Below, piece after piece: positions 1 to 64,000 of a stretch of DNA of 64,000 nt. The position numbers and the translations under genes are program-made. Numbering within the stretch: the first letter of the stretch is position 1; every line of letters starts with the position of its first letter. The notes under the pieces were generated by a model. The model saw only the letters and a program-made list of their open reading frames with translations, had not been told where the DNA came from and ran no database searches. The stretch lies in the NCBI GenBank assembly GCA_022827625.1, contig JAJEIE010000027.1, forward strand, positions 238,827 to 302,826, written 5' to 3'. Source of the DNA: Candidatus Poribacteria bacterium. Lineage in GTDB: Bacteria > Poribacteria > WGA-4E > WGA-3G.

Positions 1-276
1 GCGTTGGCGACTGAACCGAGACTCCTACTGCTTGATGAACCGGCTGCAGGGATGAACCCGCAAGAGACACAGGAACTTATAGAACTCATCTACACGATAC
101 GTGAGCGAAATGTCACCATCCTCCTTATTGAACATGACGTTAAACTGGTGATGCAAATCTCGGATTGGGTAACTGTGCTTGACCACGGTGAGAAAATTAG
201 CGAAGGTCTACCCGCCGATGTCCAAAACGACGAAAAGGTCATTGAGGCGTATCTGGGGAAATCTGACGATGCTTGA
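1..276 (+). CDS. livG: LivG-like branched-chain amino acid ABC transporter ATPase, 5' partial
   Basis: This is the 3' end of an ATP-binding subunit of a branched-chain amino acid type ABC importer; the window opens inside the gene and more than half is missing. The visible 91 residues hold the Walker B stretch LLLLDEP, a D-loop region and the switch histidine in [11 protein letters not shown], followed by the usual LivG tail. Proteins of this family bind ATP on the cytoplasmic side and power uptake of leucine, isoleucine, valine or related amides. The stop overlaps the livF start by 8 nt, which suggests translational coupling. The Walker A and signature motifs lie outside the window. The LivG assignment rests on gene order and on the switch histidine, which is glutamine in the downstream livF. 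Confidence 0.85.
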
Positions 277-973
277 ACTCAGGGATATCCATACATATTA
301 CGGGCAAATTCGCGCGGTGCAAGGGATTTCTATCACTGTGAACGCTGGTGAAATGGTCTGCCTCATCGGTGCAAATGGTGCGGGTAAATCGACGACTTTG
401 ATGACGGTGTCGGGGGTCCATACGCCGGTACAGGGTAGCGTCCACTTCGAGGGTGAAGAGATCACGCGACTGTCGGCGGAGCAGCGGGTTGCACTCGGCA
501 TCTCACAAGTGCCGGAGGGACGGCTCGTCTTTCCAGACATGAGTGTTCTTGAGAACCTTGAACTCGGTGCGTATACGCGAGAAGATCGGCAGGGCATCAG
601 AAACGATTTAGACAAAATTTTTCAATCCTTCCCGGTGTTGCAGGAACGCCGTCGGCAACGCGGCGGTAGCCTCAGTGGTGGTGAGCAACAGATGTTAGCG
701 ATCGGACGCGCCCTGATGTCCCAACCGCGGCTTCTACTGCTCGATGAACCCTCCTTGGGACTCGCACCGCTTATCGTCAAGCAGATTTTTGAGATCATTG
801 AACAGATTAACGAGGATGGTACGACTATTCTGCTTGTGGAACAGAACGCTCAACTCGCGTTGCAGGTGACTGACAGGGGGTACGTCATGGAGACGGGTGA
901 GATCGCCATGGAAGGTACTTCTGGGGACCTGTTAGCCGACGAACGCGTGCGACAGGCGTATCTTGGCGAATAG
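269..973 (+). CDS. livF: LivF-like branched-chain amino acid ABC transporter ATPase
   Basis: Complete second ATPase of the same importer, 234 aa, the usual LivF length. Walker [10 protein letters not shown] is at about residues 34-42, the ABC signature LSGGEQ at 135-140 and Walker B LLLLDEP at 155-161. The switch position is glutamine (LLVEQNAQ), as is normal in LivF. An open frame continues upstream to 179, but the ATG at 269 gives the classical N-terminus [12 protein letters not shown] and overlaps the livG stop, so I chose it. Substrate specificity cannot be read from the ATPase. The binding protein and permeases (livK/H/M) must lie upstream of the window or elsewhere. Confidence 0.92.
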
Positions 974-983
974 CGAGAAAAAA

Positions 984-1805
984 ATGTACCCTACACTAAT
1001 TGATTTTGGACCTTTCGGCATTCACTCTTTCGGCTTAATGTTAGCGACTGCGTTTATCACAGTCGTCTTTGTTTTGCAGTATGAATTGAAGCGTCGGGGT
1101 TTTGTTGCGGAGTTGGCAGGGGGCATCGTGATGGCGGCGGCTGTCGGTGGGATTGTCGGCGCGAAAATCTATTCTGCCCTCTTGGATGGGTCGATAAATG
1201 TCCGAGAACTGTTCTCGACAGCCGGGTTGGTCTGGTACGGCGGTTTAATCGGTGGGTGTATCGCCGTGACGATAGTTATCCTCCGATCTCCGAACCCGTA
1301 TCTCCCGACAATCGACATCATCGGACCGACGCTCTTACTCGGCTATGGCATCGGTCGGATTGGGTGTTTGCTTGCGGGTGATGGGGATTACGGACCGCCG
1401 TCTGATGTTCCGTGGGCGATGGCGTTCCCGAATGGCACTGTCCCGACGGATGTCCCGGTGCACCCGACCCCTATTTACGAGTCGCTGATGTCGTTCGCGT
1501 TTTTCGGACTGCTGTGGTCGCAGCGTCGGCGGTTTGAGAGTGTTCCGGGGGCGACGTTCGGTCTGAGTTTGATATTTTTGGGGATTGAGCGATTTATTGC
1601 GGAGTTTTGGCGGATTACGCCGCGCGTCTTGGGGTGGATGACGGCGGCGCAGATTTTTAGTATTGTTGCGTTTATTATCGGGATTGCATTGGTTTTTTGG
1701 ATGCGAAGTCGTCCGCGTGCGGTTGTAGCGGCACCGTCCGCGGAGGTTGCCGCGCCAGCGGAACAGTCGTCTCCACGGCGTAAACGGCGGCGACAAAAAA
1801 GATAG
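984..1805 (+). CDS. lgt: Prolipoprotein diacylglyceryl transferase
   Basis: Lgt transfers the diacylglyceryl group of phosphatidylglycerol to the lipobox cysteine of prolipoproteins at the inner membrane. The 273-aa product has about seven hydrophobic segments, the YGGLIGG motif and the signature arginine region GYGIGRIGCLLAGDGDYG. An in-frame TTG at 963 would overlap livF. The ATG at 984 gives the usual MYPTLIDFGPFGIHSFGL start 10 nt after the livF stop and is preferred. The C-terminal 25-30 residues are Ala/Pro/Arg-rich (ending RRKRRRQKR), a basic cytoplasmic tail. The gene fits the lipoprotein-like products encoded at 24.8-26.5 kb. Co-transcription with livF is likely from the spacing. Confidence 0.93.
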   Translation: MYPTLIDFGPFGIHSFGLMLATAFITVVFVLQYELKRRGFVAELAGGIVMAAAVGGIVGAKIYSALLDGSINVRELFSTAGLVWYGGLIGGCIAVTIVILRSPNPYLPTIDIIGPTLLLGYGIGRIGCLLAGDGDYGPPSDVPWAMAFPNGTVPTDVPVHPTPIYESLMSFAFFGLLWSQRRRFESVPGATFGLSLIFLGIERFIAEFWRITPRVLGWMTAAQIFSIVAFIIGIALVFWMRSRPRAVVAAPSAEVAAPAEQSSPRRKRRRQKR

Positions 1806-1814
1806 ACGAGGTTT

Positions 1815-1836
1815 GTAGTGGGGCGATTCATTGCAC
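1815..1836 (+). repeat. 22-nt hairpin element, copy 1 (GTAGTr family)
   Basis: A 22-nt element with the pattern GTAGTR-GKGCRAT-TC-ATYGCMC lies between lgt and the next gene. Two further copies occur head to head at 8039-8060 (reverse) and 8075-8096. The stem here, GGGCGAT against ATTGCAC, is imperfect. It has no T-tract, so it is a dispersed repeat rather than a clear terminator. Confidence 0.6.
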
Positions 1837-1857
1837 CTTAGGTAAGGAGACTTAAAG

Positions 1858-2193
1858 GTGGATTTTAGTTGGTTTGGTATCACTGTTATCGACATAGGTG
1901 TTGTGAGCATAGGCGTTATTGGTTTTGCTTGGGTTTTCCGTAGAATGGTTGTGCTTGAGCGAGAAAACGGTGTGCTACGCGCTCAAGTTAATGCACTTGA
2001 ACAGGAGAACAGTAGGATAAGGGTTCAGGTTAATACACTTGAGCAGGAAGTTGATGCACTTAAGCAGGAAAACCAAGAACTCAAACACGAAAACCGAGAA
2101 CTCAGAAAAGATTTTGAGGTTTTAGCAGGACGATACGCCGAAATCAAGGAGGTACTTGCGCTTATTCTCAAGCGTGAAGAATTTGGCGGCTAA
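1858..2193 (+). CDS. Small membrane-anchored coiled-coil protein
   Basis: Unrecognised 111-aa protein. Residues about 7-29 form one transmembrane helix (VIDIGVVSIGVIGFAWVF). Residues 32-95 are a heptad-rich coiled coil with repeats of the type LEQEN/LKQEN, similar in architecture to leucine-zipper-like membrane anchors. The start is GTG at 1858, set by an AAGGAG site at 1844-1849 with 8-nt spacing; no ATG is available nearby. It sits 52 nt after lgt, separated by a hairpin repeat. A structural or multimerising role at the inner membrane is plausible, but nothing identifies a function. Confidence 0.7.
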   Translation: MDFSWFGITVIDIGVVSIGVIGFAWVFRRMVVLERENGVLRAQVNALEQENSRIRVQVNTLEQEVDALKQENQELKHENRELRKDFEVLAGRYAEIKEVLALILKREEFGG

Positions 2194-2234
2194 ATTGCAT
2201 ATATACCTTAATTATAGAAAGCGCAAAAAACAAT

Positions 2235-2981
2235 ATGCAAACAAAACGCATCTGTCTCTGGTCAGGTCCCCGAAATGTGTCTACCGCCCTCATGTACGCC
2301 TTTGCGCAGCGGCGCGATACACAAGTTGTTGACGAACCGCTCTACGCGCACTATCTCCATAGGACGGATAGAGCGGGGGCGCATCCAGGAACGGCTGAGG
2401 TGATGGCATCCATGTCAACAGACGGTGAAGAGGTAATCCGTAAAGTGATCCTCGGTCCGTGTGAGAAACCCGTGCTTTTCATGAAACAGATGGCACACCA
2501 TCTCATCTATATTGACCTCGGGTTCCTTCGAGAGACGTTGAATGTATTCCTTATCCGTGATCCGCGCGAGATGCTCCCGTCGTTGATGAAGGTGATTGGT
2601 GTGCCGACGTTGGCGGATACGGGACTCAAGACGCAGCACGATTTGCTTCTGGACTTGCGGGCAACAGGTCAGTCACCACCGGTTCTTGATGCGCGTTTAC
2701 TTTTGGAGGATCCGTCAGGTGTGCTTTGTCGGTTGTGTGAACGGTTGGGGTTGCGATTTGAGCCGGAGATGCTTTCTTGGTCTGTGGGTGGGTGTCCAGC
2801 GGATGGGGTTTGGGCGAAGTATTGGTATGCGAATGTGCATCGGAGTACAGGCTTTGCGCCGTATCGTCCGAAATCGGAGCCGTTCCCAATGGAATTAGAA
2901 GATATTTTGGAGGAGTGTTTGATATATTATGAAGTGCTTAGGAAAGATGCGATTTGTACTGATCGGGGTCCCTCCTGCTAA
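2235..2981 (+). CDS. Sulfotransferase-family protein
   Basis: A 248-aa P-loop protein. The N-terminus WSGPRNVSTALMYAFAQR matches the 5'-phosphosulfate (PAPS) binding loop of the sulfotransferase family that is often misnamed branched-chain aminotransferase-like. The segment FLIRDPREMLPSL corresponds to the 3'-phosphate binding motif RDPR. Known relatives transfer sulfate from PAPS to hydroxyl or amino acceptors; the acceptor here cannot be predicted. The stop overlaps the stop of the convergent minus-strand gene by a few bases, so there is no terminator space between them. ATG start at 2235; no strong ribosome binding site is visible. Confidence 0.75.
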   Translation: MQTKRICLWSGPRNVSTALMYAFAQRRDTQVVDEPLYAHYLHRTDRAGAHPGTAEVMASMSTDGEEVIRKVILGPCEKPVLFMKQMAHHLIYIDLGFLRETLNVFLIRDPREMLPSLMKVIGVPTLADTGLKTQHDLLLDLRATGQSPPVLDARLLLEDPSGVLCRLCERLGLRFEPEMLSWSVGGCPADGVWAKYWYANVHRSTGFAPYRPKSEPFPMELEDILEECLIYYEVLRKDAICTDRGPSC

Positions 2982-3265
2982 CACGCCCTTATGAAAGCAA
3001 GAATAATACCCATGAGCGCGAGGCCGGCAGTCATCGTCCATTGAAGTGTCTTAATCCCCGTCTCAATGCGATCAAGGCGTTGTCCATGGGAACGCACTTC
3101 TTCGCGAAGGGCATCGACATCGGATTTATCCGCTTTTGTCTCGATCTTGGCATCCATCCGATCAAAGCGATTATCTATCCGATCAAAGCGATCATCTATC
3201 CGATCCAAGCGAATATTTATCTGTTCGAGGGTCTGCAGTAAGAGTTTGTTGAAATCGTTTGACAT
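2978..3265 (-). CDS. Small coiled-coil protein with C-terminal membrane helix, paralogue A
   Basis: 95-aa protein, mostly charged coiled coil with repeated RLDRID/RFDRID units (residues 15-65). It ends in one hydrophobic segment (TMTAGLALMGIILAFIRAC), giving a tail-anchored topology. It is clearly paralogous to the protein at 6465-6785: shared N-terminus NDFNKLLLQTLEQ versus NHFNDLLLQTLKE, shared KSDKSDxDA, shared QRLDRIExGIxTLxW and the same C-terminal IILAFIxAC. The layout resembles XhlA/DUF1640-like small proteins, but I cannot assign a family with certainty. It has its own strong promoter inside the 3' end of the UPF0182 gene and a GGGGGA ribosome site. Confidence 0.8.
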   Translation of the reverse strand: MSNDFNKLLLQTLEQINIRLDRIDDRFDRIDNRFDRMDAKIETKADKSDVDALREEVRSHGQRLDRIETGIKTLQWTMTAGLALMGIILAFIRAC

Positions 3266-3287
3266 TAGGAAATTCCCCCTATAATGT

Positions 3288-3317
3288 AGTATAACAGAAA
3301 TTCGCGATGGATGTCAA
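3288..3317 (-). promoter_or_regulatory. Sigma-70 promoter of coiled-coil paralogue A
   Basis: On the minus strand TTGACA (3317-3312) and TATACT (3293-3288) are separated by 18 nt, 22 nt upstream of the start at 3265. The sequence closely resembles the promoter of paralogue B at 6414-6443 (same -35, same spacing, same TGTTATACT block), so the promoter appears to have been duplicated with the gene. Confidence 0.7.
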
Positions 3318-3321
3318 GCAA

Positions 3322-6324
<3,003 letters not shown>

Positions 6325-6356
6325 GGTTGTTGGGTTCTCCTATAAGTCGTTAGTAT

Positions 6357-6386
6357 ATTATAGCATACCTTTGGGGAAATTGGTAA
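6357..6386 (-). promoter_or_regulatory. Probable promoter of the UPF0182 gene
   Basis: On the minus strand a perfect TATAAT (6362-6357) is preceded after 18 nt by TTACCA (6386-6381), a 4/6 match to the -35 box. It lies 33 nt upstream of the ATG at 6324 and is divergent from the promoter at 6414. Confidence 0.45.
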
Positions 6387-6413
6387 TTGGCTGTTCTACA
6401 ATCCTGCTGAGCC

Positions 6414-6443
6414 TTGACATAAATACGCCGCTTATGTTATACT
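6414..6443 (+). promoter_or_regulatory. Sigma-70 promoter of coiled-coil paralogue B
   Basis: TTGACA (6414-6419) and TATACT (6438-6443) with 18-nt spacing, just upstream of GGAGG at 6453-6457 and the ATG at 6465. It resembles the promoter of paralogue A at 3288-3317. Confidence 0.7.
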
Positions 6444-6464
6444 GCACTAAATGGAGGTCTTTTG

Positions 6465-6785
6465 ATGGCTAATCATTTTAATGATCTACTCCTACAAACC
6501 CTGAAAGAGATGGGTTTACGTCTGGATCGTGTTGAAGGTCGCTTAGAGCGCGTTGACGACCGGTTGGATCGTATCATTGAGCAAAAATCGGATAAATCGG
6601 ATCTGGACGCTACGAATAAAAGGCTGGATGTTTTAGGGGAGAAGGTGGATACCTTAGATGACAAGGTAGATGTTCTCGGACAACGTCTTGACCGGATTGA
6701 AGGCGGTATCGGTACGCTCAAATGGGTAGTCGGTGCGGAGGTCGCTGTTATCGGAGTCATTCTTGCGTTCATCAAGGCGTGTTAA
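6465..6785 (+). CDS. Small coiled-coil protein with C-terminal membrane helix, paralogue B
   Basis: 106-aa paralogue of the minus-strand protein at 2978-3265, placed on the other side of the UPF0182 gene in inverted orientation. The coiled-coil part is built of RLDRVEGRLERVDDRLD and of 7- and 11-residue KVDxLDDKVDVL units. The tail VVGAEVAVIGVILAFIKAC is a single membrane helix. The ATG at 6465 lies 7 nt after GGAGG; an in-frame TTG just upstream is less likely. The symmetry of the two paralogues around UPF0182 suggests a local duplication or a functional link, but neither is shown by sequence alone. Confidence 0.8.
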   Translation: MANHFNDLLLQTLKEMGLRLDRVEGRLERVDDRLDRIIEQKSDKSDLDATNKRLDVLGEKVDTLDDKVDVLGQRLDRIEGGIGTLKWVVGAEVAVIGVILAFIKAC

Positions 6786-6873
6786 AGTAAAGTCTTAAAA
6801 TCCGCGTCATCTGTAAGAATCCGCGATTTAGAAACTGAAAACTGGAGATCTCTGCCGCGAAGTGAAAAAAATC

Positions 6874-6903
6874 TTGACACACAACACGGAATTAGCGTAT
6901 AAT
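6874..6903 (+). promoter_or_regulatory. Consensus sigma-70 promoter without a downstream ORF (P1)
   Basis: Perfect TTGACA (6874-6879) and perfect TATAAT (6898-6903), 18 nt apart. No reading frame or recognisable RNA follows. A weaker second site, TTGACA at 6927-6932 with TAAAGT at 6951-6956, lies just downstream. Confidence 0.55.
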
Positions 6904-7008
6904 TCCACTATATTTGAAAAAAGAGGTTGACATTTTTTCTAAAACTATTGTAAAGTAAGGGTGTTAAACCTCTCGTGGAAACCCGAAAATAAGTTTTTGC
7001 AAAAAAAT

Positions 7009-7038
7009 TTGACAAATAAACGCAACTTCGGGTATAAT
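7009..7038 (+). promoter_or_regulatory. Consensus sigma-70 promoter without a downstream ORF (P3)
   Basis: Perfect TTGACA (7009-7014) and TATAAT (7033-7038), 18 nt apart. The expected transcript would begin just before the palindromic element at 7062-7086. Confidence 0.55.
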
Positions 7039-7061
7039 TAACAGAAGTTAGAAATTATCAG

Positions 7062-7464
7062 GTCGGGATTAGAAAGTCCGTCCTACAAGATGACTTTTTT
7101 AAAGGAATTCTTGACATCACAATACAATTGTGGTATAATTTCTGAAATAGGTGGATAAAAGGGTTGAGAACCTTATCTGTAACCCTTTTCCCAGAAACAA
7201 CGTTTTTAGGTGTAGGTGGGGTTTCTTTCTAACCCCGATGCACAAATAATGAGGGTATGGAAATCCGTAAAACGCTTCCGATGCCTCGAAAGAGTAATTG
7301 GGGGCAGCGCGGTAAAATCCGTGACCCAGTGCTTGTAGGCGGGGTTTTCAACCCCGATACGCTACAAGTAAAAAAATTACTTGACTTTTTTTCGTAACCC
7401 TTTTACACTTTAATACGTCTAATTACGTCAATAGGTAAGAAACAAGGGGTTTTCAAATCCCGAC
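7062..7464. repeat. Cluster of TGTAGG-GGGnTT palindromic elements in a gene-free stretch
   Basis: Four related palindromes lie at 7062-7086 (reverse orientation), 7212-7243, 7332-7368 and 7445-7464. The core is GTAGGnGGGGTTT-loop-AACCCCGA. The copy at 7332-7368 is enclosed by a second inverted repeat, CTTGTAG/CTACAAG. The same family recurs at 20033-20057, 23485-23551 and 27910-27936. From 6786 to 8246 I see these elements and isolated promoters but no convincing gene. Confidence 0.6.
7111..7139 (+). promoter_or_regulatory. Consensus sigma-70 promoter without a downstream ORF (P4)
   Basis: Perfect TTGACA (7111-7116) and TATAAT (7134-7139) with the optimal 17-nt spacing. About 70 nt later comes the palindrome at 7212-7243; no reading frame is associated. 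Confidence 0.55.
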
Positions 7465-7783
7465 ACTTCGGTGGAAAGGATTTCTGAAGCCCTAAAGGTT
7501 AGTTCAGAATAGATTTCATCCCTGAATCTTTTCTTGATGTTTGATACGATGAAGCGTGTTATGCTGACGCACGATGGGGCGATACACTCGTATCGCCCCT
7601 GTATGTTAGATAGCGCTTTTTCGTTTGAGTTGTAATCCCGTCGATACCCTCTGAGCAGGTGGTGTTGATCCGCCTGCTGACAACAAGTTCCCATATCTGC
7701 ATACCTATACAGACCCAACCGCGAAACCCAACAGTGTTTACCATAATTCCTTAGAGTCATTCCGTTCTTCTGTAGGAGGCGGG

Positions 7784-7802
7784 GAATGCCATTAAGGCAT
7801 TC
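7784..7802 (+). repeat. Hairpin module GAAnnnn/nnnnTTC followed by ATACC, copy 1
   Basis: A 7-bp stem GAATGCC/GGCATTC with a 5-nt loop is followed directly by ATACC. Three more modules of the same design but different stem bases stand in tandem at 8985-9062. Confidence 0.6.
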
Positions 7803-7814
7803 ATACCTCGGAAT

Positions 7815-7892
7815 TTATTGTTTATTATTGCTATTTTTGTTTATTTTTTGTTGAAAATTGCGTATAATTTATAATGAGATAGAACTTACGCA
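7815..7892 (+). repeat. AT-rich dispersed repeat, copy 1
   Basis: Three words occur in the same order in this stretch and at 8819-8931: a 16-mer beginning TTATTGTTTATT (7815-7830), a 16-mer AAAATTGCGTATAATT (7854-7869) and ACTTACGCA (7884-7892). The intervening AT-rich DNA has diverged and changed length. TATAAT at 7863-7868 has no good -35 box. Confidence 0.6.
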
Positions 7893-7953
7893 GCGATGCG
7901 ATAATGCACGTCGCATGAATCAGAATCAACGGTATGAACCGGGGGCGAGTACG

Positions 7954-7974
7954 CCGCAAAACTGTTAGTTTGCG
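7954..7974. repeat. CGCAAACT/AGTTTGCG hairpin element, copy 1
   Basis: The inverted repeat CGCAAAACT-GTT-AGTTTGCG recurs at 50014-50032 with loop AAC. The adjoining bases contain, in reverse orientation, the AGTTTTGCGGCGTAC word seen at about 8948-8962. Confidence 0.5.
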
Positions 7975-8038
7975 GGTTCTCCGGCCCCTACACACAAACT
8001 AAATGAAGATTAATTTATTAATTCGGTAATTTCTCAAC

Positions 8039-8096
8039 GTGCGATGAATCGCACTACTACGAACCAAACCGTTTGTAGTAGGGCAATTCATTGCCC
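8039..8096. repeat. Two head-to-head 22-nt hairpin elements (GTAGTr family, copies 2 and 3)
   Basis: A reverse copy at 8039-8060 has stem GTGCGAT/ATCGCAC. A forward copy at 8075-8096 has stem GGGCAAT/ATTGCCC. They face each other across a short spacer, and their GTAGTA ends can pair with each other. The stems differ between copies but stay fully complementary. Confidence 0.65.
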
Positions 8097-8182
8097 GTCT
8101 ATTACCGAATTATTTTCTGAAACTTCATACAGTTTGTGGTACAGGTGTTCACCTATTTTCAGGCTTTACTATAAAAAATTTC

Positions 8183-8212
8183 TTGACATCAACACCGGAT
8201 TTATGATACAAT
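8183..8212 (+). promoter_or_regulatory. Promoter of the EQG-repeat membrane protein gene
   Basis: TTGACA (8183-8188) and TACAAT (8207-8212), 18 nt apart, about 35 nt upstream of the TTG start at 8247. Confidence 0.6.
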
Positions 8213-8246
8213 ACAAGGCAGCAACTTTGCCAGAATAGAGGGCCCG

Positions 8247-8681
8247 TTGAACGCAAAACCGAGAGTCGCATTCTTATCGAGTCGGATAGATTGGATTTCT
8301 TTACAGATTCTAATCTTGTTTGTTTTTACAATTGTGTATACCGTGATTATTTGGCGGGTTGAGGCACCGAATGCACAAACGACCCTGGATATCTTTAGAG
8401 CCGTCGTGAAGGCAGTCGTTCCGTTTTCGCAGTATGCGCTCCTTTGTATTCTGGGAGTCTTTGAGTTAGGAGGAACACTGATGTTACTTTACTTTCATAA
8501 GATAGAACAAGCCACAAAACAAGGTCGAGAGCAAGGCATTGAACAAGGTCTTGAACAAGGCCGATCAGAGGCACACCGCGCATGGTCAGATTGGAATACG
8601 CGTCGACAAGAAGCGGAAGCCAAGGGCCTCCCTTTCAACGAACCGCCACCCTCGAACCCCGAAAACGGCACCCGAAAATAA
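8247..8681 (+). CDS. Membrane protein with EQG repeats and conserved C-terminal tail, paralogue 1
   Basis: 144-aa protein of unknown function with two predicted membrane helices (about residues 18-38 and 62-88). A Gln/Glu/Gly repeat follows (GREQGIEQGLEQGR), then the tail WNTRRQEAEAKGLPFNEPPPS. The protein at 17717-18163 has a different membrane part but the same repeat and nearly the same tail, so the two define a family. The EQG repeat also occurs near the end of Rpn-type nucleases, but no nuclease domain is present here. The start is TTG at 8247 after an AGAGGG site; the promoter at 8183 and the terminator at 8727 frame a single-gene transcript. Confidence 0.75.
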   Translation: MNAKPRVAFLSSRIDWISLQILILFVFTIVYTVIIWRVEAPNAQTTLDIFRAVVKAVVPFSQYALLCILGVFELGGTLMLLYFHKIEQATKQGREQGIEQGLEQGRSEAHRAWSDWNTRRQEAEAKGLPFNEPPPSNPENGTRK

Positions 8682-8726
8682 CCACTTCTGTTATCAGTTT
8701 CTTTAAAAAAATAGACAAAAAAGGTA

Positions 8727-8757
8727 GGCACGGTTTCCGAACCGTGCCGTTTTTTTT
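8727..8757 (+). terminator. Rho-independent terminator
   Basis: 9-bp stem GGCACGGTT/AACCGTGCC with a TCCG tetraloop, followed by a run of T from 8750 to 8757. It ends the single-gene transcript starting at about 8220. Confidence 0.88.
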
Positions 8758-8818
8758 GCATCGCGGATTGCCACGGATTGGGTTCAGCGTCCAACGCAAA
8801 AGACGCTAAAATCGGGAG

Positions 8819-8931
8819 TTATTGTTTATTATTGATAATTTTTGCGAATATATCTTGTTTTTTGTTGCTTTTTTGTGAAAAATTGCGTATAATTAGACAA
8901 AGACCTTATTATTTTAATTAGGACTTACGCA
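8819..8931 (+). repeat. AT-rich dispersed repeat, copy 2
   Basis: Second copy of the repeat at 7815-7892, with the same three words in the same order at 8819-8834, 8879-8894 and 8923-8931. The two copies bracket the small membrane-protein gene in direct orientation, about 1 kb apart. Confidence 0.6.
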
Positions 8932-8984
8932 CTCTACGGGTAGGTGCAGTTTTGCGGCGTACGCGCCTCGGTTCATGCCCCGGT

Positions 8985-9062
8985 GAAGCCCACACGGGCT
9001 TCATACCCCGGTAAAGCCTCTATAGGCTTTATACCGTTGATTTGGAAGTGCATAAGCACTTC
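8985..9062 (+). repeat. Three tandem hairpin modules with covarying stems
   Basis: Three hairpins, each a 7-bp stem with a 4-nt loop followed by ATACC: GAAGCCC/GGGCTTC (8985-9002), AAAGCCT/AGGCTTT (9013-9030) and GAAGTGC/GCACTTC (9045-9062). The spacers CCGGT and GTTGATT alternate with the stems. The rest of 8758-9282 contains decayed versions of the same motif and no gene. Confidence 0.7.
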
Positions 9063-9282
9063 ATACCGTTGATTCTGATTTGGAATGCTACACGGAGAAC
9101 CTGAATATCGTTGATTCCGATTCGCGAAGCGTAACGTCCTAACTGCTAATAGCCAATACACAGCGAGGCACGCGTGCGGGTTTCCCCACGAAGCCCGCGC
9201 TGAACACAACAGGTTCGTAGGGCAAGGACCCTGTGCCTCAGCCCTGCATACTTCATACAACGAAAATGAGGTATATTTTTAC

Positions 9283-12200
9283 ATGAAAAACTTAATGACA
9301 CGAAAAATCGTCCTCGGCATGCTGATGACGCTTGTGCTGGCGTTCAGCGTGCAGGATATCGCGGAGGCTGTTGATGAACCCACTTTTACCCAGACTGAGG
9401 CTAATATTGTTACCCTCCGCACGCCCGGGAGCGCGGCTACAGTGGGTGGACTTGCGTCGTTGACACTTGATGATCCTGCCAGGATAGAAAGCGTTAGTAT
9501 TAGCGGAAGTTCCGGTATTATCATTACAGCAGGAAGCGGGGTCGGTAAAAGCAGTGTGACTTACACAGAGGTTGATACTGATCTCACCGACACTACTAAT
9601 GGTAGTATAACCGGAGGCGATGTAGCTATCACTTTTACATCTGTAGGCAGGAAGACAGTTACAATCAGCGGGACAGACAATGATAGTAATGGCGATGGCA
9701 CTTTGGGGGACAGGAAAAATTGGAGTTTTCAGTACATCTATTACGTGTCTGAACCGGCTACCAGTCGATCAACAACTGTCAGTTTTACAGGTGTGGGCAG
9801 CAAAGGATATAAATATCCGTACTGGCCAGGTGTTGCTGAAAAAGTTCATAGTGCAAGTGGAAACTATTCTGTTACTTACGATCCCGTTGCCAGTCTTGAT
9901 ATACATCTTTCTACCACTGATAAAAGATACTTAACAGGCACTGGTGATGCCGTTGATGGTATTGTTGATCTACCAAGCGGCGGGATCGTATCAAGTGCCT
10001 TTAATGTCCATCTGAAGACAACACTTACAGGTACTCAGACAATAACTGCTACACTTGGCGGGACTGGTGTGGCAACAAAAGCTGTTTATATCAATGGAAG
10101 CGGTGGATCCCCAACGTTGGAATTAACAGGAGTGTTTAATACAAATGCAGCGACTAAGGCTTCATCAGGGGATCCTGGCGCGAATATTGCAGATGCTATT
10201 ACAGCTACGGTAGAGGATGGTGGTGGTAATGGTATCGCTGGAATTTTAGTGCGGTTTGACGTCCGCGATAGAAGTCACGCTGGAGGCACCTTGGTGTTTC
10301 CCGCTACTACTACTCCTGCTGGCACTTTAGTTGGACCTAATAACCGAGTACAGTTAGATACCAATGGGACCCCAATAGGGACTGGTGCTGACAAGACGCT
10401 CTATGTCCAAACTGCTGAAACAACCGGGACCGCTACGCTTAACTTCCTTCTCGGCACTGCTGGAGAACAGGAAATTACTGTTACAGCTATAGGCCAGACG
10501 GAAAAGGTTAGTGCGTTTACGGCTGCCGCCACGTCCGGATTGCGGTTGATTAGAGACGATATTCGACAGCGTGGTAGCGTGTACGATCTATATGTGCGTG
10601 TAGAGGATGACGGTAGTCGAGTAGGTGCTGGATACGATGTCGAATTCTTCACAAGTCAAGGAGATTTGACAAATACACCTGACACCGGTGCCGATGCCGC
10701 CACTTCAACTTCAGTGACGGAAAACACCGATGCACAGGGCATAGCTCATGTCATTTACGATCCGGGGGACCGTTCAGGTACTCTGATAGTTATCGCGAGG
10801 ATTCGCGATGACGCTGATGATACCAGCCCAGACGGGGCATTTGTTGATGACTTAACCCTTAACGTCAGCGGTGGCACCGTAACACCGCCGCGCCGAGACC
10901 CCGATCCAGTGCGCACCGAGGCTGCCCTCTCGTTCAACTTAGGAACTTCCATTAGAGGTAGCGAAGGGGACGAAATCACGATTGAAGCACGCGCAACCGA
11001 TCGAGATGGATTCAGAGTGCCGCAAGTGCCTGTCTCGTTTACGATTAGCGATTCCGACGTAGGAAGCCTCTCGGTTTCATCCGGTAATACTAATAGCAAC
11101 GGGGTCGCGCGGACAGTCCTCACACTCGGGGATGAGGATGGCACGATCACGGCAACGGCTAACGGTTATACGAATGCACAGGCGAGTATCACGATTGAAC
11201 CGGCACCCGCTGGCTTAGAGGTAGCTTCAGGAAGTGGACAGACGGGGACACCCGGTTCTACACTCTCCTCACCCTTCGTGGTTCGGTTTGAGGATACGGA
11301 AGGCAACCCGATTTCAGGCGCGCAGGTCACCTTTACAGTCGAAACCGGGGGCGGATCGCTCTCGCGTTCAACGGATACCACGGATTCAGACGGTGAGGCA
11401 GAGACAACCCTTACACTCGGCAGCGTTGGCATGCGGAACACTGTTCGCGCAAGTGTTGATTCTGCGGCGTACCCGGGTATCTCTTCCATTACCTTTACTG
11501 CGGAGGCAGCGCGCGGTCCCGAGGCAGTCGTCATCGCCGGTGGCGACAGGCAAATCGGACAGATCGGGCAACTCCTTGACGAAGACCTCAGCGTTCAGGT
11601 CGTGGATGGAAACGACGACGGTGTCTCCGGTATCCTCGTCCGGTTCCGAATTTCGGAAGGCAGAGGACGACTTGCCCGCAATAGCGCACGAACGGATAAC
11701 AACGGCTATGCAGAGATCGGGTTCACACCGACTGCTCATGGGGAGACAGTTGTTGAAGCATACTCAACAGGACTCACTTCAGCGTTCTTTACGATTACCA
11801 CGGGTGAACCGCCTGACGATATCCTAAAGGTCTCAGGAGACAATCAGAGCGGTAGCCCCGGCAGCCGACTTGCGAACCCGTTTGTTGTTGAAGTCGTTGA
11901 TGAAAACGACGACCCGGTTTCGGATGTTACAATAACATTTGCCGTCACTGCCGGGGGCGGCTCCTTGTCTGTTACGAGTGTGACGACCAACGGCACCGGA
12001 CGTGCCCAGACCTATCTGAGACTCGGTGATGATATCGGGGAAAACACCGTCGTCGCCAGCGTCTCAGGGCTTTCTGACAGAGTCACTTTCACAGCCAGAA
12101 CAGGCGCAGAGGTGCTTGTGAGTGCCGCACAACGTCCACCGATGTACTGGATTAGCAGAACAGAGGGGAAACTTCACCGTCTCGTTGATGCGGAAGTCGA

Positions 12201-13578
12201 GAATCTCGCACCGAATATTGATGGCATCCTGAGTCTTACCGTTGATACCCAAAACGAATTGCTCTACTGGACGCGCCAAACCGCTAAGAACAAGAGTGCG
12301 ATCCAACGCGCTGGTCTCAACGGCAGGGGTGTGATAACACTACAGACATCTCTGACGCTGATGACGAGTATTGCTGTGGATAGCACGGGGACGACGCTCT
12401 ACTGGGCGGATATTCTTGGAAAGATCAAGAGTCGTCCGGTTCAGGGGAACAAGGTCACCCTCTTGGCGCAAAATCTATCGTCTCCGACGGGTCTCGTCTG
12501 GGCAAACGAGTATCTGTATTGGGGTGAAGCTACGGGACAGATCCGTCGGATGAACCTGCGTAACAACCGTCGGACGATCGAGACGATTACGACGAGTTCG
12601 GGTGAACCCGTGAGTCTTGCGGTGCATAGCGGTCGCGTCTACTGGACGGAGATTTCAGGGAATGTGAGCCAACTCAACCGCGTGAACACCAACGGCACAG
12701 GTGTTGAGGCTTTAAAGACGTTAACAGGTAGCCGACGCGTTTGGCTTGACGTAGACGGTTCGGATTCGAAGATTTACCTGACGCGTCTGACGAAGCTGGA
12801 ACGTCGGAGTCTGTCGGGTAAATCAGCGAAGACGCTTGTGGAGAGTCTCCAGAGTCCTGGGAGTCTCGTCTTGGGTGGCACGTTGCAGGCAGGTCCCCCT
12901 GTCGTCAGTCAGCCGTCCCAGCCAACGCAACCGCCAACACAGACGACCTACTCGATGTATGACATCAACGAGGACGGGGCAATCAACAACACCGATATGC
13001 GGCTGGTTGCAGCGGATATCAATAAGAGCGGCGACGCGATCACCAACCGGCGCGCAGATGTTGACGGTTCTGGCACGGTTGATGTGACCGACCTGATCCT
13101 CGTCTTGGGTAACCTTGACGCTGATGTTGCTGCACCGGCGATTGATGTCGATTTGAAAGCAATGGATGTCGATTTTGATCGCGTTCAGGAACAGGTCGAG
13201 GTGTTACTTGCATCGAGGGACAGGTCGATTGCAGCGCAGCGTGCGTTGTTGTATCTCCAACACCTGTTGGCATCGGCACGTCCGGATGAGACGGTGTTAT
13301 TAGCGAACTATCCGAATCCGTTTAACCCGGAGACATGGATCCCGTATCACTTAGCCGAAAGCACGGATGTGCGTGTGAACATCTACGATGCACAAGGTGT
13401 CTTGGTGCGTGTGTTGCCCCTTGGTCATCAGACGGCGGGTTACTACACGTCTCGGAGTCGTGCGGCGTATTGGGATGGTCTGAATGCCCTGGGTGAACGG
13501 GTTGCGAGTGGTATCTATTTCTACCAGTTGCAGACCGACACCGTATCGCCGATGCGGAAGATGGTTATTTTGAAATAG
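9283..13578 (+). CDS. Secreted multidomain protein: Big_1 repeats, YWTD propeller, dockerin, FlgD-like C-terminus
   Basis: 1431-aa exported protein. Residues 1-29 are a signal peptide with a cleavage site after AEA. Residues about 50-530 contain immunoglobulin-like beta domains. Residues about 545-940 hold four bacterial Ig-like (Big_1, invasin-type) repeats with the recurring pattern 'GxxxPGSxLxxPFVVxxxDxxGNPxSG...TFxVxxGGGSLS'. Residues about 950-1195 are a YWTD (LDL-receptor type) beta-propeller with MYWISR, LYWTRQ, LYWADI, LYWGEA and VYWTEI. Residues 1224-1278 are a dockerin-like pair of calcium loops (DINEDGAINNTD and DVDGSGTVDVTD). Residues 1340-1431 form a FlgD-like/type-IX-like C-terminal domain with PNPFNPETWIPYHL. 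It looks like a surface or matrix protein. No strong Shine-Dalgarno; ATG at 9283 begins the signal peptide. Confidence 0.88.
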   Translation: MKNLMTRKIVLGMLMTLVLAFSVQDIAEAVDEPTFTQTEANIVTLRTPGSAATVGGLASLTLDDPARIESVSISGSSGIIITAGSGVGKSSVTYTEVDTDLTDTTNGSITGGDVAITFTSVGRKTVTISGTDNDSNGDGTLGDRKNWSFQYIYYVSEPATSRSTTVSFTGVGSKGYKYPYWPGVAEKVHSASGNYSVTYDPVASLDIHLSTTDKRYLTGTGDAVDGIVDLPSGGIVSSAFNVHLKTTLTGTQTITATLGGTGVATKAVYINGSGGSPTLELTGVFNTNAATKASSGDPGANIADAITATVEDGGGNGIAGILVRFDVRDRSHAGGTLVFPATTTPAGTLVGPNNRVQLDTNGTPIGTGADKTLYVQTAETTGTATLNFLLGTAGEQEITVTAIGQTEKVSAFTAAATSGLRLIRDDIRQRGSVYDLYVRVEDDGSRVGAGYDVEFFTSQGDLTNTPDTGADAATSTSVTENTDAQGIAHVIYDPGDRSGTLIVIARIRDDADDTSPDGAFVDDLTLNVSGGTVTPPRRDPDPVRTEAALSFNLGTSIRGSEGDEITIEARATDRDGFRVPQVPVSFTISDSDVGSLSVSSGNTNSNGVARTVLTLGDEDGTITATANGYTNAQASITIEPAPAGLEVASGSGQTGTPGSTLSSPFVVRFEDTEGNPISGAQVTFTVETGGGSLSRSTDTTDSDGEAETTLTLGSVGMRNTVRASVDSAAYPGISSITFTAEAARGPEAVVIAGGDRQIGQIGQLLDEDLSVQVVDGNDDGVSGILVRFRISEGRGRLARNSARTDNNGYAEIGFTPTAHGETVVEAYSTGLTSAFFTITTGEPPDDILKVSGDNQSGSPGSRLANPFVVEVVDENDDPVSDVTITFAVTAGGGSLSVTSVTTNGTGRAQTYLRLGDDIGENTVVASVSGLSDRVTFTARTGAEVLVSAAQRPPMYWISRTEGKLHRLVDAEVENLAPNIDGILSLTVDTQNELLYWTRQTAKNKSAIQRAGLNGRGVITLQTSLTLMTSIAVDSTGTTLYWADILGKIKSRPVQGNKVTLLAQNLSSPTGLVWANEYLYWGEATGQIRRMNLRNNRRTIETITTSSGEPVSLAVHSGRVYWTEISGNVSQLNRVNTNGTGVEALKTLTGSRRVWLDVDGSDSKIYLTRLTKLERRSLSGKSAKTLVESLQSPGSLVLGGTLQAGPPVVSQPSQPTQPPTQTTYSMYDINEDGAINNTDMRLVAADINKSGDAITNRRADVDGSGTVDVTDLILVLGNLDADVAAPAIDVDLKAMDVDFDRVQEQVEVLLASRDRSIAAQRALLYLQHLLASARPDETVLLANYPNPFNPETWIPYHLAESTDVRVNIYDAQGVLVRVLPLGHQTAGYYTSRSRAAYWDGLNALGERVASGIYFYQLQTDTVSPMRKMVILK

Positions 13579-13584
13579 TAATTT

Positions 13585-13661
13585 GCTGACCGCGTACCGC
13601 TGACCGCGAACCGCGTGTTACGATTCGCGGTGTACGGTTCGCGGTTCGCGATACGCGATTC
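13585..13661. repeat. Heptanucleotide repeat array (11 units in register)
   Basis: Eleven consecutive 7-nt units in strict register, of the types GCTGACC, GCGTACC, GCGAACC, GCGGTTC and GCGATTC. The same words occur inside the UPF0182 gene at 5691-5718 and 5791-5825. Confidence 0.8.
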
Positions 13662-13670
13662 GCAATGAAA

Positions 13671-13706
13671 AAAAAGGCGCGGTCTTTTGGGGCCGCGCCT
13701 TTTTTT
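13671..13706 (+). terminator. Rho-independent terminator of the secreted protein gene
   Basis: 7-bp GC stem GGCGCGG (13676-13682)/CCGCGCC (13693-13699) is flanked by A5 upstream and T7 downstream, so it could also work on the other strand. The next promoter begins 2 nt later. Confidence 0.88.
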
Positions 13707-13707
13707 C

Positions 13708-13736
13708 TTGACCTCCCCGAAAAAATCTGCTATACT
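13708..13736 (+). promoter_or_regulatory. Promoter of the redoxin-cytochrome-PHM gene
   Basis: TTGACC (13708-13713) and TATACT (13731-13736), 17 nt apart, followed by AGGAGG at 13761-13766 and ATG at 13773. This layout excludes the longer frame that begins at 13665 inside the terminator. Confidence 0.7.
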
Positions 13737-13772
13737 TTAACCCGTAAAAAATCAACCCACAGGAGGACATCT

Positions 13773-15596
13773 ATGAAACCCTATCTATTTATACTTTTAC
13801 TGACCCTCACGCTCGTGTCCGCAACGCACGCAGCGTCTGAATATACTATCACAAACAAACACCGCGTCATCGAAGAGACGACCCTAAACGAGAACACCGT
13901 CCCCGTCGGCACAAAATTGCCTGCCCTCAGTTTCACGACACTCAACGGGAAGACCTATAACTTAGATATACTCACCAAACAGGGTCCCGTCGTCATCACG
14001 TTCCTCGCCACCGAATGTCCCGTCGCACAACGTTATACGATACGCCTGAAACGCCTCCATGCCGAATTCCCGACACACACCTTCATTGCCGTCTATCCCA
14101 ACGAAAACGATTCCGTAGACGAGGTGAAGGCACACGTGGCTAAGTCGGAATACACTTTCTACATTGTGAAAGATACGACGGGTAGCCTTGCACGTACCTT
14201 CGGCGCAACAATGACGCCGCAGACGTTCGTTGTTGATACGACGCGCACGCTACAATACCGCGGTGCGATTGACGATAACCGCTACGAGACGCGTGTCAAA
14301 CACCACTATCTCCAAGATGCGCTCATCGCAACGCGCGATGGAACACCTGTCCCCGTTCAAGAGACGGCTTCATTCGGATGTACAATTCACTTCCCAGAAA
14401 CCGCGCTCCCCGACGAGGTCACCTATAGCGAACACATCGCGCCGATCCTCCAAAAACAGTGCCAAGCCTGCCACCGTCAAGGTGAAGTCGCTCCGTTCAC
14501 ACTCGTTGACTACAGCGATGCGAAAGCGTGGGCGACGGAAATTGCGGCGTATACACAGGCACGGCTCATGCCGCCGTGGAAACCGGCACCTGGCTACGGG
14601 AACTTCAAGAACGAACGCCGTCTCACGGATACCGAGATTGAGATGATCGCATACTGGGTCGAATCCGGCGCACCCGCAGGCGACCTTGATGCTGTGCCAC
14701 CTGCTCCCGAATTCCACGACGATTGGGCACTTGGTGAACCCGACTGGATCGCTGAAATGCCGGTTGAATACGAGATTGAACCGGAAGGCGAAGATGAGTA
14801 TCGGCAGTTCATCATACCTACGAACTTCGAGACGGATATGTACATTCAAGCCGTTGACGTACAACCCGGCAACCGCAAGACCGTACACCACGTCATCCCC
14901 TATCTTGACGTGAACGGCGAAGCCCGTAAACTGGATGCACAGGATCCGAAACCCGGCTATGTTACAGAAGGCACAGGTCCCGGATTCGATAGTGTTGGAT
15001 CCCTCGGCGGTTGGGCACCAGGTATTTCACCGATGGTCTTGCCTGAAGGGGTCGGCTATCTCTTACCGAAGGGTGCCGACATCGTTATGCAAGTCCACTA
15101 CTACCGCACGGGACACCTCGAACGCGACCGTACGCGCTTAGGGTTATATTTCTCTAAAACCGAGAACACGACGAAACTCCGCATCGGTGATGCGACTAAC
15201 AGCAAGTTCGTGGTGCCACCGGGTGCGGATTGGTATGCCGTTCAGGCGCACGAGGACTTCAAGCGGGATGTCTATCTACTGGCGACGATGCCCCACATGC
15301 ATCTCATTGGGCGCGATATGCGTCTCGTTGCGACGACACCTGAAGGTATCCGGTACGACCTTATCTGGATTCAGGATTGGGATTTCAACTGGCAGGACAT
15401 CTATCACTATCAGGAGCCGTTATTTTTACCCGCTGGCACGCGTGTTGATTTAGTGGCGCATTTCGATAACTCGGCAGCGAATCCGGCGAACCCACACGAC
15501 CCACCTGTTCCGGTCGGTTGGGGTGAGAAAACGACGGATGAGATGTGTATTGGGTTTCTGTATTATGTGAAGGCGAGTGAGTTTTCGCCAAAATAG
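13773..15596 (+). CDS. Secreted redoxin - cytochrome c - PHM-like fusion protein
   Basis: 607-aa exported protein. Residues 1-21 are a signal peptide. Residues 44-190 form a thioredoxin-like AhpC/TSA-redoxin domain with a single active-site cysteine (ATECPVAQ, Cys82) and no resolving CxxC. Residues 218-300 form a cytochrome c-like domain with haem motif CQACH (230-234) and MPPW as possible distal region. Residues 315-607 resemble copper type II monooxygenases (peptidylglycine monooxygenase fold), with His-His at 372-373, MQVHYY (His442) and MPHMH (508/510). Such fusions are known from planctomycete-like genomes; the substrate is unknown. It probably acts in the periplasm or outside the cell as a copper/haem redox enzyme. 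Start at 13773 is fixed by AGGAGG and the promoter. Confidence 0.85.
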   Translation: MKPYLFILLLTLTLVSATHAASEYTITNKHRVIEETTLNENTVPVGTKLPALSFTTLNGKTYNLDILTKQGPVVITFLATECPVAQRYTIRLKRLHAEFPTHTFIAVYPNENDSVDEVKAHVAKSEYTFYIVKDTTGSLARTFGATMTPQTFVVDTTRTLQYRGAIDDNRYETRVKHHYLQDALIATRDGTPVPVQETASFGCTIHFPETALPDEVTYSEHIAPILQKQCQACHRQGEVAPFTLVDYSDAKAWATEIAAYTQARLMPPWKPAPGYGNFKNERRLTDTEIEMIAYWVESGAPAGDLDAVPPAPEFHDDWALGEPDWIAEMPVEYEIEPEGEDEYRQFIIPTNFETDMYIQAVDVQPGNRKTVHHVIPYLDVNGEARKLDAQDPKPGYVTEGTGPGFDSVGSLGGWAPGISPMVLPEGVGYLLPKGADIVMQVHYYRTGHLERDRTRLGLYFSKTENTTKLRIGDATNSKFVVPPGADWYAVQAHEDFKRDVYLLATMPHMHLIGRDMRLVATTPEGIRYDLIWIQDWDFNWQDIYHYQEPLFLPAGTRVDLVAHFDNSAANPANPHDPPVPVGWGEKTTDEMCIGFLYYVKASEFSPK

Positions 15597-15617
15597 GTTG
15601 TTGGTACTTGGTACTTA

Positions 15618-15723
15618 GTTGTAAGTTAAGAGCCGTCTAGCAATCTACCTCAGTTTGGAGTACTCCAGAAAGAGGTGAATTGTTACATAGGAATCTCTTA
15701 ACTTATAACTTATAACTTATAAC
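15618..15723. repeat. Inverted repeat and heptad run in the gap between convergent genes
   Basis: A 15-nt arm at 15618-15632 pairs with 15695-15709 (one mismatch) across about 60 nt. The second arm continues into three TTATAAC heptads up to 15723. No T-tract terminator is seen. The gap lies between two convergent genes. Confidence 0.55.
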
Positions 15724-15730
15724 CACTATC

Positions 15731-16966
15731 TCACAACAACGAAGCCACCGTAACCTTCTCCAAGCGTTCCCGTTGGGATTCCCGTAGATCGCCGAGGACA
15801 CGCTCACGCGCCTCAGACGATACATCCAGTGCGGGATGTCCGAATGTGTTACCTTCCACAGCGTCCACAACTTGCTGCAACGTAATCGCCGCTAACCCGC
15901 GTGCAGGCAGAAATCCGATCGTATCGCCGTCCACCTCGTAGATCAACTGTGCCGCCTTAAACCGTTCGAGACACTGGTCTACAACGTCTTCAGAAATACC
16001 CGAAAGCGAGGCGATTTGCTCCGGTGGACACGCCCCGCGCCCCTTAGAGAAATGTTCTGCTATAATCAGAAACAACAGAATCACATCCGAAGCGGTGAGG
16101 TAGGTGCCGGGCACGGATCCGAACTGCTCCCGCGGGAGCCGCGTCGGATAGAAATGTTGCGCCGAATTCGAGACCTCCGCACCTAACAAGACGACCACCC
16201 ACGCCACATAGGTCCAGATAGCGAATACGACGAGCATCGCCAGCGCACCGTAAATATCGCTGTAGTTCTGCCACACCACTTCCAAGTACTGTCCGAACGC
16301 CAATCGTGCAATCTGGAACAGCGTCCCTGCAACGAAGGTCCCGAGCAGTGCAGCACTCCACTTGACAAACGTGTTCGGCATCGCAATGTACATCAAGAAA
16401 AATACGCAATAGACCAATACCCACGGGAACACATGTGCGAAGACCCAGTTCGTCGCTGTCGAAAAGAACAACCAAATCAAGAGCGGGCCGACGGATAACA
16501 ATGTATAGAAAACTGCGTATTTCTGGAACGCTTGCACAATCGGCAATCGGCGCCGCGCCCCCCAGATGTCGTTGAAGTGCTGCTCTACAGACATGAAGAG
16601 CAGCGTTGAGGCCACAAGGAACAGGAGGAACCCACCGACCCCGAGTCCCCCAAGATTTCTGTTGGCAAATCCTGAGAGTTCTGATACAATTTCCGCGGCA
16701 GCATAGCGTGGCAGAAAATTGTCACGTAGTGCAACGATTAGCGGTGAGTTGTCGTCTTCGACGATCCCGAAAGTTTTTAACAGGAACAGCGCGACAGCGG
16801 ATAACGGTACAAGACACAAAAGGGTGTTAAACGCCAGCGACGATGCTTGCTGCAAACATTTGTGCCCTATGAATTTGTGCCACACAGTCGCCGCCAGGTG
16901 CAAAGTAGATTTACGGGCACCGGTGACATATCCCACATATTTTTCGGAAAGGTTGTTTGTAACCAT
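15731..16966 (-). CDS. YihY/BrkB-family membrane protein
   Basis: 411-aa inner-membrane protein of the YihY/UPF0761 family, once mislabelled ribonuclease BN. Six hydrophobic segments cover residues about 45-290, with the family-typical QASSLAFNTLLCLVPLSAV near the start and IYGALAMLVVFAIWTYVAWVVVLLGAE at the end. Residues about 300-411 form a soluble tail that looks like a winged-helix domain (EQIASLSGISEDVVDQCLERFKAAQLI), an addition seen in some family members. The function of the family is not settled. The start at 16966 leaves only 4 nt to the divergent gene at 16971, so its promoter must lie inside that gene or the true start is further in. Confidence 0.85.
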   Translation of the reverse strand: MVTNNLSEKYVGYVTGARKSTLHLAATVWHKFIGHKCLQQASSLAFNTLLCLVPLSAVALFLLKTFGIVEDDNSPLIVALRDNFLPRYAAAEIVSELSGFANRNLGGLGVGGFLLFLVASTLLFMSVEQHFNDIWGARRRLPIVQAFQKYAVFYTLLSVGPLLIWLFFSTATNWVFAHVFPWVLVYCVFFLMYIAMPNTFVKWSAALLGTFVAGTLFQIARLAFGQYLEVVWQNYSDIYGALAMLVVFAIWTYVAWVVVLLGAEVSNSAQHFYPTRLPREQFGSVPGTYLTASDVILLFLIIAEHFSKGRGACPPEQIASLSGISEDVVDQCLERFKAAQLIYEVDGDTIGFLPARGLAAITLQQVVDAVEGNTFGHPALDVSSEARERVLGDLRESQRERLEKVTVASLL

Positions 16967-16970
16967 ATTT

Positions 16971-17672
16971 ATGACAGACTCGAAACTCGACCTGATTTCG
17001 CGCCTGAAGGGCGCGTTCAGGCAGAACCGGCTGCTTTCCCTCCTTGTCGGATGTCCTAACCCCGCTCCCCGCTGGAACCGGTGTGTGAAACGCCTCCTCC
17101 GGGAACTTCAGGGTGATGCGAGAATCTTGGACCTCGGTGCCGGCAGACAGCGACGGGCACCAAATGTCATTAACCTTGACATCGAACCGACCCCGGAAAT
17201 AGACCTCATCGGCGATGGGCATTCTCTCCCGTTCAAAGATAATACCTTCGACGCTGTGATCTCTGAAGCCGTGCTTGAGCACGTCCACTCACCGAACCGC
17301 GTTGTTCAAGAGATACACCGTGTGCTGAAACCCGGCGGTTACATCTGCGTCGCTGTCCCGTTTCTACAGGGTTACCACGCCTCCCCGCACGATTACCAGC
17401 GCTGGACAGTCTCTGGGATCGTCCAGCTCTGCGCCGCCTTCACCGAGATCGAAAGTGGTGCCTGTGCAGGCCCGACTGCGTCCTTACACTGGATTTTCCG
17501 GGAATACGTTGGACTTTTCTTCTCTTTTGGGAGTCTACTCCTTGCGAAAGCCATCTCGCTGCTTGTTGGATGGCTAACGTTCCCGTTATTGCTCTTAGAT
17601 GGATTGTTGTGTTTACACAAAGATGCCGGCATTTTAGCGTCGGCAGTCTACTTTTTCGGGAAAAAATTGTGA
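16971..17672 (+). CDS. SAM-dependent methyltransferase (class I)
   Basis: 233-aa protein with a class I methyltransferase core. Motif I is ARILDLGAGRQRRAP (about 45-59), the acidic residue is in VINLDIEP, motif II/III is SLPFKDNTFDAVISEAVLEHV and the post-motif is LKPGGYICVAVPFLQGYHASP. The last 60 residues are hydrophobic, so it may be membrane-associated. The YHASPHDYQRWT segment is typical of methyltransferases linked to cell-envelope glycan genes, but the substrate is unknown. The open frame reaches back to 16719 through the opposite gene; I take ATG 16971 because the domain begins after it. No clear Shine-Dalgarno is present. Confidence 0.78.
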   Translation: MTDSKLDLISRLKGAFRQNRLLSLLVGCPNPAPRWNRCVKRLLRELQGDARILDLGAGRQRRAPNVINLDIEPTPEIDLIGDGHSLPFKDNTFDAVISEAVLEHVHSPNRVVQEIHRVLKPGGYICVAVPFLQGYHASPHDYQRWTVSGIVQLCAAFTEIESGACAGPTASLHWIFREYVGLFFSFGSLLLAKAISLLVGWLTFPLLLLDGLLCLHKDAGILASAVYFFGKKL

Positions 17673-17716
17673 ATCCGTGCTATCCTTGATTTAGATAGCG
17701 AGGGTGAGGTGCCCGA

Positions 17717-18163
17717 TTAGTTTCCGTTTTGCGAGGGGGGTGGCTCATTGAAGGGAATACCTTTCGCTTCAGCATCAAGGCGACGGTTGTTCCAAGCGGC
17801 TATCTCTTGATATGCTTCCGTGCGTCCTTGTTCAAGTCCTTGCTCAAGTCCTTGCTCAAGTCCTTCCGCCTTCGCATCCGCGGTTATTTGGGCATCGTAC
17901 TTCTCTATTTGGCGTTTCATCAGGTTCCAAAATAACATCAGTAGTGAACCTCCTACATCCAGTAAGAAAGTCAGAAAGAAGGCGGCGGGGATAGCAGCAC
18001 CTATATCGGCAACTATAAGTCGCACACGTTGTGAGAACGTACTTACGGTAGCCGGTGGCGCGGTGAAAAGATAACCGATGACCGTGAGCAGGAAAATAAT
18101 AGCGTTCCCCAATCCAATGTTTTGTGCAAAACTGAAGAGCGAGGGCCGCTGCTTTTCCTCCAC
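17717..18163 (-). CDS. Membrane protein with EQG repeats and conserved C-terminal tail, paralogue 2
   Basis: 148-aa protein with two or three membrane segments (about residues 18-34 and 50-82). A short basic region, three EQG repeats (GLEQGLEQGLEQGR) and the tail WNNRRLDAEAKGIPFNEPPPS follow. The repeat and tail match the protein at 8247-8681, while the membrane part is only loosely alike. It is the last gene of a probable operon with the dsRNA-binding protein (10-nt gap) and rpsU. Function unknown. Confidence 0.75.
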   Translation of the reverse strand: MEEKQRPSLFSFAQNIGLGNAIIFLLTVIGYLFTAPPATVSTFSQRVRLIVADIGAAIPAAFFLTFLLDVGGSLLMLFWNLMKRQIEKYDAQITADAKAEGLEQGLEQGLEQGRTEAYQEIAAWNNRRLDAEAKGIPFNEPPPSQNGN

Positions 18164-18173
18164 GGAATGCTCC

Positions 18174-18698
18174 TTATTGAAACGTGATCTGCTGCTGTTC
18201 CGCTGTCTCCAAAAGATTTCGGACGATCTCTAATGTCAACTTAGAAAGTTTCTGTGAAAACTCAGCATCCGTTAGCGTCCGGTATCGCGTCGGTTGCGAT
18301 GTTGTGAGCCGTTCATTCGCAATTGTTAAAGCACTGGAGACAAGCGATATTGGCACTTCAAGAGCAGTGTGAGTAAGGGTCGGAGCAGTGTGAGGGACGG
18401 GTAAAGTCATGAGCGACTCTGCAGTATCACCCGCCAAAAAATTTTCCCGTCGCGAATCAATCTCCGCCAATGCTTGTTGCGCAGCGATTTGGTGTGCGAA
18501 TTTTTTCGATCCGGGTACCGGTTTCGAGGTCTCATAGGTCCTATCCCCGTAGGCTACGGTTACCTGCCAGCTTGGTGCATCCGCTGGACCGTGCTGCGTT
18601 TCAGTATACGTCGGTTGGCTCAACCCGCGTTCCTGACAGTATTGAATCAAAAGTCCTTTATAATTTTCTAAAATCTCGCCAGTAGCCAGATCTGCCAT
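18174..18698 (-). CDS. Double-stranded RNA-binding domain protein
   Basis: 174-aa protein. Residues about 11-80 match a dsRNA-binding motif (DRBM): NYKGLLIQYCQERGLSQPTY, then the WQVTVAYGDRTYETSKPVPGSKK strand region, then KKFAHQIAAQQALAEI, which contains the basic helix-2 start. The rest (85-174) has no family I recognise and ends in a helical stretch. Unlike RNase III there is no nuclease domain, so this is a stand-alone dsRBD protein. It lies just downstream of rpsU and upstream of an EQG membrane protein, all closely spaced on the minus strand. A role in ribosome or small-RNA handling is a guess from context. Confidence 0.78.
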   Translation of the reverse strand: MADLATGEILENYKGLLIQYCQERGLSQPTYTETQHGPADAPSWQVTVAYGDRTYETSKPVPGSKKFAHQIAAQQALAEIDSRRENFLAGDTAESLMTLPVPHTAPTLTHTALEVPISLVSSALTIANERLTTSQPTRYRTLTDAEFSQKLSKLTLEIVRNLLETAEQQQITFQ

Positions 18699-18716
18699 AC
18701 CTCACTCCTGTCTGTC

Positions 18717-18941
18717 CTAAGATCGAAAGCCACTGTGTCGAGGGCTGCCCATCATTTTGCGGGGTTTAACTTTCCGCTGCCGTTTCATCTCGATTCTGCG
18801 ACGTTTCTCGCTCGGTTTCTCATAGAAACTTCGCTTTTTAATCTCAGTAACGATACCGGCTTTCCCGCACATCTTCTTGAACCGTGCGAGTGCACGATCA
18901 AACGTCTCGCTTGGGTTGACATTTACTTCGACTTGAACCAT
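18717..18941 (-). CDS. rpsU: 30S ribosomal protein bS21
   Basis: 74-aa basic protein with the bS21 pattern: VQVEVNVNPSETFDRALARFKKMCGKAG, then EIKKRSFYEKPSEKRRR and a basic tail KRQRKVKPRKM. bS21 sits on the 30S platform near the anti-Shine-Dalgarno and helps initiation. GGAGGC lies 6 nt upstream of ATG, and a near-perfect promoter is at 18987-19015. It is the first gene of a three-gene minus-strand cluster with a dsRNA-binding protein and a membrane protein. Confidence 0.95.
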   Translation of the reverse strand: MVQVEVNVNPSETFDRALARFKKMCGKAGIVTEIKKRSFYEKPSEKRRRIEMKRQRKVKPRKMMGSPRHSGFRS

Positions 18942-18986
18942 TTTTGCGCCTCCATTGGGGTTAGCGTTATAAAAACTATTGTATAA

Positions 18987-19015
18987 ATTGTATCACATTT
19001 GAGGCGGGATGTCAA
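18987..19015 (-). promoter_or_regulatory. rpsU promoter
   Basis: On the minus strand TTGACA (19015-19010) and TACAAT (18992-18987) with 17-nt spacing, about 45 nt upstream of the rpsU start. Confidence 0.75.
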
Positions 19016-19027
19016 ATATTTTAATGG

Positions 19028-19118
19028 CTACTCGCTAATCGCTTACCGTCCACCGACTACCGCTATTCGCGATCAGTGGTTCGCGATACGCTATTCGCTA
19101 TTCGCGAACGGCTATCTG
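19028..19118. repeat. Heptanucleotide repeat array (13 units in register)
   Basis: Thirteen consecutive 7-nt units in strict register, degenerate around CTAxTCG/CTATTCG/CGATACG, filling the space between the divergent promoters of rpsU and the TauE/SafE gene. Confidence 0.8.
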
Positions 19119-19122
19119 CCCC

Positions 19123-19151
19123 TTGACAATTTACCCGAACTCCATTATACT
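19123..19151 (+). promoter_or_regulatory. Promoter of the TauE/SafE gene
   Basis: TTGACA (19123-19128) and TATACT (19146-19151), 17 nt apart. Transcription from here starts near 19158, only a few bases before AGGAGG at 19166-19171, so translation must begin at about 19179. Confidence 0.75.
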
Positions 19152-19178
19152 TGGTCTTACGGAAAAGGAGGCAGCCCT

Positions 19179-19934
19179 ATCTACGAAATTATCGTCCTCT
19201 GCTTCGGTGCATGGCTCACCGGGGTCAGCAAAGCCGGGTTCGGCGGTGGGATCGGCATGATTGTCGTCCCGATGTTCACACACTTCCGCAGCGCACGGAA
19301 CGTCATCGGACTTATGCTCCTGCTGCTTTTCTCCACTGATGTCTTCTCACTCCGCCACTATTGGAACCGTTGGCACCGCCAGAGCGTCACACGTTTGATC
19401 CTCGGCTCTCTCCTCGGTATCGCCTTAGCAAGCCTGATTCTAAAGGACATCTCCGATTATCATCTCAAGAAGGTTATTGGGGGAATTGCCTGTCTCTTCG
19501 CGCTCTTGGAATTCCTGCGTCCCTACTGGCAACGGTGGCTTGGGAACACTGAACAATCCGTTGAAGCGGCGTGGAACTTCAAAACGTGGCAAGGGCTGCT
19601 TGCGGGGTTGTTTGCTGGTGTGTTCTCGACGCTTGCGCACATGGGTGGACTTGTTGTCGTTATGTATCTCCTCCCTCAGCGTTTAGGGAATACCGCCTTC
19701 GTTGCGACCACGACCGCTACTTATTTCTTACTCAACTTCATCAAGATCCCGTTCTATTATCAACTCGATCTTTTCTCGCAGGAGATCCTCATCGAAGCCG
19801 TCGCGCTTTTACCGTTTATTGCGTTAGGCGTGCTGACCGGCATTGCCTTGAACAACCGGGTCCCGGAGCGGCTCTTTTCGAGGATTGTTTTGTTTTTCTT
19901 ATTTGCGACGGGGGTGCATCTGCTTTTGGGCTAA
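19179..19934 (+). CDS. TauE/SafE family anion permease, apparent AUC start
   Basis: About 251-aa membrane protein of the TauE/SafE (formerly DUF81) family, exporters or permeases of sulfite, sulfoacetate and related organosulfur anions. Roughly eight hydrophobic segments are visible, with the family-typical first helix FGAWLTGVSKAGFGGGIGM and LLAGLFAGVFSTLAHMGG in the second half. The open frame has an ATG at 18999, but that lies upstream of the promoter and its first 60 codons translate the heptad array. AGGAGG at 19166-19171 points to codon 19179-19181, which is ATC, exactly where the family N-terminus begins (IYEIIVLC). The next ATG would delete the first helix. Either AUC is the start or a base is wrong. 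Confidence 0.8.
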   Translation: MYEIIVLCFGAWLTGVSKAGFGGGIGMIVVPMFTHFRSARNVIGLMLLLLFSTDVFSLRHYWNRWHRQSVTRLILGSLLGIALASLILKDISDYHLKKVIGGIACLFALLEFLRPYWQRWLGNTEQSVEAAWNFKTWQGLLAGLFAGVFSTLAHMGGLVVVMYLLPQRLGNTAFVATTTATYFLLNFIKIPFYYQLDLFSQEILIEAVALLPFIALGVLTGIALNNRVPERLFSRIVLFFLFATGVHLLLG

Positions 19935-19937
19935 TGG

Positions 19938-20089
19938 CTGTTTGCTGTTCGCGGTTCGCGAACTGCGAATCAGGGTCCTACTATGGTAGATTTTAGGATT
20001 ACTTTTACATCACAGATCGGCACGTAGAAGCCGTCGGGATTTGGAAATCCCTCCTACTAAAAGCCGACAGCCGACAGCCAATAGCCAAC
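19938..20089. repeat. Heptad arrays and a palindromic element
   Basis: Five heptads in register at 19938-19972, a TGTAGG-GGGATT palindromic element in reverse orientation at 20033-20057, and four AGCCGAC/AGCCAAC heptads at 20062-20089. No gene or clear terminator is seen in this gap. Confidence 0.65.
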
Positions 20090-20171
20090 CGCTAAAAAAC
20101 ATTGCTACCGTCCAAACCTCTGTGATACACTATAGATATGCTGACACCCAAAGAAAACGAGGTTAAAATAA

Positions 20172-21164
20172 ATGACACTGAAATGGGGCGTGCTCGGTGC
20201 TGGAAGCGTTGCACAACGCAGAGCGATGCCTGCCATCAATAAAGCAAAGAACGCCGAGCTCCACGCCTTGCTCTCCCGAAATACCGACCGCGCGAAACAA
20301 TTGGCAGACGCGTATGGCGCGACCAACGCCTATACCACCGTCGATGCCCTCTTGGCAGATGACGGGCTCGATGCAATTTACGTTTCAACACCGGTTCATC
20401 TACACTCTGAACAGGTCATCGCCGCCGCAGAACGCGGTTTGCACGTGCTATGTGATAAACCCATGGCACTCACACCACAAGAGTGCCGAGAGATGATTAC
20501 CATCTGCGATGCCAACGGCGTCCACTTACAGGTCTGTTTCCTCTTTCGGTTTCACACCTGTTTTCAACAGATCCGAGCGTGGGTGAACGCCGGACGGCTC
20601 GGGCAGATTGTCCACGGACGTATGCCGTTTTTGAAGCAGTACCAACTCATGCCAGACGAATGGCGCGCCAAGCCTGAAGAAGGCGGGGGTGGGTGCTTTA
20701 TGGACCTCGGACCCCACAGCGTCGATTTACTCCGCTACCTCATCGGCGAGGTGAATGCCGTCAGCGCATTTTATAACAGTGCCGTCAACAACGCTGCCGT
20801 CGAAGAGACCGGTGGCATCGTCCTGCACTTTGATAACGGGGCGCAAGCGTTCACGGACCTCAGTTTCTCAGTCCCACATTGTGACATCGTCCTTGAACTT
20901 TACGGAACAGAAGGCACCGTCTGGGTTTACAACGACGATGGTTGGAAGATTCGCACCCATTTTGATGGCGAAACGGAGTTAATCTCCTCTTCGTATGAAG
21001 ACCTTTATCAATCCCAGTTCGAGCATTTTGCAGAATGCGTTCAACAGGGTGTCTCACCGATCACGACAGGTGTTGACGGATTAAGGGCAAACGAAATCTT
21101 AGCCGCCGCGTATCGCTCCGGTCAGATAGGGCAGGTCGTTTTCCTGCACCACCCCTCCCAATAG
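20172..21164 (+). CDS. Gfo/Idh/MocA family oxidoreductase
   Basis: 330-aa NAD(P)-dependent oxidoreductase. The N-terminal Rossmann motif is WGVLGAGSVAQRRAMPAI (about 5-22). The family motif EKP appears as HVLCDKPMAL (about 95), with the conserved lysine. The C-terminal alpha/beta domain includes GGCFMDLGPHSVDLLRYL with the catalytic-type histidine. Relatives act on sugars, inositols and similar polyols; the substrate cannot be told. ATG at 20172 with a weak GAGG site. It appears to be transcribed alone. Confidence 0.88.
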   Translation: MTLKWGVLGAGSVAQRRAMPAINKAKNAELHALLSRNTDRAKQLADAYGATNAYTTVDALLADDGLDAIYVSTPVHLHSEQVIAAAERGLHVLCDKPMALTPQECREMITICDANGVHLQVCFLFRFHTCFQQIRAWVNAGRLGQIVHGRMPFLKQYQLMPDEWRAKPEEGGGGCFMDLGPHSVDLLRYLIGEVNAVSAFYNSAVNNAAVEETGGIVLHFDNGAQAFTDLSFSVPHCDIVLELYGTEGTVWVYNDDGWKIRTHFDGETELISSSYEDLYQSQFEHFAECVQQGVSPITTGVDGLRANEILAAAYRSGQIGQVVFLHHPSQ

Positions 21165-21207
21165 CGACAAAATGACGCACATTACGCTTTCTGTGTTTTT
21201 GTTGGGA

Positions 21208-21291
21208 CAAATTGTCACGCCAAAAAACATGCCAAATTGTCACGTATCTCCAGCAATCTATGCCGATATGGCACTTTTCCCAATTGGCACG
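21208..21291 (+). promoter_or_regulatory. Repeated CAAATTGTCACG boxes upstream of groES
   Basis: The 12-mer CAAATTGTCACG occurs at 21208-21219 and 21233-21244 (25 nt apart), with a weaker copy CAATTGGCACG at 21281-21291. The first overlaps the palindrome GACAAATTGTC. No CIRCE (TTAGCACTC) element is present. This is a candidate operator for the groESL operon. The rest of the 310-nt gap has a short palindrome around GGCTTTAAAGCC (about 21417-21430). Confidence 0.35.
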
Positions 21292-21474
21292 AAAATTGCT
21301 ACTACTAACAACGACAATAGAGATGTTTTTGTGAAATGGGGTTTACAACGCGGCATTACCGCACTGTTTCTTTAAACTTCATTGGAGCGTCTCACTATAA
21401 CGTAAAATGATATAGGGGCTTTAAAGCCTTAGACCTTAATTTTTTATGCCAGATGCAAGGAGGAATCCACTAAA

Positions 21475-21765
21475 ATGGCACTTGTACCCCTTGGCGATAG
21501 AATACTCGTCAAACGTTCAGACAACGATGAACAGACAACCAGTGGCGGCATTATCATTCCCGATACCGCTAAGGAAAAACCGCAGGAAGGCGAAGTCGTG
21601 GCTGTTGGAAACGGCAGACTTCTCGACAGTGGCGAACGGCAACCCGTTGATGTCGCGGTCGGAGACCTTGTGCTCTTCGCTAAGTACGGCGGAACCGAAG
21701 TTACTTATGAAAATGACGAATATCTCATCTTGCGCGAAGATGATATCTTAGCCAAAGTTAACTAA
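21475..21765 (+). CDS. groES: Co-chaperonin GroES
   Basis: 96-aa Hsp10, the usual length. It shows [42 protein letters not shown] with the mobile loop between residues about 17 and 33, and the C-terminal [15 protein letters not shown]. It caps the GroEL barrel during ATP-driven folding. AAGGAGG at 21457-21463 lies 11 nt before ATG. groEL follows after 18 nt, so the two form an operon. Confidence 0.97.
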
Positions 21766-23409
<1,644 letters not shown>

Positions 23410-23418
23410 AAAATAGGT

Positions 23419-23440
23419 GGCGAGGTTTCCCAACCTCGTC
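23419..23440 (+). terminator. Hairpin after groEL (GCGAGGTT family)
   Basis: Stem GGCGAGGTT/AACCTCGTC with a TCCC loop, 10 nt after the groEL stop. The T-tract is weak, so termination is probable rather than sure. Related hairpins stand at 23593, 24774 and 41223. Confidence 0.5.
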
Positions 23441-23484
23441 TTGCTTCGATTATAGTAAATTATGTAAATAAGTTTACATATATT

Positions 23485-23551
23485 CTGTAGGAGCGATCTC
23501 CGAATCGCGACCCAACCGCTGTGAGTCGGGAATCGGAGTTCCCTCCTACAG
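23485..23551. repeat. Pair of 27-nt palindromic elements in inverted orientation
   Basis: Copy 23485-23511 and its inverted partner 23525-23551 belong to the CTGTAGGAGGGATT family. Each can form its own hairpin and the two can also pair with each other around a 13-nt loop. Internal stems differ between copies (GCGAT/ATCGC versus GGGAA/TTCCC). Confidence 0.7.
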
Positions 23552-23592
23552 TTCAGATGGAAAGCTAATTGTAGAATCCACTATAACATAAG

Positions 23593-23627
23593 TAGGCGAG
23601 GTTTTTAGCCTCGCCTATTTTTATTTT
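23593..23627. terminator. Bidirectional terminator between convergent groEL and glycosyltransferase
   Basis: Perfect 9-bp stem TAGGCGAGG (23593-23601)/CCTCGCCTA (23609-23617), followed by T-rich DNA on the plus strand and preceded by A-containing DNA for the minus strand. Confidence 0.8.
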
Positions 23628-24757
23628 TAGCAACCCGACAACAACCGCTCACATGCCTCAAGGACCCACCCGACTTCGATCGTGTGCATACACGGCGAGG
23701 TACCATCCGGTAACGCCTGACACCCGTATTCAAATCCCAAATTCAGACATGGGCTACACGGCAACTCTGCACAGACGACCCCCGCCTTGTGACTCCATGG
23801 TCCCCACTGGGCGAAATTCGTCGGACCGTGCAACCCGACGACACGGGTCCCCGCCGCCGCTGCAAGGTGCATCGGACCGCAGTTCCCACTGACAACGAGC
23901 GTCGCTGCCGCAAAGAGTGCCGCCAGTTGATTAACGTCCGTCTGACCGGCAAGCACGACTGACCGGTGTTTCGTCCGCTTTGCAATCTCTTGAGAAATTT
24001 CTACTTCTCCCGGTGCACCCGTTAAGACAATCTGTCCATCATACCGCGCGACGAGTGCATTTGCCAAAGCGACATAACGTTCTGGGGACCAGCGTCGCCG
24101 CGGTTCACCGCGTCTTCCTGCTTCTGGATGTAGCGCAAAAAGTGGTCTCTCCAGTGAGATACCCTCTTCCGTCAAGGTTTGATGCACCCACGTCTGTTCC
24201 GATTCGCTGTACCAGACTTCAAGCCCGAATTCGAGCGTTGGACACCCTAATCGTGTCGCAAGGTCTAAGAAGTTCCGAACCTCATGTTGTCCGGCGGTAT
24301 GTGGCACCGATGTTGTAAAGAGGAAATGGCGATGCTGTCCGTGAGTCCGAAACCCGATCCGCATCGGCGCACCGCTTGCATAGGCGAGGAGCGCGCTCAG
24401 TCGGGGCCAATGCTCCAAATCAATTGCCCAATCGAAACCTTCCTGTCGGAGCTGCGCGAACAACGCGGGTCCCAGCGTCCGGAAACGGATACGTTTGTTG
24501 ATGTACGGGCAGTGTGTCAAATAGTTCAGATTCGTTGGTGAGGCTAATACCGTGAATTCGGCGTTAGGAAAGGCGTGTCGGACGGCACGAATGGCGGGGA
24601 TCGCCAGAATTGTATCACCCAACGCGGAGAGTTGGATAAATAAAATCTTTTTTGGGGTGTCGGGTATCGGGCGGTGTTTGAGAAGTGGGCGTAGCAGCAG
24701 ATGAAGCGGGATGCCAAGATAGCGGTCTAAGAACTGTTGAAACCGATTAGACTGCAT
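23627..24757 (-). CDS. Glycosyltransferase family 9 (heptosyltransferase-like)
   Basis: 376-aa protein of the ADP-heptose:LPS heptosyltransferase family. The N-terminal domain has LFIQLSALGDTILAIPAIRAVRHAFP, the family's nucleotide-sugar fold start. The C-terminal domain has GNCGPMHLAAAAGTRVVGLHGPTNFAQWGPW, the donor-binding region. These enzymes add heptose to lipid A-core on the cytoplasmic face of the inner membrane, which fits a diderm envelope. Acceptor and sugar are not certain. It is preceded on its own strand by a terminator-like hairpin at 24774-24794. Confidence 0.88.
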   Translation of the reverse strand: MQSNRFQQFLDRYLGIPLHLLLRPLLKHRPIPDTPKKILFIQLSALGDTILAIPAIRAVRHAFPNAEFTVLASPTNLNYLTHCPYINKRIRFRTLGPALFAQLRQEGFDWAIDLEHWPRLSALLAYASGAPMRIGFRTHGQHRHFLFTTSVPHTAGQHEVRNFLDLATRLGCPTLEFGLEVWYSESEQTWVHQTLTEEGISLERPLFALHPEAGRRGEPRRRWSPERYVALANALVARYDGQIVLTGAPGEVEISQEIAKRTKHRSVVLAGQTDVNQLAALFAAATLVVSGNCGPMHLAAAAGTRVVGLHGPTNFAQWGPWSHKAGVVCAELPCSPCLNLGFEYGCQALPDGTSPCMHTIEVGWVLEACERLLSGC

Positions 24758-24773
24758 AAGTTTAAAAATGGTA

Positions 24774-24794
24774 GGCGAGGTTAGAAACCTCGCC
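24774..24794 (-). terminator. Terminator-like hairpin after the lipoprotein gene
   Basis: Perfect 9-bp stem GGCGAGGTT/AACCTCGCC with a 3-nt loop. On the minus strand it is followed by a short T run. It lies between the lipoprotein gene and the glycosyltransferase. Confidence 0.55.
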
Positions 24795-24838
24795 GGTCTT
24801 CACGTAAAATACTAAGGCGGTTAATTGCCAACAGCTAT

Positions 24839-25450
24839 TTAAGGTGATGCCGTAGCATACCCGTACAACTCAATCTCGGCGATGTTCGCGAGTGCCGTCG
24901 TCGGGCCGGTAATAAAATAGCGGTATCGCCCGCGTCGGATATTGCCATCGGAGGTTTGCACGTTTTCTCGCCTGAGTTGAATATTTTCACGCTTACGTGC
25001 TGCATCATCTGTTGTCCGCCGCACGACCACTTTAATACCTGAGGTCATGATGACCTTTTTGAGGCGGATGTCAATAATCAAATCTCTGTTGCTTCGACGG
25101 TCGTAAATTTTATCCCACTCTCCACGCGAATTAAAGGCGTGCACCTCAAATTCCTCAAGGTTGGTAGAGTGAATCACAATACGGTATATCGACTTCCTTT
25201 CCGGAAGGTAAATAATCGCCTCTGATGGGATGTCAAGATCCGTTCCTACGCTGCCGGACCCTTGCTTGCGTTGGGACTGACCGATAGTTTCGGGATTGGC
25301 ATCAATGAAGGCAGGGTCGGTCGCGCTTGTGCCGGGTAGGAGGGCGTAGTTCTCGCTCCACTTCTGTCCGAGGGTACATCCCCAATAGAAACACAACATC
25401 CCTAAAAGCACATATTTGCAAACCCAATTTCTGTTTAACTTCCAACTCAC
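24839..25450 (-). CDS. Probable lipoprotein, discoidin-like
   Basis: 203-aa exported protein. The N-terminus is a lipoprotein-type signal (VLLGMLCFYWGC, Cys25), although tryptophan at -2 is unusual for a lipobox. The mature part is beta-rich, and the C-terminus TTALANIAEIELYGYA resembles the end of a discoidin (F5/8 type C) domain, so carbohydrate or surface binding is possible. The start overlaps the stop of the metallopeptidase-like gene by 4 nt, which points to translational coupling and a shared role. Function is not known. Confidence 0.65.
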   Translation of the reverse strand: MSWKLNRNWVCKYVLLGMLCFYWGCTLGQKWSENYALLPGTSATDPAFIDANPETIGQSQRKQGSGSVGTDLDIPSEAIIYLPERKSIYRIVIHSTNLEEFEVHAFNSRGEWDKIYDRRSNRDLIIDIRLKKVIMTSGIKVVVRRTTDDAARKRENIQLRRENVQTSDGNIRRGRYRYFITGPTTALANIAEIELYGYATASP

Positions 25451-26505
25451 GGTTGCCTCCGAATTTGGCTGTTCATTTCTTCAATTTGCTTCAGAATATC
25501 TTCTTTCGTCAGTCTACGGACCTTGAACTGTAATTCCTGAAAAAACGGCACGAGATCCTCACCTGCGGCTTTGCTGAGATAATAGACGAGGAAACTCGTG
25601 CGCATCTTGCCCTCAAGTCTCTGGTGGAGCGCGTCGGTTTCCATCAACTCAAAGACCTTGATATAAAAATCGTTGCCGTACCGTTCGCGTAATTCGGAAA
25701 CAATGGTGTAGGAATATCTATAGCGCCACTGCGTGAGGGGCCCGCCATCGAGGTGTCCACCCCAGTTTTCCAATTGGTTCACACCATCAAGATCGACCCT
25801 TAAATCGCCTTTGAGGCTATCAAATTTCGGATGTGTTCCACCTTGTGCATACTCTGTCTGAATTAACACGGCGATACCTTCGGAGAACCAGACCGGCAAG
25901 AAATAGATATTTGTGAAGGCGTGCGTCAACTCGTGTGCTCTAACCCCGTGTTTCTCATACATCGCCAGCGGAAAATCCATCTTAATCCCGTTGACGAATT
26001 TCAGGTACCGTCCATTCTGGAATCCGTAACGGTAGTTTGTCGTCGTTGTTGCGGCAAGCCTCGTGCCTTGATAGATATCGTGCAACGTCACGTGGATTTT
26101 ATGCTTCGGTTGAAAACCGAAGAGTCGGTTCATTGCGTCGTAGAGGCTCTCCATATAACCGAGCGCGCTCCGAGCGAACGTCTCTCGCTCTTCAATGGAG
26201 TCAAGTTCTGAATGCTCGTACAAATCTTCGGCGAAAGTGAGGGTATAGTGGTCGCTCGTGGCGTACAACGCGTCAGGTTCTTTAATTTTGATCGTTGGAT
26301 TCGAGGGTCTGAGCATCAACGAACTGGCATTCCGCTCTTCAAGTATCCGTTGCTCACGGCGTTGCTGTGCTTCCTTAAGAGCGGTACAACCGTTGCAAAC
26401 CAGCACTGCTATTAGCATCACCACCCAGATCCGGGTCGATGTCGTGGCGCAATGCAACCCGTCGAAAACCTTGCTTATAAAGAGCAACCTATTTCTACAT
26501 TCCAT
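25447..26505 (-). CDS. Peptidase MA-like zinc metallopeptidase, probable lipoprotein
   Basis: 352-aa protein with a gluzincin signature: HELTH within GVRAHELTHAF and the downstream glutamate in WFSEGIAVLIQTEY, the arrangement of the peptidase MA-like family. The signal segment VVMLIAVLVCNGC suggests a lipid-anchored periplasmic or outer-membrane protein. The open frame starts at 26574, but that overlaps the upstream gene by 59 nt. ATG 26505 has AAGAGG 7 nt upstream and lies 10 nt after the upstream stop, so I use it. Coupled downstream to the discoidin-like lipoprotein. Substrate unknown. Confidence 0.78.
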   Translation of the reverse strand: MECRNRLLFISKVFDGLHCATTSTRIWVVMLIAVLVCNGCTALKEAQQRREQRILEERNASSLMLRPSNPTIKIKEPDALYATSDHYTLTFAEDLYEHSELDSIEERETFARSALGYMESLYDAMNRLFGFQPKHKIHVTLHDIYQGTRLAATTTTNYRYGFQNGRYLKFVNGIKMDFPLAMYEKHGVRAHELTHAFTNIYFLPVWFSEGIAVLIQTEYAQGGTHPKFDSLKGDLRVDLDGVNQLENWGGHLDGGPLTQWRYRYSYTIVSELRERYGNDFYIKVFELMETDALHQRLEGKMRTSFLVYYLSKAAGEDLVPFFQELQFKVRRLTKEDILKQIEEMNSQIRRQP

Positions 26506-26515
26506 GATTCGCCTC

Positions 26516-27883
26516 TTAAAGCGGCACGGCTCTTGATTTATCACCGATGCGCCGCATCGTAATGTCTTGAACAAGCGTCGGGTCGGGTAGCCCTGTCTCA
26601 GCGAGTCGGCGTTCCAAGAAAGCCTCCATGTCGCCTTTCAGCCGCGCAACGACCACATCGGCTTCCTCAGCGAGGTTGTAGACCTCATCCGGATCCTCTT
26701 CGAGATCATAGAGTTCCAAATCCGGCGTGTTGTAAACATCAGGTGTTCCGCCTGTTTCGATAATCAGTTTCCACTTTTGCGTCTGCCATCCGCGTTTTTT
26801 CATCCAACCACATTCCGTCAGGTAGATAGCCTCTGTTGTTCCAGTGTCGCTGCCGTGCTCCATTAGACTCCGAAGACTGCTGCCCTCCATGTTTTCACGT
26901 TCCGCCATCGCCGTCAACCCCATATAATCGAGGATTGTTGGTGCAATATCGGTGAGACGCACGAGACCGCCGAGCCGTTGCCCATCCGGAATAAGTGCCG
27001 GACAGTGAACAATTAACGGAACGTGACAGTTCGTCTCGTATAACCCATGATGGTCATACCAGAGTTCGTGTTCGTCAAGTTCCTCGCCGTGATCTGCTGT
27101 GATGATGAGCAGCGTCTCCTCAAGTTGTCCACAATCTTGTAGATACCGGAAAAGTTGCGCCAGGCAAGCATCCATATAAGCGATTGAGGCGTCATACTGA
27201 GCATTGACATACCGTCTATCTCGCCAGAGCCGTTTTTTAGCGATATTTTCTGGGTCTGTCGGATCCGGTGTGCACATCCACTGCCGGAAATAGTCCGTAA
27301 ACGGTTCACATGCATAGACAGCATCCATGCTTCGATTGTTCGGATCGCATTCGTCCCCGCTATAGAACATCCGTTCAAACGGGAGCGGTGGCAAGTATGG
27401 CGTGTGTGGATCCCAGTAGTGCAGGAAAGCGAACCAAGGTTTATCCTGCGCTTGTGCGAGATCCAACAATTCCATCGCCGTGTCGTTAACCGCCTCCGCC
27501 TTGCGAGCGTTCCGATAACTGTTATCCCATTGGTAGCCTCGGTAATGGGTTTCTGGGAAACCCCGCTGAAACCAGCGTCGTAAGTTATCCGCAGCGACGG
27601 TAAAGTAGCCCGCCTCGCTCAACAATTCCGGCAGCGTCTTTATATCGTCTGATAAGTGCAATGTCCCGCCTTGTGTGATGATTTGGTGGGACAAGACATC
27701 CTTACCGGTGAATATTGTTGTATGTGCAGGGTGCGTCGGGATATGCGGACTGATACACTTCTCAAAAAGTGTTGATCGTTCCGCAAGCGCATCGAGATGT
27801 GGGGTCGTCAGATTGTAATGCCCATAGCAACTCATGCTTGATGCCCGCAGCGTATCTAATGAGATAAGGATGATATTGCGCAA
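26516..27883 (-). CDS. Sulfatase-like hydrolase (alkaline phosphatase superfamily), threonine type
   Basis: 455-aa enzyme of the sulfatase/alkaline phosphatase superfamily with metal ligands in ILISLDTLRASSMSCYGH (Asp10) and ITADHGEELDEHELWYDHHG. The nucleophile position, where classical sulfatases have C/S-x-P-S-R for formylglycine, reads T-H-P-A-H (residues 50-54), as in the Thr-type sulfatase-like hydrolases. It therefore probably does not use formylglycine and may be a phosphodiesterase or transferase. The frame is open to 27955 through a palindromic repeat. TTG 27883 with AAGGAAC upstream gives the natural N-terminus MRNIILISLDTLR. The residues after about 440 are family-normal. Confidence 0.78.
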   Translation of the reverse strand: MRNIILISLDTLRASSMSCYGHYNLTTPHLDALAERSTLFEKCISPHIPTHPAHTTIFTGKDVLSHQIITQGGTLHLSDDIKTLPELLSEAGYFTVAADNLRRWFQRGFPETHYRGYQWDNSYRNARKAEAVNDTAMELLDLAQAQDKPWFAFLHYWDPHTPYLPPLPFERMFYSGDECDPNNRSMDAVYACEPFTDYFRQWMCTPDPTDPENIAKKRLWRDRRYVNAQYDASIAYMDACLAQLFRYLQDCGQLEETLLIITADHGEELDEHELWYDHHGLYETNCHVPLIVHCPALIPDGQRLGGLVRLTDIAPTILDYMGLTAMAERENMEGSSLRSLMEHGSDTGTTEAIYLTECGWMKKRGWQTQKWKLIIETGGTPDVYNTPDLELYDLEEDPDEVYNLAEEADVVVARLKGDMEAFLERRLAETGLPDPTLVQDITMRRIGDKSRAVPL

Positions 27884-27909
27884 AAGTTTCGTTCCTTTCT
27901 TTCCGTCTT

Positions 27910-27936
27910 CTGTAGGAGGGATTTCCGAATCCCGAC
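27910..27936 (+). repeat. CTGTAGGAGGGATT palindromic element
   Basis: 27-nt element with internal stem GGGATT/AATCCC and TCCG loop, a clean copy of the family at 23485. It sits in the leader region of the sulfatase-like gene. Confidence 0.7.
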
Positions 27937-27960
27937 TCTTACCCACAACTGCCAATTCCG

Positions 27961-29106
27961 CTAATCCCCCGCGGCGACCTCTGCCGTTGAGGTTTGTGCC
28001 TCACGGATCGCTTCACACAGATAGGTGATCCCTTCGGGGATATCTTCCACGTGGCAGTAAGCGTACGCCAATCGGATCGCTTTCACGGGCGCGTTCGCGT
28101 AGTGGAAAGCACTCCCGTTGCTGAAACCGACACCCTTCTCCGCAGCGAGTTCGCGGAGTTTGTCAAGGTCTGTCGTCTCGGGGAGGTCTATCCAGAGGAA
28201 AAGTCCGCCCCGCGGACGGGTCCATGTGCAGATGTCGCTCACATGCTTATCAAGCGTTTCCACGACAGCGCGACATTTTGCGCCCACAGCAGCGTTTGTC
28301 TTTACAAGATGCGCTTCGAGATGCTCCATAAAGAATTCAGCGACAATCGCACTCGCCAATGCACTCGTCCCGCCGTCCCAGCGGTTCTGATGGATTTGCC
28401 CGTAGTACGGTTCCCGCGCCACGAAATAACCCTGTCGGACGCCTGCGCCTAAGATTTTTGAGAAAGTAGCGATAAAAATCACACGGTTCGAGGTGTCCAA
28501 TTTAAAGAGCGAAGCCGGTGTCGGTGTCGATGTGAAATCTATATCGCCGTAGCAGTCGTCTTCAACAATGAGTGTGTCGTATTCCTCTGCTAATTCCAAC
28601 ATCCGTTTCCGCCGTTCAAGCGAAAGGATCGCACCTGTTGGGTTCTGATGGTTTGAAGTCGTATAGATGAACGAGGGACAGATATTTTTACGCTTGAGTG
28701 CCTGCAGTTTCGATGCCAGGTCGTCCATATCCATGCCGTCAATATAGTCCATCCCGACCCCCTCAATATTTGCTTTGAAATGCCGCATAATCCCCAAGGT
28801 ACCGCTGTAGGTGTATTCCTCTGTTAGCACGGTATCGCCAGGATTGATGAGCGTTCCGAGCACCAATTCCAGTGCTTGCATAGAGCCGGAGGTGATTGAG
28901 ATGTTATCTATCGGCAGTGGGACCCCTTCACGCCGTTCAAACCGCATAGATGCCAGTTCCCTTAAACCGCGATAACCGGATTCGCCGGGATAATTAACCA
29001 GATCGCCTCCCAACTTACGGAGTGCTTTTGCACTCGCCTCAATTAGACCTTCCGTCGGAAACGTATACGGATCCGGCCGCCCACCTGTAAAAGCAAAGTC
29101 TTTCAT
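27961..29106 (-). CDS. PLP-dependent aminotransferase (class I/II, MocR/LysN-like)
   Basis: 381-aa fold-type I aminotransferase. Visible features are NYPGESGYRGLRELAS near the N-terminus, ITSGSMQALELV, YTTSNHQNPTG, VEDDCYGDI and the Schiff-base lysine in ATFSKILGAGVRQGY. The pattern matches 2-aminoadipate/aromatic aminotransferases related to the MocR catalytic domain, without the winged-helix part. An upstream frame reaches 29178, but ATG 29106 has AAGGAG at the right distance and starts MKDFAFTGGRPDP. The amino donor and acceptor are not determinable. Confidence 0.85.
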   Translation of the reverse strand: MKDFAFTGGRPDPYTFPTEGLIEASAKALRKLGGDLVNYPGESGYRGLRELASMRFERREGVPLPIDNISITSGSMQALELVLGTLINPGDTVLTEEYTYSGTLGIMRHFKANIEGVGMDYIDGMDMDDLASKLQALKRKNICPSFIYTTSNHQNPTGAILSLERRKRMLELAEEYDTLIVEDDCYGDIDFTSTPTPASLFKLDTSNRVIFIATFSKILGAGVRQGYFVAREPYYGQIHQNRWDGGTSALASAIVAEFFMEHLEAHLVKTNAAVGAKCRAVVETLDKHVSDICTWTRPRGGLFLWIDLPETTDLDKLRELAAEKGVGFSNGSAFHYANAPVKAIRLAYAYCHVEDIPEGITYLCEAIREAQTSTAEVAAGD

Positions 29107-29229
29107 AATATGCTCCTTTTTCTCAGCAGATGCCATAGTAGGAGTAATTATAACAGACTTCTGAAAAAAAAACAACAAGGTGAGCGTGCTATGTCTATGC
29201 TCCTATAAAACGCATACGCTTCTTTTTCG

Positions 29230-29259
29230 TTGACACGGACTTTCAGATCGTGTTATACT
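29230..29259 (+). promoter_or_regulatory. rimI promoter
   Basis: TTGACA (29230-29235) and TATACT (29254-29259), 18 nt apart. The transcript would begin about 13 nt before the ATG at 29279 and shows no Shine-Dalgarno, so rimI may be nearly leaderless. Confidence 0.65.
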
Positions 29260-29278
29260 CTCCTCACTTTTACAACAA

Positions 29279-29761
29279 ATGGCAACCCAAAAACCGCTCC
29301 AAAACCTCACGTTTGAACCGATGTGCGTATCTGATCTGCAGCAGGTCCTGGATATAGAAAACGAATGCTTTGAGGACCCGTGGAGCGCGACCTATTTTAC
29401 ACTGTCCCTAAAGCGACCGAGATCTTATGAATTTTTTTACGTTGCGCGGTGTGAAGACACCATCATGGGTTACATCGTGTTCGCTGTTCTCTATGAAGAA
29501 GCGCATATTTTAAATATTGCAGTACCGACTGCCTATCGCGGGCAAGGTATCGGCAAATATCTCCTTGCTTCAGCCTTAGAGATGATAGCCCTACACGACG
29601 GACGCGAGGTCTTCTTAGAAGTCGCGGTCAGCAATTTACCGGCACAATACCTCTACCGACAATTCGGGTTCCGCATCTGTGGCATCCGAAAAAACTACTA
29701 CGGCCGTCATAAAGACGCTTACGTTTTTCGCAAAGGAGCAGCAGAAATCGATGCTACTTAA
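29279..29761 (+). CDS. rimI: RimI-like ribosomal protein N-acetyltransferase
   Basis: 160-aa GNAT acetyltransferase. Motifs: DLQQVLDIENECFEDPWSATYF at the N-terminus, ILNIAVPTAYRGQGIGKYLL with the acetyl-CoA loop RGQGIG, and LEVAVSNLPAQYLYRQFGFRICGIRKNYY, the RimI-type ending with tyrosines. RimI acetylates the N-terminal alanine of ribosomal protein bS18 in E. coli. The short leader without a Shine-Dalgarno is noted with the promoter. It overlaps the isochorismatase-family gene by 11 nt. Confidence 0.85.
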   Translation: MATQKPLQNLTFEPMCVSDLQQVLDIENECFEDPWSATYFTLSLKRPRSYEFFYVARCEDTIMGYIVFAVLYEEAHILNIAVPTAYRGQGIGKYLLASALEMIALHDGREVFLEVAVSNLPAQYLYRQFGFRICGIRKNYYGRHKDAYVFRKGAAEIDAT

Positions 29762-30530
29762 CATCTTAAGCCAGACCTTTTCAGCCACTGAGACGTTGTC
29801 GCTTTCAACGCGTCGACAGGAAGCGCGAACTGCTGGTAGGAACGGGTGGCGTATCATTGAAGAAGAGGTCCACTGGAATTCCGCTGAAACGGCTATTGTT
29901 GTCGTTGATATGTGGAACGAACACTGGTCCTGGGGTGCGACAGAGCGCGTGAATGTGATGGCACCTCGGATGAACATCGTGCTTGGACGGGCAAGACAAA
30001 GCGGCGTTCATATCATCCACGCCCCTTCCGACACGATGGATTTCTACGAGACGCACCCTGCACGCCGATCGGTCTTAGGACTCCCACACGCTGAACCGCC
30101 ACCTGAACGGGAACTGCCCGATCCGCCCTTGCCTGTCGATGCCTCCGATGGCGGCTCAGACACCGGTGAAACCGATACCTACAAAGCGTGGCACCGACAA
30201 CATCCGGTTATTAAGATCGCTGACACAGATGCTATCAGCGATAATGGACAAGAGGTCTACAATCTTCTCCATCACAAGGGCATTAAGAACATCATCTTCA
30301 TGGGAGTACACACCAATATGTGCGTCCTCGGACGCTCTTTCGCGATTAAACAGATGGTTCGCTGGGGTTTCAACGCTGTCCTGGCACGCGATCTCACGGA
30401 TGCGATGTATAATCCGTTTAAGCCGCCTTATGTTAGTCACGAAGAAGGCACGCAGCTTATCATTGAGTATATTGAGAAATTCTGGTGTCCCACAATCCTC
30501 AGCGGCGATTTAACGACCCCGAAAGTTTAA
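29751..30530 (+). CDS. Isochorismatase-family cysteine hydrolase
   Basis: 259-aa protein with the cysteine hydrolase fold: catalytic aspartate in AIVVVDMWNEHW and nucleophilic cysteine in GVHTNMCVLGRSFAIKQM. Relatives hydrolyse isochorismate, nicotinamide or N-carbamoyl compounds. The long insert between the two (residues about 100-160, acidic and Pro-rich) is typical of the larger members. A frame open from 29679 would overlap rimI heavily. ATG 29751 with AAAGGAG 12 nt upstream is chosen. Likely co-transcribed with rimI; no functional link is known. Confidence 0.82.
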   Translation: MLLNILSQTFSATETLSLSTRRQEARTAGRNGWRIIEEEVHWNSAETAIVVVDMWNEHWSWGATERVNVMAPRMNIVLGRARQSGVHIIHAPSDTMDFYETHPARRSVLGLPHAEPPPERELPDPPLPVDASDGGSDTGETDTYKAWHRQHPVIKIADTDAISDNGQEVYNLLHHKGIKNIIFMGVHTNMCVLGRSFAIKQMVRWGFNAVLARDLTDAMYNPFKPPYVSHEEGTQLIIEYIEKFWCPTILSGDLTTPKV

Positions 30531-30546
30531 TATTCCTACGCTTAGA

Positions 30547-30602
30547 GGATGCCCAAACTTGTTTGGGACCGTGCTTACTCCCCCGAACAAGTTCGGGCAT
30601 CC
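30547..30602. repeat. Nested palindrome pair (cruciform-like)
   Basis: Two 21-nt arms, 30547-30567 and 30582-30602, are near-perfect inverted copies separated by 14 nt. Each arm is itself a palindrome (CCCAAACTTGTTTGGG and CCCGAACAAGTTCGGG). It stands 16 nt after the isochorismatase-family stop and has no T-tract. Confidence 0.65.
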
Positions 30603-30750
30603 AGACGTTGAAATATTACCGATTTAAATTATTAAACTTCGTTCAATCTTGCTGATTCTTGCTACCCACCTTTTTCTGAGAAAAAATACGCTCCAATGAA
30701 CTCTTAAAATCCCCACTATCCCGATAAATCCGCGATTCTGACAACCAAAA

Positions 30751-30792
30751 ACTTATAACTTACAACTTATAACCAGCCACTAACAGCCAACA
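30751..30792. repeat. Heptanucleotide repeat array
   Basis: Six 7-nt units in register: ACTTATA, ACTTACA, ACTTATA, ACCAGCC, ACTAACA, GCCAACA. It lies in the 360-nt gap before the HNH gene. Besides this array and the palindromes at 30547 I see no gene there. Confidence 0.6.
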
Positions 30793-30892
30793 GCTACATA
30801 GTGATTTTAGTTGCAATTTGACCAGAAATGTGGTATTATACATAAAGAGTTAATGTGGTTAGAACCAATCATTCAAGTTAGAGGAGATGCAA

Positions 30893-31405
30893 GTGGAAAT
30901 ATCTGTCTTGGTACTTAATGCAAGTTATGAAGCCATCAACGTTTGCAACCTCCGGCGTGCGATGAAAATGGTTTTCAAAGGCACTGCACAAACGGAAGAA
31001 GTCTCTGACCTTAAGATTCATTCGCCCAGTGCTGCAATAAGCGTACCACATGTAATTCGTTTGGTGAACTACGTGCATGTTCCGCGTAGTGTCGTCAAAT
31101 TTTCACGGAAGAATGTCCTCGTCCGGGATCATTACACGTGTCAATACTGTCATGGTGAGTTCCCAACGGCGCAACTTACCCTTGACCATGTGATACCGAT
31201 CTCGCGGGGTGGACAAACGAACTGGGAAAATGTCGTGACGGCGTGCAAGAAATGTAATAATAAAAAAGGAAATAAGATGCTCTACGAGACCCAACTCACA
31301 CTCGCACGCCAGCCCAAAACACCATCAATATTAACGTATTTACAACTCAACCGTCATTTTCGAGGATGCCATCCGTCGTGGAGAAAATACCTGTATCTCA
31401 ACTGA
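30893..31405 (+). CDS. HNH endonuclease
   Basis: 170-aa protein with a full HNH nuclease motif: zinc knuckle CQYC (about residues 80-83), catalytic LTLDHVIPISRGG, then NWENVVTACKKCNNKKGNK. This class is often encoded near core genes in diverse bacteria and is distinct from phage terminase-linked HNH. GAGGAG overlaps the ATG at 30887, which would be too close. GTG 30893, 6 nt after GGAG, is the better start. It lies 3 nt upstream of rnpA, where most bacteria have rpmH (bL34), and is probably co-transcribed with the rnpA-yidC cluster. Confidence 0.85.
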   Translation: MEISVLVLNASYEAINVCNLRRAMKMVFKGTAQTEEVSDLKIHSPSAAISVPHVIRLVNYVHVPRSVVKFSRKNVLVRDHYTCQYCHGEFPTAQLTLDHVIPISRGGQTNWENVVTACKKCNNKKGNKMLYETQLTLARQPKTPSILTYLQLNRHFRGCHPSWRKYLYLN

Positions 31406-31408
31406 ATC

Positions 31409-31792
31409 ATGCCAGATCCGAGAAAATTAAAAAAACGTTCGGAATTCCAACGTGCCTATCAAGACGGCGGTAAGTATTGGAATCGTTATTTTGTGATATA
31501 CGTACGCCCCACAGGCTTCGCGCATTCTCGATTGGGGATAACCGTTAGCAAAAAAGTCGGCAACAGCGTCCAAAGGAATCGGGTTAAAAGATTAATTCGG
31601 GAGTCGTTTCGGCACTTATGTCCTCACATACAGGCGGCTTATGATATCGTAGTTGTCGGTAGGACCACAGCGTCTCGGCTTAAATGTCAGGAAGCAGCAG
31701 ACGCGCTCTGTCGTTTATTCCGGAGAGCCTCTATCTTGAATCGCGCGAATGTCACCACCCCGCCGTGGAACGGGAACCGAAATAGCCGATGA
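31409..31792 (+). CDS. rnpA: Ribonuclease P protein component
   Basis: 127-aa basic protein with the RnpA pattern: [43 protein letters not shown] (the RNR motif that contacts the RNA subunit) and YDIVVVGR. It binds the RnpB RNA for tRNA 5' maturation. Length is normal. Its stop overlaps the yidD start (ATGA). No rpmH is found upstream in this window. Confidence 0.94.
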
Positions 31793-32085
31793 GGAACACA
31801 GGCGTGTCAGACTGTAAGCAGCACTCGGAAGTTATGAATCCATGCGGGAATCAGCAAACGTGCCGCAAAACATATATGGCGACCGTACTCGTCCAACCGA
31901 TCCGTTTTTATCGCCGTTTCATTTCACCGCTGTTTCCCCGTTCCTGTCGTTTTTATCCCACGTGTTCACAATACGCGCAGCAGGCATTAGAACGTTACGG
32001 GACGCTCAAAGGGATCTGGCTAACACTTAAACGACTTTCAAAATGTCACCCATATCATCCGGGTGGCTTCGACCCGCTGAAATAG
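31789..32085 (+). CDS. yidD: Membrane protein insertion efficiency factor YidD
   Basis: 98-aa protein with the YidD core [30 protein letters not shown] and the ending [12 protein letters not shown]. YidD assists YidC-dependent insertion of membrane proteins. The ATG at 31789 overlaps the rnpA stop. The first 29 residues are not typical, and ATG 31876 ([15 protein letters not shown]) is an alternative that starts at the usual place. The gene lies in its normal position between rnpA and yidC. Confidence 0.9.
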
Positions 32086-32155
32086 CGGCGTAGACACGCT
32101 ACGTCGGAAACGGTTGGTCTCAGAAGTACGTATAGATGAGGAGCACCTAATTTCA

Positions 32156-33991
32156 ATGGGAGTACGTTATATTCTCGCACTCGTCCTGATGATTGCTGTC
32201 ATGATTGGATGGAGTCTTTTTTTTGGCAACCGCTTTGCCCCCGAGCCAGACGAATCCGCAACGACCGAAACAGTCCCATCATCTGATACACGCCAAATGC
32301 AACCCGATGACGCAACGCAGCCAACACCCGACGGAACCGAGGTGTCCGTCGATACAGATCTCTGGACCCCTTTACAGGAAAGCCCGGATGACGCAAAAGT
32401 TAACGTTCACACCGATAGGTATAGTGTTGTGTTCAACGAAAAACTTGCGATCGCCAAGGTGTGGGAACTCAATCAGTTTCCAGACCGGACCGTTGAAGTC
32501 GATGAACCTCTGAACCTGATTCCAGAGAATGCGCTGAGCTGCCTCGCGCTCCGCTTCGCAAATGACCAACTCCAACTTGACTTGCTTAATGCTTCGTGGC
32601 GCGCAGACAAGTCTGAAATCGACCTCACAGCGGGCGAGGGTGTAGAAACACTCACTTTCCGAACAATCATCGCAGAAAAACTGCAGGTTGCAAAGCAGTT
32701 AACTTTCATCCCTGGCACCTATTTTGTTGATCTGGTCGTTACCTTCCAAAACGTCTCCGGTGAACCTTTACTTATGGGTGGAAATGAACCTGCAAATGGA
32801 TATGAACTTCAATGGGGCCGGGGTATCAATGCCGACCTCCTACCCCACGAAAAGAAAAGTGGGAAACGTGGGCGCCGTGGAAAAGAGGGCGCAAAGGTTT
32901 ACACCGGTGAAGGGAATCCTGTACGCACGCTTAAAGACGAGCAGGCTTTAGCGACTGTGCTTTGGGCAGGGTTGGATAGTCAGTACTTCAGCGCGATCAT
33001 GATCCCTGATCCAGAAATCGCAGCGACCTATAAATTAACAGAGACTCCCAATGCGAGTGCCGGTGCCGATGTCGCTGTCGTCGCGCCAACAGAGACAGTT
33101 GGGCTCGTTGTTCCCGGTTTTTATCTTGCATCTCAGCAGAAAGCCAGTCACGAATTCCGGCTCTACGTGGGACCGAAAAACGACAAAATCCTGAAAACTA
33201 TTGAGGCACCCAACGACTCAGAGATACCGCTCCATCTTTCCAAAGTGATTGACTTTGGATTCTTTGCACCACTTGTTTGGGGCATGCTTTGGCTATTCCA
33301 AGGATTTCACGCCATCTTCAGAAACTACGGACTCTCAATTATTCTGTTGACTGCCATGGTGAAGATCATCACTTATCCGTTTACCCGTAAGGCGCACGCA
33401 TCGATGAAGAAGATGCAGAAACTCCAACCCGAACTTTTGGAATTGAAGGAGAAATATAGGGACGATCCGCAAAAGCTTAACCGCGCTACAATGCGACTCT
33501 ACAAGGAAAATGGTGTTAATCCGCTTGGCGGTTGTATCCCGTGGCTCCCACAAATTCCGCTCTTCTTCGCACTCTTTTCGCTCCTTGGCGGTGCCGTGGA
33601 ACTCCGCGGGGCACCTTTCCTGCTCTGGATCAGTGACCTTTCCGCTCCCGATACTTTGATCGAATTGCCCTTTACGATTCCGCTGATTGTCACACAGATA
33701 GATGCCATTCGACTGCTGCCTATCATCAACGGATTAACAACGTGGCTCCAACAGAAATTCGTCGGTAATATGACACCAACGACCGACAATATGCAGATGA
33801 AACTGATGCAATTCATGCCAATTATCTTTATCTTCATTTTTTATAACTGGGCATCAGGGTTTGTCTTGTATTGGTTGTGTAATAATGTGTTCACTATAGC
33901 ACAACAGTATCTACAGAACCGAAGCGCGACGGACGAAGAGCCATCGGGGTCTACAGATACGAAAAAACGGAACACTTCCAAACGGAAGTAG
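32156..33991 (+). CDS. yidC: Membrane protein insertase YidC
   Basis: 611-aa insertase of the Gram-negative type. An N-terminal membrane helix (residues 4-20) is followed by a large periplasmic domain (about 50-350). The conserved five-helix core comes next, with FRNYGLSIILLTAMVKIITYPFTRKAHASMKKMQKLQPEL and NPLGGCIPWLPQIPLFFALFSLL. The C-terminal tail is basic (KKRNTSKRK). It inserts and folds inner-membrane proteins alone or with SecYEG. A TTG-started frame from 32114 is possible, but ATG 32156 after GAGGAG (32138-32143) matches the usual N-terminus MGVRYILALVL. Confidence 0.95.
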   Translation: MGVRYILALVLMIAVMIGWSLFFGNRFAPEPDESATTETVPSSDTRQMQPDDATQPTPDGTEVSVDTDLWTPLQESPDDAKVNVHTDRYSVVFNEKLAIAKVWELNQFPDRTVEVDEPLNLIPENALSCLALRFANDQLQLDLLNASWRADKSEIDLTAGEGVETLTFRTIIAEKLQVAKQLTFIPGTYFVDLVVTFQNVSGEPLLMGGNEPANGYELQWGRGINADLLPHEKKSGKRGRRGKEGAKVYTGEGNPVRTLKDEQALATVLWAGLDSQYFSAIMIPDPEIAATYKLTETPNASAGADVAVVAPTETVGLVVPGFYLASQQKASHEFRLYVGPKNDKILKTIEAPNDSEIPLHLSKVIDFGFFAPLVWGMLWLFQGFHAIFRNYGLSIILLTAMVKIITYPFTRKAHASMKKMQKLQPELLELKEKYRDDPQKLNRATMRLYKENGVNPLGGCIPWLPQIPLFFALFSLLGGAVELRGAPFLLWISDLSAPDTLIELPFTIPLIVTQIDAIRLLPIINGLTTWLQQKFVGNMTPTTDNMQMKLMQFMPIIFIFIFYNWASGFVLYWLCNNVFTIAQQYLQNRSATDEEPSGSTDTKKRNTSKRK

Positions 33992-34061
33992 ACTTAGCCC
34001 AGAGTCATACGCCGCGTCAACGACTTCACTGCCGGAAACGTTTTATAGGAGGACTCAACCT

Positions 34062-34682
34062 GTGCAACATTATATTGAAGCTGAAGGCGATACAGTGGAG
34101 GAAGCAATTGAACAGGCACTCAACGAACTTAAGGCGACTCGCGAGCAGGTTACAATTGACATTATCAGTGAACCGACAAAAGGTATCTTAAATTTCGGCG
34201 CGAAACCTGCCAAAGTTCGAGTAACAATTAAGCAAGATGTCTCTTCTGCACCCGATACAATTCTCAGAGAGTTGCTCAACCGGATGGGGATTGATGCCGA
34301 AGTCGAATCGGATTTTGTTGAGGGCAGCACGCATCTCAATGTCCGCACCGACAGTCCTGCGCTCCTCATCGGGAAGCACGGGCAGACGCTTGATGCTATT
34401 GAACGACTCCTCAATTGCATTGTTAATAAAGCCTCGCTTGTAAAAAGACGGGTTTTTGTTGACACCGAGGGCTACCGGGAACGCCGAGAGGAACGGCTTG
34501 TCGAAATGGCGCACCAAATGGCGGAGCAGGTGAAGTATACCAACCGCGAGGTTGTCTTGGCACCAATGTCGCCGCGTGACCGCCGCATCATCCATGTCGC
34601 CTTGAAAGAGGATGATATTATATCCACCTATAGTCAAGGCGAGGGTGACATGCGTCGGGTCGTCATTACAACTGGTGGTTAG
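34062..34682 (+). CDS. khpB: RNA-binding protein KhpB (Jag/EloR)
   Basis: 206-aa protein with three domains: Jag_N (1-50, EAEGDTVEEAIEQALNELKATREQV), type II KH (about 66-140, with LLIGKHGQTLDAIERLLNCIVNK as its GKHG loop) and R3H (about 145-206, MSPRDRRIIHVALKEDDIISTYSQGEGDMRRVVI). KhpB binds RNA and regulates envelope growth in several bacteria. Start GTG 34062 after AGGAGG. Position after yidC is the conserved one. Confidence 0.93.
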   Translation: MQHYIEAEGDTVEEAIEQALNELKATREQVTIDIISEPTKGILNFGAKPAKVRVTIKQDVSSAPDTILRELLNRMGIDAEVESDFVEGSTHLNVRTDSPALLIGKHGQTLDAIERLLNCIVNKASLVKRRVFVDTEGYRERREERLVEMAHQMAEQVKYTNREVVLAPMSPRDRRIIHVALKEDDIISTYSQGEGDMRRVVITTGG

Positions 34683-34702
34683 CAGATAGCGGTTCGCTTA
34701 TA

Positions 34703-34822
34703 GTTGTTAGTTATTGGTTTTTGGTTAAGACCTTCAGTCATTAGAGAGATCTGTCTTTTGTGGTTGTTAGTTATTGGTTGTTGGTTTTTGGTTAAGACCT
34801 TCAGTCATTAGAGAGACCTGTC
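34703..34822 (+). repeat. Tandem direct repeat with one extra heptad
   Basis: Copies 34703-34755 (53 nt) and 34763-34822 (60 nt) are almost identical. The second carries one additional 7-nt unit (TTGGTTG type), so the duplication changed length by exactly one heptad. Confidence 0.8.
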
Positions 34823-34843
34823 CTTACCACGGTGCTTTTTTTA

Positions 34844-34906
34844 CTATTAACTATTAACTATTAACTATTAACTAACTGCTAATCGCTAACCGCCAACCGC
34901 TAAAAA
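34844..34906 (+). repeat. Heptanucleotide array directly before mnmE
   Basis: Nine 7-nt units in register: four CTATTAA, then CTAACTG, CTAATCG, CTAACCG, CCAACCG and CTAAAAA. The array ends 1 nt before the mnmE start codon, replacing any Shine-Dalgarno. Confidence 0.85.
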
Positions 34907-34907
34907 A

Positions 34908-36296
34908 ATGAAGTTCCATGATACCATCGCAGCCATCGCAACAGCACGCGGCGAAGCGGGTATCGGCATCGTCCGAGTCAGTGGGCCGCTTGCCCTGCCG
35001 ATTGCTACCGATTTATTCCGATCTCCGCGGGCTGTATCTCCCTCGCAACTCCCGACGTATACGCTTACATACGGACACGTTGTAGATCCGAACGCGTCCG
35101 ATGCCGTCGTTGATGAAGTTTTACTCGGAATCATGCACGCGCCAAAAACGTATACCGGAGAAGACATCGTCGAGTTTAATTGTCACGGTGGGACTGTCCC
35201 CCTCACGGCGGTATTGGACTTGGTAGTAAAGCACGGGGCACGGCTTGCAGAACCGGGTGAATTCACGAAACGTGCGTTCCTTAACGGTAGACTTGACCTT
35301 GCGCAAGCGGAAGCCGTCGCCGAACTCATCGCCTCGAAAACGGATTTAAGCCGAAAAATCGCAATAGAGGCGCTCGCGGGGAAACTGTCTGAGACTGTCA
35401 ACCAACTCAATGACCGGATCGCAGCCCTACTTGCAGAGATTGAAGCGTCTGTTGATTTTCCTGAGGAAGACCTCGATTTCATGAAGGTAGAGGCGCAGCT
35501 CGAATGCGCTCGGACTGTTCAGAGAGACTTAACGGTGCTTCTTGAAACTGCCGATGAAGGGAGACTCATCTCGGAAGGGGTCAATGTCGCCATATTAGGT
35601 AAACCCAATGTCGGAAAATCGAGTTTACTTAATGCACTCGTTGGAACGGCACGTGCCATCGTTACAGATATTCCGGGCACGACGCGCGACACAATTGAAG
35701 AGGCTATTAATATCGGCGGTATCCCATTGAAACTTTTTGACACCGCTGGTATTCGACAGACAGATGATATTGTTGAACAACAAGGCGTTCAACGGAGCAG
35801 AGCCGTCTTAGATAAGGCAGAATTGTTACTCTTGATGTTCGACGCATCGCAACCTTTAAATGATGCCGATATAGACCTCTTGCAGACAGCGCAAGCGCAG
35901 CAGGTAATTCTTATCTTGAATAAGACAGACCTACCGGTTGTGACATCAGCGGCGGTGCTACTGGCATACTGCCCAAAAAAGCGGATCGTTGAGACAGTGA
36001 TCCCTCAAGGTAAAGGACTCGAAGCACTAAAAACCGCCGTCTCTGAAGAACTGCTGGGTGATGCGTTCGTTGTCGGTGAATCACCGATTGTGACCAACGC
36101 ACGCCATCAGGACGCCCTCAGGCGTGCACACGATGGACTCAATTATGCGATAGAGAGCCTCGCAGACGGTATGCCTCCGGAGCTCGTTGCTGTCGATTTG
36201 CGAATCAGCCTTGATGCCCTGGGCGACATCGTTGGCAAGACGACAACGGAGGATATTCTCGATAGGATTTTCTCTCAGTTCTGTGTCGGAAAATAA
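34908..36296 (+). CDS. mnmE: tRNA modification GTPase MnmE
   Basis: 462-aa G protein, normal length. The N-terminal tetrahydrofolate-binding domain has DTIAAIATARGEAGIGIVRVSG. The helical domain carries an inserted G domain with P-loop GKPNVGKS (231-238), GTTRD (257-261), DTAG (278-281) and NKTD (338-341). The C-terminus has the invariant FCVGK. With MnmG it makes the cmnm5 group on U34 of certain tRNAs. mnmG is not in the window. There is no Shine-Dalgarno, because a heptad array ends just before the ATG. It follows khpB as in many genomes. Confidence 0.96.
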   Translation: MKFHDTIAAIATARGEAGIGIVRVSGPLALPIATDLFRSPRAVSPSQLPTYTLTYGHVVDPNASDAVVDEVLLGIMHAPKTYTGEDIVEFNCHGGTVPLTAVLDLVVKHGARLAEPGEFTKRAFLNGRLDLAQAEAVAELIASKTDLSRKIAIEALAGKLSETVNQLNDRIAALLAEIEASVDFPEEDLDFMKVEAQLECARTVQRDLTVLLETADEGRLISEGVNVAILGKPNVGKSSLLNALVGTARAIVTDIPGTTRDTIEEAINIGGIPLKLFDTAGIRQTDDIVEQQGVQRSRAVLDKAELLLLMFDASQPLNDADIDLLQTAQAQQVILILNKTDLPVVTSAAVLLAYCPKKRIVETVIPQGKGLEALKTAVSEELLGDAFVVGESPIVTNARHQDALRRAHDGLNYAIESLADGMPPELVAVDLRISLDALGDIVGKTTTEDILDRIFSQFCVGK

Positions 36297-36408
36297 TATT
36301 TGTCGAAGCGAAGGAAAAAATGAACTTTTATCGTGGTATGGTGTGTCTATTCTCTACCGACCACTGGAGGGCATTGATGCTAAACACAATGTCACAAAGG
36401 AGCTACCC

Positions 36409-36606
36409 ATGTTAGGAGCAAAACAACAGTGGTGTCCTCGCTGCCAAAGACACGTACAAACAGAGCAGAAGCAGTCTCATATTGGCAAACAACGGAAACT
36501 CGTCAAAATTGTTGTTACCTGCGGTAGGTGTCGAATAACGTTATCAAGCAAAACAACGAGTGCAGCTGCGCTTGAACAGGATCAAAACGCTGCAGCTGAA
36601 AAATAG
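36409..36606 (+). CDS. Small zinc-ribbon protein
   Basis: 65-aa protein with two Cys pairs, CPRC (residues about 9-12) and CGRC (about 40-43), separated by a Lys/Gln-rich stretch and followed by an Ala/Gln/Glu-rich tail. This is the pattern of a one-domain zinc ribbon, as found in nucleic-acid-binding or metal-sensing small proteins. AAGGAG lies 6 nt before ATG 36409. An open frame extends back to 36187 through mnmE and is not used. It lies between mnmE and the selenoprotein gene, probably in one transcript. Function unknown. Confidence 0.7.
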   Translation: MLGAKQQWCPRCQRHVQTEQKQSHIGKQRKLVKIVVTCGRCRITLSSKTTSAAALEQDQNAAAEK

Positions 36607-36657
36607 TAATGGAATTTTGGATTAGCGCATTTATCTAACACAAAAGGAGAGAGAATT

Positions 36658-37581
36658 ATGTTTAAGCCCGTTTTTCACCGGACTGCCGCATATCTGACAG
36701 GACTCATCATTCTGTTGCTGATCGTTGGCACAGTCCCGGCGCGCGTCGCGAGTGAAGAGATCCAGTGGCGTGAATCCGTAGAGGTCACCTTGGAGGAAGC
36801 CGAGAAGACCAGTAAACCTATCATGATGGACTTCTATACCGATTGGTGAGGGTGGTGTAAGCGGCTGGATGCCGAAACGTTTACAGATGCAAATATCGTC
36901 ACACTCGCTGAGAATTTTATTTCTGTCAAAGTCAATCCGGAAGATACAGAACGTCCCATCAATGAGGAGATGCGTAGCCGCTACGGAGTCGCTGGTTATC
37001 CTGCGGTTTTGTTTGTGAGTCCGGACGGCGGACTTATCAAATCTCACTCAGGCTTCCTACCGCCTGACCAATTTGCACCGGTTATGGAAGATGCCTTGAA
37101 AATAGAGGCTCAGTTCCAAGAAAAACTGGAGAAATTGGAAGCGAAACCCAATGATGGCAAACTCAACGCTGAGGTCGCACTCATCTATTTGGAACGCAAG
37201 CAGTTGGAAAAAGGCGTTCTGTTCACTGAGAAAGCGTTTGAATACGATCCGAAAAACAGGTCGAAACTCATTCCGAAATTGCACAACCAGTTGGGACTCA
37301 CTTACGGCATGCTCCTTGAAACCGCCGATGCTGAGAAGGCAGAGGAATATTTTGAAAAGTCGGTTTCTCACTTCAAAGTGCTGATAGACAAGTATCCGAA
37401 CAGTGATCTCTATGAACCGGCGCAATATTACCTCGGCGTGACCTACGCCATTAAAGAACATTATACGGACGCGATTGCTGTACTTGAGAACCTCTCACAT
37501 CACGCGACTGATAGAAATATCAGGCAAAACGCTGAGGCGATGCTCGAACGGGTCAAAGATTTGGCAAACGCTGATAAATAG
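36658..37581 (+). CDS. Candidate selenoprotein: secreted thioredoxin-like protein with TPR repeats, UGA at codon 64
   Basis: 307-aa product when the in-frame TGA at 36847-36849 is read as selenocysteine. Residues 1-31 are a signal peptide. Residues about 38-150 are a thioredoxin-like domain with redox motif Sec64-Gly-Trp-Cys67 in DFYTDW-U-GWCKRLDAETF and cis-proline in VAGYPAVLF (Pro115). Residues about 165-300 are TPR repeats (AEVALIYLERKQLEKG and AQYYLGVTYAIKEHYTDAI). The family normally has DWCGWCK, so the UGA replaces exactly the attacking cysteine, and the frame is intact on both sides. A hairpin follows at 36857-36884. AAGGAG precedes the ATG. Alternatively it is a nonsense-mutated pseudogene, but the intact rest argues against this. 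selA, selB and selC are not in the window. Confidence 0.8.
36857..36884 (+). other. SECIS-like hairpin downstream of the in-frame UGA
   Basis: Seven nt after the UGA, outer stem GTAAG (36857-36861)/TTTAC (36880-36884, one G-U) and inner stem CGGC (36862-36865)/GCCG (36871-36874) enclose the loop TGGAT, with a 5-nt bulge on the 3' side. The apical loop lies 17-21 nt after the UGA, in the range known for bacterial SECIS elements. The structure is read by eye and not energy-scored. Confidence 0.5.
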
Positions 37582-37587
37582 TTTCCG

Positions 37588-37614
37588 ATAGGCGTGGTCC
37601 CAGACCGCGCCTAT
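37588..37614. terminator. Hairpin between convergent genes
   Basis: 12-nt arms ATAGGCGTGGTC (37588-37599) and GACCGCGCCTAT (37603-37614), one G-T pair. It separates the selenoprotein gene from convergent rluB, whose stop it overlaps. No T run is present, so its role as terminator is tentative. Confidence 0.5.
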
Positions 37615-38324
37615 AAACTCAGTAGCTCGGATACCTCTTCCGAAGTCAAAAGTCGATACGCGCCTAACGGCAGGTGCCCTAACTTCAAAGTCCCGATCTG
37701 GACCCGTTTTAGACGGATGACCGGATGTCCCACGGCTTTAAACATCATCCGCACCTGTCGTTTTTTCCCCTCATGAATTGTTACCTCAAGCGCTGTTGCG
37801 TGCCCATCTTTGCTTATTTTTAACTGGCTGACCTTTGCCGGTGCCGTTGTTCCGCTCGGAATCCTGACCCCTTGACGCAGCTGCTGAATCACCGCGTCGC
37901 GCGGTACGCCTTTCACCCAGGCGATATAGGTTTTTTCTATCTCATGGCTTGGATGTAGCAGTCGGTAGGCGAAATCTCCATCGTTTGTGAAGAGCAGCAA
38001 CCCCTCGGTCTCCAAATCTAAACGTCCAACTGGATAGATTGTATCCGATAGGTCCCGAACGAGGTCCATAACAGTCGGTCGGCCGCGTTGGTCGCTGCGC
38101 GTTGTGATGCAGCCCGCCGGTTTATTTAGCATCAAATAGATCCGATCTTTCAACGGTTCAACGCGTTTACCCTCAAATTCAACGACATCAGTTTCTATGT
38201 CAATTGGGTATCCGGGAACCAGAATAGGTTCGCCGTTAACGCTGACAGCACCGGCGAGAATGCGCTTTTTCACTGCCCGCCGAGAGGCGATCCCTGAGGT
38301 AGCAATATATTTTTCAAGTCGCAT
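37611..38324 (-). CDS. rluB: 23S rRNA pseudouridine synthase RluB/RsuA family
   Basis: 237-aa enzyme. An N-terminal S4 RNA-binding domain (MRLEKYIATSGIASRRAVKKRILAG) is followed by the catalytic core with the Asp motif YPVGRLDLETEGLLLFTNDGDFAYRLLHP. The C-terminal HEGKKRQVRMMFKAVGHPVIRLKR is the family signature. RluB modifies U2605 of 23S rRNA in E. coli; RsuA and RluF are close relatives, so exact position is uncertain. First gene of a minus-strand run with the HAD phosphatase 15 nt upstream. Confidence 0.9.
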   Translation of the reverse strand: MRLEKYIATSGIASRRAVKKRILAGAVSVNGEPILVPGYPIDIETDVVEFEGKRVEPLKDRIYLMLNKPAGCITTRSDQRGRPTVMDLVRDLSDTIYPVGRLDLETEGLLLFTNDGDFAYRLLHPSHEIEKTYIAWVKGVPRDAVIQQLRQGVRIPSGTTAPAKVSQLKISKDGHATALEVTIHEGKKRQVRMMFKAVGHPVIRLKRVQIGTLKLGHLPLGAYRLLTSEEVSELLSL

Positions 38325-38339
38325 CGTATTGTGACCAAG

Positions 38340-38981
38340 TCATCTTTCTATATGCCAGCCCTTATTGATGGCAATGCGCCGCAACCCGCCGTCTGGATTA
38401 ACAGCGACGGGATGCCCAAACAATTCCAGTTTGTGGGCATCTGTGTGATGGTTTCCATAGGCGTAAGAGTGGCTTAAGTCAAACCCGTGTTCAGCGGCGA
38501 GTTGTTGGGTGAGTTTCGCTTTGTTTTCCGCATACGGGTGTAGCCCAATCCGTTGTCCCGTAAATCTGCCGTCAACCATCTCCAGTTGGTGTGCGACCAT
38601 TAGGTCGGTCTGGAAGTACTCATGAAACGGCTGAACGAGAAAAGACAACGACCCCGACATCAGGATAACCGTCCGTTCTTCGGCACGATGGCGGTGTATC
38701 AATTCTGAGATGTGAGGTGCTATGCTGGGACGAAGCGTCTCCGTAAAGCAGCGTCGGGCAATCTCGTGAACGTCCGTCTGCTCCAACCCGCGAAGGTAAA
38801 TCTTATTAGGTTTTGCTGCTCGCAGAGATTTAACCCGGAGCAGATAGGATACCCACGCCAACAAGTTCGGTATTGGGATCTCACCGTGGCTGAGCAGATA
38901 CCGCAGAAAAACCTGTTCCGAGGAGAGGCGGATAATCGTGCCGTCTAAGTCGAAAATAGCACACGTCTTGGCATTTCTCAT
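38340..38981 (-). CDS. HAD-IB family phosphatase
   Basis: 213-aa haloacid dehalogenase superfamily protein. Motif I is FDLDGTII (about 10-17), motif II ILMSGSLSFL, motif III lysine in ENKAKLTQ and motif IV YGNHHTDAHKLELFGHPVAVNPD. The helical cap between I and II is of the HAD-IB type seen in phosphoserine phosphatase-like and sugar/lipid phosphatases. The start overlaps the pdxJ stop (ATGA), so it is translated with pdxJ. Substrate unknown; a role next to pyridoxal phosphate synthesis is possible but not shown. Confidence 0.82.
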   Translation of the reverse strand: MRNAKTCAIFDLDGTIIRLSSEQVFLRYLLSHGEIPIPNLLAWVSYLLRVKSLRAAKPNKIYLRGLEQTDVHEIARRCFTETLRPSIAPHISELIHRHRAEERTVILMSGSLSFLVQPFHEYFQTDLMVAHQLEMVDGRFTGQRIGLHPYAENKAKLTQQLAAEHGFDLSHSYAYGNHHTDAHKLELFGHPVAVNPDGGLRRIAINKGWHIER

Positions 38982-39730
38982 CTTACCTGCTGCCCCAATG
39001 CTTGCCGATATGCTTTGACGGCGGCTTCCATCCCGATGTAAAGCGCGTCTGCCATGAGATGGTGACCGATAGAGACTTCAAGGAGCCCCGGTAATTCCTG
39101 CATCAAGGGCAAGTTATCAAGATTCAGGTCGTGACCCGCATTGATTCCAAGTCCTAAATCCATCGCCTTTAGTGCGGTATTCTTTAGCAACCCGAATTCG
39201 TGTTCAACTTCTGTCTCGGTTTTTGCCATAGCGTAAGGTGCCGTATAGAGTTCAATTCGATCTGCCCCGATGTCACGCGTCATCGCTATCTGCTCTATAT
39301 CTGTTCCACTAAACAGGCTGACACGGATACCTGCATCTTTCAAGGCTGCGATGATCGGTTTCAACGTATCGCCATCTTTGTGGATGTCCCAAACAGTGTG
39401 GCTGGTTATCTCACCCGCCACAACGGGGACGAGCGTGCATTGCGTCGGTTGCGTCCGAAGTACCATATCAATGAGGTCGGGTCTCGGATCGCCTTCAATG
39501 TTATATTCGATGGTGGGTGATTTTCGGGTGTTGATTTCTGCTAAGCGTTCGGCGATGTCCTGAACATCTGTCGGTGTGATATGTCGTTGGTCTTCGCGCG
39601 GATGCACGGTGATGCCCTGCGCGCCAGCAGCAACACAGGTATCAACGGCGGTGCGTATGTCAGGAATATCACCACCTCGCGAGTTTCGCAATGTTGCGAC
39701 TTTGTTTACATTAACGCTGAGAAAGATCAT
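38978..39730 (-). CDS. pdxJ: Pyridoxine 5'-phosphate synthase PdxJ
   Basis: 250-aa TIM-barrel enzyme. Motifs: LSVNVNKVATLRNSRGG at the N-terminus, HPREDQRHITPTDV for phosphate and substrate binding, and LGINAGHDLNLDNLP near the C-terminus with the catalytic histidine. It condenses 1-deoxyxylulose 5-phosphate with 3-amino-1-hydroxyacetone phosphate in the deoxyxylulose-dependent vitamin B6 route. Length is standard. Translationally coupled to the HAD phosphatase by a 4-nt overlap. Confidence 0.94.
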   Translation of the reverse strand: MIFLSVNVNKVATLRNSRGGDIPDIRTAVDTCVAAGAQGITVHPREDQRHITPTDVQDIAERLAEINTRKSPTIEYNIEGDPRPDLIDMVLRTQPTQCTLVPVVAGEITSHTVWDIHKDGDTLKPIIAALKDAGIRVSLFSGTDIEQIAMTRDIGADRIELYTAPYAMAKTETEVEHEFGLLKNTALKAMDLGLGINAGHDLNLDNLPLMQELPGLLEVSIGHHLMADALYIGMEAAVKAYRQALGQQVR

Positions 39731-39775
39731 TTTTCTTCCTTTTATATGTTTTTATTTTTTCATTGCAGTTAGAAA

Positions 39776-41197
39776 TTACGGGAAAATGCCCAGTTGCATA
39801 TAGGATTTCGCAATTTTGTGGATGGCATTAATGAACGCTGCTGTGCGGCAATCCACATCATTATTTTTATTTTTGTATTGCATACGGGTTTCACGTATCT
39901 CTTGATAGGCGTTTATCATTGTGTCCTGCAGGCCAGAGTTTACCAGATCTTCTTCATCGGCACCGTGTATGATTTCGAGTTCATTGTCCGAAAACTGGTA
40001 GCCAGTCGCTTTCTCGACGGCACGGCGCATGGCGTGTTGCGCCTGATCCTCAAAACGTTTACCGAGCCTTCCGAATCGGACGTGCGACAGATTACGGAGC
40101 CACTCGAAATAGGAGACAGTGACCCCGCCAGCGTTTAGGAAAGTATCGGGTATAATCATAATCCCGCGTTCTTGGAGGATTTTATCGGCATCTGGGGTCG
40201 TCGGTCCGTTCGCAGCCTCTGCAACAATAGCGGCTTTGATGCGTGGCGCGTTTTCCGCTGTTAGTTGGTTTTCAAGTGCAGCCGGCACGAGGATATCGCA
40301 TTCTAATTCCAAACCGTCGTTCGGATTCTCAAAAAACTGCGTACACGGATACCCGCGGATTGACCCGGTTTCTTTGCGATGCATGGCGACTTTTTCGATA
40401 TCGAATCCGCGTGGATCATAAATGCCGCCGTTTCGCTCAATAATCCCCGTAACACGTGCGTCTGCTTCCATCAGGAACTGGGCAGCGTGGGAGCCGACGT
40501 TACCGAACCCCTGAACGACCACCTTTTTTCCGTGTAAACCTGGGGGAAGCCCAAGCTGCTTCATATCCTCTACAACGCTGCACGCCTCTTGTAAGCCGAA
40601 GACGACGCCGCGTCCGGTAGCCTCTTTCCGCCCATGAATTCCGTTTTGTGTGATTGGTTTGCCCGTTACACATGCCATGGCGTTGAGTTTATCGGGTGCC
40701 ATTGTAATATAGGTATCAAGAATCCACGCCATCTCAGTCTCACCGGTCCCGAAGTCGGGTGCGGGTACGTCTATTCCGGGTCCGATGTAATTCTTCTGAA
40801 TTAATTCGTAGGTATAACGGCGGGTGATACGCTCCAATTCACTTTCCGAATATTCGCGTCGGTCCAGCTGGATACCACCTTTCGCGCCACCGAATGGGAC
40901 ATCAACGAGCGCGCACTTGTAAGTCATCAGTGCCGCAAGTGCCATGATTTCATCTTCGTTGACAAGCGTGCTATAACGGATCCCACCCTTTGTCGGGAGA
41001 ATATGGTGGCTATGTTCCGCCCGCCAGCCGTGAATGGTTTGAATAGTCCCATCGTCCCGTTTTATGGGGAATGTGAAATGACAGGAGTTGTTACAAATCT
41101 TTATCTGTTCCAAAAGCCCACGGGGATATTCGGTGAATCGGGCAGCTTTATCAAAATCCGTATTGACTTTCTGGAAAAATGAGAAGCTTTCTGCCAT
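39776..41197 (-). CDS. gdhA: Glu/Leu/Phe/Val dehydrogenase
   Basis: 473-aa amino acid dehydrogenase. The catalytic lysine is in VPFGGAKGGIQLD, the substrate-binding region in GWRAEHSHHILPTKGGIRYS, and the dinucleotide fold is KKVVVQGFGNVGSHAAQFL. The family catalyses reversible oxidative deamination, most often glutamate to 2-oxoglutarate. It is slightly longer than usual at the C-terminus (about 30 residues ending QLGIFP). It may work with glnE nearby (42311-45469) in nitrogen control. The hairpin at 41223-41246 lies upstream of its start. Cofactor preference is not inferred. Confidence 0.9.
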   Translation of the reverse strand: MAESFSFFQKVNTDFDKAARFTEYPRGLLEQIKICNNSCHFTFPIKRDDGTIQTIHGWRAEHSHHILPTKGGIRYSTLVNEDEIMALAALMTYKCALVDVPFGGAKGGIQLDRREYSESELERITRRYTYELIQKNYIGPGIDVPAPDFGTGETEMAWILDTYITMAPDKLNAMACVTGKPITQNGIHGRKEATGRGVVFGLQEACSVVEDMKQLGLPPGLHGKKVVVQGFGNVGSHAAQFLMEADARVTGIIERNGGIYDPRGFDIEKVAMHRKETGSIRGYPCTQFFENPNDGLELECDILVPAALENQLTAENAPRIKAAIVAEAANGPTTPDADKILQERGIMIIPDTFLNAGGVTVSYFEWLRNLSHVRFGRLGKRFEDQAQHAMRRAVEKATGYQFSDNELEIIHGADEEDLVNSGLQDTMINAYQEIRETRMQYKNKNNDVDCRTAAFINAIHKIAKSYMQLGIFP

Positions 41198-41222
41198 GAT
41201 ACTTCGACCTTAATGCAGTAAG

Positions 41223-41246
41223 GGGCGAGGCGTTGAGACCTCGCCC
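41223..41246 (-). terminator. Hairpin (GCGAGGTT family) after the NHL gene
   Basis: Stem GGGCGAGG/CCTCGCCC with an 8-nt loop in the gap between the NHL protein gene and gdh. The T run after it on the minus strand is weak. Confidence 0.45.
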
Positions 41247-41303
41247 TATAATAATTTAGCGTTCAAGGGCGAAACATAAGACGCTTCCCCCTAAAAACCG
41301 ATT

Positions 41304-42164
41304 TTACCGCTGCCGAATGAATTTCTGGAGTCGCGCATCTGCTTGGACTTCGCCGACATACATATCGCCCTTTGAATCTAACCATATCCCGTGTGGACAT
41401 GCGAAAAACTCACCGGGGACGGTACTCCCACGTTCAGAACCCCATTGGGAGATGACCTCGCCGTCGAGTGTCATAATTGTGATACGCTGCGCTAATTCAG
41501 CGATATAGACAAGATCCTCTTCGTCGATATAGATAGTGTCTGGCTGCCGGAGGTCTCCCCATTCTTCGATGTATTCTCCATCAAGCGTAAAGAACTGGAT
41601 CCGATTGTTCTCGCGGTCAGCGACCATAAGTCTGTTACGTGGATCGACTCTGACACAGTGGGGAAGGTCGAATTCACCGGGTCCCGTACCGGGCTGCCCC
41701 CACGACTTAATCAACTCACCATCAGGCGAGTATTTATGGACGCGGGCATTGCCGTAACCGTCGGTGATATACATTTCACCGTCAGGTCCGATTGCCAAGT
41801 CTGTCGGTTTATTGAAGGGTTCCCCATCTGCACCGGGTTCATCGGGTGTGCCGAGTGTCATGAGCAGCTCACCTTCCGGCGTAAACTTCCGCATGACATG
41901 TGTGTCCCGTTCCGTGCAGTAGATATTATCGTCGGCATCGATAAAGATCCCGTGTGCGTCCTTGAGGATGTCATCACCCCAAGAGGTCAGAAAGTTGCCA
42001 TCCAGATCGAAGACGACCATCGGGTGTTCGCTCCGGCTGTAGACATAAACACGATCCTGTGAGTCAACGGCAACCGCAGGAACCCAGCCGAATTCCCAAT
42101 CCTCTGGGAGTTTCCACCAATTTTCTTCTACTGTATACTGATGTGTGCCTTGTCCAAAAACCAT
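41304..42164 (-). CDS. NHL-repeat beta-propeller protein
   Basis: 286-aa protein built of six NHL-type blades; repeats such as PTDLAIGPDGEMYITDGYGNARVHKYSPDGELIKSWG recur with 45-50 residue spacing. Relatives include the lyase domain of peptidylglycine amidating enzymes and many sensory or scaffold proteins. No signal peptide is obvious, so it is probably cytosolic. An upstream frame to 42245 exists, but ATG 42164 with AAGGGGA upstream starts MVFGQGTHQY and is preferred. Function unknown. The histidine-containing motifs do not settle lyase activity. Confidence 0.78.
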   Translation of the reverse strand: MVFGQGTHQYTVEENWWKLPEDWEFGWVPAVAVDSQDRVYVYSRSEHPMVVFDLDGNFLTSWGDDILKDAHGIFIDADDNIYCTERDTHVMRKFTPEGELLMTLGTPDEPGADGEPFNKPTDLAIGPDGEMYITDGYGNARVHKYSPDGELIKSWGQPGTGPGEFDLPHCVRVDPRNRLMVADRENNRIQFFTLDGEYIEEWGDLRQPDTIYIDEEDLVYIAELAQRITIMTLDGEVISQWGSERGSTVPGEFFACPHGIWLDSKGDMYVGEVQADARLQKFIRQR

Positions 42165-42310
42165 AAGTTTTCCCCTTATTCTAAAAGGATTGGCATTTAT
42201 TTTAACAGGTCTATCAGAATTTCTCAAGGGAAAATTAGGTGGCACCCGGGCTATTTCGTTTTAAGATTTTTGTGTGATTTATAGGCAGAGTCGCGAGCGG
42301 AGGCTCGCTC

Positions 42311-45300
42311 CTACAGCGGGACGAGAATTTCATTGAAAAGTGAGCGGGTTGTCTCCGTCCATTTTCCATAGTCCTGCAGGAAAGCTTCCACTGCAGATTT
42401 ATCTTCGGTTGTTACGTATCCGAGGCGGCGTGCCAATTGCGTCAACTCTGTCCGATTTCTCGGAAGGTCATCCAATGCCCGATCGTGGACGATCCGCAAT
42501 GCATTCTCAACGCGTCTGAGGAATAGATATGCCTCCGAGAGTCCGTCCCGTTCTGCTTCCGTCAGTACCCCGATACTATGCAGTTTCTCAATAGCGAGAG
42601 GTGTGTTTTGTACGCGAATAGAAGGTGTCTCACCGCCGTGCAAGAGTTGTAGGATTTGCACAAGGAACTCGATATCGACAAGTCCGCCGTATCCAGATTT
42701 GACATTCTGGGTCTTGCCGCGCCGTCTACGTCGGGTAGAAGTCGTTCGAGTCGCTTGTGCTTCCTTCCGTTGGCGTGTATGGACAATCTGAGCGATCTCT
42801 TCAGGTGTTATGGGATCGGCGTAGCAGAAGGCGTGAGCGATCTCTAAAAACCGCTTTCCGAGGTGTTCTGTGTCTCCAGCAACAACGCGCGCTCGCGTAA
42901 GTGCCTGACGTTCCCAAACTTCGGCTGTGTTATCGTAATAATTCTGATACCCCGCCAACGATAGCGCGATCGCACCGCCTGTGCCGTGCGGACGGAGCCG
43001 TAAGTCGATTTCATAAATGCCCATGCCTTGGTTTCCAGCGAGTCGTTTTACTAACTCTAAACCGATGGTTGAGAAATAGTCGGCGTTTGACATGCCTTGT
43101 GTCGTTTCACCGGCTGCGGAATAGAGGTACATAACATCGAGGTCCGAGCTGAAGTTCAATTCGCGACCGCCGAACTTACCCATCGCAATAATTGCGAAGG
43201 TGACGGGTGTTCCATCGGGCGCAAGCGGTGTGCCGTGTGCCTCGCGCATCTCTGCTTCAATTTCTGGGTAGATCGCTTGCAAGACGGCTTCGGCTAAATC
43301 GGAGAGTTCTTCGGTCGTTGTGGGGAGTGTTGCATTGCCGAGGATATTACGTAGGGCGATACGCCAGATCTCGTCGTTCTTATATCGCCGGAGCATACTC
43401 AACCTTCTGCCCTCTGGTGCTTGTGCCACAATTTGCAACGCCTCTTCTTGCTTCTCGGTGAGGGTCTTGGAGCGTTCTACCAATGTCGGGACAGTCAGTA
43501 GATCGAAAAGTTCAGGACTCGCGATGAGCATGTCAGCGAGGTACAGGCTGCTCCCACAAACGCGCGTAAGTACTTCAAGTGTTGACGGTTTTTCAGCGAA
43601 CATCGTATAGTAGCTGCTCCGCGCACCGACTTTGTCTGTGAATGCTGCAAGATAACGGAGTGCCATATCTGGGTTCGGGGAATCGCGTAAGACGCTGAGG
43701 AGCGCTGGTGCGAGTTTAAAGAAGGTCCGTCTGACATTCGGGGAGAATTGGATACCGTCGCCCCCGTTCGCGAGCTGCCTTAGAAGCCGCTGTGCCTCTC
43801 TGGCATTTTCAAAACGGAATGTACTTAAGAAGGTCTCAAGTTGTTGTGAATCCTCTTCAGCAAGCAGGATTCCGATGTCAAGTCCGTCTGCGGATTCAAT
43901 CGAAGTCGTTGTAATCTTCCGAAAAATGGCGCGTACCTGTTCCGTGTGACGGCGATAGTCCACACGAAATGTTTCCAGCGCATCAATTTCTGAGGTGTGT
44001 GGGTAGCCGACGCGGCGGGCGAGTTCCCGTGCTTCGGTTTCTCCCTCAGGGATAGCGTAACGCTGCTGATCCGCCTCAATTTGAATACAATTCTCAACAG
44101 TGCGTAAGAACCGATAAGCAGCCGTGAGCGCATCGGCGTCTTCTGGGTCGAGGAGTCCGTTCTCCTTCAGTGCCGCAATTGCTTCCAGTGAATTGTGTGA
44201 ACATAGCGACTTACGCTTGGCACCGTGGATCATCTGAAGACATTGAACGGTGAACTCTATATCACGAATCGCGCCGGGACCCAGTTTTACATGCGTCTCA
44301 AGATTCGCACCTTCATTGACGAGTCGTTCTTCTATTCGGGCTTTTGTGCGTCGGATGTCTGCCTTAATCTCAGTGAGTGTCACACCGTCTAAATAGCGTT
44401 GGTAAACAAACGGTTGGATCATACGGATGAACTCTTCACCAAATGCCATATCCCCAGCGACAGGACGCGCTTTAATGAGTGCTTGACGCTCCCAGAGATC
44501 GCCCCAACCCTCATAGTAACTTTCGTAACTCTCGATGGAGCGGATAATGACGCCTGCACTACTTTCAGGACGCAAACGGATGTCAACCCGAAAGACATAG
44601 CCGTCTGATGTTATCTCGCTCATCGCCTTGATTATGAATTCGCAGAGACGCGAGAAGTATTCGGTATTCTCGTTCCCCATATCCGTATGTGCGTCATCTG
44701 AATAGACAAAAATCAGGTCGATGTCGGAACTAAAATTCAGTTCATAACCGCCCAACTTTCCCATTCCGATGATGGCGAAACGGCATGGGGCATCACCTTC
44801 TTCATTAAGAGGGGTCCCGTACTTGGGTTTCATTACCTGATCCCGTCCGATTTCGTAACAGTGTTGCAACGCCGCTTCTGCTAAATTGCTCAACTCCAAG
44901 GTCGTTGTTTCGACATCTGCTATTTTGAGGAGGTCGCGAAGCCCGATCCGAAGTGTTTCTCGGCGTTTGTAGCGTCGGAGGATGCGGAGTTTCTGCTCGA
45001 CCGAAGCGAACCGCGAAATTGATTGCGTCAGTTCCTGATACATTATCTGGGAAGTTTTCTGGGTTCCCATTACGTCTGCATCAATGATGTCGTAGAAATA
45101 TTCGGGCTTGCGAATCAGGGTTTCAGATAGATAGGTGGACGCGCCGAAACTTAAGATGAGGGGTCGTATGAGAAACGGGTCATCTCGTAGGAGTTGATAG
45201 AGGGATCGGCGATAAAACGCGACTTGTCCAAAACGCGAGAAATGATTGAGCGCGGCTTCAGGGTTCGGGGAGTCTATGGCGGCTTTCAAGACGCGGATAA

Positions 45301-45469
45301 TGATGTCTGAAAAGCAGACTTGGATGTCTGGATCATCGGTGGCGAGTTCTTGGAGGCTTCGCAGTATAGATTCGCTATCTATGCCGCCAGCTCTATCGGA
45401 AGCATTGGATAGAATCCGATGAATTTCTTCTCTTTGACCATGTGGGAGCGGCAATTCTGTGTGATTCAT
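42311..45469 (-). CDS. glnE: Glutamine synthetase adenylyltransferase/deadenylase GlnE
   Basis: 1052-aa two-domain enzyme. Both nucleotidyltransferase domains carry the metal motif: GKLGGYELNFSSDIDLIFVY in the N-terminal half and GKFGGRELNFSSDLDVMYLY in the C-terminal half. Each is followed by its WERQALIKARPVAGD- or WERQALTRARVVAGD-type segment and a helical domain. One half adenylylates and the other deadenylylates glutamine synthetase under control of PII. A frame open to 45541 is not used; ATG 45469 has GGAGGAG 5 nt upstream. An insert with TRRRRRGKTQ precedes the second helical segment. glnA is not in the window. Confidence 0.93.
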   Translation of the reverse strand: MNHTELPLPHGQREEIHRILSNASDRAGGIDSESILRSLQELATDDPDIQVCFSDIIIRVLKAAIDSPNPEAALNHFSRFGQVAFYRRSLYQLLRDDPFLIRPLILSFGASTYLSETLIRKPEYFYDIIDADVMGTQKTSQIMYQELTQSISRFASVEQKLRILRRYKRRETLRIGLRDLLKIADVETTTLELSNLAEAALQHCYEIGRDQVMKPKYGTPLNEEGDAPCRFAIIGMGKLGGYELNFSSDIDLIFVYSDDAHTDMGNENTEYFSRLCEFIIKAMSEITSDGYVFRVDIRLRPESSAGVIIRSIESYESYYEGWGDLWERQALIKARPVAGDMAFGEEFIRMIQPFVYQRYLDGVTLTEIKADIRRTKARIEERLVNEGANLETHVKLGPGAIRDIEFTVQCLQMIHGAKRKSLCSHNSLEAIAALKENGLLDPEDADALTAAYRFLRTVENCIQIEADQQRYAIPEGETEARELARRVGYPHTSEIDALETFRVDYRRHTEQVRAIFRKITTTSIESADGLDIGILLAEEDSQQLETFLSTFRFENAREAQRLLRQLANGGDGIQFSPNVRRTFFKLAPALLSVLRDSPNPDMALRYLAAFTDKVGARSSYYTMFAEKPSTLEVLTRVCGSSLYLADMLIASPELFDLLTVPTLVERSKTLTEKQEEALQIVAQAPEGRRLSMLRRYKNDEIWRIALRNILGNATLPTTTEELSDLAEAVLQAIYPEIEAEMREAHGTPLAPDGTPVTFAIIAMGKFGGRELNFSSDLDVMYLYSAAGETTQGMSNADYFSTIGLELVKRLAGNQGMGIYEIDLRLRPHGTGGAIALSLAGYQNYYDNTAEVWERQALTRARVVAGDTEHLGKRFLEIAHAFCYADPITPEEIAQIVHTRQRKEAQATRTTSTRRRRRGKTQNVKSGYGGLVDIEFLVQILQLLHGGETPSIRVQNTPLAIEKLHSIGVLTEAERDGLSEAYLFLRRVENALRIVHDRALDDLPRNRTELTQLARRLGYVTTEDKSAVEAFLQDYGKWTETTRSLFNEILVPL

Positions 45470-45812
45470 CACGTTCTCCTCCATAAGCAACGCTACAATT
45501 AATGGTATTGTATCATATTTTTTCTCCTCCTTGCAACTCAATTGTCATAATGGGATGTGTCAGGGTTTAAGTCGTGATTCATAGTTTTCATAGTAACGTT
45601 TAAATTATTTATCAAACTCACGTTATTATACCACAATCTTGGTTTAGAGAGTGCCCCAAATTTCCGATGACAGTACACATCGCGAGCATGAAGAAATCCG
45701 CAGAAACACCCAAGCAAAAACCCCAAGCAAAACACTCGCTCCTACAGCGAAGAGTGCTTAGGCAGAAGATCAAAATTAAACGAAATTGCCTTATTTTTTT
45801 TGAAAATAGATC

Positions 45813-45841
45813 TTGATTTATGGCAATTTGGGTGGTATAAT
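45813..45841 (+). promoter_or_regulatory. Promoter upstream of hicBA
   Basis: TTGATT (45813-45818) and perfect TATAAT (45836-45841), 17 nt apart. A second TATAAT at 45895-45900 lies closer to the start but has no good -35. In the gap from 45470 I see, besides these, only short palindromic fragments and no gene. Confidence 0.6.
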
Positions 45842-45912
45842 TACAATCAACACAAGAATAAATGTCTGGGTAGGTTCGCTCCCTATTGGGTTGGTATAAT
45901 TTGAGGTTATCT

Positions 45913-46104
45913 ATGAAAACGCAAAAATACATTTACTGGCAAGATGAGGACATGTTTCTTGGCTACCTTGAGACATACCCTGATTATTGGACGCAGGGCG
46001 AAACATTAGCGGAATTAGAGGAAAATCTTCTTGACATTTACATGGAACTCACGAGCGGCACTATTCCATGTGTCAGAAAGGTTGCAGAATTACAAATTGC
46101 ATGA
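45913..46104 (+). CDS. hicB: HicB-like antitoxin
   Basis: 63-aa protein of the HicB type: WQDEDMFLGYLETYPDYWTQGETLAELEENLLDIYMEL, the partial RNase H-like fold of HicB/DUF1902. No DNA-binding tail is visible, so it is a short HicB. GAGG lies 7 nt upstream of ATG 45913; the frame is open to 45886. The stop overlaps the hicA start (ATGA). The order hicB before hicA is the reverse of the classical E. coli order and is common elsewhere. Confidence 0.82.
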   Translation: MKTQKYIYWQDEDMFLGYLETYPDYWTQGETLAELEENLLDIYMELTSGTIPCVRKVAELQIA

Positions 46105-46277
46105 AGAGACGAGACGTAATTCGTGAGTTAAAGAAGATGGGATGTGTGCTCATTCGTCATGGCGCGAAACATGATTGGTATCAAAATCCAAAGACGCGCG
46201 TTTCTCAGCCAGTTCCCCGCCATAGAGAACTTAAAGAGCCCTTAGCAAAGCATATCCTCAAGATGCTTAAGGATTAA
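46101..46277 (+). CDS. hicA: HicA-like mRNA interferase toxin
   Basis: 58-aa basic protein of the HicA family: MKRRDVIRELKKMGCVLIRHGAKHDWYQNPKT, a dsRBD-like fold with the catalytic histidine in the GAKHDWY segment, and an ending that matches typical HicA (KEPLAKHILKMLKD). It would cleave mRNA and be held by HicB. Start ATG 46101 overlaps the hicB stop, so it is translated by coupling. Together with the promoter at 45813 this forms a complete type II toxin-antitoxin module. Confidence 0.85.
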   Translation: MKRRDVIRELKKMGCVLIRHGAKHDWYQNPKTRVSQPVPRHRELKEPLAKHILKMLKD

Positions 46278-46307
46278 GCGTATTCTGTACGAAAAGAGGG
46301 AGCTGCA

Positions 46308-47927
46308 ATGAACACATCAGATCGTCCGAATATTCTTTGGATTTCTATAGAGGATACAACGCCCCGTTTCGGTTGTTACGGGGACCCAATCGCACGTACA
46401 CCCAATATTGACCGGATCGCTGCTGGCGGCTGTCGGTTTCCGAATGCGTTTTCGACTGCTGGAGTCTGTGCACCGAGTCGTTCCGCTATTATCACCGGTA
46501 TGTATCAGACTTCCATCGGCACACATCACCATCGGACAACGCATACACACGAAAGTACACCGGACCTCCCTACGCCGTATTCTGTTGTTCCGCCCCCTTA
46601 TGTGAAAACATTCACCGAATATCTGAGAGGGGCAGGCTATTATTGCACCAACAATAGTAAAACAGACTACCAGTTTACACCCCCTATCACAGCGTGGGAT
46701 GACAATAGCACTCAAGGGCACTGGCGAAATCGTGCGGACGGGCAGCCCTTCTTTTCCGTTTTTAACCCACTCGTTACACACGAAAGTGGTATGTGGGAAA
46801 AGGAAGATCGTCCCCTGATTACGAATCCAGATGACGTGGAATTACCGCCTTATTTACCAGATACCCCTAAAGCCCGGGCTGCATTGGCTCGACAGTACGA
46901 TAACCTCGCCACTGCCGATGCCCGTGTCGGAGAGTTGTTAGATCAACTCGAAGAGGATGGGCTCGCAGAGAATACCATTGTTTTTCTCTGGAGCGATCAC
47001 GGTGAAGGGCTCCCACGCGGTAAACGTTGGCCCTATGATGCGGGGATCCGAATTCCGTTGATTGTGCGTTGGCACGAAGTACTGAATCCAGGGAGTGAAA
47101 GTGATCAATTGGTGAGTTTGATTGATCTCGGTCCCACTGTGCTTTCGTTATGTGGTGTTCAAGCCCCGCAGCACCTACAAGGCCAACCCTTCCTTGGACC
47201 AGAAAAAGTAGAACGTGAATATATTTTTGCGACGCGCGACCGCCTTGATTTATCGTATCAGATGTTGCGTGCTGTACGTGATAAAAGGTATAAATACATC
47301 CGAAATTATTATCCCGAACAGCCGTATCTCCTCTGGGATCCTTACCGCAATGACCATCCCGTGATGCAGGAGATGTGGCGACTTTATGTCGAAGGCAAAT
47401 TAGAGGGCGATCAATTGGTCATGTTCCAATCACCGCGCCCTGCTGAAGAACTCTACGATGTGGAAAATGACAAGTATGAACTCAACAATTTAGCAGAAAA
47501 TGCAGCACACGCGGATGTACTTAAACGGATGCGGGAAACGTTGACAGCGTGGCAATCGGAATTCGGGGATATGGGGAATATATCTGAAGAAGAAATGGTG
47601 GCGAAGTGGTATCCTAATGGCATACAACCGCAAACGGCATCACCCCTTTTCATTCCTATTAACGCGTCTCACCCCGGCACGGTGCCTGCTCATGAAGATG
47701 GAGAATGGGACGCACCGGTGCTTCTGCAACTCTACTGTTCAACACAAGGTGCCTCAATTGCGTATGCAACCGAACAAGGTGAAGATGCTCGATGGCAGTT
47801 GTATACAGAACCGTTGCGCTTACCGAAAGGTGAAACCGTTGTAAGCGCGAAAGCAATTCGGATCGGTTACAAAGAGAGCGATGAAAAATCTCTGAAATTC
47901 AAAGTTGAAGAAGCTGAAGAAAAATAA
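46308..47927 (+). CDS. Sulfatase with C-terminal beta-sandwich domain
   Basis: 539-aa sulfatase. Metal ligands are in NILWISIEDTTPRFGCYGD. The formylglycine site is canonical C-A-P-S-R (Cys54) in STAGVCAPSRSAIITGMYQ. Further ligands are in FLWSDHGEGLPRGKRW. Residues about 465-535 form a chitobiase/Fn3-like beta domain (APVLLQLYCSTQGASIAYAT). No signal peptide is seen, unlike many sulfatases. It would need an anaerobic- or aerobic-type maturation enzyme, not in the window. With the sugar isomerase and enolase-superfamily genes that follow it suggests use of sulfated sugars. Confidence 0.88.
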   Translation: MNTSDRPNILWISIEDTTPRFGCYGDPIARTPNIDRIAAGGCRFPNAFSTAGVCAPSRSAIITGMYQTSIGTHHHRTTHTHESTPDLPTPYSVVPPPYVKTFTEYLRGAGYYCTNNSKTDYQFTPPITAWDDNSTQGHWRNRADGQPFFSVFNPLVTHESGMWEKEDRPLITNPDDVELPPYLPDTPKARAALARQYDNLATADARVGELLDQLEEDGLAENTIVFLWSDHGEGLPRGKRWPYDAGIRIPLIVRWHEVLNPGSESDQLVSLIDLGPTVLSLCGVQAPQHLQGQPFLGPEKVEREYIFATRDRLDLSYQMLRAVRDKRYKYIRNYYPEQPYLLWDPYRNDHPVMQEMWRLYVEGKLEGDQLVMFQSPRPAEELYDVENDKYELNNLAENAAHADVLKRMRETLTAWQSEFGDMGNISEEEMVAKWYPNGIQPQTASPLFIPINASHPGTVPAHEDGEWDAPVLLQLYCSTQGASIAYATEQGEDARWQLYTEPLRLPKGETVVSAKAIRIGYKESDEKSLKFKVEEAEEK

Positions 47928-47994
47928 ATCCTGCTTGCTATTAACGCCGCGCTATGCTAACATATCGTAAAAGTTTCAAAGGAGACGTACGACT

Positions 47995-48867
47995 ATGTTT
48001 AAACTCGGCGTTATCAACGACGAAGTCTCGCAGGACTTCGCAACCGTTGTTAATTTTGTAAAAGAATTCAATTTACACTCTATCGAAATCCGCTCGGTCT
48101 GGGACAAACTTCCCCACGAACTCACTGACGCTGACATCGATGAAATAAAACGCTTACTTGATGGCACGGATATTGAGATTATCGGTGTCGCGTCCCCGTT
48201 TTTTAAATGCGATATGGACAATGCTGAAGAGCGGAAAGAACACCTTGATATACTGAAAGGGTGCATTCGGACGGCAAAGGCGTTTGATACCCACCTCATC
48301 CGCACCTTCGTCTTTTGGGATACCGGCGAAACGGAGGCGCGATGGGACGAGATTATCGCTTCTTACGATGAGCCGCGCAGCATGATAGACGGCGAAGGTA
48401 TCGTCCTCGGCATGGAGAACGAATCCACTACCTCACTTCGCACCGCCAAACTCACAGCAGAATTTATTGAACAGATTGATTCACCGAATATCCGCGGTAT
48501 CTGGGACCCTGCCAATGAGGCGCACGCCAAGGGGGGTGAGACCCCGTATCCTGATGCCTACAACCGCATGAAATCGACGATGATCCATGCACATCTCAAG
48601 GATGCGGGTCCGAATCCTGACACAGGTGAAATAGAATCTGTGCCTGTCGGCGACGGTATTATCGACTGGGAAGGGCAACTACAAGCCTTCATTGATGAAG
48701 GTTACGAAGGACATCTCTGCCTTGAAACGCACTGGCGACCCTCACTGAAAATTGATGAAGCGATTCTTAATCGCCCTGCAGGGCAAGCCTTCTCTGAAGC
48801 CGGTGAGGAAGCCTCTCGCATCTGTATCCAAAATTTATTGGCGATGATTGAGAACTTGAAGCAATAG
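47995..48867 (+). CDS. Sugar phosphate isomerase/epimerase (AP endonuclease family 2)
   Basis: 290-aa TIM-barrel protein of the xylose isomerase-like group. Metal-binding residues are visible in GIVLGMENES (Glu), GIWDPANEAHAKGG (Asp), MIHAHLKDAG (His) and CLETHWRP (Glu). Members epimerise or isomerise sugars and inositols. It starts 67 nt after the sulfatase and 10 nt before the enolase-superfamily gene, so the three probably form one catabolic unit. Substrate unknown. Confidence 0.85.
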   Translation: MFKLGVINDEVSQDFATVVNFVKEFNLHSIEIRSVWDKLPHELTDADIDEIKRLLDGTDIEIIGVASPFFKCDMDNAEERKEHLDILKGCIRTAKAFDTHLIRTFVFWDTGETEARWDEIIASYDEPRSMIDGEGIVLGMENESTTSLRTAKLTAEFIEQIDSPNIRGIWDPANEAHAKGGETPYPDAYNRMKSTMIHAHLKDAGPNPDTGEIESVPVGDGIIDWEGQLQAFIDEGYEGHLCLETHWRPSLKIDEAILNRPAGQAFSEAGEEASRICIQNLLAMIENLKQ

Positions 48868-48877
48868 GCAAAGTCTA

Positions 48878-49963
48878 ATGAAAATTAAAGCAGTTCGCAC
48901 GTCTCTTTATGACATCCCGCCTGAAGTTGAGCGGGTTGATGCTATCCAGACTTTTGTTTCTATGGAGTTCCCCTTCATTGAGATTGAGGACGCAGATGGC
49001 GTTATCGGGACGGGTTTCTCCTATACTATCGGCAAAGGTGGAGAGGCGATCAAACAAATTATGGATGCGTATCTCACGCCTATCCTGCTTGAAGAAGATG
49101 CTGCCAACATTGACCGGATTTGGAATCGGATGTGGATGGATACGCATTGGGTCGGGAGAGGCGGTATTGTCACTTTAGGCATGGCTGCGGTAGATATTGC
49201 GCTCTGGGACCTCATGGCGAAACGTGCTGGGCTGCCGCTCTATCAACTCCTCGGTGGCGCGAGAGCGTCTGTTCCTGTTTACAATACAGACGGTGGGTGG
49301 TTACACCTCTCCGAAGATGAACTCGTCAGGCAGTCTGTGGAATTTGTTGCGCAAGGTTTCAAAGGTATCAAGATTAAGGTCGGGCGCGACAGCCTTCACG
49401 AGGACGTGAGGCGAATCTTTGCTGTCAGGAAGGCGATCGGTCAGGAACCTTACCTCATGATTGATGCGAATATGAAATGGAACGCCCGGGAAGCGATTCA
49501 ACTCGCTTGTCGTGTTGAAGAAGCAGGACTCTTCTGGTTTGAGGAACCGATTGAGGCGGACGATGTGGAGAGCCACGTCACACTCCGCGAGAAAACAACT
49601 ATCCCGATTGCTCTTGGTGAGACGATTTACAATAAATATGTCTTTAAGGAGTACATTGCACACGGTGCAGCGGACATCCTCCAACCCGATGCCGTCCGCG
49701 TTGGTGGTATCTCTGAGTGGATGAAGGTTGCGCATACGGCGGAATGTTTCGGACTTTCTGTATCGCCACACTTTTTGATGGATTTGCACGTACATCTCTC
49801 GGCAGCGGTACCGCACTCGCTTTTTGTGGAATACATTCCATCATTTGACCCGGTACTTGAGGATACCTTGACGCTCAGGGATGGGCATTTTTCGCCGCCG
49901 GATCGTCCGGGACACGGGATTTTGTTTGATAAGCAGAAACTCGGTCAGTATCAGATATCGTAG
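48878..49963 (+). CDS. Mandelate racemase/muconate lactonizing enzyme family protein
   Basis: 361-aa enolase-superfamily enzyme. The KxK motif is GIKIKVGRD. Metal ligands are in MIDANMKWN (Asp), FWFEEPIEADD (Glu) and IALGETIYNK (Glu); the general-acid histidine is in VSPHFLMDLHVH. This is the MR subgroup pattern of sugar-acid dehydratases such as galactonate or rhamnonate dehydratase. It is 10 nt downstream of the sugar isomerase gene. Acid-sugar breakdown is likely, exact substrate not determinable. Confidence 0.88.
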   Translation: MKIKAVRTSLYDIPPEVERVDAIQTFVSMEFPFIEIEDADGVIGTGFSYTIGKGGEAIKQIMDAYLTPILLEEDAANIDRIWNRMWMDTHWVGRGGIVTLGMAAVDIALWDLMAKRAGLPLYQLLGGARASVPVYNTDGGWLHLSEDELVRQSVEFVAQGFKGIKIKVGRDSLHEDVRRIFAVRKAIGQEPYLMIDANMKWNAREAIQLACRVEEAGLFWFEEPIEADDVESHVTLREKTTIPIALGETIYNKYVFKEYIAHGAADILQPDAVRVGGISEWMKVAHTAECFGLSVSPHFLMDLHVHLSAAVPHSLFVEYIPSFDPVLEDTLTLRDGHFSPPDRPGHGILFDKQKLGQYQIS

Positions 49964-50013
49964 GTGAACGGAGAACCGGTGCTGTAGAAACTTTTAGATT
50001 GTGTGATAAAGGA

Positions 50014-50032
50014 CGCAAACTAACAGTTTGCG
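50014..50032. repeat. CGCAAACT/AGTTTGCG hairpin element, copy 2
   Basis: Perfect 8-bp stem CGCAAACT/AGTTTGCG with loop AAC, same design as 7954-7974. It lies after the enolase-superfamily gene but lacks a T-tract. Confidence 0.55.
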
Positions 50033-50132
50033 GTACAAAACCGTTCTGGAGAATGAACGGCTTTCATTAAAACAGTGGTCTGATCACCTGAAATTTTGTA
50101 AGTAGCAACTTGGGTTATTTTAAGGAGAACTT

Positions 50133-50843
50133 GTGAAACTTGAAAATCGTATTGCGATTATCACAGGCGGCGGGCGCGGGATCGGTCGCTCAACCGCCTT
50201 AGCGTTTGCCAGAGAAGGTGCCGACATCGTTCTCGCTGCACGGACGGATACCGAGATAGCCGCTGTTGCTAAAGAGGTGACGCAACTCGGCAGGCGCGCA
50301 CTCGCTATCACAACCGATATCCAGTTGAAAACAGATGTTGATGCCATGGTCGCTCGGACGCTTGACATCTTCGGCAAGGTGGACATCCTCGTTAACAATG
50401 CAGGCGTAGCAATCCATAACCCGATTCCGAAAATTCGGGAAGAGGATTGGGATCTGACAATGGCTGTCAATCTTAAGGGCGTATTTCTCGGCACACAAGC
50501 CGTTTTCAGTCACATGTGTGAGCAGCAGTATGGACATATTGTCAATGTCTCTTCAGTGTCTGGCAAGTCTGGGCATGTCAACGGGGGCGCGTATTGTGCA
50601 TCTAAATTCGCTGTTGTTGGCTTCACGGAGACGACGAATAATGAAGGCAGGCCGCACGGTGTGAAAGCCTCGGTTGTTTGTCCGGGTCCCGTGGATACTA
50701 AGATGCGCCGTGATAACCATCCTGATGATGTGATTGCGCATCTCACACTCCCGGAGGATGTGGCGGATCTGATTCTGTTTCTTGTGACGCAACCACCCCG
50801 TGCACATACGCTTGAGACGGTTATCCGAACGCCTTTGATGTAA
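50133..50843 (+). CDS. Short-chain dehydrogenase/reductase
   Basis: 236-aa SDR. The cofactor motif TGGGRGIG is at about residues 10-17, NNAG in VDILVNNAGVA, and the catalytic Ser-Tyr-Lys in VSSVSGKSGHVNGGAYCASKFA. Length and order are classical. GTG 50133 with AAGGAGAA 8-10 nt upstream is the start. It follows the sugar genes after a 170-nt gap with a hairpin element, so it may be separate. Substrate unknown. Confidence 0.88.
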   Translation: MKLENRIAIITGGGRGIGRSTALAFAREGADIVLAARTDTEIAAVAKEVTQLGRRALAITTDIQLKTDVDAMVARTLDIFGKVDILVNNAGVAIHNPIPKIREEDWDLTMAVNLKGVFLGTQAVFSHMCEQQYGHIVNVSSVSGKSGHVNGGAYCASKFAVVGFTETTNNEGRPHGVKASVVCPGPVDTKMRRDNHPDDVIAHLTLPEDVADLILFLVTQPPRAHTLETVIRTPLM

Positions 50844-50878
50844 TTGGTTATTGGTTGTCGGTTCTCGGTTTTGAGTTG
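50844..50878. repeat. Heptanucleotide repeat array
   Basis: Five 7-nt units in register: TTGGTTA, TTGGTTG, TCGGTTC, TCGGTTT, TGAGTTG. It begins with the base after the SDR stop. Confidence 0.6.
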
Positions 50879-50977
50879 TGGGAAGGCGAGGTGATTGTTA
50901 CCAAACGCCTTTTAACCCACTACCTAGGACTCATGACGCTCTGACAACACCGACAACTGAAAGCGAACGCAATAAAG

Positions 50978-51742
50978 ATGCTTATCGATTCGCACGCGCA
51001 TATTCAGCTTTCCCAATTCGATCGCGACCGGGATGCGGTGCTAAAACGCGCACAAGAAGCCGGGGTCTCTGCTATCCTCGTCATCGGATTTGATATGGAG
51101 ACGAGCCTCGGCGCAGTGGAATTAGCGGAGAAACATCCGCAAATCTATGCCACTGTCGGGATGCACCCGCACGACGCGAAAGACCTAACCCCAGATGTTC
51201 TTGAGGAATTTCGTAAACTTGCTGCACATCCAAAGGTGATTGCCCTCGGTGAGATGGGGTTGGATTATTACCGTAATCTCTCACCGCGTCCGATACAGAA
51301 AGAGGCGTTTGAAAAACAGTTGGACCTCGCCGAAGCGATGCAGCTGCCTATCGTCATTCACAATCGTGATGCGTATATGGACATCCTGCCCATCTTAGAA
51401 GCGCGACAAGGAAGAATTCGAGGGGTCCTACACTGCTTTACTGGCGATGTGGAATTAATGCAGAGAAGTCTTGCTATCGGATTCCATATCGGTATCGGGG
51501 GCATCGTGACGTACCCGAATGCCAAGGATGTCCAAGCGGTTGCGAGGGAAGTCCCTGAAGATCGACTCCTCATAGAAACCGATTGTCCGTGGCTGGCACC
51601 GCAGTTTCGGCGGGGCAAACGGAATGAACCTGCTTATGTCCGGGCTGTAGCGGAAAAGATTGCTGAACTCCGCGGGACTTCCGTGGCGGCAATCGGCGAA
51701 ACGACAACAAAAAATTTCCAGACTTTGTTCGCACAAGCATGA
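50978..51742 (+). CDS. tatD: TatD family metal-dependent DNase
   Basis: 254-aa TIM-barrel hydrolase. Metal ligands are in IDSHAHIQL (His-x-His), VIALGEMGLDYY (Glu), LPIVIHNRD (His), VLHCFTGD (His) and LIETDCPWLAP (Asp), the complete TatD set. TatD proteins are 3'-5' exonucleases or DNases in DNA repair. Start ATG 50978. The stop overlaps the permease start (ATGA), a surprising pairing that may be chance operon formation. Confidence 0.93.
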   Translation: MLIDSHAHIQLSQFDRDRDAVLKRAQEAGVSAILVIGFDMETSLGAVELAEKHPQIYATVGMHPHDAKDLTPDVLEEFRKLAAHPKVIALGEMGLDYYRNLSPRPIQKEAFEKQLDLAEAMQLPIVIHNRDAYMDILPILEARQGRIRGVLHCFTGDVELMQRSLAIGFHIGIGGIVTYPNAKDVQAVAREVPEDRLLIETDCPWLAPQFRRGKRNEPAYVRAVAEKIAELRGTSVAAIGETTTKNFQTLFAQA

Positions 51743-52854
51743 AGCACCTAAATTTCCGCATGTATGCAATGGTGCTTGCCCTCGTCTGTGTTTGGGTGAT
51801 TTTCACACTCCTGACCGGCGGCACCTTCCTCAGTACTCGGAATCTGTCCAACCTCTCCCGTCAAGCCGCGGTTACAGCTATTCTTGCTGTAGGCATGACT
51901 CTTGTTATTGTCTCTGCTAACATCGATCTTTCTGTCGGTTATGGTGCCGGATTACTGGGTGCTATTGCAGCGATCATACACGTGCGGTGGGGACAACCGA
52001 TTCTCCTGACCCTCTTCGTTGTTATCTGTATCGGGATTCTGATAGGACTGATGCAGGGCTATCTCGTGGCGTATCAACGTATCCCCGCCTTCATTGTTAC
52101 ATTAGGTGGATTTTTAGCCTATCGTGGTTTAATGTTGGCTTTTACGAGAGGCGAAACTATTCTGCTACCAGACAATTGGCTCAAAGCGATCGGCAATGCG
52201 TATCTTTCGCCTACACTCGGTTGGGGTCTTTTAATTGTTGGTTTCTGCATAAGTAGCGTGCGCTTTTACCAGCAGCACGCCAGACGGCTGCAATATGGCA
52301 CTGAAAAAGCCTCTCGATTCCTCGTTCTATTGAAGATAACCGGGGCATTGGCACTGATTGCGGCGTTCATCACTGTGATGAATGCCCATAAAGGGATTCC
52401 TTTTCCGGTATGTATTCTGTTTGGATTGGCGTTTGTGTTTCATTTCATCGCGAACCACACCCGTTTTGGACGTTATGTTTATGCGGTCGGTGGAAATGCA
52501 GAAGCAGCCTACCTTTCAGGAGTCAACGTACGCAGTATTACGCTGCGGGTATTTGCGACGATGGGGGCATTGATGGCGATCGCTGGTGTTGTGCTCACGG
52601 CACGCGTCGGGAGTGCGAGTCCTGAAGCCGGACGGTTATTGGAGTTGGATACTATTGCGGCGTGTGTTATCGGTGGTGCGAGTTTGATGGGTGGCCGCGG
52701 GAGCATCTTTGGTGCGGTTTTGGGCGCGCTCGTCATGGAGAGCCTTAACAACGGGATGAGTATGGCGAACATGGATGCCTCGTGGCAAGACATCATCAAA
52801 GGCGTGGTACTCGTCGCCGCCGTTGGGTTTGATATGGCATCACGGCGGCGATGA
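51739..52854 (+). CDS. ABC transporter permease (RbsC/XylH-like)
   Basis: 371-aa integral membrane protein of the BPD_transp_2 family with about nine hydrophobic segments. The typical motifs are TLVIVSANIDLSVGYGAGLLGA, IPAFIVTLGGFLAYRG and GASLMGGRGSIFGAVLGALVMESLNNGM. Such permeases import ribose, xylose and other sugars. No ATPase or matching binding protein lies beside it; the nearby binding protein (52878-54239) is of a different, iron/thiamine-like class and is convergent. It overlaps tatD by 4 nt and ends 23 nt before the next gene's stop. Confidence 0.88.
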   Translation: MKHLNFRMYAMVLALVCVWVIFTLLTGGTFLSTRNLSNLSRQAAVTAILAVGMTLVIVSANIDLSVGYGAGLLGAIAAIIHVRWGQPILLTLFVVICIGILIGLMQGYLVAYQRIPAFIVTLGGFLAYRGLMLAFTRGETILLPDNWLKAIGNAYLSPTLGWGLLIVGFCISSVRFYQQHARRLQYGTEKASRFLVLLKITGALALIAAFITVMNAHKGIPFPVCILFGLAFVFHFIANHTRFGRYVYAVGGNAEAAYLSGVNVRSITLRVFATMGALMAIAGVVLTARVGSASPEAGRLLELDTIAACVIGGASLMGGRGSIFGAVLGALVMESLNNGMSMANMDASWQDIIKGVVLVAAVGFDMASRRR

Positions 52855-52877
52855 AGTCTTACTAATTCTGGATGGGA

Positions 52878-54239
52878 CTATTTTGCCAGATTTCTTGCCT
52901 CTTTGAACTTTTCTTTTGCGAATTGTCCCCATTCCTTGATTTTTTCGTTACGAATACTCGGATCTTTCCAGTCAGTAGCCGCCATCTGCATCGCTTCTGC
53001 TTCGGTGATAGGCATCTTCGTGAGAACTGCGATTGCCGCGTCGCGTTTTACCGGATCTTTGCACTTCTGAATTGCTTTCCACGCATTGACGAGGTCTTTG
53101 TGGGAATCGATGATGAGGACACCAAAGAGATCGTTGACGATATTCCAGCGTCCACCGCCTTTATCTGAGTCGTATCGGAACGGGGTGCCTTCCATGGCAA
53201 ACGGATTTGGAACGATACATCTTTCACCGAGTTTATCGTAGAGTGCCGGTAGTACGCTTGCGCGGTTCAAACCACCTTTCCATTGGGGTCCCTCTGGATC
53301 GGTGTCGCGGAGCATCCAGAGTTTTTGTGCGTTTTCCGAGAGAACGAATTCAAGAAACTTTTGTGCAACTGGCAGATTCGGTGCACCTTTGAGAATCGCG
53401 ATTGGATCTGCGGTAACAACCGCACCGTCGGCTGGCACAACGTATTTAATCTTATCTGCACCAACGACAGCGATTTGACCGTAGGCATAAAAGTCGATGG
53501 CGAGTCCGTAGATGACTTGTCCAGCAACGACATCTGTCGGAATAGCATTGGCACCGGCAGAGAAGCCTCGGACATTACCCCCGATTTTGGTCAGGAGTGC
53601 GAACCCTTTTTCCCAACCGAGGGTTTGCAGGATAATCTCGTACACCATGTGTGCAGAGCCACTTTCCCTTGGGTCGGCTGCCCCGATTCTACCGAGTAGT
53701 GCAAGGTCCCCTAAATCCTCCCATGCTGTGGCTTTAGGAAGTTGGAGCAATTCACGAAGTTCCTCGTTGGACATGATGCCGAAACTCGATAAAGCTGCGC
53801 CGTACCACTGATGTTCAGCATCATAGAGCGGAATCCCTTGGAAGGATTGCATCATCTGGGCAAGTTGTGTCTCAGGTAGTTTGTAAGCGTGCAGCCATCC
53901 CATATTTGAGAGGCGGAGGTAGTTGTCAGTCCCACCACCGAAAAAGATATCAATACCAATACCATCGGGTACCCGTTTAAACTCCGATTCAATAAATCGG
54001 TAGTTGGAGGAGGTCCCGCCGACATCTCGCCAATCGGTTTTGACGGTTCTCCCGGTCTGTTCTTGATACCATTTCTCGAAATTTGTGCCGAATTCTGTTT
54101 CAATGCCTTCGGGGTGTGGAGAGATGATGATAAGTTCGTCCTGTGCAAATAGAACAGTGGGTAGTGCCAAAAGACATAGTACAATCCCCCACGTTGCAAT
54201 CTGTGTGCTACAACGTCCGAGGGGTTTTAAATAGGACAT
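52878..54239 (-). CDS. Extracellular solute-binding protein (family 1, iron-type)
   Basis: 453-aa periplasmic binding protein. A signal peptide ends with LFA|QDE (about residue 32). The start of the mature protein, ELIIISPHPEGIETEFGTNFEKWYQEQTG, and the later IFFGGGTDNYLRL and AADPRESGSAHMVYEIILQTLGW match the Fe3+/spermidine-like family 1 proteins. The C-terminal 80 residues (from ILIIDSHKDLVNAW) are an extra segment not usual in FbpA. No permease or ATPase is adjacent. Ligand unknown. Confidence 0.85.
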   Translation of the reverse strand: MSYLKPLGRCSTQIATWGIVLCLLALPTVLFAQDELIIISPHPEGIETEFGTNFEKWYQEQTGRTVKTDWRDVGGTSSNYRFIESEFKRVPDGIGIDIFFGGGTDNYLRLSNMGWLHAYKLPETQLAQMMQSFQGIPLYDAEHQWYGAALSSFGIMSNEELRELLQLPKATAWEDLGDLALLGRIGAADPRESGSAHMVYEIILQTLGWEKGFALLTKIGGNVRGFSAGANAIPTDVVAGQVIYGLAIDFYAYGQIAVVGADKIKYVVPADGAVVTADPIAILKGAPNLPVAQKFLEFVLSENAQKLWMLRDTDPEGPQWKGGLNRASVLPALYDKLGERCIVPNPFAMEGTPFRYDSDKGGGRWNIVNDLFGVLIIDSHKDLVNAWKAIQKCKDPVKRDAAIAVLTKMPITEAEAMQMAATDWKDPSIRNEKIKEWGQFAKEKFKEARNLAK

Positions 54240-54286
54240 ATTTTTCGTTATCCTTTTTCGTGCGGAGTCATACGCAAAGTATGCGG

Positions 54287-55261
54287 TTAGGGTGAAATCG
54301 TTGGCTGCTGATCTAAAATATATTTAATCGGGTTTATCCACTGCTCTTTTTCCATATCATAAATACCATAGTGGAGGTGCGTTCCAGTGCTGCGCCCGGT
54401 ATTTCCGACGTAGCCGATCAGTTGACCGCGCGTCACTTGTTGCCCGACTTTGAGGTTATCTGCGTAATCTTGCAAATGGGCGTACAAGGTTTTGAGTAGT
54501 AGTGTTTCATGGTTGATCTCGACTGTTTTTCCTAAATACCCATTCGTTTTAACCGCGCCAACTGTGCCAGCAGCAGCAGCGATCACGGGGATACCAGCCG
54601 GTGTTTTAATATCAAGTCCTTGGTGAAATTCGCGTTTCTTCGTCAACGGATGCATGCGCCACCCAAACTGAGACGAATACCAGTAGGCGTGTTTCTCACC
54701 ATCTGCGTGTTGGAGGTCCACCGGTAAAATCGAAGGATATTCATCGATCTGTTCTTGGTGTTTGCCGACATAGTCATAGAGAGCCAGCGTCTCATCTTTC
54801 AAGGTGCTGGGCGTTAGGGGTTCCTGTTTTTCGTCTGTCTCTTCTGGGGTGTTATCGATCCGTGAGCCATCCGCTTGCTGAGCCTCAGCCGTCTCCTCAG
54901 CCGTCTCGGATACCGGAAGTTCTCTACTATCTCCACCACCTTGACCGAAGATGCCCAGAGTCTGCCGAATCTGTTCCGTCATCTTGTGGATGGTTTTCAT
55001 CTCCTCGTTCATATCGGTAAGTTCCGATTCAACTCGCAGTTTTTCCTGCGTAATTTCTTCAATTTGCTTCTGCGTATTCGCTTGTATTTCCGCTTCGAAA
55101 TTAATTCTCTGATGCTTTTGCGAAAGTCCATAGGTGAATCCGCCGATTGCTATTGTGAATAGAAGCAGCACGAAAAAGAAGCAGAACAATATATGTCTTC
55201 GGTGGATGGTATGCTGTCGGACCGAATTCTTACGAGATGACATTAAAATAAGTGTATACAT
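54287..55261 (-). CDS. M23 family metallopeptidase
   Basis: 324-aa membrane-anchored protein. A single helix spans about residues 23-45, a coiled coil about 50-100, an acidic linker follows, and the M23 (LytM) domain covers about 195-310. Zinc ligands are in REFHQGLDI (His, Asp) and GTHLHYGIYD (His). Such proteins cut peptidoglycan peptides or activate amidases. All key residues are present, so it is probably active. ATG 55261 with AGGAGG about 9 nt upstream. Confidence 0.9.
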   Translation of the reverse strand: MYTLILMSSRKNSVRQHTIHRRHILFCFFFVLLLFTIAIGGFTYGLSQKHQRINFEAEIQANTQKQIEEITQEKLRVESELTDMNEEMKTIHKMTEQIRQTLGIFGQGGGDSRELPVSETAEETAEAQQADGSRIDNTPEETDEKQEPLTPSTLKDETLALYDYVGKHQEQIDEYPSILPVDLQHADGEKHAYWYSSQFGWRMHPLTKKREFHQGLDIKTPAGIPVIAAAAGTVGAVKTNGYLGKTVEINHETLLLKTLYAHLQDYADNLKVGQQVTRGQLIGYVGNTGRSTGTHLHYGIYDMEKEQWINPIKYILDQQPTISP

Positions 55262-55314
55262 CTAATAGATCCTCCTTACACTTTAGAATTAGGGTTTACG
55301 CGGGGCGCTTTTTT

Positions 55315-55341
55315 GTAGCAGAATCTGTTAGGGACTGCTAC
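55315..55341. other. Hairpin in the gap upstream of the M23 gene
   Basis: Stem GTAGCAG/CTGCTAC with a 13-nt loop. It is the only feature I see in 55262-55566, a gap without a gene. Confidence 0.3.
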
Positions 55342-55566
55342 ACAGTGCCTGCGTTTTCTGTCTGATCCGTATCTAATAGCAGAGGCTATGAGTAAGATTG
55401 TGCCCTAAGAATCTTGCAAATATTATTACAATTTACCATACAAACGTAACCGAGTCAAGAAAAAAACGTTTAAAATACGTAATACCCCTATTTATACGCG
55501 AAAATTTTACCGTTAGTCAGAATTGCAAAAGTCTTGTCCCTTTAAATCGGAGATATCTCCCCTATT

Positions 55567-55701
55567 TTACAAATGGGCAACGATTGCCGGCATTTTCCAG
55601 ACGAGAATGAGGATAGCCCCGAGGAGAATGAGATACCAGACAATTAAGCCCCGAATACGTGTTCTTTTGAAGATATGATGACGCGAACGTTTCAGTTTCA
55701 T
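55567..55701 (-). CDS. 44-aa single-pass membrane protein
   Basis: A short frame with an Arg/Lys/His-rich N-terminus (MKLKRSRHHIFKRTRIRG) and one hydrophobic helix (residues about 19-36, LIVWYLILLGAILILVW), then a short tail. The charge distribution predicts N-terminus inside. It lies 45 nt after the stop of the CorC-like gene on the same strand and has a GGGA site upstream. The composition is that of a genuine small membrane protein, but there is no homologue I can name. Confidence 0.55.
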   Translation of the reverse strand: MKLKRSRHHIFKRTRIRGLIVWYLILLGAILILVWKMPAIVAHL

Positions 55702-55746
55702 CGATTTCCCAGCGATTTTGATGATCAGATGCAAACACTCCCTAAT

Positions 55747-56667
55747 TTACCTCAGTTTTTTCAGAACACGGATTCCAGAAATGCGATATTTGGAGACCTC
55801 ATCTATGTTAAATGTGAGGTTTTCATATTCGATTGTTTCGCCTTCTGTTGGCAAGCGTCCGAGCAAAATAAGGATAAAGCCTCCGATGGTAGCACAGCGA
55901 TCTGTCGAAATATCGGTATCCAATAACGTATTGACTTCAGAAATTAACACGCGTGCATCAATCTGCCACTCGTTTTCCGCGAGTTGTTCTAAGCGAGGTG
56001 TCTCCCGCTTCCGATTCGTCGCTATTTTGCCGACAATCCTTTCCAAAATATCTATTAGCTCTACAACCCCAATACAACTGCCGTGTTCGTTAACCACTAT
56101 CGCTATAGGGATATCGGATTGCCGCAGCTCGTTTAATAAATCCCAGGTGGATTTCAGGGCTGGCACATAATGTGCTTCCCTTACAAATATTGCTAAGTCC
56201 TGGTCCTGTTGCTCGCTTGTGATAATTTCCATGGCATCAACGACTCCAATCAACCAATCAACGCGTTCATTATAGATAGGGATGTATCGGGAGTTTGAAG
56301 CGCGATAGTACTGTGAAATCTCGGAACATCGCGATTTCACGATTAGCGGGGCTATCTCCGACAAGGGGACCATCACCTCTTGCGCCGTCAATGTTTCCAA
56401 GCCGAAGATGGCACGTAAGAATTGTCCTTCGTTTTCAGAAAGTGCCTGAATGTTCTCCCGAAGTAGCTGCATAATTTGTTCGCGAGACAATATCGATTTC
56501 CGACCAGATTTCCCGAAGAACCCCTTTTTTTCACGCGTATCTCTTTGTTCTTCATAAACAGCAAGGGCATTGGCTTTCGCCATTTCTATTTCTGTACCCT
56601 GCTGCTTTCTAATAACAGGCATCTGGCTGTTTTTTTCTTCCGAAGGATCTTTGGTAATTTCGTCCAT
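55747..56667 (-). CDS. CBS-domain protein, CorC/HlyC type
   Basis: 306-aa cytosolic protein. Residues about 85-215 hold two CBS domains (ETLTAQEVMVPLSEI and SDIPIAIVVNEHGSCIGVVELIDILERIVG). Residues about 225-305 are the CorC/HlyC transporter-associated domain (IDARVLISEVNTLLDTDI, then GGFILILLGRLPTEGETIEYENLTF). It lacks the DUF21 membrane domain, like CorC of enterobacteria, which is linked to magnesium and cobalt efflux. A 43-nt gap separates it from the PhyH gene; the 44-aa membrane protein downstream may belong to it. Confidence 0.82.
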   Translation of the reverse strand: MDEITKDPSEEKNSQMPVIRKQQGTEIEMAKANALAVYEEQRDTREKKGFFGKSGRKSILSREQIMQLLRENIQALSENEGQFLRAIFGLETLTAQEVMVPLSEIAPLIVKSRCSEISQYYRASNSRYIPIYNERVDWLIGVVDAMEIITSEQQDQDLAIFVREAHYVPALKSTWDLLNELRQSDIPIAIVVNEHGSCIGVVELIDILERIVGKIATNRKRETPRLEQLAENEWQIDARVLISEVNTLLDTDISTDRCATIGGFILILLGRLPTEGETIEYENLTFNIDEVSKYRISGIRVLKKLR

Positions 56668-56709
56668 AATGATAGCAGTATAGCCCTCCGTATACTGTTT
56701 GAGGATTTT

Positions 56710-57528
56710 CTATGTTTGTGCCACAAGGGTGAGTTCTGTCTTTCCACCGAGCCCCGCAACAACAGGAAATGTCTTTTCTGCCGGTTTTCCGCCTTTCGGG
56801 ACATATCTGACTTGTGGTGAGAAGTAGGCGTACAACGCCGTATTCCGAGGATTTGGGGTGCTGTTTGGACCCGAACCGTGTACCATCAAACTGTGGAAGA
56901 ACAGGGCACTCCCTGCAGAAAGCGGGACATCCATTTGTCGTTCTGCAACCTCTTTCCGGTCGGTAAGTTCTGCGTCCTGCTGCCGAGCGATGTGTCCCCA
57001 AGACTGCATACCCCATAGGTGGCTTTTCGGGATCACCTTAAAACAACCGTTTTCCGGTGTCGCATCATTGAGTGCAATACTGACAGTAACAAGGTTAGGT
57101 GGCTCCATCGGCCAGTACGCCGAATCCTGATGCAGCCCATGCGAAGAGCCGTGAAACGCGGGTTTGAACATCAGTGTGCTTCTGAAAAGCAGCAGATCCG
57201 GTCCGATAAGTTCTTGGACAACTGCTATGAGTTTCGGATGCTGCGCGAGATCGCGAAACACATCGGAGTACTGTCGCGTATTTTCCGCTTTCCTCAGCAC
57301 GGGTAGTCTGTTGCCTTGCGTTTTGTCTTCGGCAAACGGCTCACGTTGTACGTGCCGGCGCGCTATATCAGCCCGGTCCTTTTCTGTGTTGGATTCTTGT
57401 CCTGCAGCGAACTGATGCAACCGGTGAATTTCTGCTTGGCACGTTTTAACTTCTTCCGTTGACAACAGGTTTTCGACAACGAGATAGCCTTCTTTTTCAA
57501 AAAAGGCTTTTTGTCCATTCTTATGCAT
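56710..57528 (-). CDS. Phytanoyl-CoA dioxygenase family protein
   Basis: 272-aa Fe(II)/2-oxoglutarate dioxygenase. The iron ligands are HxD in GLHQDSAYWPM and the distal His in LMVHGSGPNSTPNPRN; the following Arg in RNTALYAYF binds 2-oxoglutarate. It is a generic PhyH-type oxygenase; substrates range from lipids to small molecules. It ends 43 nt before the CorC-like gene and starts 2 nt after the stop of the Nramp-like gene, so it belongs to a minus-strand run. Confidence 0.88.
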   Translation of the reverse strand: MHKNGQKAFFEKEGYLVVENLLSTEEVKTCQAEIHRLHQFAAGQESNTEKDRADIARRHVQREPFAEDKTQGNRLPVLRKAENTRQYSDVFRDLAQHPKLIAVVQELIGPDLLLFRSTLMFKPAFHGSSHGLHQDSAYWPMEPPNLVTVSIALNDATPENGCFKVIPKSHLWGMQSWGHIARQQDAELTDRKEVAERQMDVPLSAGSALFFHSLMVHGSGPNSTPNPRNTALYAYFSPQVRYVPKGGKPAEKTFPVVAGLGGKTELTLVAQT

Positions 57529-57530
57529 TT

Positions 57531-58961
57531 CTATCCTCCGATCAATTGCTTAATTTCCCAGATAATACTTGAAATCGCAAAGCCGATATAGACACATGAG
57601 GCGATAAGCATCATAAAAGTAGAGAGGCGTTTCGGTTTTGCGAAGTCAGGCAGGAAGCGGTAGTTCATGTAGAGGGTAAGCGGCACATAAAGTGCCATAG
57701 CGAAACCCCCCATGTATGCCGCGTTAAAGAGGAATCCTAATTCACTGACGTTCAACTGCTCCATGACAAAGGTTATGACACATCCGCCGACGATCCAGAT
57801 GCCGGCGATAAGGAGATACCACCAACTCAAATCCCGTTTTTGCGCACCTCGAAAGTTGGTGTAGATAATATCAGAAATCGAACGCGACACCCCATCGACG
57901 AGTGCGAGTTGTGTTCCAAAAAGTGTTGCGACACCCACCAACAAGAATATCTTCTGCCCTGCGACACCCCAGATTTCACCTAATATCTGTGCTTCGTCGT
58001 AAATGAGCCTCCCCTGTTCAGGAACAATTCCTTGCGGGTGTAAAACTGCGAGTGCCCCAAAGATAAAGAGCATAATTGTGAAGGTATTGAGTGCCCAAAA
58101 GAAAAGTATTTGATCGTTTTTTACATATTGCCACCATGCCGTGAAGCGTTTTCTATTTTCTTCCGTTGCTTCAAAGAGGAATCCTGTTGCGGGTACCTTT
58201 TCGCTCCTGCCCCGAAGCGGGTTCTGTAGCCCTGGTAACTGTGCGCCCATCCCTATATTTTTATCGCGTAGATAGAACGTGTAGAAGAGATTCGCGGTCC
58301 CACCGGCACCGGCGAAGACTAATGCGCTAAATAGTTTTTTCACTGACATGCCCGGGTCTATGTACCCAACGTTTACCAAACCGGCACCAAGTGTTTTCCA
58401 TGTATCCATTGAGCCGACAGCGAGGGCGACCAGAATTAACCCAACCGTTACAATCGCGACAAGTACTTCGACAGTCCGTTCCACGGATTGATAAACCATC
58501 TTCGGTCCGAAAAGGATGAGCGCAACGCCTGCAAACGTCACCATTGTCCAAAAGGTGTCAGGTCCCCAGCCGCCGGGTCCAAGTAGGAGTGCTTTGAGTG
58601 CGAGTCCTGATGTCCGCGCCCATCCGGGTGCGATCCAACCCACGACAGTAAGCAGGATGAACACTGGGCCGAAACCTCGCCAGATGCGGCTGTAACCCGT
58701 ATATACCGTCTCACCCGTCGCGATTGTCCAACGCCCTACCTCGAAGTTAATCCAGAGTTGGAGGAATACACCGAGTGCCGCTGCCCAGATCATACTGCCG
58801 CCGTACTCAGCGGCAATGAGGGGCCAAATCACACTTTCACCGGCACCAATCGACAGACCTACCAAGATAGCCCCTGGACCCGCAATCTTCCAAAACGGTA
58901 ACTGTTTTTCCGGCAACTCAACAATTTTAAAATCGTCAAGCGGTTGATAAATTTTAGACAT
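57531..58961 (-). CDS. Nramp-like transporter lacking the canonical metal motifs
   Basis: 476-aa membrane protein with about 11 hydrophobic segments and an Nramp-like layout: WKIAGPGAILVGLSIGAGESVIWPLI at helix 1 and SALVFAGAGGTANLFYTFYLRD at helix 6. Canonical Nramp proteins have DPGN in helix 1 and MPH in helix 6 as metal ligands. Here these places are GAGE and AGAGG, so manganese/iron transport by the known mechanism is unlikely. It lies between the PhyH and the FAD/Fe-S oxidase genes with short gaps (2 and 24 nt), suggesting uptake of a substrate for those enzymes. Confidence 0.8.
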   Translation of the reverse strand: MSKIYQPLDDFKIVELPEKQLPFWKIAGPGAILVGLSIGAGESVIWPLIAAEYGGSMIWAAALGVFLQLWINFEVGRWTIATGETVYTGYSRIWRGFGPVFILLTVVGWIAPGWARTSGLALKALLLGPGGWGPDTFWTMVTFAGVALILFGPKMVYQSVERTVEVLVAIVTVGLILVALAVGSMDTWKTLGAGLVNVGYIDPGMSVKKLFSALVFAGAGGTANLFYTFYLRDKNIGMGAQLPGLQNPLRGRSEKVPATGFLFEATEENRKRFTAWWQYVKNDQILFFWALNTFTIMLFIFGALAVLHPQGIVPEQGRLIYDEAQILGEIWGVAGQKIFLLVGVATLFGTQLALVDGVSRSISDIIYTNFRGAQKRDLSWWYLLIAGIWIVGGCVITFVMEQLNVSELGFLFNAAYMGGFAMALYVPLTLYMNYRFLPDFAKPKRLSTFMMLIASCVYIGFAISSIIWEIKQLIGG

Positions 58962-58985
58962 ATATCTTCCTCCGGTGCGTAACGT

Positions 58986-61922
58986 TTAAGTTTGCGTTAG
59001 TGCCTCGCGTAACACTTCAACCGGATGCTTCGGTTGCACGCCTGTCGCGTGCTCAAGTTGATGCCTACAGGAGAAACCGGCAGCACTGAGCGTGAAACTG
59101 CCTGGCGGTTTCTCGCGAACGGCTCCAAAGAGCCGCAATTCACCGATGTTCATGGAAAGTTCGTAGTGTGCTTTCTCATACCCGAATGCGCCAGCCATCC
59201 CACAACAACTCGAATCAATCACTGTAACGTCGTGTTCTGCGGGTGAACTTAGCATCTTCACAGTCGGTTCGATACCGACGAGTGCTCGCTGATGACAATG
59301 TCCGTGTAGGAGAATGTCGCGCGGTTCAGTCGAGAGTTCCAGCGGCAATTCCCCGTTTTCAGCCAGTTGCGCGAAAAATTCCTCAAACGAACAGGTCGCC
59401 TCAGCAACGCGTTTTGCATCAGGCGTACCGATTAACTCAACATAATCATCTGTGAGGGCAGACGTACAACTCGGTTCGCATCCGATAATTGGAATCCCTG
59501 CATCAGCATAAACGCCGAGTGCATCAATGTTGTAGCTTGCATTCTCAATAGCTCGGTCGAGCATCCCCTCCGAGATGAGTGGACGACCACAGCACCGCTT
59601 CTTCGGTAGGATTACCTCGAATCCGCACGCTTCCAGTACCTCTACGGCAGCCTTGCCGATAGAGGGTTCACTGTAGTTCATGAAGGTATCGGGAAAAAGG
59701 ACGACTTTCTTATCCGATGTGTGTCGCGACCGCCGCTTTCGGAACCACTGTTCATAAGTCGGACGGACAAAGGTGGGCATATCTCGCCGTCGGTCAACGC
59801 CGATTATTTTTTCAGCAATCCATTTAGAAAGTGTATTGTTGACTGCCCAATTAGAAAGTGGTGAAAACATTGAGCCGAGGGGCGCGAGTGCTCCAATTTC
59901 GCCGAATAACCGTCGATGCAACGGTAAGCCGTTGGCTTTATGGTAGTGTGCGAGCACCTCATACTTTATCTTCGCCATGTCTACGTTAGATGGACATTCT
60001 GCTTTGCATGCTTTGCATCCGAGACATAAGTCGAGAACTTCTTGTAGCCGTTCATTAGTGAGTTCTGTGTGTGGCAATGCCCCTGAGATAATAGATCGGA
60101 GCGCATTCGCGCGACCGCGCGTTGAGTGTTCCTCTTCACGTGTGCCAATGAAGGAGGGGCACATGGTACCCGTGAGCGTTTTCCGACAGGCACCGACCCC
60201 GTTACACATCTCGATTGCGCCGCCAAATCCGTCTTGACTGGAGAAATCGAAGTAGGTGTCAATTTTAATGGTACTGTAATCCGAACCGAAGCGGAGGTTT
60301 TCTGTCATCGGCGGCGCGTCAACGATCTTACCAGGGTTCATGATACCGTCTGGGTCAAATGCTTTTTTGACTTCAGTGAGTGCTTGATATATCTGCGGAC
60401 CGAACATACTTTCTATCCATTCACTCCGAACGAGTCCATCGCCGTGTTCTCCACTCGTCGTGCCGTCTAATTCTATGAGTAGGTCTCGGACTTCGCGAGC
60501 GATGTCGTGCATCTTCTGAATATCGGTTTCGGATTTGAGGTTGACGATGGGTCGGTTATGCAACAGTCCGACGCTCGCATGTGCGTAGTAGGCGGCGGTG
60601 GTGTTGTGTGCTGTGACGATTTCATCGAATCGACGGACGTATTCCGGCAAATTCGCTATCGGTACTGCAGCATCTTCGACGAAACCGACCGGTTTGGCGT
60701 CGCCTTTCATACCCATAAGCAGACCGAGTCCGGCTTTTCGGGTCTCCCAGACGCGTGCTTTTTCTTCAGCAGTGAAACATTGCACAAACGCGTAACCAAA
60801 CCCGGTACTTTTCAAGGTCTTTTCAAGTTTATCCAGTTGTGATTCCAATTCTGCCTGTGTCTCACCGTAAAATTCGACAGCAAGGAGCGCGGTGGGTTCA
60901 CCCTGTATGAAGGTGGTAAGCCGTGAAAATTCTAATGAGCCGCGCGCCATATCGAGAATCGTCTTGTCTATAAGTTCTACAGCGGTAGGGTTACACGCCA
61001 AGATCGGTTGCATCGCCTCCATGGAATTGACGAGTGATTCAAAATGGACAACGCACAGTGCCGTCCGTTTAGGGATCGGGACAAGGTTCACTGTTGCTTC
61101 GGCAGTCGTTGCGAGTGTTCCTTCAGAACCGACAAGAATTTTCGTCAAGCTGAACGGGTGATTCTCATCGCATCCGTCACGGCGATAGGGGGTGACCTCT
61201 TTTGAACCGGCATCCTTAATAAATTCGTCGAGGTTATAACCGGCAACACGCCGCAAGATACGCGGATAGCGTTTCCGAATTTCTGATTCGTTAGCTGCGC
61301 AGATTCGGCAGAGTTCGCGATAGATATTTGCTTCTAATGTGTTTCCGTGTTTTTTCGTCTCTAATTCTTTGAGTGATAGGGGTGATGTTGTGATTTGATC
61401 TGCGTTGGAGAGGATTAAATCGAGCGACATGACATGATCGATGGTTTTCCCGTAGATAAGCGAATGTGAACCTGCCGAGTTGTTCCCGATCGTACCACCT
61501 ACATTTGCCCGACTGCTTGTAGCGACATCAGGGGCATACATCAGACCGTGGGGCTTCAGTTTATGATTCAACTCGTCTAAAACGATGCCGGGTTGAACCC
61601 GCGCCCAACGTTCAGCGACGTTCACTTCGAGCAGTTGGTTCATGTATTTGGACATATCGAGCACGATTGCTTCACCGACGCTCTGTCCGGCAAGGCTTGT
61701 GCCGCCACCGCGCGGGAGGATCGGCACCTTGTGTTCTGAGGCGATTTGCACCGTCTTGATAACGTCCTGCTTATCTTTTGGAAGGACAACACCTATCGGC
61801 TGTATCTGATAGAGACTTGCGTCTGTGCTGTAGAGTGCTTTAGAATAGAGGTCAAAGCGAACTTCGCCAGCCAGTGTGTTGGATAGTAGCTGTTCAAGAG
61901 ATTCTGATGTGGGAGTGTTCAT
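58986..61922 (-). CDS. YdiJ-like FAD-linked oxidase with Fe-S and CCG domains
   Basis: 978-aa fusion enzyme. Residues about 30-260 form an FAD-binding PCMH domain (ILPRGGGTSLAGQSVGEAIV and GGTIGNNSAGSHSLIYGKT). Residues about 270-540 form the FAD-oxidase C-terminal domain. Residues about 600-700 hold two 4Fe-4S-type cysteine sets, including CLGCKACKAECP. The C-terminal part has two CCG motifs (KKRCCGRPL and DSSCCGMAGAFGYEK). The architecture is that of E. coli YdiJ, reported as a D-2-hydroxyglutarate dehydrogenase, and of glycolate/D-lactate oxidases. It probably oxidises a D-2-hydroxy acid and passes electrons to quinone. The substrate is not certain. Confidence 0.87.
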   Translation of the reverse strand: MNTPTSESLEQLLSNTLAGEVRFDLYSKALYSTDASLYQIQPIGVVLPKDKQDVIKTVQIASEHKVPILPRGGGTSLAGQSVGEAIVLDMSKYMNQLLEVNVAERWARVQPGIVLDELNHKLKPHGLMYAPDVATSSRANVGGTIGNNSAGSHSLIYGKTIDHVMSLDLILSNADQITTSPLSLKELETKKHGNTLEANIYRELCRICAANESEIRKRYPRILRRVAGYNLDEFIKDAGSKEVTPYRRDGCDENHPFSLTKILVGSEGTLATTAEATVNLVPIPKRTALCVVHFESLVNSMEAMQPILACNPTAVELIDKTILDMARGSLEFSRLTTFIQGEPTALLAVEFYGETQAELESQLDKLEKTLKSTGFGYAFVQCFTAEEKARVWETRKAGLGLLMGMKGDAKPVGFVEDAAVPIANLPEYVRRFDEIVTAHNTTAAYYAHASVGLLHNRPIVNLKSETDIQKMHDIAREVRDLLIELDGTTSGEHGDGLVRSEWIESMFGPQIYQALTEVKKAFDPDGIMNPGKIVDAPPMTENLRFGSDYSTIKIDTYFDFSSQDGFGGAIEMCNGVGACRKTLTGTMCPSFIGTREEEHSTRGRANALRSIISGALPHTELTNERLQEVLDLCLGCKACKAECPSNVDMAKIKYEVLAHYHKANGLPLHRRLFGEIGALAPLGSMFSPLSNWAVNNTLSKWIAEKIIGVDRRRDMPTFVRPTYEQWFRKRRSRHTSDKKVVLFPDTFMNYSEPSIGKAAVEVLEACGFEVILPKKRCCGRPLISEGMLDRAIENASYNIDALGVYADAGIPIIGCEPSCTSALTDDYVELIGTPDAKRVAEATCSFEEFFAQLAENGELPLELSTEPRDILLHGHCHQRALVGIEPTVKMLSSPAEHDVTVIDSSCCGMAGAFGYEKAHYELSMNIGELRLFGAVREKPPGSFTLSAAGFSCRHQLEHATGVQPKHPVEVLREALTQT

Positions 61923-62084
61923 ATCTTTATAAACTATTTAATCTGGTCACCGTTCCACTTCGTTTCACGGTGGTTCTCAGTTAATACCAGCAGCCTTTAG
62001 GTTATCAAAGGTTTCTTAATGATTTAGAATCTGCAAGGACAACGGACGCAGCAGCTCAGAAGCAATCGTTAAAAAAGAAAAAAT

Positions 62085-62113
62085 TTGACATCGCGGTCTG
62101 AATAAGATATAAT
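62085..62113 (+). promoter_or_regulatory. tRNA-Leu promoter
   Basis: Perfect TTGACA (62085-62090) and perfect TATAAT (62108-62113) with 17-nt spacing; transcription would begin a few bases before the tRNA. Confidence 0.85.
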
Positions 62114-62125
62114 TAACCACAGAAT

Positions 62126-62208
62126 GCCCCTGTGGTGGAATTGGTATACACGGCAGGTTGAGGGCCTGTGCCTTAATTGGCATGCTGGTTCGAGTCCAGT
62201 CGGGGGCA
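62126..62208 (+). tRNA. tRNA-Leu (anticodon GAG)
   Basis: 83-nt tRNA with a long variable arm. The acceptor stem GCCCCTG pairs with CGGGGGC (one T-G). The anticodon stem GCAGG/CCTGT encloses loop TTGAGGG with GAG at 62160-62162, which reads CUC and CUU codons. The T loop contains TTCGAGT. The discriminator is A at 62208 and no CCA is encoded. The long variable arm and D-loop with GG fit the class II leucine tRNA. Confidence 0.95.
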
Positions 62209-62242
62209 TTACCCGTCTGTTTCTCGCGTTTCGCGATACCAC

Positions 62243-63394
62243 CTACGAAACGTCCTCGATTAATTCCTTATACACCTGATACGTCCGTTCTGCAATCGTC
62301 TCCCATGTGAAATTTTCGATGCGGGTCAGTCCACGCCCAATCAGATCCTTCCGAAGATTTGCGTCGTGTGCGATGCGACGTATCCTTTCTGCCAAGGCAT
62401 CGGCATCTGCCTCAGAGAAAATAAGACCGGCATCGTCAATCACATGCGGAATTTCGCCAGAATCCGAACCGATGACCGGGACTTCGCACGCCATGCCTTC
62501 TATAAGGACTCGCCCAAAAAATTCAACCCATCCTGGGGTTGTCCGAGAGGGTAGGACTAATGTGTCCATACAATTAATATAGGCGGGTACCTCTTCAGGG
62601 GGTACCGCATCTATCCAGACAACCTGTTCAGAGATACCGAGGGTTCCAGCAATTCTCTGGAATTCGGATTTGTCCTCGCCTTGCCCGACAATCAGAAGTT
62701 TGTAGGTGTACGTGGCATCTTGACTTGCGAGGTGTGCCAGTGCCTTGAGGAGTGTATCTATCCCCTTCATCTGTAGCAGCCTACCGACATAACCGATAAC
62801 AAAACAGCCATTGAGTTGCAATGCGTTCCGGAGTTCGCTAACGTCCATTTTATAGAAATGGCGTACATCAACCCCATTTGGAAATGGTGTCTGTTCTCCA
62901 GTATATCCGCGTGCGGTTAGGATCTTACCAGCGTTTGCACTGAGCGGAAAGGCTCTATCGGTTTCTCGAAAGACGCGGTGTTCAATCCATACCGGCAATA
63001 TGCCAAACCGCTGTTTGATCGGTACGCTGAGTGAGGTGCGAAAGATAAAACGGCTCTGCGGACAATACTTCCGTTTCAAACGAACTGTCTGTAGTGCATT
63101 GAGACTCCATGCCTCTTCTTCCAAGTGGATAATGTCGGGTTGGAAATCTCGGAAGTGAGGCTTCACACCGCGCCGATAATAAAAACGACTGCCGTAGCCG
63201 GAGAAGCGGATTGGATACGGAAATTCTTCGCACGGTGTGTCCGGTTCTGGTTCAAAGACGATATCTTGGAAACTTTCATACCAACGTGTGGGCGTAATGA
63301 CCCGTAGCGTAACATCCGGACGTTCGGCGATGAGTGCGAATTTTCGCCGATACGGTTTCATAATATAGGAATGAGAGAGAACTAAGACACGCAC
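62243..63394 (-). CDS. Glycosyltransferase family 4
   Basis: 383-aa GT-B enzyme. The C-terminal domain has CFVIGYVGRLLQMKGIDTLLKAL and the donor motif EFFGRVLIEGMACEVPVIGSDSGEIPHVI, with the E-x7-E pair. The N-terminal domain begins with MRVLVLSHSYIMKPYRRKFALIAER. GT4 enzymes use nucleotide sugars to build surface polysaccharides or lipids. Donor and acceptor are unknown. It is convergent with the tRNA gene. Confidence 0.87.
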   Translation of the reverse strand: MRVLVLSHSYIMKPYRRKFALIAERPDVTLRVITPTRWYESFQDIVFEPEPDTPCEEFPYPIRFSGYGSRFYYRRGVKPHFRDFQPDIIHLEEEAWSLNALQTVRLKRKYCPQSRFIFRTSLSVPIKQRFGILPVWIEHRVFRETDRAFPLSANAGKILTARGYTGEQTPFPNGVDVRHFYKMDVSELRNALQLNGCFVIGYVGRLLQMKGIDTLLKALAHLASQDATYTYKLLIVGQGEDKSEFQRIAGTLGISEQVVWIDAVPPEEVPAYINCMDTLVLPSRTTPGWVEFFGRVLIEGMACEVPVIGSDSGEIPHVIDDAGLIFSEADADALAERIRRIAHDANLRKDLIGRGLTRIENFTWETIAERTYQVYKELIEDVS

Positions 63395-63457
63395 AACAGT
63401 TTGTTATCTCGGCTTTACGAAGGGCATTCTGAGCCTGCGGTATTCTTCGTCAAGGTT

Positions 63458-63841
63458 CTATATTTCGTCTTCATCATTCCGGGCGGTGGTAAAATCGATT
63501 TCAGGATGTGTATCTGCTTCCATCTCTAATGGTGTTCTTACCTCCGTTACCGCTTCATTTGATGAGGCAAGGACATTCATTAAGCCCTCAAGACGTTCTC
63601 GAATGTCGGCGCGTTCTTGAGAAATAGCTAACCGTTCTAAATTGAGCTCGTCTTCAAGACGGCTATTCCGCTGTTCAAGTTCTTGAATGTGGGCATCGCG
63701 TTGTACCACGTCGCTGTTAAGTCTGGCAATCTCAGCTTCAAGTTCGAGTTTGTTTGCTCTCAATTCTTGAACTGTCGAGACCGCAAGTTCAACATGCTCT
63801 TCCAGTAGTGATACAATACTTTGTTCTAATGATTCAGCCAT
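63458..63841 (-). CDS. Cytosolic coiled-coil protein
   Basis: 127-aa acidic protein whose residues about 15-85 form one long coiled coil (VQELRANKLELEAEIARLN and IQELEQRNSRLEDELN). It begins MAESLEQSIVSLLEEHVEL. The tail EVRTPLEMEADTHPEIDF is disordered-looking and acidic. ATG 63841 has AAAGGAG 9 nt upstream; the frame open to 63895 is not used. It lacks membrane segments. Function unknown; the gene just upstream on its strand is cut by the window edge. Confidence 0.7.
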   Translation of the reverse strand: MAESLEQSIVSLLEEHVELAVSTVQELRANKLELEAEIARLNSDVVQRDAHIQELEQRNSRLEDELNLERLAISQERADIRERLEGLMNVLASSNEAVTEVRTPLEMEADTHPEIDFTTARNDEDEI

Positions 63842-63873
63842 ATTTCGATCTCCTTTCAGATCATCTTTATTGT

Positions 63874-64000
63874 TCAATTTACCACAGGTTTGCAATTTGC
63901 TGTTAAAAATTCGGTTTCTGCTTCAATCAGCGATAGGTGTTCAGCGTCTGCCCAGTCTGGACATTCGTGAACGTAGTGAAAAAGATACTGCTGGGCGTAT
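63874..64000 (-). CDS. C-terminal fragment of an unidentified protein, 5' cut by window edge
   Basis: An open frame with no start enters from the window edge, runs 41 residues and ends with TGA at 63876-63874. The visible end includes YVHECPDWADAEHLSLIEAE. The residue mix is protein-like and the stop lies 32 nt before the coiled-coil gene on the same strand. Identity cannot be told from so little; it may be chance. Confidence 0.45.
   Translation of the reverse strand, partial: YAQQYLFHYVHECPDWADAEHLSLIEAETEFLTANCKPVVN

Follow-up and report, generated by a model that had tools for sequence, protein, structure and literature searches.

The window analysed here is a 64,000-nucleotide stretch of contig JAJEIE010000027.1 (assembly GCA_022827625.1) from a member of Candidatus Poribacteria, an uncultured and largely sponge-associated phylum. 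Table 1 presents an overview of the features at one locus of its forward strand, where a gene of 307 codons ends in a TAG at 37579-37581 and carries, as the sole interruption of its reading frame, a TGA at residue 64. The initial annotation had described a frame open on either side of this single TGA and read it as a thioredoxin-like selenoprotein with a tail of tetratricopeptide repeats (here Trx-TPR), and the frame is as described. Translated across the codon, the motif is DFYTDW-U-GWCKRLD. Standard annotation would split the gene in two. Elsewhere in the window, seven of the 40 long open reading frames (ORFs) terminate in TGA, so the codon is an ordinary stop here, as had also been noted at the outset, and a general recoding of UGA is rejected.

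The gene lies in an order common to many poribacterial loci, namely yidC, mnmE, a small gene with two CxxC motifs, the Trx-TPR gene and rluB. No function can be read from these neighbours. The small gene (36409-36606), which lies directly upstream, is zinc-ribbon-like in its paired CxxC motifs and keeps its position in many poribacterial loci.

Table 1. Features of the Trx-TPR selenoprotein locus, in window coordinates, with the basis of each assignment.
Feature	Position	Strand	Basis
Ribosome-binding site AAGGAG, 8 nt 5' of the ATG	36644..36649	+	Read from the sequence
Selenoprotein gene, 307 residues	36658..37581	+	Reading frame and TGA-containing homologues
N-terminal hydrophobic segment, probable signal peptide, residues 1-31	36658..36750	+	By eye and model
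Thioredoxin domain, residues 36-145	36763..37092	+	Pfam, PDB sequence matches, model and fold search
UGA codon for Sec64, nucleophile position	36847..36849	+	Reading frame and relatives
TGT codon for Cys67, second residue of UxxC	36856..36858	+	Invariant in relatives
Possible full SECIS with lower stem 36856-36860 / 36881-36885	36856..36885	+	Weaker support for the lower stem
Conserved SECIS-like hairpin CGGC-UGGAU-GCCG	36862..36874	+	RNAalifold, pair counts, invariant CTG, low synonymous change
TPR-like helical tail, residues 161-306	37138..37575	+	Pfam TPR_2 below cut-off, model helices, designed TPR protein

Conservation of the UGA codon and of the protein beyond it

Homologues were sought among 60 related genomes, including 50 of the same order as the window genome. 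All 50 members of the order carry the gene with its internal TGA, as does a more distant member of the class (G052). In each of the 51 extracted sequences a cysteine codon stands three codons beyond the TGA, and the residues LDA come after it; this cysteine, Cys67, is likewise invariant in two further alignments (A2 and A3). Across the phylum, a genome search placed the family in 73 of 85 genomes. Among the matches listed that cover the site, all have TGA with the exception of one distant paralogue in genome G047, while the remaining matches lacking the TGA lie downstream of the site.

The comparison with other phyla brings out the identity of the residue. TGA occupies this codon in 55 of 55 named public poribacterial loci, whereas among 25 loci drawn from other phyla (Spirochaetes, Planctomycetes, Omnitrophota, Melainabacteria, Eisenbacteria and others) 24 have TGC or TGT at the aligned codon, thereby supplying the Cys/UGA pairs that the initial annotation had looked to in homologues. 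One locus on the cysteine side, L153, is divergent at this point, with GAA at the aligned position, and was omitted from the maximum-likelihood tree. That tree, which has long outgroup branches and an arbitrary root, separates all selenocysteine proteins from the rest by a branch supported at 99/99. Judged by the codon at this site, the core poribacterial lineage keeps the selenocysteine form and other phyla use cysteine. Since no reversion to cysteine was observed among the orthologues from more than 70 species, the family is a natural setting in which to ask at what point selenium can no longer easily be replaced.

The possibility that the TGA is a true stop has to be weighed against this pattern. 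Such a stop could reflect a sequencing error, a nonsense mutation, or truncation followed by re-initiation at the internal ATG at 36970, from which a mechanical ORF call does give an ORF of 203 residues. A misread TGC or TGT, which would have overturned the original proposal, is ruled out because dozens of genomes, each assembled independently, share the TGA. Nor does a nonsense mutation or re-initiation sit well with the same TGA in every genome of the order, with the invariance of Cys67 and LDA downstream of it, or with the selection acting on the intervening codons. From 201 pairs of proteins that are 70-97% identical, dN/dS was 0.145 for codons 31-63, 0.162 for the tail and 0.167 for codons 65-103, the interval between the UGA and the first ATG after it. 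The stretch beyond the UGA and upstream of the ATG at 36970 is therefore under purifying selection as protein, and, as judged from these substitution patterns, translation continues through the UGA. A true stop is thus extremely improbable, and both a pseudogene and a sequencing error were considered and rejected.

Selenocysteine machinery and the hairpin downstream of the UGA

All four components named in the initial annotation as prerequisites or checks are encoded in the window's genome. These are SelA, SelB with its winged-helix domains, a tRNA-Sec with anticodon UCA that adjoins selB, and SelD, which has an in-frame TGA of its own. Most related genomes also possess SelA, SelB, tRNA-Sec and SelD. 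The gene occurs without a detected tRNA-Sec in G024, G030, G033, G034 and G042, and without a full selA in genomes such as G004, G012, G030, G034 and G049; in these few metagenome-assembled genomes the missing components are probably assembly gaps.

A hairpin had also been drawn downstream of the UGA, at 36857-36884. Although this structure can form in the present sequence, it folds no better than many shuffled versions (z of -1.06), and as drawn it is without covariation in relatives; it was rejected as the conserved SECIS. Part of the proposal stands nonetheless, since a shorter conserved hairpin lies inside it. RNAalifold, applied to 48 sequences, predicted a single hairpin (columns 17-27) around UGGAU. 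Together with one additional pair this hairpin is 96% paired, and in several sequences one G-C is replaced by A-U on both sides, the covariation being confined to that one pair. Synonymous change is reduced at codons 65-80 (pS of 0.293, against 0.46-0.50 in other regions past the signal segment). Leu70 is encoded by CTG in 51 of 51 sequences, while codon use is mixed at 14 other conserved leucine columns and the cysteine homologues use five different codons for the equivalent leucine. By these comparative measures an RNA hairpin is under constraint.

The published model of bacterial SECIS elements calls for a loop of 3-9 nt, a stem of 4-16 bp, a spacing of 16-37 nt, a G within the first two loop positions and a minimum free energy of -7.5 kcal/mol or lower (PMC13188914). 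The conserved hairpin agrees with the geometry of the model: its loop, UGGAU, has G as the second base, and its 4 bp stem and its spacing of 16 nt both lie at the minimum. Taken alone it folds at -5.5 kcal/mol, weaker than the limit, and the whole region reaches -9.6 kcal/mol in another pairing. On this comparison the hairpin is SECIS-like and fits most of the published model. Two other genes of the same genome have a hairpin with a G-rich loop downstream of their UGA: selD (L076, G000:C40), where the GGG loop is as far from the UGA as in the Trx-TPR gene, and a formate-dehydrogenase-like gene with the motif UHAP (L184, G000:C40:29886-30626), where the loop is GGUCU.

A reading of the UGA as another amino acid, either cysteine through a suppressor tRNA or tryptophan through near-cognate read-through, would draw on the fact that cysteine is the homologous residue elsewhere. 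It is very improbable, given a genome that encodes SelA, SelB, SelD and a UCA tRNA-Sec, that uses UGA as a stop in other genes, and whose identified UGA genes place the codon at redox positions; the SECIS-like constraint downstream of the codon argues against it as well. Selenocysteine, by contrast, is almost certainly the residue inserted at the UGA, into an active thioredoxin-TPR protein. Insertion directed by SelB is strongly supported by the comparative evidence: SelB with Sec-tRNA(Sec) would bind the conserved hairpin in the mRNA, and selenocysteine would be inserted at the UGA. The selenoprotein reading of the initial annotation thus has behind it both the machinery and the Cys/UGA pairs.

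Protein architecture and probable role

Over residues 31-161, Pfam matches are to Thioredoxin_7, DsbH-type and Thioredoxin_2 families, with PF13899 (54.4 bits) and PF03190 (50.7 bits) above the gathering score of 27 in each case. An AlphaFold2 model with a mean pLDDT of 90.9 presents a thioredoxin fold followed by helical hairpins, and the best matches in a fold search were DsbH and the C-terminal domain of DsbD (2ju5, 2fwg and 1vrs). The thioredoxin fold proposed at first is borne out. In the model, residue 64 directly precedes helix 65-74, which is the usual position of the nucleophile, and, with cysteine at this site in the homologues of other phyla, the placement of the UGA at the attacking cysteine agrees with the original proposal. 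Two further parts of that proposal are upheld in part. For the TPR tail, the model provides the helical repeats, while the Pfam TPR_2 match of 25.3 bits falls just under the cut-off of 27. The signal peptide is probable from a hydrophobic N-terminal segment recognised by eye and a modelled helix at residues 10-23, with low model confidence at residues 1-9 and 23-32.

By virtue of the hydrophobic segment, the protein is presumed to be exported and to reside outside the cytoplasm. From the model and by analogy with its nearest structural relatives, it probably serves there as a thiol-disulfide reductase of the DsbH/DsbD-gamma type, with the TPR tail binding partners; the invariance of the UxxC motif suggests redox turnover. 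In chemical terms, Sec64, just before the active-site helix, would attack as the nucleophile and Cys67 would resolve the selenenyl-sulfide, as is expected from what is established for thioredoxin-family proteins. The physiological role is probably exported thiol-disulfide exchange, with a chaperone-like or peroxidase role also possible.

The chaperone-like alternative takes YbbN (CnoX) as its model, since this protein, in which a thioredoxin domain is likewise followed by helical repeats, appears further down among the fold matches, where a designed TPR protein is also found (E of 1.5e-3). YbbN is cytoplasmic and is not known to contain selenocysteine. It superposes poorly over the whole length (rmsd of 21.7) and is only 12% identical, whereas for the thioredoxin domain DsbH and DsbD-gamma agree in both sequence and structure; the invariant UxxC also speaks for a reductase. 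A mainly chaperone-like function is accordingly unlikely beside the DsbH/DsbD-gamma-type reductase.

Related families and other candidate selenoprotein genes

Several known proteins resemble the Trx-TPR selenoprotein in part. DsbH and the DsbD gamma domain, which are also among the best matches by sequence, have the same fold, but the solved proteins carry cysteine in place of selenocysteine and are without the TPR tail. In the NCBIfam collection the best match is TsoB (NF045694), to whose C-terminal DsbD-gamma-like end residues 8-145 align with 86 bits against a curated cut-off of 805; TsoB is distinguished by a rhodanese/DsbD architecture and a UxxxxU motif, both of which the Trx-TPR selenoprotein lacks. 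The Trx7/PDZ selenoprotein model (NF041199) gave 23.7 bits against a curated cut-off of 300, and the protein reaches the cut-off of no NCBIfam model. A 2026 inventory comprises 119 prokaryotic selenoprotein families and subfamilies, including UxxC thioredoxin-like entries (PMC13188914). Its thioredoxin-like members include a TlpA-family selenoprotein, which combines an AhpC-TSA/TlpA-type domain with UGC where the present protein combines Thioredoxin_7 with UxxC, and a PF13098 thiol:disulfide interchange selenoprotein (WP_011366075.1), which is also of the Thioredoxin_2 type with selenocysteine first in UxxC (both in its Table 1). The entry for the latter gives no TPR tail and does not name Poribacteria, and it is set apart by description only; the inventory as a whole describes no TPR-tailed family and makes no mention of Poribacteria. 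A literature search limited largely to open-access journal papers found none on Poribacteria and selenoproteins, and for Poribacteria and selenium no paper was on topic by its title or the start of its abstract. We rate Trx-TPR as a new selenoprotein family of a known kind. The list of selenoproteins thereby gains a family that nearly all members of one phylum's core lineage possess.

In the same genome, at least eight other genes have an in-frame UGA at redox positions. They come from searches with a few redox families and were read one by one, SelD alone being tested in relatives. Besides selD and the formate-dehydrogenase-like gene, they include a two-domain peroxiredoxin with a UGA at each peroxidatic-cysteine position (DFTGGUTAE and DFGTGUTAE; L179, G000:C33:193900-195900) and three AhpC-TSA-type (Prx-like) genes with an active-site UGA in the motifs GTUANC (L180, G000 C14:171227), TWUPNS (L181, G000 C11:101951) and VWUPFC (L182, G000 C33:125490). 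A TlpA-type gene with UGC in the motif WGSWUGC encodes a TPR-like helical tail at the C terminus (L183, G000:C31:193169-193498). Lastly, a Thioredoxin_7 gene has two in-frame UGA codons (FRUVPUESC) followed by PDZ-like sequence (L185, G000:C21:188523-188774); it is similar to the known Trx7/PDZ selenoproteins but for the second UGA.

This selenium-rich gene set makes Poribacteria promising for further selenoprotein families. The balance tips slightly towards a broader reading, in which Poribacteria would be rich in selenium without having been recognised as such, the core lineage of the phylum relying on a selenium-based and largely exported redox set made up of Trx-TPR, the TlpA-type UGC protein, the two-Sec peroxiredoxin, the Prx-like selenoproteins and the double-UGA Trx7 protein. 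The selA and selB genes are reported to be enriched in sponge symbionts (PMC5649159). The Trx-TPR protein supplies a concrete product for this enrichment, and the selenium-rich reading, if true, would help to explain it.

Within the phylum, some genomes carry a second Trx-TPR selenoprotein copy (L108, L122 and L126), with the motifs DSUDFC and DSUYWC. Genome G047 has a long, distant paralogue with cysteine at the site (TDLCYWC; L166, G047:C6), which forms a Cys/Sec pair within one genome.
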